NCBI RefSeq assembly: GCF_900176035.1
Contig: NZ_FWWT01000017.1
Location: forward strand, 62,001 to 126,000
From: Desulfonispora thiosulfatigenes DSM 11270
GTDB lineage: Bacteria; Bacillota; Peptococcia; Peptococcales; Desulfonisporaceae
Length of the DNA: 64,000 nt
Direction: 5' to 3'
Part shown: positions 1 through 64,000 of the stretch, in pieces
Numbering within the stretch: position 1 is the first letter of the stretch
Layout of the letters: each line of letters starts with the position of its first letter
Made by a program: the position numbers and the translations under genes
Notes under the pieces: generated by a model
Database searches by the model: none
Told to the model about the DNA's origin: nothing
What the model saw: the letters and a program-made list of their open reading frames with translations, nothing else

Positions 1-79
1 AAATATATTATTTTATAATGGCATAATGATTATTTAAAAAGTAGAATAGAATATAATATACAGAGGAGGTGTGTTTAAA

Positions 80-691
80 ATGTATTATAGAGGAGCTTTT
101 GGTGGTGTTATTTCTTATGAATATATGAAAAAACACTCACCATTAACACTGGTTTTAATTGGGGTTAATGCAGCAATCTTTTTAATAGCGATGATTTTGC
201 GTATACATAACGAAATAATTACTATAGGTGGAATGGTGCCGTTAGAGTACATACTTGTTTATAAGGAATATTGGAGGTTTTTAACTTCAATGTTTATTCA
301 TGGAGATTTGATGCATCTTGTTTTTAATATGATTATTTTATTACATGCAGGAGCATATTTAGAACAATTTCTTAAATCAAAGAAATTTATAAGTCTTTAT
401 CTTTTAACAGGTTTATTAGTTGCTTTGTTTACGGGTATTTTTTCTAGTGGCATTACTGTTGGAGCCTCAGGAGCAATTTTTTCTTTATTAGGATATATAC
501 TTTATTATGAATTAGAGAATCGAAAAAAGGGAATAAATAGTTATAGCGTAATAGTTCCTTTAGTTGCAATTAACGTTATCTTCACCTTTTTAGATCCTAG
601 AATCAGCATAGTAGGTCACCTTTCAGGTCTAATTATCGGATATTTAGTTGCTTTATTTCAAAATAAAAGAAAGATAAACTTTAGGGGATAA
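80..691 (+). CDS. Rhomboid-family intramembrane serine protease
   Basis: Predicted polytopic membrane protease that cleaves substrates within the bilayer. The 203-residue protein has about six hydrophobic segments. The rhomboid signature is clear: a GASG motif with the candidate nucleophile Ser130, and the partner histidine in a VGHLSG motif at about His180; an HGDLMHLVFN stretch sits near residues 73-82. I chose ATG at 80 rather than the in-frame GTG at 71, because AGGAGG at 64-69 would abut the GTG but is 9-10 bases from the ATG. It ends two bases before rpoN, so the two are probably cotranscribed. Substrate unknown. Family certain, physiological role not. Confidence 0.88.
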   Translation: MYYRGAFGGVISYEYMKKHSPLTLVLIGVNAAIFLIAMILRIHNEIITIGGMVPLEYILVYKEYWRFLTSMFIHGDLMHLVFNMIILLHAGAYLEQFLKSKKFISLYLLTGLLVALFTGIFSSGITVGASGAIFSLLGYILYYELENRKKGINSYSVIVPLVAINVIFTFLDPRISIVGHLSGLIIGYLVALFQNKRKINFRG

Positions 692-693
692 TT

Positions 694-2070
694 ATGAATT
701 TTAAGCAGGGATTAAATATAACTCAAAATCAAAAATTAATTATGACCCCTGAGCTTAAACAGGCAATTAATGTTTTACAATTACCAATAGCAGAATTAAA
801 TAGTTTTATTGATCAGCAATTAATGGAAAACCCAGTTTTAGAAATAGCTGATGAAAACCAGAAGGCTCAAAAGGATAACCAGAAAGATGAAGATAAAAAA
901 AATGAAGTAGATTGGGCAGAGTATTTTCATGATGGAAGAGATTTTGGGTTTCCTAAAGAAAAAGGGGATCAAGTTTTATTTGAAAGGTTTACGACTTCAG
1001 ATGTTACTTTAAAAGAATATTTAGAAAAACAGTTAAGTTTATATAATCTTAGTATGCAGGAATTTAGAATAGCCCAATATATAATAGGAAACTTGGATGA
1101 AAGAGGATATTTTTTATGTTCTTTTAAAGATGTTGCAAATATATTAAATACTAGCTCAGAAAAGGTAGAAGAAACTTTATCAATGATTCAAGATTTTGAA
1201 CCATTAGGAATTGGAGCACGAAGTTTAGAAGAGTGCTTAGAAATTCAGCTAAAAAAGAAGGGATTGTTAACTAATGAATTAAGATTTTTAATATACAATT
1301 ATCTTAATGATATTGGCAAAGGTAACCTTAAAAAGATAGCTAAAGATTTAGGAACTTGTATAGAAACTACACAACAAATGATTGATGTCATAAGGAATCT
1401 TAATCCTAAGCCAGGTGCAAATTATGGTTCAATAAATGGAAATAGATATATTGAACCGGATGTAATTGTAGAGAAGGTTGGAAAAGAATACTATATCATT
1501 GTTAATGAGTCCAATGTGCCAGGATTAGTAATTAATAGTTTTTATAAGAAAATATTAAATGAAGGGACTCAAGATAAAAAGACAGAAAGCTTTATAGAAA
1601 ATAATTTTAATAAAGCAATATGGCTTATAAGAAGTATTGAACAAAGGAGAGCAACCTTATATAAAGTAGTTAGTAACTTATCCGAGCACCAAAGAGAATT
1701 TTTAGAAAAAGGTAGTAAGTACTTAGTTCCTTTAACCTTAAAAGATGTAGCATTACAAGTCAATGTGCATGAATCAACTGTAAGTAGAGTAGTGGCAAAT
1801 AAATATATTCAAACACCTCAAGGATTATTTCCATTAAAACACCTTTTTCCTGGAGGATTGAAAAACGTTCAAGGTGAAAATATTTCCGCAACAAGTATTA
1901 AAAAGATAATTGAAGATATAGTTGCAAGTGAAAATGAAAAAGACCCATATTCCGACAGTAAGTTATCGGAGCTATTAAAAGAAAAAGGATTAGAGGTTGC
2001 TAGAAGAACTGTAGCTAAATATAGAGAGGAGTTAGGTATATTAGTATCAAGTAAAAGAAAAAGATATTAA
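694..2070 (+). CDS. rpoN: RNA polymerase sigma-54 factor RpoN
   Basis: Alternative sigma factor that recognises -24/-12 promoters and needs an AAA+ activator. The 458-residue protein has the N-terminal region I that contacts activators (residues 1-50, Gln/Leu-rich, LIMTPELKQAINVLQLP), an acidic linker (about 55-75), the core-binding and HTH regions, and the diagnostic RpoN box ARRTVAKYRE at 436-445. It starts two bases after the rhomboid gene. A sigma-54 activator (4737-6122) and a matching promoter (4546-4562) lie in the same window, so at least one target is close by. Length and motifs are normal for the family. Confidence 0.97.
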   Translation: MNFKQGLNITQNQKLIMTPELKQAINVLQLPIAELNSFIDQQLMENPVLEIADENQKAQKDNQKDEDKKNEVDWAEYFHDGRDFGFPKEKGDQVLFERFTTSDVTLKEYLEKQLSLYNLSMQEFRIAQYIIGNLDERGYFLCSFKDVANILNTSSEKVEETLSMIQDFEPLGIGARSLEECLEIQLKKKGLLTNELRFLIYNYLNDIGKGNLKKIAKDLGTCIETTQQMIDVIRNLNPKPGANYGSINGNRYIEPDVIVEKVGKEYYIIVNESNVPGLVINSFYKKILNEGTQDKKTESFIENNFNKAIWLIRSIEQRRATLYKVVSNLSEHQREFLEKGSKYLVPLTLKDVALQVNVHESTVSRVVANKYIQTPQGLFPLKHLFPGGLKNVQGENISATSIKKIIEDIVASENEKDPYSDSKLSELLKEKGLEVARRTVAKYREELGILVSSKRKRY

Positions 2071-2110
2071 AAAAGGAACAGTTCAGTAGTTTGAACTGTT
2101 CCTTTTTTTT
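2071..2110. terminator. Bidirectional intrinsic terminator after rpoN
   Basis: GC-containing stem AGGAACAGTTCA / TGAACTGTTCCT with a short loop, flanked by an A-run on the left and a T-run on the right. It can end transcription of rpoN (plus) and of the convergent symporter operon (minus). Confidence 0.9.
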
Positions 2111-2147
2111 ATTCTATGATATTTTCAGGGTCACCAACTCTAGACTC

Positions 2148-3539
2148 CTATTCCCCCATTTTATCTTTAGGTGTAGGAGTAGTTAGCAAACTAACTACAA
2201 TTAAAACAATCGTACTAGTTAAAACTCCGAACATAATAGGAGTAGTTGTTGTTTCTCCTGTTATAAGTATTATACTTATAATTACCAATGAACTAGATAT
2301 TATAGAAGCTATAGCTCCTTGCCAATTAGCCCTTTTCCAAAAGAAACCAGCCATTATTGGTGCAAATATACTACCAGAAAGAAGGGCATAAGCTATATCT
2401 AATGCAGTTAAAACGTCTTGAATTAAGGTAGCCAGGGTTAATACTATTATACCGACTATCAATGTAGTTACCCTTGATAAGAAAAGATGCTTTTTGGGAG
2501 TTAAATCTTTTTTATAAGGAGCAATTAGATCATTTACAATTAGTGTTGAGGATGCTAAAGTTGTTCCTGTAAATGAAGATATTAAAGCTGAAAGGATACC
2601 TGCTAATACTAATCCTTGAAGTCCAGCGGGCATAACATTAAGTATAACTTCTGGCAAGACACTTTGCCCATTTTCTAATCCAGGAACTAATATAAGACCA
2701 AGTAAACCAACCATTGCCATAGCTACAGACCACGCCATAGTATAAAAGCCAGCTGTAATAGTTCCAACTTTAGCGATTTTTTTGTTTTTAGCTGTAAAAA
2801 CTCTTTGCCAGATATCTTGCCCAATCATTAAACCTAATACAAATAATAGAAAAAATGAAAAAATGTTACTCCACCCAATATGTATGGGATTAAAATACAT
2901 CGGATCAAGTTGGTTTGTTAAAGTGGAAAAACCACCTATTTTCCCTAAACCAATAGGTATAAGGAGGAAGAAAACCCCTACAGTCATAAGCACAAACTGT
3001 ATAACATCAGTAATAGCTAAAGAACACATGCCTCCTGCAAATGTATAAAGTAAAGCAATACTACCTCCTATTAGGATTGAAGTTACTAGAGGTAAACCAA
3101 ATAGAGAACTAAGAACTGTACCAACAGCAATAATTGCATTAACTGCAATCATAGCGGTATAGATTGCTGATATTACAGCACTTATTAATTTAGTGTTTAC
3201 ATCATATCGTAATCCTAACATTTCACTTAAACTTAATATTCTTAAATTTGATAATTTAGTAGTCATAAGGAAACCTAAACCCAAGATTCCAACCCCAAAC
3301 ATTACAACCATCCAAGATCCAGATATTCCATAAGTATAACCGAGCTTAGCTCCTCCAAAGGTTGCTCCACCGCCAATTATTATCGTGCACAAACAAGGAA
3401 AATATACCCACATGGGAAATGATCTCCCACCTACTAAGTAGTCTTCATTAGTTTTTGCTTTTCTAGATCCGATATAACCAGCTGCTATCATTATTCCAAA
3501 GTAAAATATTATAATTAAATAATCTAGGGTTGAAGCCAT
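2148..3539 (-). CDS. Sodium:solute symporter family transporter (SSS/SLC5)
   Basis: Predicted cation-coupled uptake permease of 463 residues with about 13 hydrophobic segments. SSS-family hallmarks are visible: an N-terminal DYLVGGRSFP stretch (about residues 33-42), the GGGATFG loop in the second/third segment, and a QFVLMTVGVF-type segment in the middle. The substrate cannot be read from sequence. Its start lies two bases after the stop of the ureohydrolase gene on the same strand, so both should form one operon, which suggests uptake of the guanidino compound or amine handled by that enzyme. The upstream sigma-54 promoter would drive both genes. Family call firm, substrate inferred. Confidence 0.88.
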   Translation of the reverse strand: MASTLDYLIIIFYFGIMIAAGYIGSRKAKTNEDYLVGGRSFPMWVYFPCLCTIIIGGGATFGGAKLGYTYGISGSWMVVMFGVGILGLGFLMTTKLSNLRILSLSEMLGLRYDVNTKLISAVISAIYTAMIAVNAIIAVGTVLSSLFGLPLVTSILIGGSIALLYTFAGGMCSLAITDVIQFVLMTVGVFFLLIPIGLGKIGGFSTLTNQLDPMYFNPIHIGWSNIFSFFLLFVLGLMIGQDIWQRVFTAKNKKIAKVGTITAGFYTMAWSVAMAMVGLLGLILVPGLENGQSVLPEVILNVMPAGLQGLVLAGILSALISSFTGTTLASSTLIVNDLIAPYKKDLTPKKHLFLSRVTTLIVGIIVLTLATLIQDVLTALDIAYALLSGSIFAPIMAGFFWKRANWQGAIASIISSSLVIISIILITGETTTTPIMFGVLTSTIVLIVVSLLTTPTPKDKMGE

Positions 3540-3541
3540 AT

Positions 3542-4498
3542 CTATCCCCTCCTAATTTTTTTGTTTAAGGCGATTAAGGATATAAACTCATACATTAACC
3601 CTGCAGCAGCAAAAGAAGTAATTTTACTAGGATCACTAGCTGGTAATACTTCAACTAGGTCGTAGCCAATTACATTTTTTTCTCTTAAACCTTTCTGAAC
3701 AATTTGTTGAGCTTCCCAAGTGGTAAATCCTCCTATTTCAGGTGTTCCTGTTCCGGGAGCATAAGCAGCATCTAAGAAATCAATATCAAAAGAAACAAAT
3801 ATAGGCTTATCTTGGGTTCTTTCTCTAATTTTTTTAATCGTTTCAGGGATACCAATTGTATGTAGTTCTGGTCCAGTTATAACCTCTAAACCTAAATCTT
3901 TAGCATCTTGTAAATTTTGAGGTTCATATAGATGTCCCCTAATACCTACTTGGATAGAGTTTTCTGGTATTAATAGATTTTCTTCAATGGCACGTCTAAA
4001 AGTAGTTCCATGATTATATTTTTTACCAAAGAATGAATCATAAGTATCGCTGTGCGAGTCAAACTGTACAAGGGCTACCGGTCCATATTTTTTTGCAGCT
4101 GCCCTTAACTCTGCTAAAGTAATGGAATGGTCTCCTCCCATCACGATAGGAATAATACCTTTTTCAAATACAGGTGTTAACCCTTCTTCGATATTATGAT
4201 AGGTTTCTTCTATATAGCCTGGAACAGTATTAATATCACCATAATCAACACCTGAACAATAATCAAAAATATTAACATCAAGTACAGGGTTATAAGGCTT
4301 TATAATTGTAGAGCATTGGCGTATAGCCTGAGGACCAAAACGACTTCCGGTATTATAAGAACAAGCAGTATCAAAAGGAATTCCTGTAACAATAAAATCA
4401 ACATCTTCTAAAGTTTTTACATTTGGTAAACGCATAAAGGTTGTTACTCCGGAAAATCTTGGAGATTCTAATGAATTTGCAGGTTTGTACTTAATCAT
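3542..4498 (-). CDS. Agmatinase-family ureohydrolase
   Basis: Mn-dependent hydrolase of the arginase/agmatinase superfamily, expected to split urea from agmatine, guanidinobutyrate or a related guanidino compound in the cytosol. The 318-residue protein carries GGDHSIT, FDSHSDTYD and SFDIDFLDAAYAPGTGTP, which hold the His and Asp ligands of the binuclear metal site. The second motif reads D-S-H-S-D rather than the commoner D-A-H-x-D. GGGGG upstream supports the ATG start. It is the first gene of a two-gene operon with the symporter, behind a -24/-12 promoter. It could be agmatinase, guanidinobutyrase or a guanidine hydrolase; sequence alone does not decide. Confidence 0.88.
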   Translation of the reverse strand: MIKYKPANSLESPRFSGVTTFMRLPNVKTLEDVDFIVTGIPFDTACSYNTGSRFGPQAIRQCSTIIKPYNPVLDVNIFDYCSGVDYGDINTVPGYIEETYHNIEEGLTPVFEKGIIPIVMGGDHSITLAELRAAAKKYGPVALVQFDSHSDTYDSFFGKKYNHGTTFRRAIEENLLIPENSIQVGIRGHLYEPQNLQDAKDLGLEVITGPELHTIGIPETIKKIRERTQDKPIFVSFDIDFLDAAYAPGTGTPEIGGFTTWEAQQIVQKGLREKNVIGYDLVEVLPASDPSKITSFAAAGLMYEFISLIALNKKIRRG

Positions 4499-4545
4499 AA
4501 ATAATTCCCCCTTAATTTTCTTCTCAAACTATACTTATATTAATA

Positions 4546-4562
4546 TGCAAGAATCATGCCAA
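4546..4562 (-). promoter_or_regulatory. Sigma-54 (-24/-12) promoter for the ureohydrolase-symporter operon
   Basis: Read on the minus strand the site is TTGGCATGATTCTTGCA, with the invariant GG and GC separated by exactly ten bases, matching the YTGGCAC-N5-TTGCW consensus at nearly every position. It lies about 48-64 bases upstream of the ureohydrolase ATG. The sigma-54 activator gene is next door and rpoN is downstream of the operon. Confidence 0.85.
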
Positions 4563-4613
4563 CATAATAAAACCAATAGTTATAGTCTTAATTAGTTTAC
4601 ATAAATTTATTAA

Positions 4614-4629
4614 TATTCAATTTTGAATA
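4614..4629. promoter_or_regulatory. Candidate activator-binding palindrome, copy 1
   Basis: TATTCA-N4-TGAATA inverted repeat (in fact TATTCAA-TT-TTGAATA), centred about 85 bases upstream of the expected sigma-54 transcription start. The same half-sites with the same spacing recur at 4691-4706. Position and symmetry fit an upstream activating site for a Fis-type HTH dimer. Confidence 0.6.
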
Positions 4630-4680
4630 AAAGAATAGACTTAGAAGAAAATAAACCTGGGAAAACATAAATAAATGAAA

Positions 4681-4716
4681 TAATAGTTATTATTCAGGGT
4701 TGAATAATAACTATTA
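4681..4716. promoter_or_regulatory. Candidate activator-binding palindrome, copy 2, inside a 36-base perfect hairpin
   Basis: Perfect inverted repeat with 16-base arms (TAATAGTTATTATTCA and its complement) around GGGT. Its core at 4691-4706 is TATTCA-N4-TGAATA, the same as copy 1 about 77 bases away. It begins 20 bases past the stop of the activator gene on the minus strand, so it may also act as that gene's terminator, although the following T-run is poor. Confidence 0.6.
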
Positions 4717-4736
4717 GAATTATTTATATATGAATA

Positions 4737-6122
4737 CTACTTTATATATTTTTTTATCTTTCGTACAGCAGTAGGTTGGCTAATACCTAAAGCCTCAGCT
4801 ACACCAATAGTGGTTTTAAATTCTTCATAAGCTTTTTGTACCATGTTTTTTTCTAACAATTCGATAGCTTCAGGTAAATTGAGACTTATGCTAATTTTAT
4901 CTAAAAAGGATACTGTTATATTCTCAGGTAAAGTTTCTGTTGTAATTACTTCACCATCTGATGTAACAATACAGCGTTCAATCACATTTTGTAATTGACG
5001 CACATTACCTGGAAAATCATACGATAGGAGTTCATTTATTGCTTGACTAGAAAAATACTTATTTCTATTATATTTGATATTTAATTGTTCTAAAAAGTGC
5101 AGAATTAAAGGGAGGATATCTTCTTTTCGTTCCCTGAGGGGAGGTATATGTATGGGTACAACATTTATTCGATAGTAAAGATCTTCGCGAAATTGACCTT
5201 TATTTATTAATTCATTTAAATCTTTATTTGTAGCAGTTATCAGTCTGAAATCAACCTTTATACTTTTAGTATCGCCTATCTTAGTTAGCGTTTTATCTTG
5301 AAGGACTTTAAGTAATTTTACCTGTAGTGCTAGTGGCAATTCTCCTATTTCATCTAAAAAAAGTGTACCTTTATGAGCAAGCTCAATTAAACCAATTTTG
5401 CCTTTTTGTTGTGCTCCTGTGAATGCACCTGGAACATAACCAAACAACTCGGACTCAATTAAATTTTCAGGAATAGCACCACAATTAATTTCAATAAAAG
5501 GCTCTTTATCTCTGATGCTTTTTTGATGAATTAATTGAGCAATTAAATTTTTACCTACGCCAGATTCTCCAGTAATGATCACATTCGTATCTACAAGGGC
5601 TACCTTTAATGCATAATTAAGTACCTTTTGCATTGATTTGCTTTTTGAAATTATTCCAGGAAAATTCAAGTCTTTTTCTCTTAATTCTCTAATTTCGGAA
5701 GAATATTGATCTACTAATTTTTCCATCTTATCGTACTCATTTTTTAAAATAAAAAATTCATCTGGATCAAAAGTATAACTTATTATTAATTCAAGTTCTT
5801 TATTATTATTAAAAGTAGGAATTCCAGTAGCAATTAAACTCTTGCCCTTTTTATTTTTCTCTAATACTGTTGTTTTTTGTTTGCTTTTAATTACTTGGGC
5901 AGCAACTGAAGGATAAAATATACCTTTATTTGCTACTTCATAAGTAGTTTTTCCTAAAATCTCTTCTTTCCTAATACTATAAGATTCTTCAAAACAAGGA
6001 CTAACCCAAAGGATAACTCCTTTATTATCAAGAACAACAACATTATTATACATAGATTTAAGTAAGTTAAATAAATTATTATCCTGTAATAACAAGGTTT
6101 GTTTCTTTATATATTTTTCCAC
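4737..6122 (-). CDS. Sigma-54-dependent transcriptional activator (PAS-AAA+-Fis)
   Basis: Enhancer-binding protein of 461 residues. Order of parts: PAS-like sensor (about 20-125), a coiled linker (125-150), the AAA+ domain with Walker A GESGVGKN (185-192), the sigma-54-contacting GAFTGA (232-237) and Walker B TLFLDEI (253-259), and a Fis-type HTH (about 440-461). There is no receiver domain, so it probably senses a small ligand or redox state through the PAS domain. Start: in-frame ATG codons lie upstream at 6167 and 6140, but AGGAGG lies inside that extension and sits 6-7 bases before the GTG at 6122, so the GTG is preferred. It is upstream of, and codirectional with, the sigma-54-type ureohydrolase-symporter operon and most likely controls it. 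Confidence 0.92.
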   Translation of the reverse strand: MEKYIKKQTLLLQDNNLFNLLKSMYNNVVVLDNKGVILWVSPCFEESYSIRKEEILGKTTYEVANKGIFYPSVAAQVIKSKQKTTVLEKNKKGKSLIATGIPTFNNNKELELIISYTFDPDEFFILKNEYDKMEKLVDQYSSEIRELREKDLNFPGIISKSKSMQKVLNYALKVALVDTNVIITGESGVGKNLIAQLIHQKSIRDKEPFIEINCGAIPENLIESELFGYVPGAFTGAQQKGKIGLIELAHKGTLFLDEIGELPLALQVKLLKVLQDKTLTKIGDTKSIKVDFRLITATNKDLNELINKGQFREDLYYRINVVPIHIPPLRERKEDILPLILHFLEQLNIKYNRNKYFSSQAINELLSYDFPGNVRQLQNVIERCIVTSDGEVITTETLPENITVSFLDKISISLNLPEAIELLEKNMVQKAYEEFKTTIGVAEALGISQPTAVRKIKKYIK

Positions 6123-6198
6123 ACAAAATTTCCTCCTCATAGGTATTATTGTGTATATGTAATACAAAAAATATAAGTTTGAGAATTAACAGCATTAC

Positions 6199-6226
6199 TT
6201 TATAAATCTTTGTCTTTGTATTACAA
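6199..6226 (-). promoter_or_regulatory. Possible sigma-A promoter for the sigma-54 activator gene
   Basis: On the minus strand TTGTAA, 16 bases, then TATAAA, about 77 bases upstream of the GTG start. Reasonable but not exact consensus. Confidence 0.4.
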
Positions 6227-6357
6227 GAATATTTACATATTTTTACGTAAAACACACATAATAAGAAACTCTCTTAAATAGTATCATATTTTATATCTTC
6301 TTATGATTCTAAATAGGGGAACATTTCAATAAAATGTAAAAAAACATTGATAATTTA

Positions 6358-6386
6358 TTGACAATCTGGCAAACATATAATATAAT
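6358..6386 (+). promoter_or_regulatory. Perfect consensus sigma-A promoter
   Basis: TTGACA at 6358-6363, exactly 17 bases, TATAAT at 6381-6386. It points at the small ORF starting 64 bases downstream of the -10, and nothing else lies between. This is the best housekeeping promoter I saw in the window. Confidence 0.85.
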
Positions 6387-6449
6387 GTAATCAAGAAGAT
6401 AAATAAAAGTAATTAGAGAAAGTTACTTTATGGAAGGGATCTGAATTAT

Positions 6450-6593
6450 ATGAGTATTTTCAATCATTTTATTGAAAATAAAGAACAAGGAGTTTTAGAT
6501 CGTTTTTCGTACAAAAATTCTGACTTCAAAACACCTTTTGCGCTAGTACAAAAAACAAAGCTTAAGTTTTTTAAAGATATATTTTCAAAATAG
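6450..6593 (+). CDS. Small ORF of 47 residues, function unknown
   Basis: ATG at 6450, TAG at 6591-6593. The product starts MSIFNHFIENKEQGVLDRFS and ends KLKFFKDIFSK; it is basic with scattered aromatic residues, has no signal peptide, membrane segment or cysteine, and I recognise no family. A GGAAGGG at 6432-6438 could serve as ribosome site, although the 11-base spacing is long. The case for a real gene is context: a perfect sigma-A promoter lies upstream, a strong terminator starts 10 bases after the stop, and the ORF fills most of the transcript. The alternative is a regulatory RNA of about 240 bases that happens to hold an ORF. Confidence 0.55.
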   Translation: MSIFNHFIENKEQGVLDRFSYKNSDFKTPFALVQKTKLKFFKDIFSK

Positions 6594-6602
6594 TATACAA
6601 TG

Positions 6603-6640
6603 AAAAAGGTTGCTGATTTAATATCAGCAACCTTTTTTTA
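6603..6640. terminator. Bidirectional terminator between the small ORF and pspC-like gene
   Basis: Stem AAAGGTTGCTGAT / ATCAGCAACCTTT with loop TTAAT, an A-run on the left and seven T on the right. It serves the small ORF (plus) and the convergent PspC gene (minus). Confidence 0.9.
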
Positions 6641-6829
6641 TTCACTAGGTATAATAAAGGCACAAAGAAAATAAAATAAAACTCCTCCAATTATAGCTGT
6701 GCCAAAGATAGTGATAAATACGTAGATTAATCTAATTAGAGTAGCATCAGTATTAAAATAATCAGCAACCCCAGCACATACCCCGGATATTTTTCTGTCT
6801 GAAACTGATCTATAAAGTTTTTTGGACAT
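6638..6829 (-). CDS. PspC-domain membrane protein
   Basis: A 63-residue protein that is essentially one PspC domain. Its N-terminal motif KLYRSVSDRKISGVCAGVAD is the family signature, followed by DATLIRLIYVF and one long hydrophobic segment (about 34-60). In other bacteria PspC proteins take part in membrane-stress responses; no other psp gene is visible here, so its partner is unknown. GGGGGG upstream supports the ATG start. It stands alone, with a shared terminator on its 3' side. Confidence 0.88.
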   Translation of the reverse strand: MSKKLYRSVSDRKISGVCAGVADYFNTDATLIRLIYVFITIFGTAIIGGVLFYFLCAFIIPSE

Positions 6830-6923
6830 TTAAAATCCCCCCTATTAATTAGTTGATTATAAAATATTGACTTTGATTCAAAATAATAAGACTACTAAAG
6901 TACTATTTATTTATAGTTTCTTA

Positions 6924-6951
6924 TTGTATCATAAAAACATTACTATATTAT
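6924..6951 (+). promoter_or_regulatory. Possible promoter of crcB
   Basis: TTGTAT, 16 bases, TATTAT, about 58 bases before the crcB start. Weak match; no fluoride riboswitch is seen downstream of it. Confidence 0.3.
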
Positions 6952-7009
6952 AGGTGAATCTAACTATTTAACATTAAACAAGGTTATTGTAAATAGAGGA
7001 GGAGTTTTT

Positions 7010-7387
7010 TTGTTTACTTATCTATATGTAGCTATTGGAGGATCTCTAGGTGCTGTAAGCAGGTATTTACTTTCTAATTGGGTTAATAATAAGGCACAAT
7101 CTATCTTTCCTTTTGGTACATTTAGTGTCAATATGATTGGTTCCTTTATTATTGGGGTTTTTTATATTGTATCTATGGAAAGGTTAGTATCTCCAGAGTT
7201 AAAATTGATTATTAGTGTTGGTTTTTTAGGAGCATTTACGACATTTTCAACCTTTAGCTTAGAAACTCTAAATCTAATGCGGGAAAATCATATCTTGACA
7301 GCCTTCATTAATATTGGTTTAAGTATTATTATTGGATTAATTGCCGCATGGCTTGGGATTATCATTGGTAAATTACTTGTAAACTAA
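7010..7387 (+). CDS. crcB: Fluoride channel CrcB/FluC
   Basis: Small membrane protein (125 residues, four hydrophobic segments) that works as a dual-topology dimer exporting fluoride. Family motifs are present: GGSLGAVSRYL near the N-terminus, GTFSVNMIGSFIIG in the second segment, and GFLGAFTTFSTFSLE (about 72-86) with the Thr/Phe cluster that lines the pore. TTG start at 7010, after GAGGAGGAG at 6996-7004. Only one crcB copy is seen, consistent with a homodimer. It lies 28 bases before sigI on the same strand and may share its transcript. Confidence 0.94.
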   Translation: MFTYLYVAIGGSLGAVSRYLLSNWVNNKAQSIFPFGTFSVNMIGSFIIGVFYIVSMERLVSPELKLIISVGFLGAFTTFSTFSLETLNLMRENHILTAFINIGLSIIIGLIAAWLGIIIGKLLVN

Positions 7388-7415
7388 CCCCCTAAAATGA
7401 AAAGAGTAATCGTAT

Positions 7416-8150
7416 ATGCAAGTGGAGTTGATTTCTTTGGAGAGTATTAGAAAATTTATTTGTTTAATTCAAAAAGGAGACTCTTTAAAAAGAGAGAGAA
7501 TAATAAATGAATATAAAGGGCAAATTCATTTATGGGCAAATATGTACTGTAAAAGGTATTTGGATTGGTCAAATGATGATGAACTAAGTATAGCTTTAGG
7601 CGCATTTAATGAAGCAATTGATTCATTTGAAATAAAAAAGGGTTCAAATTTTTTAGCATATGCAAAAATTGTAATTAGAAATAAATTAATAGATTATTTT
7701 AAAAAAGAAAAAAGACATCAATGTTTACCATTAGAAATTGAATGTAATGATGATAAATTTACACCATTTGAAATAAAAACAGCTGAAGAAAATTATCAAC
7801 GAGAAACAGAGCGAAATGAAAGGGTAGAGGAAATCAAATTATATCAAGAAAGGCTTTGCGAATATGGTTTAAGTTTTTCAGATCTGGTTAATATAGCACC
7901 TAAACACAAAGACACTAGGCAATCATTAATTAAAGCTGCTAACATTTTGGTAGAGGAAGAAGAATTAGCTATAAAATTAAAACGTACTAAAAGATTACCT
8001 ATTAAAGAACTTATGATAAAGACTGGATTAAGTCGTAAGGTATTAGAAAGTGGAAGGAAATACATAATATCTGTTGCAATTATCTTATTTGAAAATGAAT
8101 TCTATTATCTGAATAATTTTATCCAAAGGGGCACTTATAATGAAGAATAG
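7416..8150 (+). CDS. sigI: RNA polymerase sigma factor SigI
   Basis: Alternative sigma-70-family factor of the SigI group, known from Bacillus and Clostridia for heat or cell-wall/polysaccharide signals. The 244-residue protein has the SigI-type N-terminal region (IQKGDSLKRERIINEYKGQI), a region 2 with SIALGAFNEAIDSFEIKKGSNFLAYA and RNKLIDYFKKEKR, and a SigI-specific C-terminal region ending in an HTH-like LPIKELMIKTGLSRKVLES. The ATG at 7416 has only a weak AAAAGAG ribosome site. Its end overlaps rsgI by 11 bases, the usual arrangement of sigI with its anti-sigma factor. Confidence 0.92.
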   Translation: MQVELISLESIRKFICLIQKGDSLKRERIINEYKGQIHLWANMYCKRYLDWSNDDELSIALGAFNEAIDSFEIKKGSNFLAYAKIVIRNKLIDYFKKEKRHQCLPLEIECNDDKFTPFEIKTAEENYQRETERNERVEEIKLYQERLCEYGLSFSDLVNIAPKHKDTRQSLIKAANILVEEEELAIKLKRTKRLPIKELMIKTGLSRKVLESGRKYIISVAIILFENEFYYLNNFIQRGTYNEE

Positions 8151-9258
8151 AGCTATGATAATAGAAATAAAGGAAAAATCGATTATAATACTTACGTCTG
8201 ATTCTGAATTTAAGGAAATTCCTAAAACAAAGAAGCTTCCCCGGATTGGTGAATACATTGAGTTTAAAGCGGTTAAGAAAAGGTTTGAATATATTAAGCT
8301 AATTAATATAGCTGCAATTATTAGTTTTATCATATTGATAAGCTTAATTACTAGTTTTTTATTTACACCTGCGGCAGTAGTTGCCTTAGATATTAACCCA
8401 AGTCTTGAATTTAATGTAAATAAAAAAGGGATTGTCGAAAAGATCGTACCCCTTAATGAAGATGCTAAGGAGATATTAAAGAATAATAATCTACAGAATA
8501 TTCCTATTGATGATAGTTTAAATAAATTTATGGATTTATGTGTTAAAGAGGGATTTATAGCTCATGAAAAAGAAAATATGATAGTGGTATCATTAATTAA
8601 TGAAAATAATAGTGTGAAAACTTTAAATTTAGGAAATATAGAAGAAAATATAAATGAGGTTTTAGCAAAAAATAACTTTGAAGGAGAAATAGCTTCTGAT
8701 AATACTTCTAAAAAAGACTGGAAAGAAGCTAAAAAAAATGATATATCGGTAAATAAGCTTAAGGTAATAAAGAAATTACCGGATAGCAAAGAAAAAATCA
8801 AAGAAGATAGTTATAAAAATATGTCTATTAACTCTCTTGTAAAACAAGAAAATTTAGAACTTACGAAAAACTTTAAAAACGTAAAACATATTTCTACTAA
8901 AAATATTAAAAATAAAAGGACCTTAACTAAAGAAAAAATACTTAAAAAGAAGGAAAAGATTAAAAACAAACAAAAAGAAACTAAAATAAAACACGAAAAC
9001 AAAATCCAGATAAATGGAGAGAAGGTTAACAAAAATATAGAACATAAAATTAAGAAAGACAAAATTAGAGTAAATAAAGATAATCTTAAACCAAATACGG
9101 AAAATAAAATTAGGGTAAAGCATGAAAGAGTAAAAGAAATTAAAAAGAAAAGTTTGAACAAAGAGAAAAACAAGAACAAAGAGAAAAACAAGAATAAAGA
9201 CAAAAATAAGAATAACAAAAAAAATAAAAATAAAGATAAGGACATTACCCAAAAATAA
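8140..9258 (+). CDS. rsgI: Anti-sigma-I factor RsgI with a Lys/Asn-rich tail
   Basis: Membrane-bound anti-sigma factor expected to hold SigI. The 372-residue protein has the N-terminal RsgI domain (about 1-50), one transmembrane helix (about 52-75), and an extracytoplasmic domain with the conserved ALDINPSLEFNVN (about 83-95). From about residue 190 the rest is low-complexity and very basic, finishing in repeats of KNKEKNK/KDKNKN type. Other RsgI proteins carry carbohydrate-binding or enzymatic domains at this place; here there is only a polycationic tail, which might contact anionic wall polymers (inference). AAAGGGG precedes the ATG. Followed by a terminator. Confidence 0.9.
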   Translation: MKNRAMIIEIKEKSIIILTSDSEFKEIPKTKKLPRIGEYIEFKAVKKRFEYIKLINIAAIISFIILISLITSFLFTPAAVVALDINPSLEFNVNKKGIVEKIVPLNEDAKEILKNNNLQNIPIDDSLNKFMDLCVKEGFIAHEKENMIVVSLINENNSVKTLNLGNIEENINEVLAKNNFEGEIASDNTSKKDWKEAKKNDISVNKLKVIKKLPDSKEKIKEDSYKNMSINSLVKQENLELTKNFKNVKHISTKNIKNKRTLTKEKILKKKEKIKNKQKETKIKHENKIQINGEKVNKNIEHKIKKDKIRVNKDNLKPNTENKIRVKHERVKEIKKKSLNKEKNKNKEKNKNKDKNKNNKKNKNKDKDITQK

Positions 9259-9272
9259 AAACATAACTTTAA

Positions 9273-9303
9273 GATCTCGTTTTTTAAATAACGAGATTTT
9301 TTA
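9273..9303 (+). terminator. Terminator after rsgI
   Basis: Stem ATCTCGTT / AACGAGAT at 9274-9281 and 9290-9297 with an AT loop, followed by a run of six T. Confidence 0.75.
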
Positions 9304-9448
9304 AATATAGGAAAATTTAAGGGGAATTTTAAATCTAAGATTATTCAAAAGATACTTTTAAATACTTAAAATAACTTGAACTTTTTCTTTTTTACTTATA
9401 GTATTTTCTAAAGACTGATGTTAATTCTATTTAATTGGAGTGAAATAG

Positions 9449-10099
9449 ATGGAAAAGATATTAATAATTGAAGATGAAGATCCTATTAGGGAATTAATAA
9501 AACTTAATCTTCAGGTGGCAGGATATGAAACCTTAGAAGCAAGTGATGGTAGTGAGGGACTAGAAAAATTCAAAACTGAAAAGGTTGATTTAGTATTATT
9601 AGATATAATGCTGCCAAAAGTAGATGGTTATGAAATTTTACCGCAAATAATAAAAAAAAGTATTCCAGTAATTCTCTTAACTGCTAAGGATGGTTTGCAG
9701 GACAAGGTTAAAGGATTAGATATGGGTGCAGATGATTATGTGACCAAGCCTTTTGAGGCCATGGAATTACTTGCTAGAATAAAGGCTGTTTTAAGAAGAA
9801 GTGCTAAAGATGAGATAAAAATAAAATTTGATGATATAGAAATTTACTTAGATCAGCATAAGGTTGTAAAAGAGGGCGAGGAAATAGAATTAACCTTTAA
9901 AGAATTTGATTTATTAAGACTCTTAGCCCAAAATAAAGGAATGGTAATGTCGCGGGATAGGCTTTTACAATTAGTTTGGGATTATGAATATGAAGGAAAT
10001 ACTAGAACTGTGGATATGCATATTCAAAGACTACGTAATAAATTAGGAACAGATAAGATTAAGACAGTATATAAGGTAGGTTATCGACTGGAGGATTAA
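9449..10099 (+). CDS. OmpR/PhoB-family response regulator
   Basis: Two-component DNA-binding regulator of 216 residues. Receiver domain (1-115) with acidic pair IEDEDP, phosphoacceptor Asp in LVLLDIMLPKVDGYE (about residue 52), conserved Thr in ILLTAKD and Lys in VTKPFEA. Winged-helix effector domain (about 125-216) with LTFKEFDLLRLLAQNKG and RTVDMHIQRLRNKLG. TTGGAGTG before the ATG. It stops two bases before the kinase gene, so the pair is cotranscribed. Target genes are unknown; a tandem TTTACA repeat just after the kinase gene could be one of its sites. Confidence 0.95.
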   Translation: MEKILIIEDEDPIRELIKLNLQVAGYETLEASDGSEGLEKFKTEKVDLVLLDIMLPKVDGYEILPQIIKKSIPVILLTAKDGLQDKVKGLDMGADDYVTKPFEAMELLARIKAVLRRSAKDEIKIKFDDIEIYLDQHKVVKEGEEIELTFKEFDLLRLLAQNKGMVMSRDRLLQLVWDYEYEGNTRTVDMHIQRLRNKLGTDKIKTVYKVGYRLED

Positions 10100-10101
10100 G
10101 G

Positions 10102-11508
10102 ATGAAATTTGGATGGAAAATATTTATTCTTTGTATGAGTATCTATATTGTTTCCTTAGCGATAACAGGAATTGTTGTTACTGAATATTCTTATAATAGT
10201 TTACTTAAAAAGGAAGTCCAACGAAGTTTAGAAGAGGAAAGTAATCTACATTCTACTTTAGCTTTATATTTACTGAATAATAAAAGAATTACTAAGGAAA
10301 AGATAGAGCTCGAAAAATATAGCCAAAGTATGGTTGATATGTTTAAAACAGATAATAATTATTTAGAAGTTTTTGATAAAAAAATGAATTTGTTAGCTAG
10401 CAATGCAGATAAAAACTGGCTCATGACCAGAGAAGAGTTAAAAATAGCCTTAGAAGGCAAAAAGAATTTTATTTTAAGAAGTGATGGTGGGAAACATTAT
10501 CTGTTTATGGCTAATGTTTTGCAAATAGAGGATGAAACAATTATTTTATCTTTGATTAAAGATATTACTCATATCGATAATCAAAGAAAAGAACAATATT
10601 TGTTTTTTTTACGAACAGGTATAATTGGTTTAATTTTTGTGGCGGCAGTAACTTTCTTGCTTAGTAAACTAGTTATAAGACCAATCTTAGATTTAAGTAG
10701 GACTGCCCATAATATATCTTCAGGAAATTTTACGGATCGGGTTAAAGTAAATAGTAAAGATGAAATTGGCTTATTAGCTCAGCAATTTAATATAATGGCT
10801 TCAGAAGTTGAGGCGAAAATTTCAGAGCTTGAAAAGGAAAGTGAGAGGCAAAGAAGATTTATTGATAATTTAACTCATGAGCTAAGAACTCCACTAACCT
10901 CAATAATTGGTTATGCAGAATTATTAAAAACTTTGCAATATAATCCGGATATATACAATAAGGGTTTAAATTATATTCATGGAGAAGGAAAAAGAATGCT
11001 TAAGCTTTCTAATACTTTGATGGATATGATTTTATTAAGAGAAAAGGTTTTTCAATTAGAAAAGCAGGACGTTTTACCACTTTTAAGAGAAGTAAAAGAT
11101 ATTTTAGAAGTAAAGGCTATAGATAAGAATATTGATCTTGAAATAATAGGTGAAGATACTAGTATCCTAATTGATCGTGATTTATTTAAAGGTGTACTTA
11201 TTAATTTAGTAGATAATGCTCTTAAAGCTAGTCAAAATGGGATGATTATTTACCTTGGGGTTAATAAATCAAGAGGAAGAACTCATGTTTATGTACAAGA
11301 TGAAGGCTGTGGCATGGAAAAAGAAGAAATTAAAAAGATAATAGAACCTTTTTATCGAGTAGAAAAATCACGTTCAAGAAGAGAAGGAGGGGTGGGCCTT
11401 GGTCTTGCGATTTGTCAGCAGATTGTAATTGACCACGGGGCAACCCTTGAAGTGGAAAGCGAAATTAACAAAGGAACAAAGGTGAGTATTATTTTTAATT
11501 CTCTTTAA
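10102..11508 (+). CDS. Membrane sensor histidine kinase
   Basis: Partner of the preceding regulator, 468 residues. Transmembrane helices at about 7-29 and 171-192 flank an extracytoplasmic sensor region of about 140 residues; then HAMP (about 193-245, motif VIRPILDLSRTA), HisKA with the phospho-His in FIDNLTHELRTPLTSIIGY, and a HATPase domain with N box LINLVDNALKAS and G boxes DEGCGM and GVGLGLAICQQ. No PAS domain. The signal is unknown; the periplasmic region resembles other short PhoR-like sensors only in size. The next genes encode two lipoproteins, which fits a cell-envelope role (inference). Confidence 0.95.
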   Translation: MKFGWKIFILCMSIYIVSLAITGIVVTEYSYNSLLKKEVQRSLEEESNLHSTLALYLLNNKRITKEKIELEKYSQSMVDMFKTDNNYLEVFDKKMNLLASNADKNWLMTREELKIALEGKKNFILRSDGGKHYLFMANVLQIEDETIILSLIKDITHIDNQRKEQYLFFLRTGIIGLIFVAAVTFLLSKLVIRPILDLSRTAHNISSGNFTDRVKVNSKDEIGLLAQQFNIMASEVEAKISELEKESERQRRFIDNLTHELRTPLTSIIGYAELLKTLQYNPDIYNKGLNYIHGEGKRMLKLSNTLMDMILLREKVFQLEKQDVLPLLREVKDILEVKAIDKNIDLEIIGEDTSILIDRDLFKGVLINLVDNALKASQNGMIIYLGVNKSRGRTHVYVQDEGCGMEKEEIKKIIEPFYRVEKSRSRREGGVGLGLAICQQIVIDHGATLEVESEINKGTKVSIIFNSL

Positions 11509-11511
11509 AGT

Positions 11512-11528
11512 TTTACAACTATTTTACA
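11512..11528 (+). promoter_or_regulatory. Tandem TTTACA repeat, candidate response-regulator site
   Basis: TTTACA at 11512-11517 and again at 11523-11528, an 11-base period (one helical turn), typical of direct-repeat sites bound by OmpR/PhoP-type dimers. It lies directly after the kinase gene and about 104 bases upstream of the acidic lipoprotein gene. The first copy can also be read as a -35 with TATAGA at 11536-11541 (18-base spacing). Confidence 0.4.
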
Positions 11529-11581
11529 AATAGAATATAGATTAGATGAATGTTAGTGTTATTATAACTACAGAGTTAAGG

Positions 11582-11603
11582 TTTGAGAAGAAAACTTCTC
11601 AAA
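11582..11603. repeat. Perfect inverted repeat in the leader of the mini-lipoprotein
   Basis: TTTGAGAAG-AAAA-CTTCTCAAA, nine-base arms, ending 16 bases before the ribosome site. It could be an operator or an mRNA stem-loop; there is no T-run, so it is not a typical terminator. Confidence 0.6.
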
Positions 11604-11631
11604 AAATATACATACCAAGGAGGAAGTTTAA

Positions 11632-11850
11632 GTGAAAAAGATTTTAAGTTTATTATTAGTTTTATCTCTAGGTTTATTCTTAGCAGTAGGATGTAGTTCT
11701 TCTGAAGAGAAAGCTCCAGCAGAAGATCAAGCTACTGAAGAAGGTACTACTGAAGATGCAGTAACTGAAGAAGATGCTACTACTGAAGAAGATGCTGCTG
11801 ACGAAGAAGCAACTGATGAAGAAGCTCCAGCTGAAGAAGAAGCAAAGTAA
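11632..11850 (+). CDS. Acidic low-complexity mini-lipoprotein, function unknown
   Basis: A 72-residue predicted lipoprotein. Signal peptide of about 20 residues ending in the lipobox LAVGC (Cys21), then a short SSS linker and a tail made almost wholly of Glu, Ala, Thr and Asp in repeats such as TEEDA and EEAPAEE, without a single aromatic residue. AAGGAGG precedes the GTG start. It has its own strong terminator and sits after the two-component operon with a tandem repeat and a hairpin upstream, so it may be a regulated, abundant surface protein. I recognise no family. The acidic tail could bind cations or act as a spacer (inference). Confidence 0.75.
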   Translation: MKKILSLLLVLSLGLFLAVGCSSSEEKAPAEDQATEEGTTEDAVTEEDATTEEDAADEEATDEEAPAEEEAK

Positions 11851-11858
11851 TTTTATAA

Positions 11859-11890
11859 AAAAAGGGTCTTCCTATTGGGAGACCCTTTTA
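11859..11890 (+). terminator. Terminator after the mini-lipoprotein
   Basis: AAAGGGTCT / AGACCCTTT stem (11861-11869 and 11880-11888) with extra wobble pairs towards the loop, followed by T residues. Confidence 0.85.
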
Positions 11891-11926
11891 GTATTTGTGG
11901 TAAAATAATAAGAGGGGAGGTTGGTC

Positions 11927-13750
11927 ATGAAAAGAATTCTAATATTGTTAGTAGTTATTTTATTTACCTTGGTTGGATGTACTCAAGACAAAATAAAAGA
12001 TAATCAAGTTTATGTAGTAGAAGATAATCCTAGTAGTGAGGGTGAAAATGTACAAAATGATTTAGTCACTAAAGGTCTTATACCTTTTGAAGAATATGAA
12101 TACTCAAATGAAGATGAAGAATATGGTCAAATTTTATTAACAATTTCACCAGATAGCAATTATAAATATTATATGGAAATAGAACAAAATACAAAAAAGC
12201 ATGAAATGATTAAGGGTGCAAATATAGAATTAGTTAAAATAATAAAAGTGAATATAAAAAATCAAGAAGAAAAGGTAATCGCGGAAAGTGTACCTTTTAT
12301 TTCTCAAGTAAAATGGAATAAAGATGGAACTATCGTGGGATTTTGTGGTGGCGATAGATTAACGATATATGACACTATTAATAGTAAATTATTATTAGAA
12401 GAAAAACTTTTAAATGATGAGATATCTTATTTTGCGTGGTCACCTAAAGAAGTAAATAAATTATATACAGAACAATCAAGTTTAGCTAATGGTAGTATCT
12501 ATTATACGGATCTGCAAAAGAAGCTTGAATCTTATGAAACGAAGGAAGATATTTATTATAAAGGAAATTTAGATAATAGATATCATTATGCAACGAAGTG
12601 GTTTGTTGTTGATGAAAAGGATAAATTAAAAACTAAAAGAGATAGTATAAATACAGTTGTAGTAAATGATAAGGGCTTAATTGTTAAAGGTTTAGGTGAG
12701 GGAAGATTTAGAGATTCTTATAAAAAGTCAGTAGTCAAAATTGGTGAAAATGGCTTTGGTTTATATTATATTAAGGATATAAATAATCCTGGGAAAACTA
12801 AAAAATTAACTAAGGAATACATTTACGATGTAAAATTCGTAGGTGATGGAAAAATAGCTTATCTTGTAGATGACAAGGATATTAATAAAAATTATTTTCT
12901 CTTAAAGATAATTGATAAAAATGGCAATTTTATTGATGAATTTGAAGTTTCAGGAGGAAATCTAGCTTTAGCACCTAATGGAAAAACAGGTTATATTGGA
13001 GGACCTTTATTAGAAAAGATAAACTTTGAAACTAATGAAATCTCGTATAAAAGAAATATAAATGATTATAATCAGGAAAAAAATCATCAAGCAAAAGTAT
13101 TTAGAACAATAAGAGGAGCTATGGATACACTGTATCAGTTTGAATTGTCTAACAAAAAGAGCTATGAGGCAGTAGAAGAGTATTATATTGATAGCTTATC
13201 ACCCGAACAATGGGCTTATTTTGATTTAAGTACTAACTTTAAAGAAAATAATGCACTTGTTAAAGAAGAAGCTTATAATTTAGAAATACTTATTAAAGAA
13301 GTAAAGGATGATTTTAAAACTAATAAAGCTTCTTATTTAATTAGGGTAGAAGCTAAAGATGCCACAGGACAAGAACAAGTAAGAGAACATTCTTTAGAAC
13401 TTTTAAAAAAGGATAACAATTGGTATGTTACAGGAATGAGTACCTTTCCTGATAGCAAAGAAAGATATATTGTCGAAAGAATTGTAAATAAATATGTGGT
13501 AGATGCTCAAAAGGGAAAACTGTTTCCTAAAGTAATAGAAGATAAAGAGGTAAGTGTAGGACAAGTTCAATTTTGGAGTGCTAGTATGCCTCATTTAGCA
13601 TCAAAAGTATCTAATGCAAGTTATGCTAAGGTGTATTTAATCGTAGGGAATCAGAAAGAAGAAATTTATAAATTAGTCCTCGAAAAGAAAAATAAAACCT
13701 GGAAACCAATAGCTTTAGAAAAGGAAAATTTGAGTAGCTTGTTACCTTGA
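11927..13750 (+). CDS. Large lipoprotein of unknown function
   Basis: About 607-residue predicted lipoprotein: signal peptide with lipobox LVGC (Cys about 18). The middle part has spaced beta-rich segments reminiscent of a propeller (for example FAWSPKEVNKLY and LALAPNGKTGYIGG), and there is a C-terminal region (about 390-607) of mixed alpha/beta character that may be a separate domain. I recognise no enzyme motif and give no function. ATG at 11927 is preferred over TTG at 11921, since AGGGGAGG ends six bases before the ATG. It follows the acidic mini-lipoprotein after a terminator; the two may still be functionally linked. Confidence 0.8.
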   Translation: MKRILILLVVILFTLVGCTQDKIKDNQVYVVEDNPSSEGENVQNDLVTKGLIPFEEYEYSNEDEEYGQILLTISPDSNYKYYMEIEQNTKKHEMIKGANIELVKIIKVNIKNQEEKVIAESVPFISQVKWNKDGTIVGFCGGDRLTIYDTINSKLLLEEKLLNDEISYFAWSPKEVNKLYTEQSSLANGSIYYTDLQKKLESYETKEDIYYKGNLDNRYHYATKWFVVDEKDKLKTKRDSINTVVVNDKGLIVKGLGEGRFRDSYKKSVVKIGENGFGLYYIKDINNPGKTKKLTKEYIYDVKFVGDGKIAYLVDDKDINKNYFLLKIIDKNGNFIDEFEVSGGNLALAPNGKTGYIGGPLLEKINFETNEISYKRNINDYNQEKNHQAKVFRTIRGAMDTLYQFELSNKKSYEAVEEYYIDSLSPEQWAYFDLSTNFKENNALVKEEAYNLEILIKEVKDDFKTNKASYLIRVEAKDATGQEQVREHSLELLKKDNNWYVTGMSTFPDSKERYIVERIVNKYVVDAQKGKLFPKVIEDKEVSVGQVQFWSASMPHLASKVSNASYAKVYLIVGNQKEEIYKLVLEKKNKTWKPIALEKENLSSLLP

Positions 13751-13817
13751 ACACAATAGTAAAGAAGGATTTTAGCTAGTTTTAGCGAATATATTTTAAG
13801 AATAACTTGTCATTTGA

Positions 13818-13848
13818 CCACAATCCGTTATTGGGTTGTGGTTTTTTT
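13818..13848 (+). terminator. Terminator directly upstream of thiN
   Basis: CCACAATCC / GGGTTGTGG stem (one wobble pair) and seven T. The thiN ribosome site begins two bases later, so either thiN reads through it or it acts as an attenuator. Confidence 0.8.
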
Positions 13849-13862
13849 AAGGAGAGAAAAAC

Positions 13863-14501
13863 ATGAAAACTGTCATTATAACCAATGGTGATATGAATAA
13901 TTTAGATTATTATAAGGAAATTATCCAGAATCAAGAATACATAATCTGTGTGGATGGTGCAATTAGGTATTTATTAAAAATGAATATAAATCCTGATATT
14001 ATTATAGGTGATTTGGATTCGACTGATCTAGAGTTTCTAGAAGTAATAAAAGCAAAGAATATTCCTATAGCTAAATATCCCAGTGAAAAGGATGAAACTG
14101 ATACAGAGCTAGCTATTATGTTAGCCTTGGAAAAGAAAAGTAGTGAAATTATATTATTAGGTGGAGTGGGTAGTAGGATAGATCATTCTTTTACTAACTT
14201 TACCTTGATGGCTAAAACTGCAGAAAAGGGAATTAAATGCAGGATAATAAATGAAAAAAATGATTGCTATTTTGTGAAAGATTATATTTCTTTTAAGAAT
14301 ATTGATAAAGGTTACAATGTATCTATAATTCCAGTAATTGGTGACATAATAGTAAAAGAGACTGAAGGGCTTTATTATCCCTTGAAAAATGAGGTATTAA
14401 GTTTGGGTAGTTCTAGAGGGATTAGTAATGTAGCCTTAAAAGAAAATATAGCAATTACTATAAAAGAAGGAATGGCTATGATAATTTTAGCTAAGGATTA
14501 G
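13863..14501 (+). CDS. thiN: Thiamine pyrophosphokinase
   Basis: Transfers pyrophosphate from ATP to thiamine, giving the cofactor TPP in the cytosol. The 212-residue protein has the ThiN/TPK motifs: CVDGAIRYLL, IIGDLDST (metal/substrate aspartates, about 50-57), KYPSEKDETDTELA (about 75-88) and LLGGVGSRIDHSF (about 100-112). AAGGAGAG before the ATG. It heads a run of four thiamine genes (thiN and an ABC transporter) with gaps of 3-13 bases, so one operon. No TPP riboswitch is visible; the gene is preceded at once by a terminator-like hairpin. Confidence 0.95.
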   Translation: MKTVIITNGDMNNLDYYKEIIQNQEYIICVDGAIRYLLKMNINPDIIIGDLDSTDLEFLEVIKAKNIPIAKYPSEKDETDTELAIMLALEKKSSEIILLGGVGSRIDHSFTNFTLMAKTAEKGIKCRIINEKNDCYFVKDYISFKNIDKGYNVSIIPVIGDIIVKETEGLYYPLKNEVLSLGSSRGISNVALKENIAITIKEGMAMIILAKD

Positions 14502-14512
14502 GAGGACAATTT

Positions 14513-15259
14513 ATGTCAAAAACAATTGATAAGTTAATTCCTCTGGGATTTAGCATATTTATTATTTTAGTTTGGGAGATTTTTGTCAAGGCCTTACAGA
14601 TTCCAAAATGGATTCTACCTGCTCCAAGTATTATTATTAATAGTTTATTTAGTAATTTACCTTATATGTTTAATCACACAATAGCAACTCTAGCAGAAGC
14701 TCTTTTAGGGTTTGTTCTAGCTATAATTATTTCTTTTATAATTGCATTTTTAATGGATAGTATTTCTTTCATAAGGAAGGCAATATATCCACTTTTAATA
14801 ATTTCTCAAACTATTCCAATTATTTCAGTTGCACCTTTATTTATAATTTGGTTTGGTTATGGAATTTTACCTAAAATTATAGTAGTTCAGCTTGTTTGTT
14901 TTTTCCCAATTGTTATTAGCCTTTTAGGAGGATTGGCCTCTGTGGATGATGATCAGATTAATCTTTTAAGATCAATGGGAGCTAGTAATTTAGAATTATT
15001 TAAAATGGTTAAACTTCCAGCCAGTATGCCTAGCTTTTTTTCAGGCTTAAAAATATCAGCCTCATATAGTATTATGGGCGCAATTATAGGGGAATGGTTA
15101 GGAGCAGAAAGAGGTTTAGGGGTTTTTATGACTTTAGCGCAAAAATCATTCCAAACTGAAAAGGTTTTTGCCGCTATTTTAATTATTACTGTCCTAAGTT
15201 TAGGGATATTTTTAGTTGTGTCAATAATGGAAAAAATAATTATTCCATGGAAAAATTAA
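14513..15259 (+). CDS. thiX: ABC transporter permease, thiamine-precursor type
   Basis: Inner-membrane subunit of a BPD-type importer, 248 residues with about six hydrophobic segments. The EAA loop contacting the ATPase is visible around LLRSMGASNLELFKMVKLPASMP (about 155-175). The family is the SsuC/TauC/ThiX permeases, and the assignment to thiamine precursors rests on its neighbours: thiN before it and an NMT1/THI5-like binding protein and ATPase after it. AGGAGG upstream of the ATG. Confidence 0.85.
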   Translation: MSKTIDKLIPLGFSIFIILVWEIFVKALQIPKWILPAPSIIINSLFSNLPYMFNHTIATLAEALLGFVLAIIISFIIAFLMDSISFIRKAIYPLLIISQTIPIISVAPLFIIWFGYGILPKIIVVQLVCFFPIVISLLGGLASVDDDQINLLRSMGASNLELFKMVKLPASMPSFFSGLKISASYSIMGAIIGEWLGAERGLGVFMTLAQKSFQTEKVFAAILIITVLSLGIFLVVSIMEKIIIPWKN

Positions 15260-15272
15260 AGGGGGTCAAAAG

Positions 15273-16268
15273 ATGAAAAAATTAAGTATTTTATTAATTT
15301 CGTTATTAGCTTTATCTCTTTTTGTTGGTTGTGCAAAAGAGGAAGTAAAAGAAGGTCAAAAGGCTGATACAAACAAGGCTACTTTAATGCTTGACTGGTT
15401 TCCAAATACTAATCATACCGGTATTTATGTTGCTAAAGAAAAAGGTTTTTATGAAGCTGAAGGATTAGACATTAATATAGTTCAACCACCTGAGGGTGGT
15501 ACCGTGCAAATAATTGGAGCAAAAAAGGCTGAGTTTGGTATTAGTTATCAAGAAGAAGTAACGAATGCTAGGTCTGAAGAAATACCTGTAAAGGCGATAG
15601 CAGGTGTTATCCAACATAATACTTCAGGCTTTGCATCTCCTATGGTTAAAAATATTAAAACTCCTAAGGATCTTGAGAATAAGGCGTATGGTGGTTGGGG
15701 AACTCCTGCAGAAACTGCCATGATTAAAGCTCTCATGGAAAAGCATGATGCTGATTTTAAGAAGGTTAAAATGATTAATATTGGCAGTGCTGATTTTTTT
15801 ACTAGTGTCCAAAAGGATGTAGATTTTAGCTGGATTTTTTATGGATGGACAGGCGTTGAAGCTGAACTTAAAGGGATGGATTTAAATTATATTAGCTTAA
15901 ATGAAGAAGAACCTATCCTTGATTTTTACACACCAGTTATAATTATTAATGAGGACTTGGAAAAGGAAAATCCTGCATTAATTAAAAAGTTCCTAAAAGC
16001 TACTTCTAAAGGATATGAATATGCAATTAATAATCCAGAAGAAGCAGCAAATATTCTTGTAGCAAAGGTACCAGAATTAGATAAAGATTTAGTAATCGCA
16101 AGTCAAAAATATTTAAGTGAAAAATATCAGGGTGATGCTGATAAATGGGGAATAATGGAGGAGGGTAGATGGGAAAACTATGCTAAGTGGATGTTTGAAC
16201 AAAAGCTCATAGCCAAAGAAATAGATTCAAGCAAAGCCTTTACAAATGAATTTTTACCTAAGGAGTAA
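15273..16268 (+). CDS. thiY: ThiY-like substrate-binding lipoprotein (NMT1/THI5 family)
   Basis: Extracellular binding lipoprotein of 331 residues for a pyrimidine precursor of thiamine (hydroxymethyl- or formylaminopyrimidine in characterised relatives). Signal peptide with lipobox FVGC (Cys20), then the NMT1-type opening LMLDWFPNTNHTGIYVA (about 37-53) and a GFYEAEGLDINIV segment, which are characteristic of THI5/ThiY proteins. GGGGG before the ATG. It lies between its permease and ATPase genes. A salvage system of this kind, together with ThiN, suggests scavenging of thiamine or its precursors. Confidence 0.88.
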   Translation: MKKLSILLISLLALSLFVGCAKEEVKEGQKADTNKATLMLDWFPNTNHTGIYVAKEKGFYEAEGLDINIVQPPEGGTVQIIGAKKAEFGISYQEEVTNARSEEIPVKAIAGVIQHNTSGFASPMVKNIKTPKDLENKAYGGWGTPAETAMIKALMEKHDADFKKVKMINIGSADFFTSVQKDVDFSWIFYGWTGVEAELKGMDLNYISLNEEEPILDFYTPVIIINEDLEKENPALIKKFLKATSKGYEYAINNPEEAANILVAKVPELDKDLVIASQKYLSEKYQGDADKWGIMEEGRWENYAKWMFEQKLIAKEIDSSKAFTNEFLPKE

Positions 16269-16271
16269 AGA

Positions 16272-17006
16272 GTGGATAAAATAAAGGTCACAAATATTAA
16301 AAAAACATACGAAAATCTAGATGCTATTAATAATATTAGCTTATCTGTAGCTAATGGTCAGTTTATCAGTATCTTAGGCCCTAGTGGGTGTGGTAAAAGT
16401 ACTTTACTTAATATTATCTCTGGGCTTGAAAAGCCAACTTCAGGGGACGTATTAATTGATGGTGAAAGCTATATTGGGAAAAGTGGCCGAGTAAGCTATA
16501 TGCATCAAAAGGATTTATTACTTCCTTGGAAAAACATCATAGATAATGTTAGTATACCCTTGGTGCTTCAAGGATTAACACGCGAAAAAGCAAGAAAACG
16601 GGCAATGACATATTTGGATGATTTTGGATTACGAGGTTTTGAAAAGGTTTTCCCAGGGCAGTTATCAGGGGGTATGAGACAGAGAGCAGCACTGCTTAGA
16701 ACCTATTTATTTAAAAGTGATGTTATGCTTTTAGATGAACCTTTTGGTAGTTTAGATGCAATGACAAAGAGAAAAATGCATTTATGGTTAATGGATATAT
16801 TTAATAATTATAAATCATCTATTATATTTATCACTCATGATATAGATGAAGCAATTTTTCTATCAGATAAGGTTTATCTTCTATCTGAAAGACCAGCCGA
16901 GGTGAAAATAGAATTAGATGTAGATCTTGAACGTCCAAGAAACAATAAAACCTTTTCTAATCCTAAATATATTATGTTAAAAGAAAAAATACTCAATATT
17001 CTTTAA
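16272..17006 (+). CDS. thiZ: ABC transporter ATPase, thiamine-precursor type
   Basis: Cytosolic ATPase of the preceding importer, 244 residues. Walker A GPSGCGKST (about 35-43), Q-loop MHQKDLLLPWKN, ABC signature LSGGMRQRAALLR (about 133-145), Walker B VMLLDEPFGSLD, and switch His in FITHDIDEA. The Q-loop DLLLPW wording is typical of the SsuB/TauB/ThiZ group. GTG start at 16272; its ribosome site AAGGAG overlaps the thiY stop. A good terminator follows, ending the operon. Confidence 0.9.
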   Translation: MDKIKVTNIKKTYENLDAINNISLSVANGQFISILGPSGCGKSTLLNIISGLEKPTSGDVLIDGESYIGKSGRVSYMHQKDLLLPWKNIIDNVSIPLVLQGLTREKARKRAMTYLDDFGLRGFEKVFPGQLSGGMRQRAALLRTYLFKSDVMLLDEPFGSLDAMTKRKMHLWLMDIFNNYKSSIIFITHDIDEAIFLSDKVYLLSERPAEVKIELDVDLERPRNNKTFSNPKYIMLKEKILNIL

Positions 17007-17013
17007 ACAAATT

Positions 17014-17040
17014 AACCTCTGATTAATCAGAGGTTTTTTA
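17014..17040 (+). terminator. Terminator after thiZ
   Basis: AACCTCTGA-TTAA-TCAGAGGTT followed by a T-run. Confidence 0.92.
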
Positions 17041-17063
17041 TTATAAAAATAAATTTAAGAGGG

Positions 17064-17098
17064 TTGCATATTTATTAGCTGTAATGTATAATTATACA
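17064..17098 (+). promoter_or_regulatory. argC promoter with an ARG-box-like operator over the -10
   Basis: TTGCAT at 17064-17069, 17 bases, TATAAT at 17087-17092. The -10 lies inside the perfect palindrome TGTATAATTATACA (17085-17098), which fits the ArgR/AhrC half-site scheme TGnAT-wwww-ATnCA. A repressor bound there would occlude RNA polymerase. ArgR control is inferred; argR is not in the window. Confidence 0.7.
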
Positions 17099-17120
17099 AA
17101 AATACACACGAGGTGTTATT

Positions 17121-18158
17121 ATGATTAAGGCAAGTATAATTGGTGCAACAGGATATACGGGACAAGAATTAGTAAAGATGTTATCAGGACATCCTCATAT
17201 AGAAATAGTGGGTTTAGGTTCAAAAAGTTATGCAGGTGAAAATTTTTCTAAGATATATCCTCATTTTAGAGGGATAGACCTTATTTGTGAAAATCCAGAA
17301 AATGATGAGATAATAGATAAGGCAGACATTATCTTTTTAGCTTTACCTCATGGTTTATCGGTTCCATATGTAAAAAAGGCTCTCGAAAAGGGTAAAAAGG
17401 TAGTTGATTTAGGAGCGGACTTTAGAATAAAAGATCGAGATATTTATCAAAGTTGGTATAAAACACAAGGTCCTGAAGAGGATTTGTTAGAAAAGGCAGT
17501 GTATGGTCTGTGTGAAATCAATAAAGAGAAAATTGCTGGAGCACAGATAGTGGCTAATCCAGGATGCTATCCTACTACAATTTTATTAGCTTTAATTCCT
17601 TTGTTACAAAAAGGTGCAATTAAAAAGCAAAACATAATTATTGATAGCAAATCTGGAGTAAGTGGAGCAGGAAGGTCTTTATCTTTAAATACTCATTTAT
17701 GTGAAACTAATGAAGACTTAAAGGCCTATGGATTACCTTTACATCGTCATATTCCGGAAATGGAACAAGAGTTATCTTTAAATGCTGAAGAAGAGATTAA
17801 TATTACCTTTACGCCTCATTTAATTCCTATGACGAGAGGAATGTTAAGTACGATTTACCTAGAGTTAGAAGAGGGATTTACTGGAGAAAAAGTGCATAGT
17901 TTATTAAAAGAATTTTATAAAGATAAGCATTTTGTGAGAATTATAGGTGAGGGAGAAAGTCCTCATACTAAATGGGTGTCAGGAAGCAATTATTGTGATA
18001 TAGGTATATTTAGTGATCCAAGAAATAATAGAATAACAATTTTATCAGCTATAGATAATTTAATTAAAGGGGCTAGTGGTCAGGCTATTCAAAATATGAA
18101 TATTATGTTTGGTCTTGATGAAAAGGCGGGCTTACCTTTATGGGGGATGTATCCATAA
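17121..18158 (+). CDS. argC: N-acetyl-gamma-glutamyl-phosphate reductase
   Basis: Third step of arginine synthesis: NADPH-dependent reduction of N-acetylglutamyl phosphate to the semialdehyde. The 345-residue protein starts with the Rossmann motif ASIIGATGYTGQELVK, carries the catalytic Cys in VANPGCYPTT (about residue 149), and has SGVSGAGRSLS and the HRHIPEMEQEL region. Typical length. ACGAGGTG precedes the ATG. It is first in a two-gene operon with argB, behind a promoter with an ARG-box-like palindrome. argJ, which often lies between argC and argB in Firmicutes, is absent here. Confidence 0.96.
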   Translation: MIKASIIGATGYTGQELVKMLSGHPHIEIVGLGSKSYAGENFSKIYPHFRGIDLICENPENDEIIDKADIIFLALPHGLSVPYVKKALEKGKKVVDLGADFRIKDRDIYQSWYKTQGPEEDLLEKAVYGLCEINKEKIAGAQIVANPGCYPTTILLALIPLLQKGAIKKQNIIIDSKSGVSGAGRSLSLNTHLCETNEDLKAYGLPLHRHIPEMEQELSLNAEEEINITFTPHLIPMTRGMLSTIYLELEEGFTGEKVHSLLKEFYKDKHFVRIIGEGESPHTKWVSGSNYCDIGIFSDPRNNRITILSAIDNLIKGASGQAIQNMNIMFGLDEKAGLPLWGMYP

Positions 18159-18175
18159 GAGATGGGGGTAAATAA

Positions 18176-19063
18176 ATGTTAAGTTTAGCAACCGAAAAAG
18201 CAGAAGTTTTAATAGAAGCTTTACCATATATTCAAAAATTTGCAGGAAAAACAGTGATAATTAAATTTGGTGGTCATGCCATGGTAAATAAAGAACTTGA
18301 AAAAATGGTATTACAAGATATTATTCTTATGAAATTAGTTGGCATGAATCCTGTAATTGTCCATGGCGGGGGACCAAGTATAAATACCTGGTTAAAGAAG
18401 GTTGGCATTGAGTCGAATTTTGTAAATGGACTTCGTGTTACTGATGAAGAAACCATGGAAATTGTTGAAATGGTGTTGTGTGGTAAGTTAAATAAAAGCC
18501 TAGTTAGTTCTATTAATGAAATGGGCGGCAAAGCTATCGGCTTATGTGGTAAAGATGGTTCATTAATAGAGGCTGAGCCTAAAAAGGCATTAGTCAAATC
18601 TAAAAATGGAGTGGAAGAGGAAGTTGATTTAGGTTTAGTAGGTGAGATTACTAAAGTTAATCCTAGCTTAATTCATACTTTAACAAATGAAGGGTATATA
18701 CCTGTAATATCCCCTGTCGGTATTGGATCTAAGGGAGAAAGCTTAAATATTAATGCAGATCATGCAGCAGGTGCTTTAGGTGGATCTCTAGGTGCTCATA
18801 AGCTAGTCTTATTAACCGATGTAGAAGGAATTTACTTAGGTGAAGATAAAGATTCATTAGCTTCTAAACTATCTGCACAAGAAGTTAACAAGTGTATAGA
18901 AAGAGGAGTAATTAACGGTGGCATGATTCCTAAGGTAGAAAGCTGTTTAAAGGCTTTACAATGGGGTGTAAAGCATGTTCATATTATTGATGGACGTAGA
19001 CCTCATTCTGTATTATTAGAGATATTTACGGATGAAGGTATTGGTACTATGGTAGTAAAATAA
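18176..19063 (+). CDS. argB: Acetylglutamate kinase
   Basis: Second step of arginine synthesis: phosphorylates N-acetylglutamate. The 295-residue amino-acid kinase fold shows KTVIIKFGGHAMV near residue 24, VIVHGGGPSINTWLKKVGI (about 60-78), the substrate-binding INADHAAGALG (about 195-205), and LLTDVEGIY. The N-terminal extension of about 20 residues before the first beta strand resembles arginine-sensitive hexameric kinases, so feedback inhibition is plausible. It starts 17 bases after argC and ends before a strong terminator, so the operon has just two genes. Confidence 0.96.
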   Translation: MLSLATEKAEVLIEALPYIQKFAGKTVIIKFGGHAMVNKELEKMVLQDIILMKLVGMNPVIVHGGGPSINTWLKKVGIESNFVNGLRVTDEETMEIVEMVLCGKLNKSLVSSINEMGGKAIGLCGKDGSLIEAEPKKALVKSKNGVEEEVDLGLVGEITKVNPSLIHTLTNEGYIPVISPVGIGSKGESLNINADHAAGALGGSLGAHKLVLLTDVEGIYLGEDKDSLASKLSAQEVNKCIERGVINGGMIPKVESCLKALQWGVKHVHIIDGRRPHSVLLEIFTDEGIGTMVVK

Positions 19064-19090
19064 TAGAGTTAGAATATTTTAAATAGTAAG

Positions 19091-19132
19091 AGGGTACAGT
19101 TAACATTTTAATTGTTAACTGTACCCTTTTTG
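19091..19132 (+). terminator. Terminator after argB
   Basis: Fifteen-base perfect stem AGGGTACAGTTAACA / TGTTAACTGTACCCT followed by T residues. Confidence 0.93.
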
Positions 19133-19213
19133 CGTGAAATTACTTATTTATTTCTTTATCCAGAAGGAGGTTGCATAAAATGACAAATTAACACAAATTA
19201 TCCTAGAATGAGC

Positions 19214-19242
19214 TTGACGTTTTATTGAAATTTGCATAATAT
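19214..19242 (+). promoter_or_regulatory. Possible promoter of the chemoreceptor gene
   Basis: TTGACG, 17 bases, TAATAT. Good -35, mediocre -10; other -10 readings (CATAAT, TATAAC) give worse spacing. No sigma-D type motif was seen. Confidence 0.35.
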
Positions 19243-19309
19243 AACATAAGCGAAGATTCATAGGGTAATTTTGCTAGATATTCAAATTGCCCCTAAAGGA
19301 GAGGAAATC

Positions 19310-20698
19310 ATGTTTGGTTTTAAATCCAAAAATACAGAAGTAAAAGAACAAAGGATGCAAAACTTACTTAATAAAGATATTATATTAAAAGCAATCACCG
19401 AGCTTGCTAATGGCAAACCAAACTATCTAAAAGGAGAAGATTTAGGCTGCCCCGAAACTGCAAAGATGTGGAATTCCCTGATAGATAGTATGGTAACTGA
19501 AAAACGTAAAAATGCAACAAATATAAATAAATTATTACAACAAGTAACTAGAATGGATATTATTAATGATATGATTAAAAGTGTTAATAACCAAGCAAGT
19601 TCCCTCCATTCTATGGTAGCTAGTAGTGAAGAACTAAGTGCTTCTATTGAAGAGGTTACGGGTATTTCACAAGAAATAGCAAGCCATACCCATATTACAA
19701 GGAATAATGTTGAAACTGGGGTCGTGAATATTGAAAAAGCAATGGATTTTGTGATCGATTCTTTTGAAGAAATTAAAATAATTAATACAGAGATGAATCA
19801 GGTAGAACAGAAAACGGAAGCAATTAATCAAATTATTGATATTGTTAAGAATATTGCCAATCAAACAAATTTATTAGCCCTAAATGCAGCTATTGAAGCG
19901 GCGAGAGCTGGTGAGCATGGCAGGGGATTTGCAGTAGTGGCTGATGAGGTAAGAGAACTTGCCGATAGGACAAAGGTTTCAGTTGAACAGGTGCAAAAAG
20001 ATATCAAGGAACTTCAGGGGGCTATTGATTTATCTGTAAAAAGAATAAATTCTACTTCTGCTCAGCTTGAATCAGGTAAAACTTTAGTAAATGATACCAT
20101 CGTTACAATTCAAGGAATAAATGATTCCATTCAAGAAATTGATAAAACTGTAAATCAAGTAGCAGCAAATGCAGAAGAACAAGCAGCAGTAACAGAAAGT
20201 TTTACAGAGGGTACGGTTGATATTTCCAATGAATCGGACTATTTAGCCAAAACTTGTAGAGATACAGGCTTAGCTATTTATGAAGTAAGTAAAGACCTAG
20301 ATAAATTTAGATTAGATTTAATCCAAAATAGAAACTTTTTAAAAGATGCAGATATGATGGAGGTCTATAAGACAGATCATTTATTATGGAGATGGCGAGT
20401 GTATAATATGCTCTTAGGTTTTGAAAAGGTAGACGTAAATGTTGTTAGTGACTATAAAAATTGCGGTCTTGGAAAATGGTATTATGGAATAGAGTGCGAT
20501 AAGATAAGACATATTAATGCTGTTAAACAAATGGAAAAACCTCATATAGAACTACATCAAGCCGCAAAAGATGCTGCAATTGCTTTTAATAATGGAGACA
20601 TAGCGGAAGCTGAAAGGTCACTTGCAAGAATGGATGAGTGCTCTGTAATTGTCTTTGGTTATATCGATGAAATTAAAAAGGTATTGATGAAAGATTAG
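19310..20698 (+). CDS. Soluble methyl-accepting chemotaxis protein with C-terminal CZB domain
   Basis: Cytosolic chemoreceptor of 462 residues without signal peptide or membrane helix. An N-terminal helical part (1-90) leads into the MCP signalling domain with the conserved hairpin tip [19 protein letters not shown]...[15 protein letters not shown] (about 190-228). The C-terminal 110 residues form a chemoreceptor zinc-binding (CZB) domain with the expected ligands: His in [12 protein letters not shown], Cys in [10 protein letters not shown], and two His in [10 protein letters not shown]. In other bacteria CZB receptors sense zinc or oxidants such as hypochlorite. ATG at 19310 follows AAGGAGAGG; the longer upstream reading frame lacks a ribosome site. 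Confidence 0.92.
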
Positions 20699-20733
20699 GT
20701 AAAATAACAAATAAAACAGTATTTAGATAGGAA

Positions 20734-20786
20734 GTGCACCGTAGATATCAGGAGACAATAATCTAATATCTACGATGCACCTTTTT
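20734..20786 (+). terminator. Terminator after the chemoreceptor gene
   Basis: GTGCACCGTAGATAT / ATATCTACGATGCAC stem with one mismatch and a 17-base loop, followed by five T. It faces the 3' end of the convergent Ehr operon. Confidence 0.8.
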
Positions 20787-20788
20787 GT

Positions 20789-21505
20789 TCAAATCCTATT
20801 CATTAATTTTAACAATCCATGAATTACAGCTTGAGGAGATGGAGGACAACCTGGAATATATAAATCTACGGGTAATATTTTGTTTAAGCTTTCAAAATTA
20901 CCATAACAATCTTTAAATATTCCACCATCATAAGCACAACTTCCCATGGCGATTACCATTTTAGGCTCTGCTGTAGCATCATAGGTTTTTAAAAGAGCAT
21001 CCTTCATATTAAGAGTAACAGGTCCTGTAATAACTAACCCATCGGAATGTCGAGGAGAAGCTGCTACCTTTATGCCAAATCTGGAAGCGGCATAAAAGGT
21101 ATTTTGGGTAGCTGCAAGTTCTAACAAACAAGCTTCACAAGATCCTGTATCTACAGAACGTAACACTAAAGAACGATTAAATTTTTGATAAATTTTCTTT
21201 TTTAGTTCTAAGGCACTAGTTTCTAAATCATTAAAATGAGCTAGTTTACAATCATTTAACATAGTCAGTGCATTTTCGGGACAAGTCGAGATACAGTTAC
21301 GACAATAGATACAATGATCTTGATTAACTACGATTTTCGCGTTCTTAATTTCAATTGCCTTAACTAAACAGCTTTTTTGGCACTTGCCACACAAAGTGCA
21401 TTTTTTTTCATCAATTAATAGTTCCCCATAAGAATGAGGATTTTCATATAAGACATTTTTAACAGTTTCAGTTTTATTTTTTAATCTATCTAATAGATTT
21501 CGCAT
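20789..21505 (-). CDS. Ehr complex: ferredoxin-NuoB fusion subunit (HyfH/HyfI-like)
   Basis: Electron-transfer subunit of a complex-I-like membrane complex. The 238-residue protein joins two parts: a 2x[4Fe-4S] ferredoxin domain (Cys 36, 39, 42, 46 and 65, 68, 71, 75) and a NuoB/HyfI-type domain (about 110-238) with all four ligands of the terminal [4Fe-4S] cluster (Cys123, Cys126, Cys190, Cys220). In hydrogenase-4 these are separate proteins. I chose ATG at 21505 with AGGTAGGA before it; TTG at 21511 is possible. Last gene of the six-gene operon, about nine bases after the large-subunit gene. Confidence 0.88.
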   Translation of the reverse strand: MRNLLDRLKNKTETVKNVLYENPHSYGELLIDEKKCTLCGKCQKSCLVKAIEIKNAKIVVNQDHCIYCRNCISTCPENALTMLNDCKLAHFNDLETSALELKKKIYQKFNRSLVLRSVDTGSCEACLLELAATQNTFYAASRFGIKVAASPRHSDGLVITGPVTLNMKDALLKTYDATAEPKMVIAMGSCAYDGGIFKDCYGNFESLNKILPVDLYIPGCPPSPQAVIHGLLKLMNRI

Positions 21506-21514
21506 AATCAATTC

Positions 21515-23080
21515 CTACCTATCATTTTCAGAATATGACATATTAAAGGATTTATTACAAAGCGGAAAATCAGGTACAATTTCCCCAAGGACAACTTCAG
21601 CTAAACCATGAAAACTAGTAAAAGAAGGGGTTTTAAAGTAGAGGCGATTAAATTTATTGTCTTTACCAACTTGGCCATAAACCACTAGTTCGCCTTTAAC
21701 TGTTTCCACAGCTACTATTGCTTCCATTCCTTCTTTAAGATTTAGAGGGGTCTTTTTCCTTTTAAGATCAGTCTTAATATAAGAAGTGGCTTTTTCTATG
21801 AACTTAAAAGAATCTTTAATTTCCTCAATTTTAATTTTATACCGTTCAAATGCCCCGCCAATTATTTCGGTATGATTACCTTCTTTTAATTCAGGGTATA
21901 TTTCATAACCAAACTTTGTACGAACATCGGTATTAAGGCCACTAGCCCGTGCTACTACACCAGTTAAACAAAACTTCCTAGCTGCATCTGTATCAAGCAT
22001 GCCTGTACTTTCTGTCCTATCTAAAAAAGTAACGTTATCTGTAGCTAAATGAAAAATAGTAGTTAAGCGCACTTTAATACTTGTAAGGGTTTCTTTAATA
22101 TCCATAATATCTTTTTGGGTAAAATCTATATTAGATCCTAAAGGAATAATAGCATTACGAATAAAGCGGCTACCGGTTACCCTTTCACATAACTGATGAA
22201 TAATTTCTGCAAAATATTCAAACTTCTTTGCTGGATAGCTAAAGCCAACATCAGTGCAAATTCCCCCTATATCCCCTAGAAAATTATAGATTCGCTCTAA
22301 TTCTAATAAGATAACCCTAAGTGCTTGAATTTCTTTGGGTGGTGTGTAATTAAGCATTTTTTCGACTAAGAGTGCAAAGCTTTCTCCATAACTTACAGAG
22401 CATTCACCTGATACCCTTTCGAAAACTAAATTAAGATTATTAGCATCTACATTTTCAGCTAATTTTTCAATGCCTCTATGTTTATACATTAATCTAACTT
22501 CTAGGTTTTCTATGTCTTCACCAATAGCACTAAAGCGAAAATGACCAGGGCCTATAATTCCTGCATGTACTGGTCCTGCAAAGATTTGATGGCCTCCACC
22601 GGTTACTTCTTTATAAGGATACCTAGAGAACTCATTACTCTCTTTTATCTTTTGACCAAAGGCAAATTCTTTACGTAAAGGAAAAACATCTTTAGGCCAT
22701 TTTTCATGTTTTACTATAGGCCTAGTATCTAAACCATTTTTTATAGAGATACCATATAAATCACTAATTTCGCGTTCATATAAATAGCTTTGAAAAATTA
22801 TATTTTGCAAAGAATTAAGTTCTTTTTCTGTAGGATAATCTATTTTCACAAAACAGGGACATTCTCTGCTTACAAATAAAATACTAATTATAAAGATATC
22901 CTTTTCTTGTCTTGCAAACTCCGCTAAAAATCTTATGCTAAATTCTTTGAGCAACTGATCGACTAGAGTTACTATTTTTTCCTTAGTTGTAGTAATATGA
23001 ATCTCGTTTCCCAGGGAAATCGTTAAATCTAAAGCATTATCATATTCTTTAATTTGTCGACTTAAAACATCGATGTCCAT
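21515..23080 (-). CDS. Ehr complex: NuoC-NuoD-like large subunit lacking NiFe ligands
   Basis: Fused 30-kDa (NuoC-like, about 1-140) and 49-kDa/hydrogenase large-subunit (about 160-521) protein, as in HyfG/HycE. True NiFe hydrogenases have RxCGxC near the middle and DPCxxC near the end. Here the first motif reads R222-V-S-G-E-C227 (first Cys replaced by Ser, following His by Tyr231), and the end reads D504-F-P-L-C-N, with no Cys in the canonical positions. At most one or two of four ligands remain, so hydrogenase activity is unlikely. AAGGAGGT precedes the ATG. The overall fold motifs (HRGIEKLAE, DRTESTGML) are kept, so it is not a decayed gene. Confidence 0.9.
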   Translation of the reverse strand: MDIDVLSRQIKEYDNALDLTISLGNEIHITTTKEKIVTLVDQLLKEFSIRFLAEFARQEKDIFIISILFVSRECPCFVKIDYPTEKELNSLQNIIFQSYLYEREISDLYGISIKNGLDTRPIVKHEKWPKDVFPLRKEFAFGQKIKESNEFSRYPYKEVTGGGHQIFAGPVHAGIIGPGHFRFSAIGEDIENLEVRLMYKHRGIEKLAENVDANNLNLVFERVSGECSVSYGESFALLVEKMLNYTPPKEIQALRVILLELERIYNFLGDIGGICTDVGFSYPAKKFEYFAEIIHQLCERVTGSRFIRNAIIPLGSNIDFTQKDIMDIKETLTSIKVRLTTIFHLATDNVTFLDRTESTGMLDTDAARKFCLTGVVARASGLNTDVRTKFGYEIYPELKEGNHTEIIGGAFERYKIKIEEIKDSFKFIEKATSYIKTDLKRKKTPLNLKEGMEAIVAVETVKGELVVYGQVGKDNKFNRLYFKTPSFTSFHGLAEVVLGEIVPDFPLCNKSFNMSYSENDR

Positions 23081-23092
23081 AAGTTTACCTCC

Positions 23093-24550
23093 TTAACCAC
23101 CGATTATAAGAGCAGCTCGATTGATAATAGTTAAAATAGGTTCTTTATAAGGTATGCTAATAAAAATCATTAAAATAAGTGTTAAGCATAAAGGGAAAAT
23201 ATTTTCATTATCTTTATACGATTTAGTGGATTCTTGTTCGCTGCTGCTAAAAATCATTTTTGTAAAGGCATTAATAAATCCTGAAAATACGAGTAGTAGA
23301 CAGAGAACGTAAATAAAGATTGTAATATAGTGACCACTTTCAATGCCAGCTATTAAAATGAAGAACTCGCTATAAAATGAAGCAAAAGGTGGAACACCTG
23401 TAATAGCTAGGACCCCCAGTATTAAAAAGACTGCATTTTTAGGCATTGTTTTAATTAAAGTATGAATATTATTAATTCTTCTAGTTTTATATAGTCCGAA
23501 GATATTACCCAAGGTTAAAAATAATAAAGTTTTAGTAAAGGCATGAATTAAGGAATGTAAGAGAGCACCAAAGGTACCTAAAAATCCTCCGATTCCAATA
23601 CCTAAAGACATAATTCCAATGTTTTCAACAGATGAAAAAGCTAATAAGCGTAAATAATTTGTTTGTCTTAATAAACTAAAGGCTGAAACTATTAAAGATA
23701 TAGCACCAAAAACAATAAATAAATATTTTAAATTAATTAAACTTTCAATATTATTAACAATAGCATAAAATCTAATAATTACATAAAGAGCTAGATTGTG
23801 TAATACCCCTGCTAAAAGAGCATTAATTGGAGCAGGTGCTTCACTATGAGTTTGCGGTGACCAAGTATGCATAGGAGCTAGACCAGCTTTTGTACCAATT
23901 CCTACGAAAATAAATGTAAAAGCAACTAGTACTACATTTTTATCTAAGAACTCATAATTTTTCATTAAGTAATCCCAGTGGACTGCTTGATTTGGATCTA
24001 ATGTATTAGCTGAATAAATAAATATTACAATTCCTACAAAGCCTAAACTTATTCCAATAGAACAAATAATTATATATTTCCAAGCTGCTTCTAATGATAG
24101 CTTACTTCTATTAAAACCAATTAAAAAGGCAGTAGAAATTGTTGTAGCCTCAATAGATATCCACATAGCTACAATATTATTTGTAATACTTGTTAGCACC
24201 ATAGATAGATAAAAAACAACTAACATAAAATAAAAGAGTTTAGCATTAGCCAAATTAATAGTATCTTCCTTAATTTCATTTTTGAGATATTTATAGGAAT
24301 AAATAAGAGAAATTAAAGCAACAAAACTAACAATTAATAGTTGAATAACACTTAAACTATCAATATAGATAAAGTCATTAAATAAGGTTAATGATTGATG
24401 GTGGTAGATATATTCAGTAACCTGTAATGTAATTATAGATATTGCAATAGAACCTAAAATATTAATAAGCGACATCCATTTTAACTCAGTAAATAATACT
24501 GTACCCACAATCATGATTATAAAAATAATACTCATTATGGAGATAAACAT
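23093..24550 (-). CDS. Ehr complex: antiporter-like subunit (HyfF/NuoN-like)
   Basis: Membrane proton/sodium-translocating subunit of 485 residues with about 13-14 hydrophobic segments. The conserved antiporter-family stretch FVGIGTKAGLAPMHTWSPQTHSEAPAPINALLAG (about 218-250) holds the key Lys; the conserved Glu lies in AMWISIEATTIS (about 130-140). The family includes HyfF, NuoN/NuoM and Mrp subunits. It lies between the HyfE-like and large-subunit genes with gaps of about 12 bases. Expected to pump ions when electrons flow through the soluble arm. Confidence 0.88.
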   Translation of the reverse strand: MFISIMSIIFIIMIVGTVLFTELKWMSLINILGSIAISIITLQVTEYIYHHQSLTLFNDFIYIDSLSVIQLLIVSFVALISLIYSYKYLKNEIKEDTINLANAKLFYFMLVVFYLSMVLTSITNNIVAMWISIEATTISTAFLIGFNRSKLSLEAAWKYIIICSIGISLGFVGIVIFIYSANTLDPNQAVHWDYLMKNYEFLDKNVVLVAFTFIFVGIGTKAGLAPMHTWSPQTHSEAPAPINALLAGVLHNLALYVIIRFYAIVNNIESLINLKYLFIVFGAISLIVSAFSLLRQTNYLRLLAFSSVENIGIMSLGIGIGGFLGTFGALLHSLIHAFTKTLLFLTLGNIFGLYKTRRINNIHTLIKTMPKNAVFLILGVLAITGVPPFASFYSEFFILIAGIESGHYITIFIYVLCLLLVFSGFINAFTKMIFSSSEQESTKSYKDNENIFPLCLTLILMIFISIPYKEPILTIINRAALIIGG

Positions 24551-24561
24551 AACAACACCTA

Positions 24562-25188
24562 CTATTCTTCAGGATTTGAAAAATGATCTGTATTAATAGT
24601 TTGGAATGTTTTGTTTATATGAAAAATCATAATTCCCATAATTAATGCTAAAAGCAATCCTTCTAGAATAATTACAGATTCAATTATTAAAGATATATGA
24701 GCAATAGAAGTTTCAATTAAAACAATTCCATTTTCCATCGTTAGAAAACCAATCATTTGCGTAATAGCCTTTTTTCTGGTAATGATTAAAAAAGCTCCAA
24801 TAATCATTATTACTCCACCTGTTGTTAGCAGATAGTTATGTGCATCTTGGAGAAAATAGTAAGTCATTACGACTGCAAATGAAGCCAAAAAATAAGAATT
24901 AAATGGAGTAATCAAAGGACCTAGTTCACGATTATGTTTTAAATTTCGTATAGATGTTCTAATTATATAAGGAATAAAAATTACCTTAGTAATAATACCA
25001 AAGATAGCTAAGGTATAAAAATGACTCTCTCCCGTAGTATAACCTAGATAAATAGAAATACAACTTATCGCTAGCGACTGAAGAGCGAAGGTTTGGGTTA
25101 ATAATTTTATTCTGCGAAAACCAGACATAAATATTGCTGAAGTAAGGATTATCGCAATCAAAATTTCTAATTGAGGTGTTTCTACCAT
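24562..25188 (-). CDS. Ehr complex: HyfE-like membrane subunit
   Basis: A 208-residue protein with about seven hydrophobic segments, matching HyfE-type subunits of hydrogenase-4 in size, position and the motif ALQSLAISCISIYLGYTTG (about 35-53); its C-terminal half resembles NuoK (MENGIVLIETSIAH near residues 150-163). It may help ion translocation or assembly. AAAGGAGG precedes the ATG. Third gene of the operon. Confidence 0.82.
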   Translation of the reverse strand: MVETPQLEILIAIILTSAIFMSGFRRIKLLTQTFALQSLAISCISIYLGYTTGESHFYTLAIFGIITKVIFIPYIIRTSIRNLKHNRELGPLITPFNSYFLASFAVVMTYYFLQDAHNYLLTTGGVIMIIGAFLIITRKKAITQMIGFLTMENGIVLIETSIAHISLIIESVIILEGLLLALIMGIMIFHINKTFQTINTDHFSNPEE

Positions 25189-25200
25189 GAGAATCCTCCT

Positions 25201-26130
25201 TTACATAAAATAGTTGATAGTTAAGGCTACCATAGCAACAGAAAATGCAGAGGCTAATAATTCAGGTACACGAAATAGCCTGAATTTAGCCATAGAAGTT
25301 TCTAAAATGGCGATAATAAACAAGATGCTAATTAGTTTAAGACTAAAGAAAAGCATCCCTTTAAAAATTGAGGCAATAGATAAAGATTCGGCAATTCCAA
25401 AAGGAATAAAGCCATTGATAAATAGGGTTAAGAAGATTATAAATTTTAAATAACTAGAATATTCAATTAGGGCTAAATCACTACCAGACAAATCAAGAAC
25501 CATAGCCTCATGAATCATGGTTAATTCTAAATGTGTTTCAGGATTATCCACAGGAACTCTAGCATTTTCAGCTAAGATAACTATTAAGAAAGCAATCCCA
25601 GTCATAATATGAGCCACAGTATAGTTATTCAGCGTATTATTGATATGAGCTATTTCAAAAAAATTAAAGCTATTAGTTTGAAAATATAAAAAGGTGATAA
25701 TCAAAAACACAACGGGTTCTGCTAAAGTAGAAATAAACATTTCCCTACTTGCCCCTAAGTCTCCAAAACCACTAGCGCAGTCTAAACCAAGCAAAACGTT
25801 TAAAAATTTCATAATACTTAATAAGAAAAAAATCATAAATATGTGACCAAAATAATTATGAGGTAAAGTATAAAAAACAGGAATTAAAAAAGCCGTGGTA
25901 ATAGCTGCCGCAAAGGAAAGAACAGGAGTTAAGAGCGTTATAAAAGAACTACTGTCAGAAATAAATCTTCCTTTTCGAAACAATTTAATAAGATCAAAGT
26001 ATATTTGAAGGATAGGTATCCCTTTGTAACCTCTTAAAAATGCTTTAAACTTTTTTAAGATAGCAATAAATAAAGGAGTAAAAAGTATTAGTAAAATACT
26101 TTGAAAAAAGCACATTAAACTATAAGTCAT
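25201..26130 (-). CDS. Ehr complex: HyfC/NuoH-like membrane subunit
   Basis: A 309-residue membrane protein with about eight hydrophobic segments, related to NuoH/HyfC/HycD, which links the hydrophilic arm to the antiporter-like subunits. Conserved loops are visible: FLRGYKGIPILQIYFDLIKL (about 31-50), LAEPVVFL, and the acidic VDNPETHLELTMIHEAM (about 192-208), which carries the Glu residues needed for coupling in complex I. Second gene of the operon; AAGGAGGT before the ATG. Confidence 0.88.
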   Translation of the reverse strand: MTYSLMCFFQSILLILFTPLFIAILKKFKAFLRGYKGIPILQIYFDLIKLFRKGRFISDSSSFITLLTPVLSFAAAITTAFLIPVFYTLPHNYFGHIFMIFFLLSIMKFLNVLLGLDCASGFGDLGASREMFISTLAEPVVFLIITFLYFQTNSFNFFEIAHINNTLNNYTVAHIMTGIAFLIVILAENARVPVDNPETHLELTMIHEAMVLDLSGSDLALIEYSSYLKFIIFLTLFINGFIPFGIAESLSIASIFKGMLFFSLKLISILFIIAILETSMAKFRLFRVPELLASAFSVAMVALTINYFM

Positions 26131-26140
26131 GAGAACCTCC

Positions 26141-27907
26141 TTAGATAAAATTTATAACCAAGATTAAAGTAACAATTAGAGAAACAAAGATATATAAAAT
26201 ATTTAACTGTATTCTACCGTAATTTACCTTATCAATAATTTTTGATAAGAAATAAATAATGCTAATGACACCTTTATAAATATAAGTTTCAATTATATCT
26301 ATCGTTTTTTGTTCAACATGAACAGTAGTATCAATGGAAATTTCTTTCTTATATCCTACATAATTACCTAAAACTCTTGTTAGAGGCTGAGAAAAACCGT
26401 CTCCAGAATACTGTAATTTTGATGTTACATTATTAAAACCACAAGCCCAAGTTTTATTAGTAGATTTAATAGTTCGTTTATTAGTAATATTGGTTAAGAC
26501 AAAGGTCAATAAAACAATGGCAAGAAATACAAAGATAACAATAGTTAATTCGTTACTTAATATTATAAGTGGTACATCAAAAGTAGTTTGTAAAATAGAA
26601 GATGATACAGTATTTGCAATTTTATTAACAGCTAAAGGAGCAAATAGTCCCAAAAGAAGAGCATAAAGACTAGTAATACCTAATGCAGAATTCATAGAAG
26701 GTGGAATTTTGTGAGTATCTATGGCTTTAGATGTCCTAGGTTCACCTAAATATGTTATCCCAAAACTTTTAACTGCCGCATACATAGCTCCTGCACTAGT
26801 AAGGGCTAAGAGAATTCCACATCCAATAATGAGAAAGATTAATTCAGTACTTGTTATAGAATTAAGTGCACTAATAAAGCTTTTAAAGATTAAAACTTCA
26901 CTAGCAAAACCATTAAGAGGAGGTAAGGAAGAAACTGCTATTGTTCCGATAAATGCACAATAAGTAGCAAACTTCATTTTTCGCTGCAAGCCACCTAGTT
27001 CATCCATATTTTGAGTACCAGTACTATATATAACACTACCCACACTCATAAAAAGAATACTTTTAAAAACAGTATGGTTTAAGGAATGAAATAAAGCAGC
27101 GCTTAAAGCTATGATAGCTAAGATATGCTGATTTTCACTTTTAAATATTATAGAAAGCCCAATAGCTGCAAAAATAATACCGACATGTTCTGCGCTAGAA
27201 TAAGATAACAATCTTTTTATATCCTTTTGCATAAGAGCATTGAGTATTGAATAGATAGCAGTAATTATTCCAACTATCATCACGATAAGGCCTAAATTAG
27301 AATAAAAATCTCCTATAAAATCAAAGCACACTCTTATAAAACCATAGATAGACATTTTGGCCATTAAACTTGACATAAGTGCAGAAACATTTGATGGTGC
27401 TGCAGGGTAAGCTTTTGGAATCCAAGCATGAAAAGGTAATAATCCTGCTTTTGCACCAAAGCCAAATAAGGCTAAAAAAAAGAGCAATGTTTGTTGACTG
27501 CTTGTTAAAAGGTTTGTTTTTTGGCTAATTTCAGAAAATTCAAATGAACCTGTGTACTTATAAAGGCATGCAAACATTACCATTAGAAAAAGTCCGCTGA
27601 TATGTGTCATGATGAAGTACATGATTCCAGATGTAATGTTTGTGCTTTTTTTATATTCATAGATAACTAAGAAAAACGAAAGCGTTGACATTAACTCCCA
27701 AAAAACTAAGAAAACAATACTATTATTTGCTAATGCTACTCCTAGCATAGAAAGAATAAAAAGTAATGTCATGGCAAGTATATATTTAATAGAATATTCA
27801 CCACTATATTGTTTAACAAATCCTATAGAGTAGATCCAAACAGGTATAGCAGTAAAACAGATTAAAAAGGCAAAAAAAATTGACAGATTGTCAGTTAATA
27901 AAAACAT
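26141..27907 (-). CDS. Ehr complex: HyfB/NuoL-like antiporter subunit
   Basis: First gene of the operon: a 588-residue membrane protein with about 14-16 hydrophobic segments. It has the antiporter motif FGFGAKAGLLPFHAWIPKAYPAAPSNVSALMSS with the conserved Lys (about 150-180) and the Glu in VFWELMSTLSFFLV (about 66-80). HyfB/HycC is the closest type by length and order. I moved the start to the second Met (27907), because GGAAGGAG sits six bases before it, while the longer form at 27937 has no ribosome site. A sigma-A-like promoter lies 40-70 bases upstream. Confidence 0.88.
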   Translation of the reverse strand: MFLLTDNLSIFFAFLICFTAIPVWIYSIGFVKQYSGEYSIKYILAMTLLFILSMLGVALANNSIVFLVFWELMSTLSFFLVIYEYKKSTNITSGIMYFIMTHISGLFLMVMFACLYKYTGSFEFSEISQKTNLLTSSQQTLLFFLALFGFGAKAGLLPFHAWIPKAYPAAPSNVSALMSSLMAKMSIYGFIRVCFDFIGDFYSNLGLIVMIVGIITAIYSILNALMQKDIKRLLSYSSAEHVGIIFAAIGLSIIFKSENQHILAIIALSAALFHSLNHTVFKSILFMSVGSVIYSTGTQNMDELGGLQRKMKFATYCAFIGTIAVSSLPPLNGFASEVLIFKSFISALNSITSTELIFLIIGCGILLALTSAGAMYAAVKSFGITYLGEPRTSKAIDTHKIPPSMNSALGITSLYALLLGLFAPLAVNKIANTVSSSILQTTFDVPLIILSNELTIVIFVFLAIVLLTFVLTNITNKRTIKSTNKTWACGFNNVTSKLQYSGDGFSQPLTRVLGNYVGYKKEISIDTTVHVEQKTIDIIETYIYKGVISIIYFLSKIIDKVNYGRIQLNILYIFVSLIVTLILVINFI

Positions 27908-28223
27908 ATATTTCTCCTTCCTGAAAAGTTTTTTCATAACAATTTAATTATATATTGTATTAGTAGGGTTACCAAGATTAAAATAACTTTAAATTAGGTA
28001 TAAAACCTTGAAATAGACGGTGTAGAGTAAAAGGATAGTGAGTTGCTTTAATTACCTTCAAAATATTGCTGTTTTCATTAGTTTTAAACGATATTAAAAA
28101 GGTTTATAATATTCCCTACTTAATATTATAAATTAACAGTAGAAAAAACTCCATTGTTATAGTATAGTATATTAAAAAATCACTCTTTTATATAACTGAA
28201 TCTTTTAAATAGGGGGAAAAGTT
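27908..28223. other. Divergent intergenic region between the Ehr operon and ilvD
   Basis: A 316-base, very AT-rich stretch. It holds a good minus-strand promoter for the Ehr operon (27947-27975). For ilvD I see only weak signals (TTAACA at 28133 with TATAGT at 28158, spacing 19). No T-box, leucine leader peptide, riboswitch or small ORF with a ribosome site was found. Confidence 0.6.
27947..27975 (-). promoter_or_regulatory. Promoter of the Ehr operon
   Basis: On the minus strand TTGGTA, 17 bases, TATAAT, about 40 bases before the HyfB-like start codon. Confidence 0.55.
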
Positions 28224-29900
28224 ATGAATAGTCATCAAATTACAAAAGGAATTGCTAGAGCTCCTCACCGTTCGTTATTATATGCAACTGGTTATTTACC
28301 GGAGGATTTAGAAAAACCTCTAATCGCAGTTGTTAATGCTCACAATGAAATTATACCAGGGCATTTTCATTTAAATGAAATCACTCAGGCAGTAAAATTA
28401 GGTGTAGCAGCAGCTGGCGGAACCCCTATGGAATTCCCTGCAATTGGTATTTGTGATGGAATTGCCATGAATCATAGTGGAATGAGATACCCACTAGCAA
28501 GTAGAGAATTAATTGCTGATTCAATTGAAGCTATGGTAATAGGACATAAATTTGACGGTATGGTTTTAGTTGGTAATTGTGATAAAATTGTACCAGGAAT
28601 GTTAATGGCAGCAGCTCGTTTAAATATTCCTTCCATATATATTAGTGGAGGTCCAATGCTTCCAGGTAGATATAATGGAGAAGATACAGATTTAATTAAA
28701 GGAGCATTTGAAGCTGTAGGTGCATGTGCAAGTGGTAAAATCACTGAAGATGAATTAGAAGAAATGACGCAAAAGGCTTGTCCTACTTGTGGAAGCTGTG
28801 CTGGAATGTATACAGCTAATACTATGAACTGCTTAGCTGAAGCTTTAGGTATTGCACTACCTGGAAATGGAACTATACCTGCTTCTTATGGGGCAAGAAG
28901 AGGATTAGCAAAAAGAGCCGGTCTTAGAATAGTTGATTTAGTGCAAAAGGAAATTAAACCAAGAGATTTATTCACTAAAGAAGCTTTTTGTAATGCAGTA
29001 ACTTTAGATATGGCAATAGGTGGTTCAAGTAATACAGTACTTCATTTACTAGCTATTGCAAGACAAGCAGAAGTTGATTTTGGTTTAGAAGAATTTGATC
29101 GCATTAGTGGTATTACTCCAAATATATGTAAATTAAATCCTTCTGGAGAACATAGAATTACTAATTTATATGAAGCAGGCGGGATATCTGCAGTACTAAA
29201 AAGATTATTAGATGCTTCCTTAATAGATGGAAATCAAAAATCAGTTACGGGTTATACTATCGCTGAAAATGTGAAAGATGCTAAAGTTTTTGATGAAGAA
29301 GTTATTAGAACTTTAGATAATGCTTATTCAAAAACAGGTGGAATAGCGGTGCTAAGAGGAAACCTTGCTCCTGAAGGTGCAGTAGTTAAGCAATCGGGAG
29401 TGGCGAAGGAAATGCTGACTCATGAAGGACCAGCTAGAGTATTTAATTCAGAAGAAGAAGCCTTTGAATCAATTATGAGTGGAAAAATTAACAAAGGTGA
29501 TGTAGTTGTTATTCGCTATGAAGGACCAAAAGGTGGACCAGGTATGAGAGAAATGCTAAGTCCAACTTCTTCAATAATTGGTCAAGGACTAGATAAAGAA
29601 GTAGCTTTAATTACAGATGGAAGATTCTCTGGTGGAACAAGGGGAGCAGCTATTGGTCATGTTTCTCCTGAAGCAGCTGAAGGTGGAACTATTGGCCTCA
29701 TAGAAGAAGGAGATATTATCCAAATAGATATTGTTAATCGTAAGTTAGATGTAAAGGTTTCAGAGGAAGAATTAGTTAAAAGAAAAGAAAAGTGGGTAAA
29801 ACCTAAAACTAATACTTTTGCTAATTCTTATTTAAAAAGATACGCAGCACTTGTGACATCAGCTAGCACAGGAGCTTCAATGAGAGACGATTTTGAATAA
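28224..29900 (+). CDS. ilvD: Dihydroxy-acid dehydratase
   Basis: Fe-S enzyme of branched-chain amino acid synthesis: dehydrates 2,3-dihydroxy-isovalerate and -methylvalerate to the keto acids. The 558-residue protein has the cluster cysteines in [11 protein letters not shown] (about 116-126) and [18 protein letters not shown] (about 186-203), and the signature [18 protein letters not shown] and [13 protein letters not shown]. Normal length. GGGGG precedes the ATG. It stands alone with its own terminator; no ilvB, ilvC or leu genes are nearby, so it is separated from the usual ilv operon or is one of several copies. Confidence 0.97.
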
Positions 29901-29932
29901 AAATATTAAATAATATAGAATATGGAAATGCT

Positions 29933-29972
29933 AAAGAAGCAGAGGATTAATTTACCTTCTGCTTCTTTTTTG
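29933..29972 (+). terminator. Terminator after ilvD
   Basis: AAGAAGCAGA / TCTGCTTCTT stem at 29934-29943 and 29958-29967 followed by T residues. Confidence 0.88.
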
Positions 29973-30023
29973 TTTTTGTTTTGATTCATTTATATTTTAA
30001 TTTTAATTGGAGGCTAATTTTAA

Positions 30024-30695
30024 ATGGATGAAAGATTAAATAAAAAGGCAATTTTATTTTTAATAATTATAATTACTATCTTTGTTTTTTGGTCAGGTGG
30101 AAAATATCATGAATGGAGAACGGCAAAGGATGACATTCAAATAGAAAATGAACTAGACGAAGAGGAATTAGAAGAAGATGAAATAAATGAAGACGATGCG
30201 AAGGATAATGAAACTAAAAGTTCTTATATTATGGTACATGTTTTCGGAGCAGTACATAAACCTGGTATATATGAACTGCCAGAAGGGGCAAGGGTTGAAG
30301 ATGCTTTAAACTTAGCTCAGCCAACTGTAGAAGCTTTAATCGATAAATATTTAAATAGAGCTAAAATATTAGAAGATGAAGAGCCTATCTTTGTTCCAAG
30401 TGCGGCAGATATAATAGAAGATGAAAATTTAGAGTCCATGCCAGTTATGGCTGATGGTTTTAACCCTTTAAATACCGAAGGAAGGGGCACAACAAATAAG
30501 GATCAAATAAATATTAATAAAGCCTCAGCATCAGAGTTACAAAGCTTACCAGGAATAGGGCAAGTAAAAGCAGATGCTATTATTGAATACAGAAATAGCA
30601 ATGGTAACTTTAAATCAATTGAAGAAATTACAAATGTTAAAGGAATAGGAGCGGCAACTTTAGAAAAATTAAAAGATAAGATTTCAGTGCGGTGA
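30024..30695 (+). CDS. comEA: Competence DNA-binding protein ComEA
   Basis: Membrane-anchored receptor for DNA uptake, 223 residues. One N-terminal transmembrane helix (about 9-25), an acidic linker (about 40-68, many Glu/Asp), an SLBB-type domain with VHVFGAVHKPGIYELPEGARV (about 72-92), and a C-terminal helix-hairpin-helix DNA-binding domain (ININKASASELQSLPGIGQVKADAIIEYR, about 158-186). This order is typical for Firmicutes. GGAGG lies ten bases before the ATG. It stands 26 bases upstream of comEC. Competence itself is not proven; spore-formers often keep these genes without known transformation. Confidence 0.93.
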   Translation: MDERLNKKAILFLIIIITIFVFWSGGKYHEWRTAKDDIQIENELDEEELEEDEINEDDAKDNETKSSYIMVHVFGAVHKPGIYELPEGARVEDALNLAQPTVEALIDKYLNRAKILEDEEPIFVPSAADIIEDENLESMPVMADGFNPLNTEGRGTTNKDQININKASASELQSLPGIGQVKADAIIEYRNSNGNFKSIEEITNVKGIGAATLEKLKDKISVR

Positions 30696-30721
30696 AATAA
30701 TAGTCGTTCTGGAGGAAACAA

Positions 30722-33004
30722 ATGAATGTTGAAAGAAAAATAGTGAATTTTACTTTAGTTTATATTGTGGGAATAATTGTAGGTTTTAATAATTTATATT
30801 TAGCCTGTACTTTAATTTTTTGCGGGATTTGTTTAAGTCTAGGAATGGTGAAAATTCACAAAAATTACCTTAAGGTAATTTTCATCTTATTGCCTTTAAT
30901 TTTAGGTATTGTGATAGTCAATCTACATAATATTGTTGATGAAAGCTTAGCTCCTTGGGAAGGAGAAAACGTTGAAGTTACCGGGAAAATAAAACCTAAA
31001 ATACTAAGTAATAATAGATATATAATTGAACTAGAAAAAATCAATAAGACAAAATTAAAAAATAAGCCACTTGTCTTAATCCAATTTAAGAAAGATTGTC
31101 CTGAATATTTTTCGTGGAATGATAAAGTTAAATTAAAGGGTAAATTAAATGGTTTAAAAGTAGCGACAAATCCGGGACAATTTTCAGAAAAGGATTATTG
31201 GAGTAAACAAAAGGTCTACCAGAAAATATATGTTTTAGAAAAAGGAGAAGTATTAAAGCAAGGTACAGGCTTTTTTGCGTACACCTTTAAATTTAGAGAA
31301 AAAGTAGCTAAAAAGATAGTAGATCTCTTTCCAGAAAAGCAAAGTGGGATAATTTTAGGTATAATTTTAGGAGATAAAAGCAATTTAGATGAGCATTATT
31401 ATGACCTTTTTCAAAAATTAGGCATTGTCCATATTTTTGCAGTTTCAGGTCTACATGTAGGATATATTTTAGGGGCATATCTTTTATTAAGTAAGGTTTG
31501 TAAAATTTCACCAACATTCAATTTGTTTTTTGCAATAATACTTTTGTTTTTTTATAGTTTAATTACAGGTCTCAGCCCATCAGTTATAAGAGCTTCTTTA
31601 ATGAGCATATTAGTGCTACTGGGGACTAATTTGCTTAAGTATAAGGACTTTTATACAATTATTGCAAGTAGTGCTTTAGTAATTTTAATTTTCAATCCTT
31701 TAGCTTTATTTACGATTAGTTTTCAATTATCTTTTATAACCGTGTGGGGACTAGTTTATTTTAGTCAAATTACCCGGGAAATATTTGTTCGTTTTCCGTC
31801 GAAAATAAGGGAAATATTGTCTATTTCTCTTGCGGCACAAATAGCTTCTTTGCCTATTGTAGTTTATTATTTTAATTTAATCTCATTTGTAGCACCATTA
31901 GTAAATGTTTTGATTGTTGGCATAGTATCTGTTCTTGTACCTTTATTATTGGCTACAATACTCATTTCTTTTGGATCAACTTTAGTAGTTAGTCCCTTAA
32001 TCTTTTTCTGTAATGTATTATTAGATGGGATTATGCTGTTTAGCGATCTAATTATGAAGATATTTTCATCAGGCTATACATTTTTTCCAAGTCCCCCTCT
32101 TATAGGGATAATTTTATATTATTTTATTCTGATTTTAATTAGAGAACGAAAAACAATTTATCCTTATATACCTAAGAAAATTAGAATAATAACTAGTATT
32201 ATTTTAGTAGTAATTTTGTTATTATTAACTATACCTATTAACCAGGAAATAAGGATGACATTCTTAGATGTAGGTCAAGGGGATAGCTGTGTCATCCAAA
32301 CAAATCAAAACAAAAAAATTGTTATAGACGGGGGCCCAGATACTACTACTTTATTTAATTATTTAAAACATATTGGTACTAATAAAGTAGATTTAGTTGT
32401 ATTATCTCATCCAGATTCTGACCATATTAATGGCTTGTTTAAAGTGTTAGAATCTATTAAAGTAAGTACTTTATTAGTACCTCCAGATGCGTATAACAAT
32501 GAAGCTTTACAAGAACTAAAAAATATAGCTAAGAAAAAAGAAACTAAAATTATCGAAGGTAAACAAGGAATGAAACTAACTGTTGGAGGTCAAATTATAT
32601 TAAAGATTATTGCTCCACATCCAAATAACTTAAGTGCACTAGATGTAAATAACGCTTCTATAGTTTTTATTTTCACTTATGGAAAGCAAGATATCCTATT
32701 TACCGGAGATGTTGAAAATAAAGGAATAGAAAAATTTGTTAATCAGCTAGATGAGGTAGAAGTAATTAAAGTGCCTCATCATGGAAGTAAAAGTTCAGAT
32801 TCGGCTGAATTATATGATAATACAAATCCAAGTATGGCGATTATTTCTGCAGGTAGAAGTAACCAGTATAATCATCCGCATCAAGATATAGTGAAAAAAC
32901 TCAAGAAAAGAAAAATAGAAACTTTTAGAACTGACAAAAACGGTGCTATTATTTTAAAGGTTAAAAAGGATAGACTTAAACCAACTACAACACTAGTTAA
33001 TTAA
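30722..33004 (+). CDS. comEC: DNA internalisation-related channel protein ComEC/Rec2
   Basis: Membrane channel thought to pass single-stranded DNA into the cytosol. The 760-residue protein shows the usual three parts: an N-terminal OB-like ectodomain between early helices (about 45-180), the competence transmembrane domain with IFAVSGLHVGYILG (about 236-249) and several helices, and a C-terminal metallo-beta-lactamase-like domain (about 510-750) with LSHPDSDHINGL and PHHGSKSSDS, a likely nuclease. GGAGG before the ATG. Full length without frameshift, so probably functional. Confidence 0.95.
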   Translation: MNVERKIVNFTLVYIVGIIVGFNNLYLACTLIFCGICLSLGMVKIHKNYLKVIFILLPLILGIVIVNLHNIVDESLAPWEGENVEVTGKIKPKILSNNRYIIELEKINKTKLKNKPLVLIQFKKDCPEYFSWNDKVKLKGKLNGLKVATNPGQFSEKDYWSKQKVYQKIYVLEKGEVLKQGTGFFAYTFKFREKVAKKIVDLFPEKQSGIILGIILGDKSNLDEHYYDLFQKLGIVHIFAVSGLHVGYILGAYLLLSKVCKISPTFNLFFAIILLFFYSLITGLSPSVIRASLMSILVLLGTNLLKYKDFYTIIASSALVILIFNPLALFTISFQLSFITVWGLVYFSQITREIFVRFPSKIREILSISLAAQIASLPIVVYYFNLISFVAPLVNVLIVGIVSVLVPLLLATILISFGSTLVVSPLIFFCNVLLDGIMLFSDLIMKIFSSGYTFFPSPPLIGIILYYFILILIRERKTIYPYIPKKIRIITSIILVVILLLLTIPINQEIRMTFLDVGQGDSCVIQTNQNKKIVIDGGPDTTTLFNYLKHIGTNKVDLVVLSHPDSDHINGLFKVLESIKVSTLLVPPDAYNNEALQELKNIAKKKETKIIEGKQGMKLTVGGQIILKIIAPHPNNLSALDVNNASIVFIFTYGKQDILFTGDVENKGIEKFVNQLDEVEVIKVPHHGSKSSDSAELYDNTNPSMAIISAGRSNQYNHPHQDIVKKLKKRKIETFRTDKNGAIILKVKKDRLKPTTTLVN

Positions 33005-33030
33005 AGCACCAAATTAGGAGGTAATATGTT

Positions 33031-34227
33031 TTGTATAAAATACTACGAAATTTATTTTTATGTCTGTTAATAATATTAATAGCCGATAAAGCTATAGCAG
33101 CTGCTCCCCCAGAAACAAATGGTAAATCCTATATTTTATATGATCCTAGTTCAAATCAAGTATTAGCAGGAAAGGATGTACATAGGAAACTATTTCCGGC
33201 CAGTACAACTAAAATTTTAACTGTAATAATTGCACTTGAAGAAGGAAAACTAAATGATAAAGTAACAATAGGTGCTAATCCTCCTAAAGCAGAAGGTTCA
33301 AAGGTTTATTTAAGAGAAGGTGACCAAGTGACCTTAGAACAACTTGTTAATGCTGCAATGGTTCATTCTGCAAATGATGCTGCGTTAGCTATCGCCGAAC
33401 ATATAGGTGGATCTGAAGAAAGTTTCATCAAAATGATGAATAAAAAAGCACAAGAGATTGGATGTAAAGAAAGTAGTTTTTGCAATCCCCATGGTTTAAC
33501 AGATGATAAGCATTTAACCTCAGCTTATGATTTAGCCTTAATAGGTAAGTATGCGATGAAAAATCCTACCTTTAGAGAATTAGCAGGTAAAAAAACTTAT
33601 AATTGGGTAGGAACAGAGTGGCAAAATAATCTTGTAAATATCAATAAACTATTATGGAAAATGCCAGATAGTACAGGAATGAAACCTGGATATACTTCGG
33701 AAGCTAAAAATACTTTAGTTGCTTCAGCAAAAAGAAATGGAAGAGAATTAATTTGTGTAATTTTAGGTGTTGAAACAGGTAATATTTATGATGAAGCTCA
33801 AGCTTTTCTGGAATATGGTTTTCAAAACTTTCATAGTATGAGTTTAATGGAAAAGGATAATACCGTAGCTTCAATTAAGTTTACTGATACTAAAAATGTA
33901 GAACTGCTAGCTGCAAGACCCTTTAATATTTCTATTCCTAGTGGAGAAGAATCTAAATTAGAAAGACAAGTAGTCCTACAAAAAACCAGTTTACCTGTTA
34001 AAAAGGGAGAAATTATAGGGGAATTAATTGTCTCTTTAAATGGACAAGAAAAAGACCGGATACCTTTAAAAGCAAAGGAAAGTGTAAAGGAACAATATAA
34101 CCTTTTACAAGGATTTTTAAATGTTATTGCTGTAATATATTTACTGCAAATAGTTGTAAGAATGTACAGAATGTTTAGTAAAAAACGAAGAAGAGTTTAT
34201 CGTTACTACAATTCAAAAAATTTATAA
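33031..34227 (+). CDS. D-alanyl-D-alanine carboxypeptidase family protein (DacF-like)
   Basis: Secreted, membrane-bound class C low-molecular-weight penicillin-binding protein of 398 residues that trims the peptidoglycan stem pentapeptide. Signal peptide (1-24), SxxK as S58-T-T-K61, SxN in HSANDAA (about 111-117), and C-terminal anchor helix (about 360-385) followed by a basic tail. The third active-site motif, usually KTG, reads K218-P219-G220 here. TTG start at 33031, nine bases after AGGAGG; the ATG at 33026 is out of frame. It lies between comEC and holA. Activity needs testing because of the altered motif. Confidence 0.88.
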   Translation: MYKILRNLFLCLLIILIADKAIAAAPPETNGKSYILYDPSSNQVLAGKDVHRKLFPASTTKILTVIIALEEGKLNDKVTIGANPPKAEGSKVYLREGDQVTLEQLVNAAMVHSANDAALAIAEHIGGSEESFIKMMNKKAQEIGCKESSFCNPHGLTDDKHLTSAYDLALIGKYAMKNPTFRELAGKKTYNWVGTEWQNNLVNINKLLWKMPDSTGMKPGYTSEAKNTLVASAKRNGRELICVILGVETGNIYDEAQAFLEYGFQNFHSMSLMEKDNTVASIKFTDTKNVELLAARPFNISIPSGEESKLERQVVLQKTSLPVKKGEIIGELIVSLNGQEKDRIPLKAKESVKEQYNLLQGFLNVIAVIYLLQIVVRMYRMFSKKRRRVYRYYNSKNL

Positions 34228-34246
34228 ATATAGTTTTAAGGAGTAA

Positions 34247-35263
34247 ATGATGGACTACCTAGGTTTTATGAATAGTTTAAAAAGAGAAGTAATTTCACCT
34301 TTATATATTTTTGAAGGAACTGAAAAATTATTAATGAATCAAATGATAACCAAAGTAAAAGAAAAATTCCTACCAGAAGAAGTTGAAGCGTTTAATTTTG
34401 ACTATGTTGAAGGCGATAAAGTATCTTTAAAGCAAATAGTAGATTTAGCTAATACCATGCCGATAATGAGTGATAAACGGATTGTTGTTATTGAAAATCC
34501 ACCTTTTATAATGACCGTTAAAAACAAAGAGGAGAAAGGTGAAGAAAAGTTTTTACTAGAATACTTAAAAAATCCTAATCTAAGTACGTGTTTAATTTTG
34601 AAAGTCATAGGAAAAGTAGATAAACGAAAAAAGATTTATAAAGAAATGCAGAGTATTGGACAGATTATTGATTTTCAAGGATTAAATAGAGAAAAAATGG
34701 AACAATGGATTTTGAATTATTTAAAACAAAGAAATGTGAAAATTGACGCAGAAGCTTTAAGCTATCTAATTATAGTTGGAGGAGAGGGACTAGAATTTCT
34801 TACTAATGAGTTAGACAAGATAATCTTATATGTACAAGATGAAAAAATAACTTTAGATGTTGTCCAAAATTTAGTTGCTAAAACTTCTGAAATCAATATC
34901 TTTCATTTGATTGATAATATTGCTAATAAACAAGGTAAAAAAGCTTTAGAACAATTAAATATTAGTCTTTCTATGGGAGAAGCACCTTTAAAATTAATTC
35001 ATTTATTAGTAAGACAATTTAGAATGATAATTATAGCAAAGGACCTTTTGACCACTGGGTACTCTGAAAAACAAATCAGAGAAAAGTTAGAACAAGCTCC
35101 ATTTATTGTTTCTAAGGTAATCGGACAAGGTCGGAAGTTTTCTATAGAGGAATTGATAATATCGCTTGAATACTTATTGGACACAGAAACTAAATTAAAA
35201 TCAAGTGGAGGTTTAACTCGGGAGCTTATGGAAAATCTAGTGATAAAGCTATGTTACCAATAA
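34247..35263 (+). CDS. holA: DNA polymerase III delta subunit (YqeN)
   Basis: Clamp-loader subunit that opens the sliding clamp, 338 residues. The N-terminal region (PLYIFEGTEKLLMNQMITKVKE), the FDYVEGDKVSLKQIVDLANTMPIMSDKRIVVIE segment, and the C-terminal helical part with GEAPLKLIHLLVRQFRMIIIAKDLL match YqeN/HolA proteins. Two adjacent ATG codons at 34247 and 34250 can both serve as start. It is in its usual place before rpsT and ends directly at the shared terminator. Confidence 0.93.
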   Translation: MMDYLGFMNSLKREVISPLYIFEGTEKLLMNQMITKVKEKFLPEEVEAFNFDYVEGDKVSLKQIVDLANTMPIMSDKRIVVIENPPFIMTVKNKEEKGEEKFLLEYLKNPNLSTCLILKVIGKVDKRKKIYKEMQSIGQIIDFQGLNREKMEQWILNYLKQRNVKIDAEALSYLIIVGGEGLEFLTNELDKIILYVQDEKITLDVVQNLVAKTSEINIFHLIDNIANKQGKKALEQLNISLSMGEAPLKLIHLLVRQFRMIIIAKDLLTTGYSEKQIREKLEQAPFIVSKVIGQGRKFSIEELIISLEYLLDTETKLKSSGGLTRELMENLVIKLCYQ

Positions 35264-35290
35264 AAAAAAGTCGCCAATGGCGACTTTTTT
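35263..35290. terminator. Bidirectional terminator between holA and rpsT
   Basis: AAAAAGTCGCC-AAT-GGCGACTTTTTT, with A-run and T-run on the two sides; it overlaps the stop codons of both convergent genes. Confidence 0.93.
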
Positions 35291-35555
35291 AGCCTGCAAT
35301 TTTATTGAACATTTTTGTAAGACGGGATTTTTTATTAGCAGCATTGTTTTTATGAAGAAGACCTTTGGAAGCTGCTTTATCAATAACCTTAACTGCGTTA
35401 GTAAGGGTAGCCTTTGCCTCATCAATACTTTTAGCGTCTATAGCTTTTTCAAAATTTTTGATAGCTGTTTTTAATTTTGATTTAAACATTTTGTTTTTTA
35501 ATGCACGCACTTGAGCTTTTTTAGCTCTTTTAATAGCTGACTTAATATTAGCCAC
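35289..35555 (-). CDS. rpsT: Ribosomal protein S20
   Basis: Primary 16S rRNA-binding protein of the small subunit, 88 residues, Lys/Ala-rich helices with NIKSAIKRAKKAQVRALKN at the N-terminus and NAANKKSRLTKMFNKIAG at the end, normal for S20. The start is GTG at 35555, six bases after AAGGAGGTGA; upstream in-frame ATG codons lie before the ribosome site. It is transcribed against its neighbours, as in many Firmicutes, with its own promoter at 35621-35649. Confidence 0.96.
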   Translation of the reverse strand: MANIKSAIKRAKKAQVRALKNKMFKSKLKTAIKNFEKAIDAKSIDEAKATLTNAVKVIDKAASKGLLHKNNAANKKSRLTKMFNKIAG

Positions 35556-35620
35556 AATCGTCACCTCCTTCAAAGCAGACCGGAAGCCTTTTAATTTAGA
35601 ATACAATTTCAACAAATTTT

Positions 35621-35649
35621 ATTTTATCATGCAAGTCCCTAAAATGCAA
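35621..35649 (-). promoter_or_regulatory. rpsT promoter with extended -10
   Basis: On the minus strand TTGCAT, 17 bases, TAAAAT, with TGA just before the -10. A leader of about 60 bases precedes the rpsT start. Confidence 0.6.
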
Positions 35650-35723
35650 TATTACATATTTATTATAATTTAGGGAAAGATAAAATGAAACAAAATAAAA
35701 TAACTTTAATTTAGGAGGTTAAA

Positions 35724-36053
35724 ATGATAAGTACAATTGTTAGATTTATTGTATCGGCTTTTGCAATTTTATTTACAAGTTGGTTATTACCTGGGGTAAC
35801 TGTTAGTGGTTTTTGGGGTGCACTTATAGCTGCAGTTGTAATTGCAGGATTAGGATGGGGTGTAGAAAAACTATTAGGAGAACACGTTTCCCCCGCTAGT
35901 AGGGGTTTAACTGGATTTGTAACAGCGGCAGTAGTGATTTATGTAGCACAAATGATTATTCCAAATCAACTTTCAGTATCACTTATTGGCGCAATGTTAG
36001 CAGCATTTGTTATTGGAATAATAGATTATTTTGTCCCGACAGCAATAAGATAA
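35724..36053 (+). CDS. Phage-holin-4-type small membrane protein
   Basis: A 109-residue protein with four hydrophobic segments (about 3-24, 28-46, 62-80, 83-102) and the motif GVTVSGFWGALIAAVVIAG, recognisable as the YvlD/holin superfamily IV type. Despite the name, such chromosomal proteins are usually not from phages; their function is poorly known. TTTAGGAGG precedes the ATG. It occupies the place between rpsT and spoIIP where many Bacilli and Clostridia have gpr, the germination protease gene. No phage gene is nearby. Confidence 0.8.
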   Translation: MISTIVRFIVSAFAILFTSWLLPGVTVSGFWGALIAAVVIAGLGWGVEKLLGEHVSPASRGLTGFVTAAVVIYVAQMIIPNQLSVSLIGAMLAAFVIGIIDYFVPTAIR

Positions 36054-36054
36054 G

Positions 36055-36083
36055 GAATAACCTCTTTCTTTAGTTCATATATA
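36055..36083 (+). promoter_or_regulatory. Possible sigma-E-type promoter of spoIIP
   Basis: GAATAAC, exactly 14 bases, CATATATA; compare the mother-cell sigma-E pattern GHATAYT-N14-CATACAHT. Partial match. It would start the transcript at about 36090, close to the ribosome site used by spoIIP. Confidence 0.35.
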
Positions 36084-36114
36084 TTTATTAATGGATCTAA
36101 AGGGAGGGGTTATA

Positions 36115-37230
36115 TTGTTTTTTAGAACCCGTAAACTAATTTGGGGTAAATATCGGCATCGAAAAAATAGATATTATACAAAGATATTTTTAGCCTTTTT
36201 TTTGCTATTATTATTTTTAACGGCTGGTTCATTCTGGAAAAATGCTGATAGCATAGAAGTAAGTACAAATAATACTAAAGATTCTGTAAGTAATTATGAA
36301 AAGGTTGAAAAAATATTAAACTTCGTAGGTATGAATGAAAGTGAGTTACGAGATATATTAGGACAGGGATGCCCTTTATTTATAGATAATGAAAAAGAAG
36401 GATCTGTTACTTTACTTAATTATTTTTCTGATAAGTTTATAAACATTACAGAGATATCAAAAAGTGAACCTACTTCATATTTAAAATATCAATTAGCCTA
36501 TCTTTCTAATGTAAGTCCGGTAGGAGTTCAAATGGTACATGGTGGTGAAGAAGACTTTTATTTAGAAACCCCACCTGAATTAGAAGAGTGGAATTTTGAA
36601 GTAAAAAAAGACATATTACAAGTATTTGACAAGGATTCTGTGATACTATTATACAATACACATAATGCTGAAAATTATAAGCCGGAAGCAGCTAAACTAG
36701 AAGGCCAAAATGCGGGAGTATTCAAAGTTGCACAAAGATTAAAACAAAAGCTTGAAGATGAATATGGTGCAAAAGTTGTTCAATCTGAAAATATTCATGA
36801 TTATCCTGATTGGACTCGTTCATATATTGAATCTTTAAAAACTGCTCAACAGCTTTTAGGTGAAAATAAAAATGCAAGCATGATGTTTGATATACATAGA
36901 GATGCGGGATATAAAAGTAAAGATCCAACAACTATAAATATTAATGGAAAAAATGCGGCTAAAATTTTACTGGTGATAGCAACTGAACATGAGAATTGGA
37001 AGAAAAATCTAGCTTTTGCTCAACAATTAGAAAGTAAGAGTAATGAGCTTTATCCTGGTTTAATCCGAGATATTAGAATCAGGGATAATCGTAGATATAA
37101 TCAACAACTACATCCACAAGCAGTACTCTTAGAATTTGGTTCGGATTTAAATACTTTAGATGAGGCCTTATATAGTGCGGAATTACTTGCAGATATTATA
37201 GCAAATGTTGTAAAAAAACCAGAGAATTAG
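36115..37230 (+). CDS. spoIIP: Stage II sporulation protein P
   Basis: Cell-wall hydrolase (amidase and endopeptidase) that drives engulfment with SpoIID and SpoIIM, anchored in the mother-cell membrane. About 371 residues: basic N-terminus, one transmembrane helix (about 22-40), variable stalk, and the SpoIIP catalytic domain (about 185-365) with LLYNTHNAENY, FDIHRDAGY and LLEFGSDLNT, which hold the metal ligands. Start: ATG at 36091 lies before the ribosome site AGGGAGG (36101-36107), so TTG at 36115 is preferred. It confirms that the organism belongs to a spore-forming lineage. Confidence 0.93.
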   Translation: MFFRTRKLIWGKYRHRKNRYYTKIFLAFFLLLLFLTAGSFWKNADSIEVSTNNTKDSVSNYEKVEKILNFVGMNESELRDILGQGCPLFIDNEKEGSVTLLNYFSDKFINITEISKSEPTSYLKYQLAYLSNVSPVGVQMVHGGEEDFYLETPPELEEWNFEVKKDILQVFDKDSVILLYNTHNAENYKPEAAKLEGQNAGVFKVAQRLKQKLEDEYGAKVVQSENIHDYPDWTRSYIESLKTAQQLLGENKNASMMFDIHRDAGYKSKDPTTININGKNAAKILLVIATEHENWKKNLAFAQQLESKSNELYPGLIRDIRIRDNRRYNQQLHPQAVLLEFGSDLNTLDEALYSAELLADIIANVVKKPEN

Positions 37231-37232
37231 TA

Positions 37233-37283
37233 TAACCCCTAACAAGTGTGGTAACGCTATTACCATAACTATTTAGGGGGTTA
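37233..37283 (+). promoter_or_regulatory. Structured leader that pairs with the ribosome site of the next gene
   Basis: Outer stem TAACCCCTAA (37233-37242) pairs with TTAGGGGGTTA (37273-37283), and an inner hairpin TGGTAA-CGCTA-TTACCA (37249-37265) lies within. The GGGGG of the outer 3' arm is the ribosome site for the ATG at 37287, so the fold would hide it. Confidence 0.5.
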
Positions 37284-37286
37284 ATC

Positions 37287-37655
37287 ATGACTATTAAAAA
37301 CTATTTTTCGGTAACTATGATTACTATTATGTTTATTTTATTGATTATTCTAGGAAGTAATTTGTCAATTATTAGATTATCCCAAATTACAGGAAAAAAC
37401 ATTATACCACCTTTTTATATTGAAAATATGGGACAGGAGAAATTACAAATAAATATAATTGGAGAAAGTTATAATTTTACCCTCAGTAAAACTAATGATT
37501 TTATGGTTAATATTAAAATTTATATACAAAATTTTATAAGTACGGTAAAATTTATAATGATTCCTAGATTAGAGTACTTATTAACTTTATGGATTAAGGG
37601 TGTACAAAAGTTCTTAAGCGATTTTAACGGATATCTAAACATATTATTAAGATGA
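37287..37655 (+). CDS. Unknown 122-residue membrane protein
   Basis: I do not recognise this protein. It has one clear N-terminal transmembrane helix (about 8-28), a short polar segment with LQINIIGESYNFTLSK that could be beta-rich, and an amphipathic C-terminal half with two moderately hydrophobic stretches. It lies between spoIIP and murJ and overlaps murJ by four bases (ATGA), which points to translational coupling with murJ. Its ribosome site is held in a potential hairpin (37233-37283). A role near cell-wall or spore formation is guessed only from its neighbours. Confidence 0.65.
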   Translation: MTIKNYFSVTMITIMFILLIILGSNLSIIRLSQITGKNIIPPFYIENMGQEKLQINIIGESYNFTLSKTNDFMVNIKIYIQNFISTVKFIMIPRLEYLLTLWIKGVQKFLSDFNGYLNILLR

Positions 37656-39238
37656 AAAAGGTGAATCAAATGGCTGAAAGTCAGCAAAAGGGAGTATTTA
37701 AGGCAGCAGGGTTACTTATGGTAGCCATGTTTTTATCACGTATATTTGGTTATGTCAGAGATGTAGTTATTTATACTAAATTTGGTCAAAACTATTTAAC
37801 AGACGCTTATAATGCAGCATTTTCTATCCCGGATTTTTTATATTACTTATTAGTAGGTGGAGCATTGAGCTCTGCCTTTATCCCTGTCTTTTCAAGTTAC
37901 ATCGCAACGAAAAGAGAAGAAGATGGTTGGATAGTAGCAAGTACAGTGTTTAACCTAGTGCTAATCCTTATGACCATAGGTATTACAATTGGAATTATTT
38001 TCACACCACAGTTAATTAATATCTTAGTTCCAGGGTTTGATGCCAAAGGGTTAGCTTATACTGTATTACTTACAAGAATAATGTTTGCTCAAAGCTTTAT
38101 TATGGCACTTAATGGAATAAGTCAAGGGATTTTACATTCTTACAAGCATTTTTTCTCCCCTGCACTAGGATCAGTTTTATATAACTTTAGTATTGTTATA
38201 GTAGGGGTATTATTATCTAAAAGATTTAGCATCATGGGTTTTTCAATTGGAGTAGTATTTGGTGCTTTTCTTAGTTTAGCGGTACAAATACCGGCACTTA
38301 TAAAAGTAGGACTTAAATATAAACCAGTTATAGATTTAAAGCATCCAGGGGTAAAAAAGATTCTAGCACTTATTTTGCCTGTACTAATTGGATTATCAGT
38401 GACGCATGTTAATCTTTTTATTAATCAAAATTTAGCTTCAAGCCTGCCTTCTGGAATGATTTCAGCAATGCGAGCTGCCCAAAGAATAATGCAACTACCC
38501 GTTGGTATTTTTGGTGTAGCAGTAGCAGTAGCAGTTTTTCCAACCTTAACAGGACAAGCAGCTAATAAGCAAACTAAAGAGTTTAAAGATACTATGTCTT
38601 TAGGGGTTAGGACGATAATATTTATAACACTTCCTTCTGCTGTAGGTATAATTGCTCTAAGAATGCCTATAGTTAGGGCAATGTTTGAACAAGGACAATT
38701 TACAGAGGCAAACACTATAGCCACTACATATGCTTTATTCTTTTATTCTTTGGGACTTATTGGGTATTCTGCTCAGCAAGTATTAAATAGGGTTTTTTAT
38801 GCTATTCAAGATACGAAAACTCCTGTAATCGCAGGTATTATCACTATACTTGTTAATATTGTGTTAAACTTTATTTTAATTAAGCCTTTAGCTCATGGAG
38901 GTTTAGCTCTAGCATATTCAATAGCAGGACTTGTAAACATGATATTATTATTATATTTATTAAGAGTGAAAATAGGAAAGATAGATGGGACCAAAATGCT
39001 TGTTTCATTTATGAAAACATTAATTGCTTCTTTGTTTATGGGGCTAATAGTGTATCTGGCGTCTATTTTTATGGAACATAGTTTAGATATGAGCTTAAAA
39101 CTTAATCAAATTTTACAAGTTTTAATTTCTATTGGGATAGGTACAATTGTTTATATTATTGTTGCGAATTTAATGAAAATGGAGGAAGCAAATATGGCCT
39201 CTAAAATTATTATGAAACGTTTTAAAAAGAAAAGATAA
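37652..39238 (+). CDS. murJ: Lipid II flippase MurJ
   Basis: Polytopic MOP-family protein that moves the peptidoglycan precursor lipid II across the membrane; 528 residues and about 14 hydrophobic segments. Typical MurJ signatures: FLSRIFGYVRDVVIYTKFGQNYLTDAYNAAF (about 28-58), NGISQGILHSYKHF, and AYAL/AQQVLNRVFYAIQDTKTPV in the second half. ATG at 37652 overlaps the upstream gene; a second Met at 37670 has AAAAGGTGA before it and may be the true start. Neighbouring spoIIP fits a wall-synthesis cluster. Confidence 0.93.
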   Translation: MKKVNQMAESQQKGVFKAAGLLMVAMFLSRIFGYVRDVVIYTKFGQNYLTDAYNAAFSIPDFLYYLLVGGALSSAFIPVFSSYIATKREEDGWIVASTVFNLVLILMTIGITIGIIFTPQLINILVPGFDAKGLAYTVLLTRIMFAQSFIMALNGISQGILHSYKHFFSPALGSVLYNFSIVIVGVLLSKRFSIMGFSIGVVFGAFLSLAVQIPALIKVGLKYKPVIDLKHPGVKKILALILPVLIGLSVTHVNLFINQNLASSLPSGMISAMRAAQRIMQLPVGIFGVAVAVAVFPTLTGQAANKQTKEFKDTMSLGVRTIIFITLPSAVGIIALRMPIVRAMFEQGQFTEANTIATTYALFFYSLGLIGYSAQQVLNRVFYAIQDTKTPVIAGIITILVNIVLNFILIKPLAHGGLALAYSIAGLVNMILLLYLLRVKIGKIDGTKMLVSFMKTLIASLFMGLIVYLASIFMEHSLDMSLKLNQILQVLISIGIGTIVYIIVANLMKMEEANMASKIIMKRFKKKR

Positions 39239-39266
39239 GTCTTTTCTAGGAAGTAATAGTGAATTT

Positions 39267-39275
39267 TGTTATAAT
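39267..39275 (+). promoter_or_regulatory. Possible lepA promoter (extended -10)
   Basis: TGtTATAAT with no good -35. It lies 41 bases before the GTG start of lepA. Confidence 0.35.
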
Positions 39276-39315
39276 ATCCTGTAATGCTATAGGTAATATG
39301 TAAGGGGGAAAATTT

Positions 39316-41115
39316 GTGAGGCAAGATCGTATAAGGAATTTTTGTATTATTGCACATATTGATCATGGAAAATCTACATTAGCGGATAGATTATTAGAAT
39401 ATACTGGTGCGTTATCACAAAGAGAAATGACAACGCAATTTCTAGACAATATGGACTTAGAAAAAGAAAGAGGCATTACGATTAAGCTACAAACAGTTAG
39501 GCTTAATTATAAAGCAAAAGATGGACAAGAATATGCCCTGAATTTAATAGATACTCCTGGTCATGTGGACTTTTCTTATGAGGTTTCTCGTAGTCTAGCT
39601 GCATGTGAAGGGGCTATTTTAGTAGTAGATGCCGCCCAGGGAATAGAAGCACAAACCTTAGCCAACGTTTACTTAGCCCTAGAAAGTGATTTAGAGATTA
39701 TTCCTGTTATTAATAAAATAGATTTGCCAAGTGCTGAACCAGAACGAGTACGCCAAGAAATCGAAGATGTAATTGGAATAGATGCTAGCGAATCTATTCT
39801 TTGCTCAGCTAAGGCTGGTATAGGGATAGAAGATATTTTAGAATCTATTGTTGAAAAAATCCCAGCACCTATGGGAAATGAAAAAGAACCATTAAAAGCA
39901 CTTATTTTTGATTCGAACTATGATAGCTATCGTGGTGCTATGTCATATATCCGAATTTTAGAAGGTACATTGAAAAAGGGTATGAAAATTCAAATGATGT
40001 CAACTGGTAAAAGTTTTGATGTTACTGATGTTGGGGTGTTTTCTCCTCAAATGACATTTTTAGAAGAACTAACTCCCGGAGAAGTTGGTTTTGTCGGAGC
40101 TAGTATTAAAAATGTAAAGGACACTCAAGTCGGAGATACTATAACAGATGCTAATAATCCAGCAACTGAACCTTTAGCTGGTTATCGTAAAGCAACATCT
40201 ATGGTTTTTTGTGGATTATATCCTGTAGAAAATTCCGAGTATGTAAATTTAAGAGATGCCCTTGATAAACTACAATTAAATGATGCATCTTTAACCTTTG
40301 AAGCTGAAACTTCAATTGCATTAGGATTCGGATTTAGATGTGGGTTTTTAGGATTACTGCATATGGAAATAATTCAAGAGAGATTAGAAAGAGAATATGG
40401 TATTGAATTAGTAGTTACAGCTCCTAGTGTTATTTATAAAATAACTAAAACTAATGGAGAGGTAATCATGGTGGATAACCCTGCAAACTTACCAGCTCCC
40501 CAAGTTATAGATATTTTAGAAGAACCAATTGTTCAGTCTTCAATTATGGTTCCTAATGATTATGTGGGTGCAGTAATGGAGTTAGCCCAAGAGAAGAGGG
40601 GCATCTTCATAGACATGCAGTATTTAGCTGAAAATAGAGTTCAACTTAAATATGATTTACCATTAAATGAAATAGTTTATGACTTTTTCGACCAATTAAA
40701 AACAAGAACTAAAGGATATGCCTCTTTAGATTATGAAATGAAAGGCTATCTAGCATCTAACTTAGTTAAATTAGATGTTTTAGTTAATACAGAAGTAGTT
40801 GATGCACTTTCGTGTATTGTTCATAAAGATAAAGCATATGCCAGAGGCAAGGCTTTAGTAGCTAAATTAAGACAATTAATACCACGTCAAATGTTTGAAG
40901 TACCTATTCAAGCGGCTATTGGTAATAAGGTAATTGCTAGAGAAACAATAAAGGCTCTCAGAAAGAGTGTATTAGATAAATGTTATGGTGGAGATATAAC
41001 TCGTAAAAGAAAGCTTCTTGAAAAACAAAAAGAAGGTAAAAAAAGAATGAAGCAAGTGGGTAATGTTGAGATACCACAAGAGGCATTTATGGCTGTATTA
41101 AGTCTAGAAGAATAG
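39316..41115 (+). CDS. lepA: Elongation factor 4 (LepA)
   Basis: Ribosome-bound translational GTPase of 599 residues that acts on stalled or mis-translocated ribosomes and in initiation/biogenesis. G1 AHIDHGKST (about 12-20), G2 [12 protein letters not shown]3 DTPGHVDF, G4 NKID, then domains II-V and the LepA-specific C-terminal domain ending [22 protein letters not shown] start at 39316 after AAGGGGG. Complete and typical; in its standard position before hemW. Confidence 0.97.
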
Positions 41116-41126
41116 GATGTGAAGTT

Positions 41127-42263
41127 ATGGCCAAATCTTTATATATTCATATCCCATTTTGCGAAAGTAAATGTAATTACTGTGATTTTTTAAGTTACCC
41201 TAGCTGTGACAATGAGATTAAAACAAGATATGTAAAAGCACTTGAAAAAGAAATAACACTTACAAACAATAAAAGTAGTACTCCACTAAAATCTGTTTTT
41301 TTTGGTGGAGGTACTCCTACTTCTCTATCAGGTAGTAGTTTTTGTACTTTAATGGATACCATAAAAAAAAATTATTATGTAAATCAGCAAACAGAGATAA
41401 CTACAGAAGCAAATCCGGAAACAGTGGATTATACTAAACTATGTATGTTAAAAGACTCTGGAATAAATAGAGTATCTTTTGGAGTGCAAACCTTTGATGA
41501 GGAATTATTAAAGAGTATTGGAAGAATCCATTCAGCCAAAACTGTTTATAAAAGTTATGGTACTGCTAGAAAAGCAGGATTTTTAAATGTAAATTTAGAT
41601 TTAATGTATGGTCTTCCTGAACAAAGTCTTAAAAAATGGGAGCATACATTATTAGAAACCTTAGCTTTAGAACCAGAACATATCTCGTTATACCAACTTA
41701 AAATCGAAGAAACAACCCCTCTAGGAAAAGAGCTACAAAAAGGAAAGATAGAAATATTTGATGATGAAATAGCCTTAGAAATGTATAAGATGGCAAGAGC
41801 TTATTTGGGGGAAAAAGGATATAAACAATATGAAATCTCAAATTTTGCAAAACCAGGCTATGAATGTAAGCACAATAAAACATATTGGTTAAATGAACCA
41901 TATATTGGTATAGGACTAGGAGCATGTTCTTATAAATCCCCTACTAGAAAAATCAATGTAGGAGGATTAGAAGAATACTTAGAAAACCTAGAAAATAATC
42001 AATTACCTTTTTATGAAGAAGACATCCATGATAAGAAAATAGAAATGTCAGAAACTGTTTTTATGGGCTTAAGATTAACCGAAGGTGTTAGCTTAGACCA
42101 GTTTGAGAATAGATTTGGTGAAAAATTAGAAATTGTTTTTAAAAGGGCAATTAATAAATGCATAAGTCTAGGTTTAATAGAGCTAAACCCAGAAAGAATA
42201 AGGCTTACAGATAAAGGACTATATATTGGCAATTTAGTTTTTGAAGAATTTTTACTTAAATAA
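41127..42263 (+). CDS. hemW: Radical SAM heme chaperone HemW
   Basis: Formerly annotated as oxygen-independent coproporphyrinogen oxidase; binds heme and is thought to insert it into target proteins. The 378-residue protein has the radical-SAM cluster motif C12-xxx-C16-xx-C19 (HIPFCESKCNYCDF), GGGTPTSL, and the HemW C-terminal domain (about 290-378). HemW proteins lack the fourth N-terminal Cys of HemN. Starts 11 bases after lepA and is probably in one transcript with it; the hrcA operon has its own promoter downstream. Confidence 0.94.
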   Translation: MAKSLYIHIPFCESKCNYCDFLSYPSCDNEIKTRYVKALEKEITLTNNKSSTPLKSVFFGGGTPTSLSGSSFCTLMDTIKKNYYVNQQTEITTEANPETVDYTKLCMLKDSGINRVSFGVQTFDEELLKSIGRIHSAKTVYKSYGTARKAGFLNVNLDLMYGLPEQSLKKWEHTLLETLALEPEHISLYQLKIEETTPLGKELQKGKIEIFDDEIALEMYKMARAYLGEKGYKQYEISNFAKPGYECKHNKTYWLNEPYIGIGLGACSYKSPTRKINVGGLEEYLENLENNQLPFYEEDIHDKKIEMSETVFMGLRLTEGVSLDQFENRFGEKLEIVFKRAINKCISLGLIELNPERIRLTDKGLYIGNLVFEEFLLK

Positions 42264-42274
42264 GTGAAGAATCA

Positions 42275-42303
42275 TTGACATTTTCATAGGTTAATGATAT
42301 TTT
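42275..42303 (+). promoter_or_regulatory. Promoter of the hrcA operon
   Basis: TTGACA, 17 bases, TATTTT; transcription would start within a few bases of the CIRCE operator. Confidence 0.6.
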
Positions 42304-42314
42304 TTTATTATAAA

Positions 42315-42341
42315 TTAGCACTCAACAAAGGAGAGTGCTAA
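42315..42341. promoter_or_regulatory. CIRCE operator (HrcA-binding site)
   Basis: TTAGCACTC-N9-GAGTGCTAA, a perfect match to the CIRCE consensus. It lies just downstream of the promoter and upstream of hrcA, so HrcA represses its own operon, which here includes the archaeal-type chaperonin. Confidence 0.98.
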
Positions 42342-42361
42342 CAAAACAAAGGGTGGATGAA

Positions 42362-43384
42362 ATGGAATTGGATGCTCGCAAGAGGAAAATACTCGAAGCA
42401 GTAATCGTTGATTATATCTCTACTGCTGAACCTGTAGGTTCCCGAACCATTTCGAAAAAGTATGAATTAGGGGTTAGTCCAGCTACTGTTCGAAATGAGA
42501 TGGCGGATTTAGAAGAACTAGGTCTTTTGGAACAACCTCATACTTCTGCTGGGAGAATTCCATCTGATTTAGGTTATAGGTATTATGTTGATTGTTTAAT
42601 GAGAAAAGTAGCTATAGAAGATAAATTAAAAGATACCATTAGAGAAAGCTTTGGTGTGAAGGCTAAGCAAATCGAAGATATTATTAAACACACTAGTAAA
42701 ACTTTGTCGACCATGACTAATTATACATCTCTAGTAATAGCTCCTAAGGCAGGCAGTAATTCTTTACAAATGATTCAGTTAATTTTCATTGAACCAGGTA
42801 AGGCTTTAATTGTAATTATTACTGATGGTGGTAGAGTTGAAAATAAATTTATCGAAATTCCTCAATCTGTTACTAAAGAGGATCTTGATATAGTTTCAAT
42901 GTGTTTAAATCAAAAGCTAAAAGGTTTAACATTGGAGGATTGGGATAAAAATATTTTAAAAGAATTACAGTTAAATTTAATAAAACAACAAAAGGTTTAT
43001 ACTAAGGCAATTGACTTATTGGATAGTATTTTAAATACCCATACGGAAAATAAAATTTATTTAGGTGGAGCTTTAAATATTTTAAATCAACCTGAATTTA
43101 TGGATGTAGATAAGGCTCGTAGCCTCTTGACTTTACTAGAGCAAGAAGAAGAACTAAATAAGGTGATGAAAAATAATCTTGAAGAAGGTGTAGCAGTCAA
43201 GATTGGGACAGAAAATGACTGTGAAGGCATTAAAGATTGTAGCTTAATAACAGCAACTTATAAACTTAATGGCAATGTAATGGGGACGATAGGAGTATTA
43301 GGACCGACAAGAATGCAATATTCTCATGTTGTATCAATAGTTGATTATTTAACCCAAGTTTTATCCCGACTTATATTAAAGTGA
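42362..43384 (+). CDS. hrcA: Heat-inducible transcription repressor HrcA
   Basis: Repressor of class I heat-shock genes; binds CIRCE and is folded by the chaperonin, which gives feedback. The 340-residue protein has an N-terminal winged helix (LDARKRKILEAVIVDYISTAEPVGSRTISKKY, ATVRNEMADLEELGLLEQPHTSAGRIPSDLGYR) and the GAF-like HrcA core. A longer reading frame starts inside the CIRCE element, so ATG at 42362 after GGGTGG is chosen. First gene of hrcA-chaperonin-grpE-dnaK-dnaJ. Confidence 0.96.
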   Translation: MELDARKRKILEAVIVDYISTAEPVGSRTISKKYELGVSPATVRNEMADLEELGLLEQPHTSAGRIPSDLGYRYYVDCLMRKVAIEDKLKDTIRESFGVKAKQIEDIIKHTSKTLSTMTNYTSLVIAPKAGSNSLQMIQLIFIEPGKALIVIITDGGRVENKFIEIPQSVTKEDLDIVSMCLNQKLKGLTLEDWDKNILKELQLNLIKQQKVYTKAIDLLDSILNTHTENKIYLGGALNILNQPEFMDVDKARSLLTLLEQEEELNKVMKNNLEEGVAVKIGTENDCEGIKDCSLITATYKLNGNVMGTIGVLGPTRMQYSHVVSIVDYLTQVLSRLILK

Positions 43385-43461
43385 AACAAGTGCATCTTTT
43401 TGGTATAAGTGGGAGAATATACATTAGATAAAAGTGGATAAAAATTTAGGAGGTAGTAGTT

Positions 43462-45003
43462 TTGAGTTCAAGCCATGGAGCAAACAATTCTGATTTAGAT
43501 AGTAGATTCACTGCTTTAGAAACTAATATTGAAGCCATTCGTGCTGTAGCTAGTGCTGTAAAGGGAACAATAGGCCCTAAGGGCTTAGATACAATGCTAG
43601 TCGATCAAATGGGGGATATAGTGATTACTAATGATGGTGTTACTATTTTGAATTTGATGGAAGTAAACCATCCTGCTGCCAGAATGTTAATTAATATAGC
43701 AAGAGTGCAACAAGAAGAAATTGGTGATGGAACCACAACTGCAACCTTAATGGCTGGAGAAATGTTAAGTGAAGGGCTAAAACAAGTAACTCAAGGTGTT
43801 CCCATAGCTAGGGTGATTGAAGGGCTTAGGATAGGCTTAGCGCAAGCTATAGAAGAATTTGAAGCTAGGACCCAAGAGATTGATCAAGATAACTATTCGT
43901 TATTAACAAAGATAGCTTTAGTTGCAGGCAGAGAATATGAAGATATAGCTAATTTAGTTGTAAAATCGGCTCAAATAATGGGATCTGAAAAATTACTAGA
44001 GCCTTCTTTTAAATTATCTGATTCTATTAAAGCAATAGAGGGAGCTAATAACGAAGTTTTTGTAGGTACATTAATTAATAAAGAAAGAATGAATAAACAA
44101 TCTCCAAAAGAAGTATTAAATGCAAAAATATTGATCATAGATGATGCTCTTGAACCAGAAGCAATTGATGATGCTGCTCTTGCAACTGAAAAGGGTTTTA
44201 CTAGGTTTATGGAACTACGTGAAGAATTTAAACAAAGTATCGAAAAAATTGTGGAATCAGGTGCCAATGTAGTTTTAGTTGATAGAGGTGTAAATGATTT
44301 AGCTGAAGAAATCTTAATTGATAATGGCATAATGGTTGTGGAAAGAGTAGCTAATAAAGAATTACAAAAAATCAGTAAGCATACTAAAGCCAAAATGATC
44401 AAAAGAACGGGTTTAAATAAGCAAGTAGAAGCCATTAAAAACTACATAGGCTCAGCCGAAAAGGTATATGAAGATGAAAAACTTGAAAATATTAGAATTT
44501 TAAATGGAATAGGTGAACCTATTGCTACCGTTATTGTCAGCGCCTCTACTAGTGAAGTAGTAGGTGAAAGGGAAAGAATTGCTAAAGATGCAGCTAGTAG
44601 TGTTCAGGCCACATTTAAAAAAGGCTTTGTCCCTGGTGGAGGTTCTATAGATTTATATATAGCAAGAAAATTAGAAAGTCTGCAAAAGGATATTAAAGGA
44701 ATGACTAGCTTTGGGGTGAAATGTGTTGCTAGCGCTTTAGAAAAGCCTTTTATGCAAATAGCGACAAATGCAGGTTATAATCCATTAGAAAAAATAGGAA
44801 ATGTAACTCAAGCACAAGTAGAACAAAATAACTTTGCTTTAGGTATAGATTGTGATACAGGTGATGTCAAGGATATGTTGGTAGAGGGGATTATTGATCC
44901 TACTTTAGTAAAAATACATGCTTTAAAAGCAGCAGGAGAAGTTGCTGAAGCTATTTTACGTATTGATACTATTATCCGAAAAAAACAAGAAAGTAATCTT
45001 TAA
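43462..45003 (+). CDS. Group III (archaeal-type) chaperonin, thermosome-like
   Basis: ATP-dependent folding chamber subunit of the thermosome/CCT type, not GroEL. The 513-residue protein shows thermosome motifs: [14 protein letters not shown] (about 35-48), [12 protein letters not shown] (52-63), [26 protein letters not shown] (about 69-94, nucleotide-binding GDGTT at 88-92) and [16 protein letters not shown] near residue 395. It lacks GroEL's GGM tail. Bacterial chaperonins of this kind are known from some Firmicutes such as Carboxydothermus, in the same place next to hrcA and dnaK; they need no GroES. TTG start, seven bases after AGGAGG. CIRCE control through the operon promoter is expected. 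No groES or groEL is in the window. Confidence 0.93.
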
Positions 45004-45033
45004 TATATATAACAATACACAGGTGGTGGGGAA

Positions 45034-45564
45034 ATGACTAATAATGAAGAAAATGTAGAATTAGAAGAAGATATTATTGAAGAAGAGGAAAATACAGAGA
45101 GTACAGGTAAAGTAGAAATCGTAGAAGAAACAAATGAAGTTGATGAGCTTAATCAAAGACTATTAAGAGTTTCTGCAGATTTTGATAACTTTAAAAGAAG
45201 AACTAGAGAAGAAAAGGCAAGTATTTTAAAATATGCCAATGAAAAACTACTAATAGATACTTTGCCAGTTTTAGATAATTTTCAAAGAGCAATTGATGTT
45301 AAAGAACCAAGTGAAGAAGTAAAAAAATTCATTGAAGGTATGGATATGATTTATCGTCAATTGTATGAAGTTTTAAAGAAATCAGGACTTTCTGCAATTG
45401 AAGCTAAAGGAAATGAGTTTAATCCTGAACTTCATGATGCAGTTATGCAGGTAGAAAACAATGAGGTTCCTGACAATACAGTAATTGAAGATTTAAGAGC
45501 AGGATACCTATACCATGATAAGGTAATTAGACCAAGTATGGTACAAGTAGCAAAGAATAGTTAA
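45034..45564 (+). CDS. grpE: Nucleotide exchange factor GrpE
   Basis: Dimeric co-chaperone that releases ADP from DnaK. The 176-residue protein begins with a very acidic disordered stretch (1-35), then a long coiled coil with LNQRLLRVSADFDNFKRRTREEK (about 39-61), and the C-terminal beta domain with GNEFNPELHDAVMQ and GYLYHDKVIRPSMVQVAK. AGGTGGTGGGG before the ATG. Third gene of the operon, 30 bases after the chaperonin. Confidence 0.96.
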   Translation: MTNNEENVELEEDIIEEEENTESTGKVEIVEETNEVDELNQRLLRVSADFDNFKRRTREEKASILKYANEKLLIDTLPVLDNFQRAIDVKEPSEEVKKFIEGMDMIYRQLYEVLKKSGLSAIEAKGNEFNPELHDAVMQVENNEVPDNTVIEDLRAGYLYHDKVIRPSMVQVAKNS

Positions 45565-45641
45565 TGACAAATAATAATAAAAGTACTTAAAAAAAAGGAT
45601 GAATTCCTTAAATTAATATTGAATATAGGAGGTTTTTTATA

Positions 45642-47468
45642 ATGAGTAAAGTAATTGGAATAGACTTAGGTACAACAAATTCTTGTGTAGCAGTAATGGA
45701 GGGTGGGGAACCAGTAGTTATCCCAAATCCAGAAGGTAATAGAACAACACCATCGGTGGTAGGGTTTTCTAAAACTGCTGAACGTTTAGTAGGTCAAGTT
45801 GCTAAGCGTCAAGCAATCACAAATCCCGATCGTACTATTAGTTCAATTAAAAGACATATGGGTACAGATTACAAGGTTAGTGTTGATGATAAACAATTTT
45901 CACCTCAAGAAATTTCGGCTATTATTTTACAAAAGTTAAAAGATGATGCAGAAAGCTATTTAGGAGAGTCAGTTTCAAAGGCTGTAATTACTGTTCCAGC
46001 TTATTTTACTGATAGTCAAAGACAAGCAACAAAGGATGCTGGAACAATAGCAGGACTTGAAGTTTTAAGAATAATTAATGAACCTACAGCAGCTTCATTA
46101 TCTTATGGTTTAGATAAAGAAAATGACCAAACAATTCTAATTTATGACTTAGGTGGCGGAACATTTGACGTATCTATTCTGGAATTAGGTGATGGTGTAT
46201 TTGAGGTAAAGGCTACTAGTGGTAACAATCGTTTAGGTGGAGATGACTTTGATCAAAAAATCATTGAATGGATGATTGAAGAGTTTAAAAAAGAAACTAG
46301 TGTAGATTTAAATAAAGATAAAATGGCTGCCCAACGTTTAAAAGAAGCAGCTGAAAAGGCTAAACATGAATTATCTGGAGTACAAACAACTAATATTAAT
46401 TTACCTTTCATCACTGCAACAGCTGATGGACCTCAGCATTTAGACTTAAATTTAACAAGAGCAAAATTTAACGAGTTAACAGCAGATTTAGTAGAAAAAA
46501 CTTTAACTCCAACAAAACAAGCATTAAAAGACTCAGGTTTTTCTGCTAATGAAATAGATAAAGTAATTTTAGTAGGTGGATCTACACGTATCCCAGCGGT
46601 TCAAGAAGCGATCAAAAACTTAATTGGTAAAGAGCCTTATAAAGGTGTTAACCCTGATGAATGTGTTGCGCTAGGTGCAGCTATTCAAGCAGGTGTATTA
46701 TCAGGGGAAGTTAAGGACGTATTATTATTAGACGTTACTCCTTTATCTTTAGGTATTGAAACTTTAGGTGGAGTATCGACTAAGTTAATCGAAAGAAATA
46801 CAACTATTCCAACTTCTAAGAGTCAGATTTTCTCAACAGCATCTGATAGTCAAACATCAGTTGATATTCACGTATTACAAGGTGAAAGAGAAATGGCTCA
46901 ATATAATAAAACTTTAGGACGTTTCCAATTAACTGGAATACCAGCAGCTCCTAGAGGAGTTCCACAAATTGAAGTTAAGTTTGACATTGATGCTAACGGA
47001 ATTGTAAATGTTTCTGCTAAAGATTTAGGAACAGGAAAAGAACAAAAAATTACAATTCAATCTTCAAGCGGACTTTCAGATGAAGAAATTGAAAACATGG
47101 TAAAAGAAGCTGAAATGAATGCTGAAGCAGATAAAAAACGCAAAGAAGAAGTTGAAACTAGAAATGGAGCAGATTCATTAGTATACCAAACTGAGAAGAC
47201 TTTAAAAGAAGCAGGAGATAAATTAGATGCTGATGAAAAAGGCGAAGCAGAAAAAGCAATACAAGAATTAAAAACAGCATTAGAAGGTGATAACACCGAA
47301 GACATTAAAGCTAAATCTGAAGCTTTAACTGAAATAGTTTATAAATTATCATCAAAATTATACGAGCAAGCAAATCCTGAAGCTGGGCAAGAAGCACCTG
47401 AAGGCGCTCCAGAGCAAGATGATAATGTAGTAGATGCTGACTTTACAGAAATTAAGGAAGATAAATAA
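45642..47468 (+). CDS. dnaK: Chaperone DnaK (Hsp70)
   Basis: ATP-driven Hsp70 of 608 residues. Actin-like ATPase domain with [13 protein letters not shown] (about 6-18), [13 protein letters not shown] and [15 protein letters not shown]; substrate-binding domain with [15 protein letters not shown] and the lid helices; acidic C-terminal EIKEDK end. The ATPase loop is the short Gram-positive form. GGAGG before the ATG. It works with GrpE and DnaJ, encoded on both sides. Full length. Confidence 0.98.
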
Positions 47469-47478
47469 TAAAAATATC

Positions 47479-47502
47479 AGCAGGAGTGAATGTACTCCTG
47501 CT
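47479..47502 (+). other. Intercistronic stem-loop between dnaK and dnaJ
   Basis: AGCAGGAGT-GAATGT-ACTCCTGCT, nine-base perfect stem. The following sequence is only weakly T-rich, so it may lower dnaJ expression or mark an mRNA 3' end rather than stop all transcription. Confidence 0.55.
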
Positions 47503-47548
47503 TGATTTCTTGTGTATTAAATAAACTAGAAAAAGGAGGTGAACCGGG

Positions 47549-48709
47549 ATGGCAAAAAGAGATTATTATGAAGTTTTAGAAATTAGTAAAACAGCCGGCG
47601 AGGATGAAATTAAAAAAGCATATCGCAAGCTAGCCCGGAAATACCACCCTGATGTGAACCCAGGAGATAAAAAGGCGGAAGAGAAATTTAAAGAAGTATC
47701 AGAGGCCTATGAAATTCTTTCTAATCCAGAAAAAAGATCTGCTTATGATCAATTTGGTCATGCGGGTACAGATCCTAATGGTTTTGGTGGAGCAGGAGGA
47801 TTTGGTGGCGGAGATTTTGGTGGATTTGGTGATATATTTGATGTATTCTTCGGTGGTGGCGGAGGAGGCTTTGGCGGTGGTAGAGCCCGTAGAGGTCCTA
47901 CTAAAGGAAATGATCTTCGCTATGATTTAGTAATAGAATTTGAAGAGGCAGCTTTTGGGGTAGAAAAGACAATCTCTTTACCACGATATGAAAATTGTTC
48001 TAAATGTAAAGGAACAGGGGCTAAAGAAGGAACCGAAGCCGAAACTTGTGGAACATGTCATGGTACGGGTCAAGTAGCTCATACTCAAAGAACAGCATTT
48101 GGTCATTTTCAAACAGTTAAACCTTGCTCTACTTGTAATGGTGAAGGTAAAATTATTAAAGAACCATGCACAAAATGTAAGGGTCAGGGAAAGGTTCGCG
48201 CAACTAAGAAACTACAAGTTAAGATACCTGCTGGTGTTGACTCTGGATCGCGTTTAAGAATGGCAGGAGAGGGTGAACCTGGTGAATTAGGTGGACCACA
48301 TGGAGATTTATATATTTATATTTCAGTTAAACCACATGAGTATTTTATTAGGCAAGGTAATGATATAATTTTAGAATATCCAATCAATATTGTGCAGGCT
48401 TCCATAGGAACTGAAGTAGAAATCCCGACTCTAGAAGGACCAGTTAAATTAAAAATTCCGGAAGGAACTCAAACAGGAACTGTATTTAGATTAAGAGGAA
48501 AGGGTATTACTAGTATCAAAGGTTTTTCTAAAGGAGACCAGCATGTTCAAGTGAAAATTATAACTCCTAAACATCTTACTTCTGAACAAAAAGAGTTACT
48601 TCAAAAGCTAGAAAAATCATTTGCTGAAGGACAGCATACGGATCAAGATGAAAATGATGGAAAAGAAAAAGGCTTCTTTGAACGAGTAAAGGATGCTTTT
48701 AAAGGTTAG
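47549..48709 (+). CDS. dnaJ: Chaperone protein DnaJ (Hsp40)
   Basis: Co-chaperone that loads substrates on DnaK and stimulates its ATPase. Type I protein of 386 residues: J domain with HPD (about 34-36), Gly/Phe-rich linker (about 76-110), four zinc-finger repeats ([32 protein letters not shown], about 148-215), and C-terminal substrate domains. AAGGAGGTGA before the ATG is a very strong ribosome site, perhaps offsetting the stem-loop upstream. Confidence 0.98.
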
Positions 48710-48720
48710 GAGAGTATATT

Positions 48721-49668
48721 ATGAATTGGTTAGAGGTTAAAGTTACAACTGTACAAGAGGCAATTGAGGGTATAGCTAATATTTTTCATGAGATTGGAGC
48801 TGGGGGAGTCGTGATTGAAGACCCCCAGCTTATCTCTATATATGCAGCTAAAGGTACATGGGATGCACATGACTTCACTAAAGAACTGTTAGATAAAATG
48901 GACGTAGTAGTCAAAGGATATTTACCAGTAGACGAGTTCATTTTTTCAAGATTAGAAGAGTTAAAACTTGAGCTAGAATTATTAAAAGTTAGGATAGGCG
49001 AAATCCCAACAATTATTGAAGAACAAGAAGTAAAAGAAGAAGATTGGGCAAATTCATGGAAAATTTATTTTAAACCTGAAAAAATTGGAGAAAAGACTGT
49101 AATTAAACCTTCCTGGGAAAATTATAAAGAAAAACCAGGAGACTTAGTAATAGAACTGGATCCTGGCATGGCATTTGGTACTGGTAATCACGCAACCACA
49201 TCTTTATGTATAAATTTGTTAGAAAAATATGTAAAACCAGAGATGAATGTTATTGATGTAGGTTGTGGTAGTGGTATTTTAAGTATTTTAGCAGCCAAGT
49301 TAGAAGCTAAAAATGTAGAAGCTTTAGATTTTGATAATGTTGCAGTTAGAGTTGCTAAAGAAAATGTCGTTATAAATAATTTACAAGATAGTAATATTAC
49401 AGTATGTCAAAGTGATTTACTCCAAAAGGCTACTTTAAAAGCTGATTTAATCGTAGCTAATATAGTTGCAGATATTATAATCAGAATGATTCCATCTGTT
49501 CAGAACTATTTAACCGAAAAGGGAATTTTAATTTGTTCGGGAATCATAGATGAAAGAAAAGATGATGTTATTAAAGCTCTAGAAGAATATGATTTTAAAA
49601 CACTAGAAATAAAGGAAAAATCAGGTTGGGTAGCTATCGTAGTCCAAAGCGGGTTACAGGAGAGATAA
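48721..49668 (+). CDS. prmA: Ribosomal protein L11 methyltransferase
   Basis: SAM-dependent enzyme that trimethylates ribosomal protein L11. The 315-residue protein has an N-terminal L11-recognition domain (about 1-100) and a class I methyltransferase core with DPGMAFGTGNHATT (about 140-153), the SAM-binding VIDVGCGSGILSI (about 175-187) and DLIVANIVADIII (about 240-252). Follows dnaJ by 11 bases, its usual place in Firmicutes. Confidence 0.95.
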   Translation: MNWLEVKVTTVQEAIEGIANIFHEIGAGGVVIEDPQLISIYAAKGTWDAHDFTKELLDKMDVVVKGYLPVDEFIFSRLEELKLELELLKVRIGEIPTIIEEQEVKEEDWANSWKIYFKPEKIGEKTVIKPSWENYKEKPGDLVIELDPGMAFGTGNHATTSLCINLLEKYVKPEMNVIDVGCGSGILSILAAKLEAKNVEALDFDNVAVRVAKENVVINNLQDSNITVCQSDLLQKATLKADLIVANIVADIIIRMIPSVQNYLTEKGILICSGIIDERKDDVIKALEEYDFKTLEIKEKSGWVAIVVQSGLQER

Positions 49669-49670
49669 GA

Positions 49671-50411
49671 ATGCGAAGATTATTTATACCGACAAGTGAA
49701 GTTGAGAGTGATTTAATTATTATAGATGGTAGTGATGCGCATTATCTTTTAAATGTTTTAAGAATAGAAGAAAAAGAAGAGATTATAATTTTTGATGGTA
49801 AAGGAACTGAGTATTTAGTAGAAATTAATAAAACAAGTAAAACTCAAGTTGAAGGTCTTATAAAGGATACCTATTTTGTTGGTCAAGATACTGAGGTACA
49901 AGTTACCTTAATTCAATCCATAGCTAAAGGCGATAAAATGGATTATATTATTCAAAAATGTACAGAAATAGGTGTAGGTAAGATTATTCCGATAATTACA
50001 GAAAGAACAATAGTAAAACTTGATGCTAAAAAGAAAAAAGAAAGAAAAGATAGATGGCAAAAAATAGCTACTGAAGCTGCGAAACAAAGTAAAAGAGTGA
50101 TCGTGCCTGAAGTAACAGAGATATTAACCTTGGAAGAATTAATAAAGAAACTAGATAATACTGAAAAAACCTTGATTTTATGGGAAGATGAAAATAAAAC
50201 TAAAATGAAAGAATATCTTAAAAAACAAGAAAGTATCGAAAACATAAACATCATCATTGGACCAGAGGGTGGATTATCAGAAGCTGAGGTTAATAAATTA
50301 CAAGAAAAAGGTGCGATAGCAGCTTCGCTAGGTTCTCGAATTTTAAGAACCGAGACAGCTGGATTAGTAGCCTTAACTATAGTCTTATATGAATTAGGTG
50401 AGTTAGGATGA
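49671..50411 (+). CDS. rsmE: 16S rRNA (uracil-1498-N3) methyltransferase RsmE
   Basis: SPOUT-family RNA methyltransferase of 246 residues that modifies U1498 of 16S rRNA. N-terminal PUA-like domain (about 1-72), then the knotted SPOUT domain with QKCTEIGVGKIIPI, KQSKRVIVPEV, IIIGPEGGLSEAEV (about 195-208) and LGSRILRTETAGLVAL. The ATG at 49671 directly follows a GGAGAG ribosome site; the frame is open further upstream inside prmA but without support. It overlaps mtaB by four bases. Confidence 0.94.
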   Translation: MRRLFIPTSEVESDLIIIDGSDAHYLLNVLRIEEKEEIIIFDGKGTEYLVEINKTSKTQVEGLIKDTYFVGQDTEVQVTLIQSIAKGDKMDYIIQKCTEIGVGKIIPIITERTIVKLDAKKKKERKDRWQKIATEAAKQSKRVIVPEVTEILTLEELIKKLDNTEKTLILWEDENKTKMKEYLKKQESIENINIIIGPEGGLSEAEVNKLQEKGAIAASLGSRILRTETAGLVALTIVLYELGELG

Positions 50412-51712
50412 GTAATGAAAATAAGAAAAGGGTTGCCTTATATACTTTAGGATGTAAGGTAAATCAAGATGAAACTGAAGCAATTGAGGGACTATTTAAA
50501 GACCGAAATTATGAGATTGTATCTTTTGAAAATAGAGCTGATGTATATATTATTAATACATGTACAGTAACTCATTTAGCAGACCGAAAATCACGTCAAT
50601 TTATTCGAAGAGCAATTAATACAAATCCCAATGCTTTAATTGTAGTAACAGGATGTTATGCTCAGACATCTGCAGATGAGTTAGAAAAAATACCGGGTGT
50701 AGATTTAATAATTGGAACTAGTGGACGAGAAAAAATAGTAGATGTCATTGAGGAACATCAAAAGGTGAATATGGCTACTACCTTCGTTTCTGATATTAGA
50801 AAAGCTAAGGATTTTGAAGAATTACCAGTTGATCGTTTGATTCATAAAACAAGGGCTTATTTAAAGGTACAAGAAGGTTGTGAACAATTTTGTACTTATT
50901 GTATCATTCCTTATTCAAGGGGACCTTTTAGGAGCCGTAGCCTTGATAATTGTATAAACGAAGCGGGGAGACTAGTTGATGCAGGGTTTAAGGAAATTGT
51001 CTTAACTGGTATACATCTAGGCGCATATGGTATTTATGATGAAAAGCTTAGCCTATTTGATTTATGCAAGAATTTATTAGATAAAACTGATATTAAACGT
51101 TTACGACTCAGTTCTATTGAGCCTACAGAAATAAATGATGAAATTATAGAATTAATGAAAAATGATTCTCGTTTTTGTCGTCATTTACATATTCCACTGC
51201 AAAGCGGGGATAATAAAATACTTAAATTGATGAATCGACCTTATGATGCTGAACAATTTCAGCAGTTAGTAACAAAGGTTAAGCAAGAAGTACCAGGGGC
51301 TTCGATAACCACAGATTTCATTGTCGGATTTCCAGGTGAAGATGATGAGTCTTTTGCAAATAGTGTTGAGCTTATAGAAAAAGTTGGTTTTAGTGATATT
51401 CATGTATTTAAATATTCTCCTCGCAAAGGAACTCCTGCTAGTAAATATCCAGATCAAGTTGAAGCTAGTATTAAAGAAAAAAGAAGTAAAATTATTAGTG
51501 ATCTTGCAACTAGAGGATTTGTAAACTTTGCTAGTCAGTTTATAAATCAAACAGTTGAAGTATTAGTCGAACAAGATGTTAAGGGAATTTGTGAAGGTCA
51601 TACAGATAATTATTTACCTGTAAAATTTAAAGGTAAAATAGATAAGGGGCAAATCGTAAAAGTAAAAATAAAAAATCTTGAAAAAGGATTTTTAAGTGGC
51701 GAGTTGATTTAA
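50408..51712 (+). CDS. mtaB: tRNA t6A37 methylthiotransferase MtaB (YqeV)
   Basis: Radical-SAM enzyme that converts t6A37 of tRNAs to ms2t6A. The 434-residue protein has an N-terminal cluster-binding domain (Cys16 in LYTLGCKVNQ, further Cys in NTCTVTH and GCYAQ), the radical-SAM motif C158-xxx-C162-xx-C165 in EGCEQFCTYC, IPYSRGPFRSR, and a C-terminal TRAM domain (about 373-434). The LGCKVN wording separates MtaB from MiaB. ATGA overlap with rsmE indicates coupled translation. Confidence 0.94.
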   Translation: MSNENKKRVALYTLGCKVNQDETEAIEGLFKDRNYEIVSFENRADVYIINTCTVTHLADRKSRQFIRRAINTNPNALIVVTGCYAQTSADELEKIPGVDLIIGTSGREKIVDVIEEHQKVNMATTFVSDIRKAKDFEELPVDRLIHKTRAYLKVQEGCEQFCTYCIIPYSRGPFRSRSLDNCINEAGRLVDAGFKEIVLTGIHLGAYGIYDEKLSLFDLCKNLLDKTDIKRLRLSSIEPTEINDEIIELMKNDSRFCRHLHIPLQSGDNKILKLMNRPYDAEQFQQLVTKVKQEVPGASITTDFIVGFPGEDDESFANSVELIEKVGFSDIHVFKYSPRKGTPASKYPDQVEASIKEKRSKIISDLATRGFVNFASQFINQTVEVLVEQDVKGICEGHTDNYLPVKFKGKIDKGQIVKVKIKNLEKGFLSGELI

Positions 51713-51800
51713 TAGCAGGATTTTCTGCTTTTAGTGCGAATTTATAATAATAAGGCTAAGAATATATACTTTATTAAAATAGTAGCTAGGAGGTGAAACA

Positions 51801-52145
51801 ATGTCAGATTGTCTTTTTTGTAAAATAGTCAATAAAGAAATACCTTCTGAAGCTGTTTATGAAGATGAATTTGTTTATGCCTTTCATGATATTAGCCCTG
51901 TGGCTACTATTCATATAATAGTTATACCTAAAAAACATATCAAAAGTTTAAATGATATTGAAGAAAATGATTTATTATTAATGGGAAAGATTTTAAGTGC
52001 CATTAATAAAATAGCAAAAGATAAAAAAATAGATAGCGAAGGCTATCGTGTAGTTAATAATTGTGGAGAAAATGGTGGACAAACTGTTGATCACATACAT
52101 TTTCATCTATTAGGTGGAAGAAATATGATGTGGCCTCCGGGTTAA
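51801..52145 (+). CDS. HIT-family purine nucleoside phosphoramidase-like protein
   Basis: Histidine-triad hydrolase of 114 residues, like HinT/Hit, that cleaves AMP from amines or acyl groups. FCKIVNKEIPSEAVYEDE at the N-terminus, HIIVIPKKHI (about 37-46), and the catalytic triad HIHFHLLGG (about 98-106). AGGAGGTGA before the ATG is very strong. Its position between mtaB and rpsU is conserved in many Clostridia. Physiological substrate unknown. Confidence 0.94.
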   Translation: MSDCLFCKIVNKEIPSEAVYEDEFVYAFHDISPVATIHIIVIPKKHIKSLNDIEENDLLLMGKILSAINKIAKDKKIDSEGYRVVNNCGENGGQTVDHIHFHLLGGRNMMWPPG

Positions 52146-52147
52146 TC

Positions 52148-52176
52148 TTGCTTTAAATATAGATATTTAGTATAAT
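52148..52176 (+). promoter_or_regulatory. Promoter of rpsU-yqeY
   Basis: TTGCTT, 17 bases, TATAAT; leaves a leader of about 95 bases before rpsU, in which I see no clear structure. Confidence 0.5.
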
Positions 52177-52279
52177 TAAAAATGTGCAATTTTCAAGTTC
52201 CCATGGAATAAGTCCACTAGCCAAAAATTTTAAATAAAGTTAAAAAGTAAGATGGTTAGTAGTGGAGGGAGGGATATTA

Positions 52280-52462
52280 GTGAGTGAAATTAAAGTGGGT
52301 AAAAACGAAACATTGGATAGTGCCCTTCGTAGATTTAAGCGTTCTTGCCAAAAATCTGGGGTTTTATCTGAATGGCGTAAACGTGAACACTATGAAAAGC
52401 CAAGTGTGAAAAAGAAAAAGAAAGCCGAAGCAGCAGCTAAAAAGAAGGCTAAGAAAAGATAA
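52280..52462 (+). CDS. rpsU: Ribosomal protein S21
   Basis: Small-subunit protein of 60 residues: [20 protein letters not shown] followed by a basic helix and a Lys/Ala-rich tail, typical of S21. The reading frame is open from a GTG at 52262, but the GGAGGGAGGG ribosome site lies between it and the GTG at 52280, which fits the family N-terminus. Followed after 14 bases by yqeY, the usual pair. Confidence 0.96.
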
Positions 52463-52476
52463 TTTGGGGTGATAAG

Positions 52477-52929
52477 ATGTCCCTACAAGATCAATTGATG
52501 GCAGATATGAAAGATTCTATGAGAGCTAAAGAGGCTGGTAAGAAAAAACTAACTGTTATTAGAATGGTTAGGTCTGCTATTAAAAACATAGAAATAAATG
52601 AAAAAAGAGAATTAAACGATGCAGATATCGTTGAAGTTCTTGCAAAAGAAGTAAAGCAACGCCGTGATGCAATACCTGATTACGAGAATGCCAACCGACC
52701 AGATATAGTGGAAAGCTTATTAAGTGAAATTGACATATTAATGGAGTATCTTCCTAAACAATTATCAGAAGAAGAAATTCGTAGCTTAGTAAAAGAAGTT
52801 ATTTCTGAAGTAGGAGGAAGTTCTCCTAATGACATGGGAAAAGTCATGGGCAAATTAATGCCCAAGGTTAAAGGTAAAGCTGATGGTAAGTTAGTTAACC
52901 AAATAGTTAAAGAATTGTTAGTTAATTAA
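52477..52929 (+). CDS. yqeY: GatB/YqeY domain protein
   Basis: A 150-residue protein similar to the C-terminal tRNA-binding part of GatB; motifs LQDQLMADMKDSMRAKEAGKK, RDAIPDYENANRPDIVE and SPNDMGKVMGKLMPKVKGKADG are those of YqeY. It may bind tRNA but its job is not established. Cotranscribed with rpsU and closed by a strong terminator. Confidence 0.94.
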   Translation: MSLQDQLMADMKDSMRAKEAGKKKLTVIRMVRSAIKNIEINEKRELNDADIVEVLAKEVKQRRDAIPDYENANRPDIVESLLSEIDILMEYLPKQLSEEEIRSLVKEVISEVGGSSPNDMGKVMGKLMPKVKGKADGKLVNQIVKELLVN

Positions 52930-52932
52930 AAT

Positions 52933-52975
52933 AAACAGGTAGTCTAAACATGAATAATGCTAGACTACCTGTTTT
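52933..52975 (+). terminator. Terminator after yqeY
   Basis: AAACAGGTAGTCTA / TAGACTACCTGTTT, 14-base perfect stem, followed by T residues. Confidence 0.92.
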
Positions 52976-53002
52976 GTATTCTTTTGAAAGGAGTTGAATT
53001 AT

Positions 53003-54301
53003 TTGAAAAGATTAACTTGGATATTTTTCTTATTAATTTTCATAAGTTTAAGTATTGTACCAGGGTTTTCTGCTAATGATAAGGTTATGGTTGTACCAAT
53101 TGATAGTACTGTCGAAAAAGGATTATCCTCTTTTGTACAAAGAGCCTTTATAAAGGCTGAAAGTGAAAAGGTAAAGATGGTTATTTTAGAAATAAATACA
53201 CCAGGTGGAAGAATTGACGCCGCTAGAGATATTGAAAGAATTATTTCAAATTCAAAGCTACCTACCACGGCTTTAATCAAGGATAGGGCCATTTCAGCAG
53301 GATCTTTAATTGCTTTAGCCTGCGACACAATCGCTATGCAGCCAGGGTCAACTATTGGAGATGCTGAACTTTATATTGGTAGTGAAAGGGCAGGAGAAAA
53401 GCAATTATCAGATTGGAGAGAAAAATTAGCCTCAACAGCCGAAGCTAAAGGAAGAAACCCTGAAATTGCAGCAGCCTTTGCGGATCGGGATATAGAAATA
53501 CCTGGTGTTACAGCAAAAGGCAAATTATTAACCTTAACCCCTAAAAAGGCGGTAGAATTAGGGATAAGCGATTATTTAGTAAAAGATAGAGATGAATTAT
53601 TAGAAGTACTAAATTTAGAAAAAACTTTAGTTATTTCGACAGAGCCAACTATGGGTGAAAATTTAGCAAGGTTTGCAACTGACCCTATGATAGCTCCAAT
53701 TTTGCTTACCATAGGAATAGCAGGTTTAGCCATTGAATTAATTACTGTAGGTTTTGGAGTCTTTGGAGTAATAGGTTTAGCTTCAATGAGTTTATTCTTT
53801 GGGGGACATTTATTAGCTGGATTTTCAGGATGGGGAGCTATATTTTTATTTTTAGTAGGTCTTATTCTGCTAGTTATTGAGATTTTTGTACCAGGTTTTG
53901 GTGTTTTTGGGATAGGAGGGATTGCCTCTTTAATTGGAAGTGTAGTCATGGTGTCGCAAAGCTTAGAAGCTGCCCTTACCTCATTAACGATAGCCATTAT
54001 TGGTTCGATTGTTCTTATCCTTGTTAGTTTAAAGTTCTTGACACGTAGGAATATATGGAAGAAGATAGTATTAGAAAATAAACTAAGTAATGAAGAAGGA
54101 TATAGTGCTTCTTCACAAGAATTAAAAGAGCTTTTAAATGAAGAAGGAAAAGCTTTAACAGATCTAAGACCTTCAGGAACCGCTATCTTAAATAACGGCA
54201 TGAGAGTAGATGTCGTAACTTATGGAGATTATATCTTAAAAGATGAAAAGGTTAAGATTATCAAGGTGGAAGGTAATAGGGTAGTAGTAATTAAAATTTA
54301 A
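53003..54301 (+). CDS. yqeZ: NfeD family membrane protein (YqeZ)
   Basis: Long-form NfeD protein of about 432 residues, partner of flotillin FloA. Signal peptide (1-24), a ClpP-like serine protease domain (about 28-205) with the candidate nucleophile in ISAGSLIALACD, four to five membrane helices (about 225-345), and a C-terminal OB-fold NfeD domain (about 365-432). TTG at 53003 is preferred over the TTG at 52994, because AAAGGAG at 52987-52993 would abut the latter. floA follows after 14 bases. Confidence 0.92.
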   Translation: MKRLTWIFFLLIFISLSIVPGFSANDKVMVVPIDSTVEKGLSSFVQRAFIKAESEKVKMVILEINTPGGRIDAARDIERIISNSKLPTTALIKDRAISAGSLIALACDTIAMQPGSTIGDAELYIGSERAGEKQLSDWREKLASTAEAKGRNPEIAAAFADRDIEIPGVTAKGKLLTLTPKKAVELGISDYLVKDRDELLEVLNLEKTLVISTEPTMGENLARFATDPMIAPILLTIGIAGLAIELITVGFGVFGVIGLASMSLFFGGHLLAGFSGWGAIFLFLVGLILLVIEIFVPGFGVFGIGGIASLIGSVVMVSQSLEAALTSLTIAIIGSIVLILVSLKFLTRRNIWKKIVLENKLSNEEGYSASSQELKELLNEEGKALTDLRPSGTAILNNGMRVDVVTYGDYILKDEKVKIIKVEGNRVVVIKI

Positions 54302-54315
54302 AGGAGGATTAACTT

Positions 54316-55287
54316 ATGGTACAATTGTCAACGTTATTTTTGTTAGTTTTAGCTTTAATTGTTCTTGTGGTATTTTTTACCATTATTCCTGTAGGATTAT
54401 GGATTTCTGCAATTGCTGCGCAAGTAAGGGTTGGTTTATTTACGCTTGTTGGAATGAGATTTAGAAGAGTGCCACCTGCAAAAATTGTTTTACCCTTAAT
54501 TAAAGCAGTAAAAGCTGGTTTAGGTTTAGATTTAGATATTGGTAAATTAGAGGCTCATTACTTAGCAGGAGGTAATGTAGATAGAGTAGTAGATGCTCTA
54601 ATAGCAGCACAAAGAGCAGGTATTGATTTAAACTTTTCAAGAGCAGCAGCTATTGATTTAGCAGGTAGAGATGTAAAAGAGGCAGTAATGGTATCTGTTA
54701 CTCCTAAAGTTATTGAAACTCCAATTGTAGCTGCAATGGCAAAGGATGGAATACAAGTTAAAGCAACAGCTAGAGTTACAGTAAGGGCAAATATTGAACG
54801 TTTAGTTGGGGGAGCGGGAGAAGAAACAATAATAGCGAGAGTTGGAGAAGGTATTGTTTCAACAATTGGTAGTGCAGCTTCCCATAAAAATGTACTAGAA
54901 AATCCTGATAGTATTTCTAAAACAGTTTTATCTAAAGGATTAGATGCTGGAACAGCATTCGAAATTTTATCTATTGATATTGCAGATGTTGATGTAGGTA
55001 AAAATATAGGGGCTGAACTACAAACAGACCAAGCAGAAGCTGATAAGAAAATTGCTCAAGCAAAAGCTGAAGAACGTAGAGCAATGGCTGTAGCGAGAGA
55101 ACAAGAAATGAAAGCAAGTGTTGAAGAAATGAGAGCTAAAGTTGTAGAGGCAGAGGCTGAAGTACCAAGGGCTATGGCACAGGCTTTAAGAGAAGGAAAA
55201 CTAGGAGTTATGGATTACTATAATTTACAAAATGTTTTAGCTGACACATCTATGCGTGAAAATATTGCTAAAACAACAAAGGAATAA
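54316..55287 (+). CDS. floA: Flotillin-like protein FloA
   Basis: Bacterial flotillin that organises membrane domains, 323 residues. N-terminal membrane-inserting segment (about 5-30), PHB/SPFH domain (about 45-190, with [21 protein letters not shown]), and a C-terminal Glu/Ala-rich coiled coil (about 225-300). AAGGAGG before the ATG. The pair with NfeD is the standard arrangement; it usually affects membrane fluidity, signalling and sporulation. Confidence 0.95.
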
Positions 55288-55363
55288 AAACTAGATACAA
55301 CACTTTAAAAAATAATATCAAAAGACTTTCACAAATAGTACGGAAAATAAGGTGGTGATTAGT

Positions 55364-55948
55364 TTGGACTTTGATATTATTGGCCTGTTATTTCTTTTAT
55401 GGGCAGTTTTCTCAGGTGTAACAGGTAGCCAAAAGGCAAAGAAAGCTAAAGAAGAAAAGGAAAGAAGAGATAAGCTTAAAGGAATCCCAAGTCAGCAGAT
55501 GAACAAACCTGTTATAGAGAAACAACAAAGGCAGGAAAAAGGCTTCAACCCTTTTGAAAAGCTAAGTGAAACCTTAGGTGATGTTTTAAAAGAAATTGAG
55601 AAGTCAGTAATAGAACCAGGAGAACCAGCTCCACGGACACCAGTAAAGACAAAGTATAAGCCTGTTAATGTAGAAAAGGAACTCCCAAGTAGACAAAAGG
55701 CTATGCAAATAGAAAAGCAAACTAAATTAGAAAAGAAAATTAGCCAAGAACAATATACAAAAGAAGGAATTTATCAACAAAAGAATACACCAATAGATGC
55801 GATTCAAAAGGGCGAACAGGGTTGGAAAAATGCTACTCCTGATTTTGAGATTGATTCTAAAAAGGTTCTAACGGGTATAATCTGGTCTGAAATTTTACAA
55901 CCACCCAGGGCAAAAAATAAGCTTAGAAATAATTTAATGAGAAGATAA
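55364..55948 (+). CDS. Membrane-anchored charged protein, function unknown
   Basis: I do not recognise a family. About 194 residues: a short N-terminal hydrophobic helix (about 3-19, DIIGLLFLLWAVFSG), then a Lys/Glu/Gln-rich, probably disordered or coiled cytosolic tail with FNPFEKLSETLGDVLKEIEKSV (about 65-86) and a conserved-looking C-terminal patch ending GIIWSEILQPPRAKNKLRNN. TTG at 55364 is chosen, six bases after AAGGTGGTGA. It follows floA by 76 bases and is closed by a terminator, so it may be part of the flotillin operon. Confidence 0.7.
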   Translation: MDFDIIGLLFLLWAVFSGVTGSQKAKKAKEEKERRDKLKGIPSQQMNKPVIEKQQRQEKGFNPFEKLSETLGDVLKEIEKSVIEPGEPAPRTPVKTKYKPVNVEKELPSRQKAMQIEKQTKLEKKISQEQYTKEGIYQQKNTPIDAIQKGEQGWKNATPDFEIDSKKVLTGIIWSEILQPPRAKNKLRNNLMRR

Positions 55949-55950
55949 AA

Positions 55951-55997
55951 AAGGGCTGTCTTAATGATTGAATTCATTTAAAGACAGCTCTTTTTAT
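55951..55997 (+). terminator. Terminator after the floA region
   Basis: AAGGGCTGTCTT / AAGACAGCTCTT stem with one wobble, loop of about 18 bases, then a T-run. Confidence 0.85.
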
Positions 55998-56028
55998 TTT
56001 CTGAAAGATCGTTTTTTATATTTATAAT

Positions 56029-56442
56029 TTAATTTAGCTCCTTCATGAAATCGCTTAACTTTTTATCCTGTAAAAACTCAACAAATTGATTATTTAGCTT
56101 TTCAGGTATACCTTGAAAGATACACTGATTAAAAGGACAGGTAATATTATTAGTAGGACAACCTGCAATTGTAATAGATCCTTCTATTGATTCAAAGATT
56201 TCTAGTAAATTAATATCCTCAGGGTCTTTTAAGAGACCAAAACCACCTTTAGGACCACGTACAGAACGTAAAAAACCTGCTTTAACTAGTCTTTGCAATA
56301 CTTTAGATAAATGAGCTTCAGAAAAGTTAGTTTTTCTCGCGATATCTTTAACACTAACTAATTCTTTGTTTTCAATTGTTATAAAAACCATGCTATGCAG
56401 AGCTAAGGATACCATTTCAGAAATGTGAAATACGCCTGGCAA
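56029..56442 (-). CDS. Rrf2-family transcriptional regulator
   Basis: Dimeric winged-helix regulator of about 137 residues. The HTH shows SVKDIARKTNFSEAHLSKVLQRLVKAGFLRSVRGPKGGFGLLKDPEDINLLEIFESIEG, very typical of Rrf2/IscR/NsrR. Three cysteines follow (GCPTNNITCPFNQC), which can hold an Fe-S cluster, so the signal may be nitric oxide, redox state or Fe-S status. TTG at 56442 with GAGGTGA before it is preferred to the longer forms, though GTG at 56451 is possible. It lies downstream of hcp on the same strand with a hairpin between, and is the obvious candidate regulator of hcp. Confidence 0.88.
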   Translation of the reverse strand: MPGVFHISEMVSLALHSMVFITIENKELVSVKDIARKTNFSEAHLSKVLQRLVKAGFLRSVRGPKGGFGLLKDPEDINLLEIFESIEGSITIAGCPTNNITCPFNQCIFQGIPEKLNNQFVEFLQDKKLSDFMKELN

Positions 56443-56497
56443 TTTGTTCACCTCGAGTAAAAATAATAATATTAGTATAATATAAGTATTACACAAA

Positions 56498-56530
56498 AGA
56501 TGGGATAATAGTTACCTATTATCCCATCTT
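56498..56530 (-). terminator. Hairpin between hcp and the Rrf2 gene
   Basis: GATGGGATAATAG and its exact complement around a four-base loop, followed on the minus strand by TTTTGTG. Probable hcp terminator; a TATACT -10-like box downstream may start the regulator gene separately. Confidence 0.75.
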
Positions 56531-56532
56531 AA

Positions 56533-58164
56533 TTAAATTAATTTAGCAATATCATTTTCTACAGTATCAATTCCACTAATATTAAATGTTTCAACTAAGA
56601 AGTTTACTACTGTAGGAGATAAGAATGCTGGTAATGTAGGTCCTAAGTGAATATTTTTAACACCTAGATATAAAAGAGCTAGTAAAACTGTAACTGCTTT
56701 TTGCTCATACCATGCAATATTATATACAATTGGTAATTCATTGATATCTTCTAATTCAAAAGCTTCTTTTAATTTTAATGCTATTACAGCTAATGAATAA
56801 GAATCATTACACTGTCCAGCATCTAAAACTCTTGGAATTCCACCAATATCGCCTAAATCAAGTTTATTGTAACGATATTTAGCACAACCAGCAGTAAGAA
56901 TAACCGTATCTTGTGGTAATTTTTTAGCAAAATCAGTATAGTATTCTCTAGACTTCATTCTACCATCGCAACCAGCCATTACAACGAACTTTTTAATTGC
57001 GCCTGATTTTACGGCATCGATAACTTTATCAGCTAAAGAAAGAACAGTGCTATGTGCAAAACCGCCTACAATTTCTCCAGTTTCAATTTCTGTTGGAGCA
57101 GGACAAGTTTTAGCTAATTCAATAATTTCAGAAAAGTCTTTTTCTCCTTCTTTGCCGGTGATATGCTTTACTCCAGCAAATCCAACTACACTTGTAGTAA
57201 ATATTCTATCTTTATATGAATCACGAGGAGGAATAATACAGTTAGTAGTCATTAAAATAGGACCATTAAATGATTCGAATTCTTTATTTTGTAACCACCA
57301 AGCATTTCCGTAATTACCTTTGAAATTATCATATTTCTTAAATTCTGGGTAATAGTGAGCTGGAAGCATTTCACCGTGAGTATATACATCTACTCCACTA
57401 TCTTTAGTTTGTTTTAATAATTGCTCTAAATCTTTTAAATCATGTCCACTAATCAGTATTCCAGGGTTAGTGTCTACGCCAATATTTACTTTTGTGATTT
57501 CTGGAGTACCGTAAGTTTCAGTATTAGCTTTGTCTAATAAAGCCATTACATCTACAGCAAATTTTCCACATTCTACAACTAAAGCTATTAATTGATCAAG
57601 TGGTAACTCTTCGGTAGTGGATTTTAAACCTTTTTTCATAAAATTAAAAATACTTTCATCCTTATAGCCAAGTACATAAGCATGCTTGGCATAAGCAGCC
57701 ATTCCTTTAATTCCATAAGTTAAAAGTTCTCTTAAAGATCTAATATCTTCGTTTTCAGCAGCTAAAATACCAATATACTGTGCTTTTTCTTTCATTTCAT
57801 CTTCTGAATCTGTATACCATGAAGCTGCATCATGAAATTCGTCTACTTTTACATCTTTGGCCAATAATTCCTTTTTAAGTTCTTCTTTTAAGCTTAAACC
57901 CTCTTTAATCTTAGCTAAAATTACATGATCATCGAAGTTAGCATTAGTAATAGTCATAAATAAGCTTTCCATGATATAGAAATCATATTTTTTTGTATCA
58001 AATCCTAATTCGTCTGCTTTAAGAGCATAAATAGAAAGTCCCTTCGCTACATAGATTACTAAATCTTGTAGTCTAGCAGTTTGATCTTCTTTACCACACA
58101 CACCTCTTACTGAACAACCTTTTCCTGCGGCAGTTTCTTGACACTGATAGCAAAACATACTCAT
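56533..58164 (-). CDS. hcp: Hydroxylamine reductase / hybrid-cluster protein
   Basis: Cytosolic Fe-S protein of 543 residues linked to nitric oxide and hydroxylamine detoxification. The N-terminal cluster ligands C5-xx-C8, C17 and C23 are present ([25 protein letters not shown]), as are the hybrid-cluster regions [39 protein letters not shown] and [20 protein letters not shown] before the ATG. Promoter with a palindrome between -35 and -10 upstream, Rrf2 regulator gene downstream. Confidence 0.96.
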
Positions 58165-58209
58165 TTATTTTTCCCCCTAAATTTTCTTTTTATTTAACAC
58201 TTTATAAGT

Positions 58210-58238
58210 ATAATAGTATTTAAATACCTAAATGTCAA
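58210..58238 (-). promoter_or_regulatory. hcp promoter with a palindrome in the spacer
   Basis: On the minus strand TTGACA, 17 bases, TATTAT. The spacer holds the perfect 12-base palindrome GTATTTAAATAC (58216-58227), placed where a repressor would block polymerase; the nearby Rrf2 protein is the candidate. Confidence 0.65.
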
Positions 58239-58347
58239 TAATTAAATTAAAGTTGTTGCATAAAAAATGTTTTAAGACAAATACTAAAAGAACGAAATCA
58301 TAAACTGTATGGATTCATTTAAGACTAAATACTTTGGAGGTAATGTT

Positions 58348-59103
58348 TTGGATCTGTTTTTGAAAATAATTATCCAGACTATTATAGCGTTTTTTGCAAT
58401 TTTATTTTTAACTAGAATTTTAGGTAAACAACAAATAGCTCAACTAACTTTTTATGAATATATTAATGGAATAACCTTTGGTTCAATTGCAGCGACTATG
58501 GCAACAGATACAAGCCAAAAGATATGGGAGCATTTAACTGGGTTAGTTGTGTTTGCAATTTTAACGGGATTAATGTCTTACATATCGATGAAAAATAGAA
58601 TTGCCAAAAAAATTATTAATGGTGAACCCGTAATAGTTATTCAAGATGGTAAAATATTAGAAGGTAATTTACGCAAAATGAGATTAGAATTAGATGAGCT
58701 CATGGCAGAGCTACGTAGTAAGGATATTTTTAGTGCAGGAGATGTAAAGATTGGAATTATTGAACCAAGCGGCGAGATAAGTGCTTTATTAAAAGAAGAA
58801 TTTATGCCACTAACCAAGAAGGATATAGGGATTAAAGGTGATTCAAAAGGAATAAATATAGAATTAATTATAGATGGCCAACTAATTTATAACAATTTGC
58901 AGGACATAGGCTTAACTGCTAAGTGGCTTATACAAGAGTTAAAAAAACAAAAGGTAAATGGAATCAAGGAAGTGGCTTATGCGAGTATAAATGATAAGCA
59001 GGAGCTTTATATTGATTTATATCACGATAATATTAAAGACATGATTGATGCTTCGGATGAAGAAATCCCTTTTAGTATGAATACTATTGGCAAAAAGAAA
59101 TAG
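58348..59103 (+). CDS. DUF421 (YetF-family) membrane protein
   Basis: About 251 residues: three N-terminal transmembrane helices (about 5-25, 38-55, 60-80) with the family motif TRILGKQQIAQLTFYEYINGITFGSIAA, then two soluble YetF domains with GEPVIVIQDGKI and MRLELDELMAELRSKDIF. Related Bacillus proteins sit in the spore inner membrane and affect germination. ATG at 58309 is the first in-frame start, but TTG at 58348 lies seven bases after GGAGGT and fits the family N-terminus. Next to yqfC and yqfD, in line with a sporulation context. Confidence 0.88.
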   Translation: MDLFLKIIIQTIIAFFAILFLTRILGKQQIAQLTFYEYINGITFGSIAATMATDTSQKIWEHLTGLVVFAILTGLMSYISMKNRIAKKIINGEPVIVIQDGKILEGNLRKMRLELDELMAELRSKDIFSAGDVKIGIIEPSGEISALLKEEFMPLTKKDIGIKGDSKGINIELIIDGQLIYNNLQDIGLTAKWLIQELKKQKVNGIKEVAYASINDKQELYIDLYHDNIKDMIDASDEEIPFSMNTIGKKK

Positions 59104-59104
59104 A

Positions 59105-59155
59105 ATATCCCTCATTTTCCTAGCATAAAGATATTAGGAAAGTGGGGGATTTTTT
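59105..59155 (+). terminator. Terminator-like hairpin that includes the yqfC ribosome site
   Basis: ATCCCTCATTTTCCTA pairs (with two G-T wobbles) with TAGGAAAGTGGGGGAT, followed by a T-run and the yqfC ATG at 59156. The GTGGGGG of the 3' arm is the only ribosome site for yqfC. Confidence 0.7.
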
Positions 59156-59422
59156 ATGAAAAATATTAAACATCAATTTTCTAGCATGTTTGATATACCC
59201 AAGGATATTATGCTAGATTTGCCTAAAATATCTGTAATGGGCGATATCCAGGTATATATAGAAAATCATCGTGGAATTATTGAGTATAAAACCGAAAATG
59301 TTAGAGTAAGTACAACACTTGGCGAAATCAATATTGAGGGCGAAGAGTTAGTATTAAGAAACATTGGAGCTGAAGAGATTTATGTAGATGGTAAGATTAA
59401 AAATATTTCCTTTGAACGATAA
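59156..59422 (+). CDS. yqfC: Sporulation protein YqfC
   Basis: An 88-residue member of the YabP/YqfC family: DIPKDIMLDLPKISVMGDIQVYIENHRGI at the N-terminal half and VRVSTTLGEINIEGEELVLRNIGAEEIYVDGKI at the C-terminal half. In Bacillus it is made in the mother cell under sigma-E, exact role unknown. Paired with yqfD, as usual. Its ribosome site is in the 3' arm of a terminator-like hairpin. Confidence 0.95.
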   Translation: MKNIKHQFSSMFDIPKDIMLDLPKISVMGDIQVYIENHRGIIEYKTENVRVSTTLGEINIEGEELVLRNIGAEEIYVDGKIKNISFER

Positions 59423-59456
59423 CTTTTTTAATATTCTTTTATGGTAGGTGGCAAAT

Positions 59457-60695
59457 ATGGGATGGTATTCATACTTTATGGGATATTTAATTATAATTAT
59501 AGAAGGTGATTTTCCTGAAAAAGTAATTAATATGGCCTTAACTAGGGGTATTTTATTATGGGATATAAAAGCTATTGAAAACAATAAAATTATGCTTAAA
59601 GTAAAAATACCAGGCTTTAGAGCTTTAAGACACATAGTAAAACATAATGGTTGTCGTATGAAAATTCATAAAAAAGTAGGTATGCCTTTTAAACTTTCTT
59701 GGATTAAAAGAAGAAAAGGATTAATATATGGGTCTGTAATATTTTTTATAAGCTTATATATACTAAGCTCTTTTGTGTGGTTTATAGAAATAACTGGTAT
59801 GGAAAAGATAAAAGAATCTGAGATAAACGATTTAGCACTGCAGTATGGTATAAGAAGGGGAGCAAATATCAATTCATTAGATTTAGATAAGTTAGAAATA
59901 GAAATGGCTGAAAATCATCCAGGAATTGCTTGGGTGGGGTTAGACCGTGAAGGAACAAAAATTAGTATTAAAATAGCTGAAAAGAGTCTAATTCCTAAAA
60001 CAGAGGATCACAAAAAAGGACATTTGATTGCCCTGGAAGACGGAATAATTGAGGAAATGCTTATTTTACAAGGAACCCCTTTGGTACAAGAAGGAGATAC
60101 AGTGAAAAAGGGGCAGATGCTTGTATCAGGGTATATTTACCCGGAGATAATAGTGAATGATGATGGTACTCAGTCTTTTGATGGCGATCCAGAATTAGTC
60201 AAAGCTAAAGGAGTAGTTAGAGCAGTTGTAGATTATAAACAAATAGGGTCATGTCCGCTAGAAAAGGATACATATATTAAAACAGGAGAAACAATAGAGC
60301 AAATAATCGTAAAATTTAAAAATAAAAATATAGTTATAAAAGGACCCAAAGAGGTGAACTATAAGTATTATATACAAACAACAAAGTCTAAAAATATTAT
60401 GCCTTGGAGGAATAAAGATAATTCTGTAGAATTTATATCACAGGTTTATTACGAACAAAACAAAAAGAAAATTCAATATGGGCATGAGGAGGCTTTTAAA
60501 GAAGCAATTAAAAAGGCAGAAAAGGAACTTGGTTCTAAGTTTAAAAAAGATATAGAAGTAGTAGAAAAAGAAGTAAATTTATTACCTGGAGATAGTAACA
60601 TTGTAAAAGTTGAAGTTACCTGGAAGTGTGTTCATAATATAGCTAAAAATCTGGTAGCAGAAGAAAAACCTCAAAATAAAACTGAGCAACCTTAA
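59457..60695 (+). CDS. yqfD: Sporulation protein YqfD
   Basis: About 412-residue protein of the YqfD/SpoIV-associated group, made during sporulation in Bacillus. N-terminal domain (about 1-75), one transmembrane helix (about 86-106), and a large extracytoplasmic domain (LIALEDGIIEEMLILQGTPLVQEGDTVKKGQMLVSG, about 185-220). ATG at 59457 is chosen over the GTG at 59448, since TAGGTGG overlaps the latter. In its normal place between yqfC and phoH. Confidence 0.94.
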   Translation: MGWYSYFMGYLIIIIEGDFPEKVINMALTRGILLWDIKAIENNKIMLKVKIPGFRALRHIVKHNGCRMKIHKKVGMPFKLSWIKRRKGLIYGSVIFFISLYILSSFVWFIEITGMEKIKESEINDLALQYGIRRGANINSLDLDKLEIEMAENHPGIAWVGLDREGTKISIKIAEKSLIPKTEDHKKGHLIALEDGIIEEMLILQGTPLVQEGDTVKKGQMLVSGYIYPEIIVNDDGTQSFDGDPELVKAKGVVRAVVDYKQIGSCPLEKDTYIKTGETIEQIIVKFKNKNIVIKGPKEVNYKYYIQTTKSKNIMPWRNKDNSVEFISQVYYEQNKKKIQYGHEEAFKEAIKKAEKELGSKFKKDIEVVEKEVNLLPGDSNIVKVEVTWKCVHNIAKNLVAEEKPQNKTEQP

Positions 60696-60797
60696 AAAAT
60701 GGATAAAAAAGATTAATAACGTGATAATATGATAAAATAAAGATATGGGATAACAGTTCAATAAATATAGAGGTAACTAAGGGGGTAAGATTTTATT

Positions 60798-61793
60798 TTG
60801 TCAGATATGCAGCAAGTTAAAATAAAACTAAAAGATAATACAGAAGCAGCAGTTTTATATGGAATGCAGGATATGAATTTAAAACTAATTGAAAAAAATA
60901 TTAAAGCTAAAATCACAGCTCGTGGTGATGAAATTGTTATTTCAGGAGATAATGAAGAAGTTTTAAAAGCACAAAAGGTTTTTAATCATTTAATAGAGTT
61001 AATAAGTAGTGGCAAATCTATTAGTGTAATAGATGTTAATTATGCACTCAATATTCTTAACGAAATAAAAAAAGAAGTAAAAGAGGAAGAGGATAAACCA
61101 TCTAAATATTTAACAGAACCTTTATTATTTAGTGCCAAAGGCAAACAAATATCCCCTAAAACACTAGGGCAATTCAAATATATTGAAGATATAAAGAAAA
61201 AGGATATTGTCTTTGGTATTGGACCTGCTGGGACTGGAAAAACTTATCTTGCCGTTGTTATGGCAGTTAGGGCTCTTAGAAATAAAAAAGTTCATAAGAT
61301 AGTTTTAACTAGACCAGCAGTAGAGGCAGGAGAAAAACTAGGATTTTTGCCTGGAGATCTTCAAGATAAAGTAGATCCTTATTTACGTCCACTTTATGAT
61401 GGTTTATATGATACACTAGGAATGGAAGTTGCGCAAAAATACATGGAAAAAGGAATAATAGAGGTTGCTCCCCTTGCATATATGAGAGGAAGAACTTTAG
61501 AAGATTCCTTTATTATTTTAGATGAAGCTCAAAATACAACCCCAGAACAAATGAAAATGTTTTTGACTAGAATCGGTTTTGGTTCAAAGGCTGTAGTTAC
61601 TGGTGATATAACACAGGTTGATTTACCTAGAAATGATAAATCAGGGTTGATTTTAGTGCAAGATGTATTAAAAGGGATACCTGAGATTAGCTTTCAATAT
61701 TTAAATAGCAAAGATGTCGTTCGTCATCCTGTAGTTGCTAAAATTATTGAAGCTTATGATTTTTATCAAAGTGAGGCTGATGAAAGGAGGTAA
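60798..61793 (+). CDS. phoH: PhoH-family ATPase
   Basis: Cytosolic P-loop ATPase of 331 residues, suspected RNA helicase-like. Walker A GPAGTGKT at 142-149, Walker B ILDEAQN (Asp242-Glu243), TGDITQVDLPR, and a small KH-like N-terminal domain. TTG at 60798 is 12 bases after GGGGG, a rather long gap, but no better start is available. Together with pgpH and ybeY it forms the common yqf block; ybeY suggests rRNA processing. Confidence 0.93.
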   Translation: MSDMQQVKIKLKDNTEAAVLYGMQDMNLKLIEKNIKAKITARGDEIVISGDNEEVLKAQKVFNHLIELISSGKSISVIDVNYALNILNEIKKEVKEEEDKPSKYLTEPLLFSAKGKQISPKTLGQFKYIEDIKKKDIVFGIGPAGTGKTYLAVVMAVRALRNKKVHKIVLTRPAVEAGEKLGFLPGDLQDKVDPYLRPLYDGLYDTLGMEVAQKYMEKGIIEVAPLAYMRGRTLEDSFIILDEAQNTTPEQMKMFLTRIGFGSKAVVTGDITQVDLPRNDKSGLILVQDVLKGIPEISFQYLNSKDVVRHPVVAKIIEAYDFYQSEADERR

Positions 61794-61798
61794 CTTAT

Positions 61799-63967
61799 AT
61801 GTTTCTTTCCAAGTTGCGAGAGAAATTACCAAAGTTACCGAGTCCTTTAATTAATTGGTTAGGACATGAAAAATTTAGACGATTGTTATCTATTACCGTG
61901 TTTTTTTTCATAACAATGGTAATTTTATCTATACACTTCCTTCCAGAAAGGGTCCCATTAGAAGAAGGACAAGTTAGTCCAAAAGATATTATTGCAAAAA
62001 GATATTTAACCTTTGAAAATGAAGATGCAACTGAACAAAAAAGGTTTGAAGTTACTAGTCATGTCAAAGATGAATATGTTTTAAAAGAGGAAGTATTAAA
62101 TAATACTATCGGGGAAATGGGGACAATTTTCTCAGAAATACTAGCTATCACAGCAGACATAAATAGAACTGATAATGAAAAAATAGCAAGTCTTAAAAAT
62201 TTAAATTTATCTTTATCCAATACAGAATGGAATAAAATAATAGCTTTGGATCCTATTAAAATTAATGCTTTAAGTAATCATACAAAAAGTATTCTTAATA
62301 AAGTTTTTGCTAAGGGTGTAAAAAGTGAAGATATTAAGTTTGCAAAAAGCAGAGCAGTAGCTGAAGTAGACTTATTAGAACTAGAACCTGTACATAGAAG
62401 CTTAATTAAAAATATTTTAAACTCTATTGAGTATAAGCCTAATTTAGTATATGACCCAGTTGCTACGGAAAAGCTAAAAAGAGAAGCGGCTAATGAAGTC
62501 GAACCAGTACAGGTTGTAATTAAAAAGGGACAAAGGATTGTAAGTGAAGGAGATATATTAAATAAGCATCAAATAGAAGTACTTACCTGGTTAGGGTATA
62601 AAAAGAATGCATCTCCTTTAATTATTTTAACAGGTCTTGCTTTATTTACAGGTTTAGTAATTTTGTTAGTAGGTTTATTTTTACAGCGCTATCGCAAGGA
62701 CTTATACCGTGATAGCAACAAACTAGTCTTACTTATGCTACTGGTTATTATAACATTAATAATAATTAAAATTTTTCTTTCCATGACTTTAAGCCAAATC
62801 CCAGAAAGAGCTGCACAGGTCGGTCATTTAGTTCCAATTGCAGCAGGATCGATGTTAATCGCTATGCTATTAGATCTTAACTTAGCAATTTTTATCACAT
62901 CTATCTTTGCGTTAATTATTGGAATTATGACAGGGGAAATGTCTTTTGCTTTAACAGCTTTTGTAGGCGGGGTTGTAGCTGTATATAGCGTATCACGCTT
63001 AAATCAACGCTCAGATTTAGCTAAAGCAGGTCTTTGGGTAGCTATAGTGAATGTAATAAGTGTTCTTTCGTTAGCATTACTTTATGGTCAAAACTGGCCT
63101 GTAACTTTAACAGGAGTAAGCTTTGGAGTTGTTAATGGATTAGTTTCATCTATTATGACAATCGGACTGTTACCATATTTAGAAAGTCTTTTTGGAATCA
63201 CAACATCTGTGCGCTTGCTTGAACTTGCAAATCCTAATCATCCTTTATTAAAAAGACTTTTATTAGAGGCAACAGGTACTTATCATCATTCTATTTTAGT
63301 GGGTAATTTAGCAGAAGCTGCTGCTGAAGAAATTGGAGCAGATTCACTTATTGTCCGGGTAGGTGCGTATTATCATGATATAGGAAAAATAAAAAGACCG
63401 TACTTTTTTGTAGAAAATCAGATGGGTAATGAAAATCCTCATGATAAAATTACTGCCTCATTAAGTACTTTAATTATAACTTCACATGTTAAAGATGGTG
63501 TAGAGTTAGCCAAAGAGCATGGATTACCTAAAGTCATTACCGATATCATAGCTCAGCATCACGGAACAAGTTTAATTAAATTTTTCTATCATAAGGCCAA
63601 GGAAACAGAAAAGGATGATTTAGTTAAAGAAGAAGATTTTAGACATATTGGTCCAAAGCCACAAAATAAAGAAATGGCCTTAATTATGTTAGCTGATAGT
63701 ATTGAGGCTGCAGTAAGATCTATCAAAGAACCAACGCCAGGAAAAATAGAAGGTATGATTAGAAATATTATAAAAGATCGATTAAATGATGATCAGTTTG
63801 ATGAATGCGATTTAACCTTTAAGGATTTAGATAAAATAGCTAATTCCTTTGTGCGTGTTTTAGGTGGTATCTATCATTCTAGAATTGAATATCCTGATAA
63901 TGCTCTAAAGGCAATTGAAAAAAAGAAGAAAAAGGGTGAAACACATGCCACTGATAATAAGGAATGA
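61799..63967 (+). CDS. pgpH: 7TM-HD cyclic-di-AMP phosphodiesterase (PgpH/YqfF)
   Basis: Membrane phosphodiesterase of 722 residues that degrades c-di-AMP to pApA. One N-terminal helix (about 28-50), a 7TMR-HDED extracellular domain (about 55-265), seven transmembrane helices (about 272-470), and a cytosolic HD domain (about 490-715) with HHSILVGNLAEAAAEEIG, YYHDIGKIKRPYFF (His526-Asp527), and AQHHGTSLIKFFYHKA. AAAGGAGG before the ATG. It overlaps ybeY by 23 bases. Confidence 0.95.
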   Translation: MFLSKLREKLPKLPSPLINWLGHEKFRRLLSITVFFFITMVILSIHFLPERVPLEEGQVSPKDIIAKRYLTFENEDATEQKRFEVTSHVKDEYVLKEEVLNNTIGEMGTIFSEILAITADINRTDNEKIASLKNLNLSLSNTEWNKIIALDPIKINALSNHTKSILNKVFAKGVKSEDIKFAKSRAVAEVDLLELEPVHRSLIKNILNSIEYKPNLVYDPVATEKLKREAANEVEPVQVVIKKGQRIVSEGDILNKHQIEVLTWLGYKKNASPLIILTGLALFTGLVILLVGLFLQRYRKDLYRDSNKLVLLMLLVIITLIIIKIFLSMTLSQIPERAAQVGHLVPIAAGSMLIAMLLDLNLAIFITSIFALIIGIMTGEMSFALTAFVGGVVAVYSVSRLNQRSDLAKAGLWVAIVNVISVLSLALLYGQNWPVTLTGVSFGVVNGLVSSIMTIGLLPYLESLFGITTSVRLLELANPNHPLLKRLLLEATGTYHHSILVGNLAEAAAEEIGADSLIVRVGAYYHDIGKIKRPYFFVENQMGNENPHDKITASLSTLIITSHVKDGVELAKEHGLPKVITDIIAQHHGTSLIKFFYHKAKETEKDDLVKEEDFRHIGPKPQNKEMALIMLADSIEAAVRSIKEPTPGKIEGMIRNIIKDRLNDDQFDECDLTFKDLDKIANSFVRVLGGIYHSRIEYPDNALKAIEKKKKKGETHATDNKE

Positions 63968-64000
63968 CCAGGATAAGATTGAAATATTAAAGGAATGGCA
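63945..64000 (+). CDS. ybeY: Endoribonuclease YbeY, N-terminal fragment
   Basis: Partial: the window ends after 18 complete codons (MPLIIRNDQDKIEILKEW). ATG at 63945 follows AAGGGTGA with good spacing and overlaps the pgpH end in another frame. The identification rests on the conserved phoH-pgpH-ybeY order; the visible residues alone would not prove it. YbeY is a metal-dependent RNase for 16S rRNA maturation. Confidence 0.7.
   Translation, partial: MPLIIRNDQDKIEILKEW

Follow-up and report, generated by a model that had tools for sequence, protein, structure and literature searches.

The window analysed here, the whole 64,000-nucleotide stretch of DNA from Desulfonispora thiosulfatigenes DSM 11270, contains six open reading frames on its minus strand, from 27907 to 20789, that form an intact, tightly packed operon with spacers of 3-12 bp. 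The genes lie in the order hyfB-, hyfC-, hyfE- and hyfF-like, then EhrL and EhrS (B-C-E-F-L-S). Pfam and NCBIfam domains fit the HyfB-C-E-F-G-(H/I) order given in the initial annotation: Hyf/complex-I-type membrane subunits, a large subunit of the NuoC plus NuoD type, and a small subunit with two [4Fe-4S] motifs and a NuoB-type domain. The features are as follows.

27947..27975, minus strand: possible sigma-70-type promoter just upstream of the operon, TTGGTA-17-TATAAT, 10 of 12 consensus matches, weak.
26141..27907, minus strand: hyfB/EhrA-like antiporter-type membrane subunit, 588 aa from the ATG at 27907, with the reading frame open to 27937.
25201..26130, minus strand: hyfC/NuoH-like membrane subunit (EhrB), 309 aa, with the motif ENARVPVDNPETHLE; NADHdh 1e-31; best PDB match HycD (7z0s_D), 105 bits.
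24562..25188, minus strand: hyfE-like small membrane subunit (EhrC), 208 aa; NCBIfam hydrogenase 4 membrane subunit, 2e-21.
23093..24550, minus strand: hyfF-like second antiporter-type subunit (EhrD), 485 aa; NCBIfam hydrogenase 4 subunit F, 402 bits; best PDB match MbhH (6cfw_H), 127 bits.
21515..23080, minus strand: EhrL, large subunit, NuoC+NuoD fusion, 521 aa; HycE (7z0s_E), 141 bits by sequence.
20789..21511, minus strand: EhrS, small subunit, ferredoxin and NuoB-like fusion (Fer4 and Oxidored_q6), starting at a TTG or at an ATG two codons on.

The promoter call is weak since the region overall has fewer sigma-70-type matches than shuffled sequences. For the hyfB-like gene the preferred start is the internal ATG at 27907, which has AGGAAGGAG before it. 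Its product matches Proton_antipo_M (3e-56) and NCBIfam hydrogenase 4 subunit B (521 bits), and its best PDB match is HycC (7z0s_C, 190 bits). Two antiporter-type subunits are thus present, as had been claimed, and most ion-path residues are kept in both. The candidates are Glu81, Lys163, Lys194 and Lys292 (598-aa numbering) in the hyfB/EhrA-like subunit and Glu134, Lys221 and Lys340 in EhrD, where Asn252 occupies the position of the MbhH TM8 lysine. The hyfE-like gene is found at the same place in relatives. No gene for a donor or acceptor enzyme lies beside the operon in the window, and none does so consistently in relatives. A double-MarR regulator is linked to the operon, and its inducer might hint at the acceptor. 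The operon matches the window in GC and GC3, and AT-richness is much the same at the loci of the relatives; base composition therefore gives no signal of a recent transfer.

The best solved relative of EhrL is HycE of formate hydrogenlyase, which is also the top fold match (7z0s_E, TM 0.87) of its predicted structure (pLDDT 86). Residues 222-227 read RVSGEC, as first reported, with Ser224 at the C1 position and Cys227 at the C2 position. The second motif had been placed off register: DPCYSC of HycE aligns to residues 513-518 (NMSYSE), DFPLCN at 504-509 lies upstream of the ligand motif, and the C-terminal ligands correspond to S515 and E518, within SFNMSYSENDR (SLDPCYSCTDR in HycE). C508 is consequently not a retained NiFe cysteine. 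Where group 4 [NiFe] hydrogenases have the four cysteines of RxCGxC and DPCxxC, EhrL has S224, C227, S515 and E518. Judged from the alignment with HycE, three of the four [NiFe] ligand cysteines are gone, so that the loss goes further than had been proposed. Cys227 was likewise rejected as a retained ligand because its clade has Ser there. A parsimony reconstruction needs just two changes in the presence of Cys at 227 over the whole tree, in keeping with a gain in the query, and the residue looks like a secondary acquisition. A further peculiarity of EhrL is Gly177 (codon GGC) at the conserved proton-gate Glu (MbhL E21 type), which is Glu in all 121 Ehr rows compared. Two base changes separate GGC from a Glu codon, so a one-base sequencing error is an unlikely cause, and the window copy, as the sole carrier, may differ from its relatives.

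Phylogeny, which had been proposed as a check, placed EhrL within a fully supported Ehr clade (100 rows, support 100) and outside the NuoD clade. On this evidence the operon is a member of the known Ehr (energy-converting hydrogenase-related) family, as initially annotated; its novelty lies in the Clostridium-type sub-family, the Ehr family itself being already known. Like the Ehr operons of Geobacter, Desulfotomaculum, Nitrospira and others, it has the six-gene set and order, the NKSF motif, a C-terminus ending at the ligand motif and, in common with most Ehr, missing NiFe ligands. EhrL is 57-66% identical to the products of operons in 15 of the 207 Clostridium muellerianum family genomes, and about 35% identical to all other Ehr. 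All six genes occur in 13 of these 15 genomes, and in the remaining two the locus lies at a contig end. The A-B-C-D-L-S order corresponds to B-C-E-F-L-S in the window and is shared with most complete Ehr loci; the identical six-gene arrangement of the Clostridium relatives and of many other Ehr loci excludes a chance grouping. The Clostridium-type clade (11 rows, support 100) differs from other Ehr in its long stem and in its NiFe ligand positions, which are nearly fixed as [SA]/S/S/E instead of S/x/S/G, with no Cys at any of them in the relatives. Three residues that other Ehr conserve are changed in it as well (R250E, D409G and R462K), the last being Lys462 of EhrL at the conserved Arg of PRG. 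The long stem makes placement inside the NiFe-less clade uncertain; a tree joining the Clostridium-type clade with the four-Cys group, and hence an independent NiFe loss within that group, was rejected only modestly (AU p 0.0275).

EhrS has two N-terminal [4Fe-4S] motifs (Cys 38-48 and 67-77), and its NuoB-like domain carries C125xxC128, C192 and C222. All twelve motif cysteines of the three clusters are kept, as is the ferredoxin domain. The fusion of ferredoxin and NuoB-like domains had been described as unusual, but it proved to be ordinary: most of the Bacillota Ehr sampled have ferredoxin motifs at the N-terminus of EhrS, among them forms with all four Cys. The proximal-cluster motif aligns without gaps to HycG and MbhJ, so that four-Cys coordination of this cluster is expected.

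The statement that the rest of the complex is kept under selection agrees with dN/dS values of about 0.05-0.2 (near 0.1) for nearly all gene pairs of all six genes in close relatives. These values come from comparisons among the Clostridium relatives, outside the lineage of the window, for which they are the closest copies found. EhrL and EhrS are constrained to a similar degree as the membrane genes. Such strong purifying selection across the six genes argues that loss of NiFe was not loss of function.

Comparison with known systems places the operon between several of them. The E. coli formate hydrogenlyase/Hyf complexes (group 4a [NiFe]) provide the best solved relatives of EhrL, EhrS and the HyfB- and HyfC-like subunits, but the window operon lacks the NiFe ligands, the C-terminal processing peptide and a formate dehydrogenase. 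As in MBH and MBS of Pyrococcus furiosus, an Fe-S chain of ferredoxin type leads to a chamber that sits over a pumping arm; the operon differs from MBH in having no NiFe, from MBS in its hydrogenase-type proximal-cluster motif, and from both in having no separate Mrp-type Na+ module genes. The group 4f 'hypothetical' hydrogenases of C. carboxidivorans and C. scatologenes, put aside in the literature as hydrogenase candidates, are probably the same operon, to judge by genus and description. Complex I (NuoD/NuoH/NuoL families) has the superfamily fold and the KGEL motif in common with it.

We consider it fairly probable that the operon encodes an Ehr-type, redox-driven pump of the complex I superfamily, fed by ferredoxin and using an acceptor that is neither a proton nor, probably, a quinone. 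Electrons from reduced ferredoxin, or from a comparable donor of low potential, would enter at the two [4Fe-4S] clusters of EhrS and move on to the hydrogenase-type proximal cluster. An acceptor entering a chamber formed by EhrL, EhrS and EhrB would be reduced there, replacing proton reduction at a [NiFe] centre that is now unable to form, and this step would power the movement of ions through both antiporter-type subunits. The membrane arm and the Fe-S chain are complete. The acceptor is not protons at a NiFe site and, in most carriers, not menaquinone from a known pathway; the likeliest kind is a small soluble or hydrophobic oxidant, for example a sulfur compound or an organic one. Literature searches found no established activity or substrate for Ehr, in agreement with the initial annotation.

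It is unlikely that the complex instead acts as a kind of small complex I that transfers electrons from ferredoxin to menaquinone. A quinone is likely present in the window's genome, which encodes MenD (477 bits) and an 11-gene Nuo operon, and ETVKGEL of EhrL is closer to ExxKGEL of NuoD/NdhH than to other Ehr. However, neither of the menaquinone markers (MenD above the cut-off; MqnA/D) is present in 13 of the 15 carriers in Clostridium; UbiA prenyltransferases, present in 18 of 20 genomes, were uninformative as a marker. EhrL also has neither His nor Tyr at the residues aligned to the quinone-headgroup residues H38 and Y87 of Nqo4, EhrS has CxxC where NuoB of complex I has a tandem CC, and the genome already has Nuo.

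A sulfane-sulfur or polysulfide reductase in which, as in archaeal MBS, the proximal Fe-S cluster would be the catalyst is quite unlikely. MBS, of the same superfamily, lacks two of the NiFe ligands and functions with no NiFe, and the key Glu replaced by Gly177 in the window copy is missing in MBS as well, but that Glu is present in all sampled relatives. The activity of MBS is attributed to a three-Cys cluster whose motif is three residues shorter, a shortening that EhrS does not have by its gapless alignment to HycG and MbhJ, MBS itself being compared by its described motif length. Complexes of the complex I superfamily are reversible in principle and the sequence leaves the direction unfixed, so an ion gradient could push electrons from a donor of higher potential onto ferredoxin; we regard this as very unlikely, there being no linked gene for a donor enzyme. 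Even less probable is a cation/proton antiporter with a vestigial redox arm. The antiporter residues are kept but the NiFe ligands are not, nor are the gate Glu and the pocket Arg, and one recent Geobacter paper holds NiFe-less Ehr to be nonfunctional and under relaxed selection; against this stand the twelve retained cluster-motif cysteines, the fused ferredoxin domain and the similar constraint on EhrL, EhrS and the membrane genes. A true hydrogenase with altered ligands is scarcely credible given the three lost ligands and the Cys-free ligand positions of the relatives, as the hyp operon, found elsewhere in the genome by the search for maturation genes that had been suggested, is accounted for by two other NiFe hydrogenases with intact motifs.

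Within the favoured reading of a ferredoxin-fed pump, we raise tentatively, and with considerable doubt, the possibility that Clostridium-type Ehr forms an active class of its own among anaerobic energy-coupling complexes, one in which the oxidation of ferredoxin powers ion pumping in quinone-free organisms. Its acceptor would then be new to the complex I superfamily, and the site once occupied by NiFe would be a remodelled Ser/Glu pocket. Ehr is widespread, occurring in nitrifiers, archaea, sulfate reducers and candidate phyla. The Clostridium carriers, mostly apparently quinone-free, remove the default acceptor and make the question testable in hosts that are often culturable and engineerable. 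If the complex pumps ions, it would provide an extra energy-conserving site for fermenting or acetogenic clostridia.

The features of the window referred to here are:
27907-20789, minus strand: Ehr operon of six open reading frames with spacers of 3-12 bp
23080-21515, minus strand: large subunit EhrL of this operon, 521 aa
56533-58164: gene for a hybrid-cluster protein of the prismane family
2148-6167: gene of the arginase family, next to genes for a sodium:solute symporter and a sigma-54 activator
11921-13750: 609-aa open reading frame with no Pfam match

Domain searches identified HyfB-, HyfC- (NuoH), HyfE- and HyfF-like membrane subunits, a large subunit of the NuoC + NuoD type and a small subunit, EhrS, in which two [4Fe-4S] motifs precede a NuoB-like domain. 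The closest solved structures of the subunits come mostly from E. coli formate hydrogenlyase and Pyrococcus MBH. The predicted start at 27907 is preferred over 27937 because of the strong ribosome-binding site (AGGAAGGAG) there.

Judged from its sequence, EhrL has no NiFe site. The first motif, RVSGEC at residues 222-227, is as the initial annotation gave it, with Ser224 and Cys227 at the first two ligand positions. Its second motif, DFPLCN, was misread: alignments with HycE and 30 other large subunits place HycE DPCYSCTDR on EhrL NMSYSENDR, which makes S515 and E518 the ligand positions; DFPLCN belongs to a highly conserved segment further upstream (PDFPLINKS), and C508 does not occupy a ligand position. 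With S224, S515 and E518 at ligand positions, three of the four NiFe ligands are therefore gone, and the proposed loss of the site is confirmed. EhrL also has Gly177 where 121 of 121 compared Ehr rows have Glu, and the Arg of the PRG motif is replaced by Lys462. The AlphaFold2 model of EhrL is a confident fold (pLDDT 86, pTM 0.89) whose top solved match is HycE (TM 0.87), followed by NuoCD; confidence is low at residues 159-181, a region that includes the residues aligning with the membrane-arm-facing loop of complex I.

Of 76 Ehr proteins that lack the complete four-Cys site, 22 have a Cys at position 508 (window 21557-21559) or its equivalent; none of 24 four-Cys Ehr does. This state requires at least six changes on the tree and may represent a recurrent new thiol close to the old NiFe site. 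In L092, the EhrL of Desulfosporosinus UBA8487, the ligand positions read S, C, S, C: in each motif the first Cys is replaced by Ser and the second is kept. This protein is a possible intermediate in NiFe loss. Partial ligand loss is also seen in another EhrL, L113 (FELFYSC). In four-Cys Ehr (e.g. loci L008 and L117), CxxCxDR forms the very end of the large subunit, and a C-terminal extension that a maturation protease could remove is missing.

A tree built from 115 large subunits puts Ehr in a single clade (support 100) apart from Hyc-type hydrogenases and NuoD; EhrL lies within it, in agreement with the original Ehr-type assignment, and the overall call was right in essence. Ehr divides into forms with four Cys, a state requiring at least three changes across sampled Ehr, and forms without, where EhrL is found (74 rows, support 96). 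Its own sub-clade of 11 rows (support 100) has a stem of 1.5 changes per column, and because of this long stem its exact place among NiFe-less forms is unsure; a tree joining it to four-Cys rows was rejected (AU p 0.0275). The family was first recognised in Geobacter; most of its members lack the NiFe ligands, and Desulfotomaculum ruminis has one with all four Cys (PMC3569383). Ehr also occurs in lineages sibling to Cyanobacteria (PMC6349859), comammox Nitrospira (PMC10284858) and ammonia-oxidising archaea (PMC10432482); none of these four studies established an activity.

EhrS retains eight ferredoxin-type Cys and the proximal-cluster residues C125, C128, C192 and C222. Its proximal CxxC motif aligns without gaps to HycG and MbhJ; it differs from the adjacent Cys of complex I and does not show the MBS motif, which is three residues shorter, so that one iron lacks a Cys ligand (PMC7684303). 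In the alignment, EhrL has neither of the two quinone-headgroup residues of complex I, His and Tyr. The ferredoxin-NuoB fusion, initially considered unusual, is ordinary: most sampled Bacillota Ehr, four-Cys and NiFe-less alike, carry the N-terminal ferredoxin motifs. The more curious fact is that aerobes lack this part. In many proteobacterial and nitrospirotal Ehr, EhrS is short (~170 aa) and free of ferredoxin motifs, as it is in the NiFe-less operons L033-L112 (Nitrospirota, Pseudomonadota and candidate phyla), whose electron input must therefore differ from that in Bacillota Ehr.

Charged ion-path residues are mostly kept in both antiporter-type subunits. For the general mechanism, the best-supported reading, which we regard as fairly probable, is a pump in which ferredoxin would be the electron donor, ion pumping and its direction are presumed, and the terminal reaction would no longer be proton reduction at NiFe. 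The search for hyp genes elsewhere in the genome, proposed initially, found a hypABFDE-type operon; the genome also encodes two NiFe hydrogenases whose ligand motifs are intact, the first ~12 kb before the window and the second on contig 23, and these account for the maturation genes.

The closest named relative is from Clostridium muellerianum P21 (58% identity). In the family of this species, 15 of 207 genomes encode an EhrL that is 57-66% identical across the matched region; 13 have the complete six-gene set and the other two loci are at contig ends. Three further carriers, one a fragment, were found among 391 genomes of the class, and no second copy of this type among 398 genomes of the window's own phylum. 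Ligand positions in the sub-family are S or A, S, S and E, Cys227 being confined to the window copy, and R250E, D409G and R462K are specific to the sub-family at positions elsewhere conserved in Ehr. Nearly all genes give dN/dS of ~0.05-0.2 between close relatives, apart from a few EhrS values that rest on small dS; this supports the claim that the rest of the complex is kept under selection. Consequently, the description of NiFe-less Geobacter Ehr as nonfunctional and under relaxed selection (PMC13194489) should not be generalised. In 12 of the 15 carrier genomes, the fetched flanks of the operon encode a ~340-aa protein with a pair of MarR domains (e.g. 3746-4774 of locus L033), which was not seen in the window.

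MenD scored above the cut-off in only two of the 15 Clostridium carriers and MqnA/D in none, which makes menaquinone an unlikely acceptor for the sub-family as a whole; assembly gaps alone are unlikely to explain 13 joint absences, completeness figures for the 15 genomes not being given. The window's genome has a genuine MenD, scoring 477 bits, together with a Nuo operon of 11 genes. Since this organism probably makes menaquinone, it could in principle differ from the sub-family in its acceptor. The "hypothetical group 4" hydrogenases of C. carboxidivorans and C. scatologenes, set aside in a survey of Clostridium acetogens (PMC9431212), are probably this Clostridium-type operon. The Ehr family itself was already known; the new finding is a sub-family conserved in clostridia, most carriers of which lack the menaquinone markers tested.
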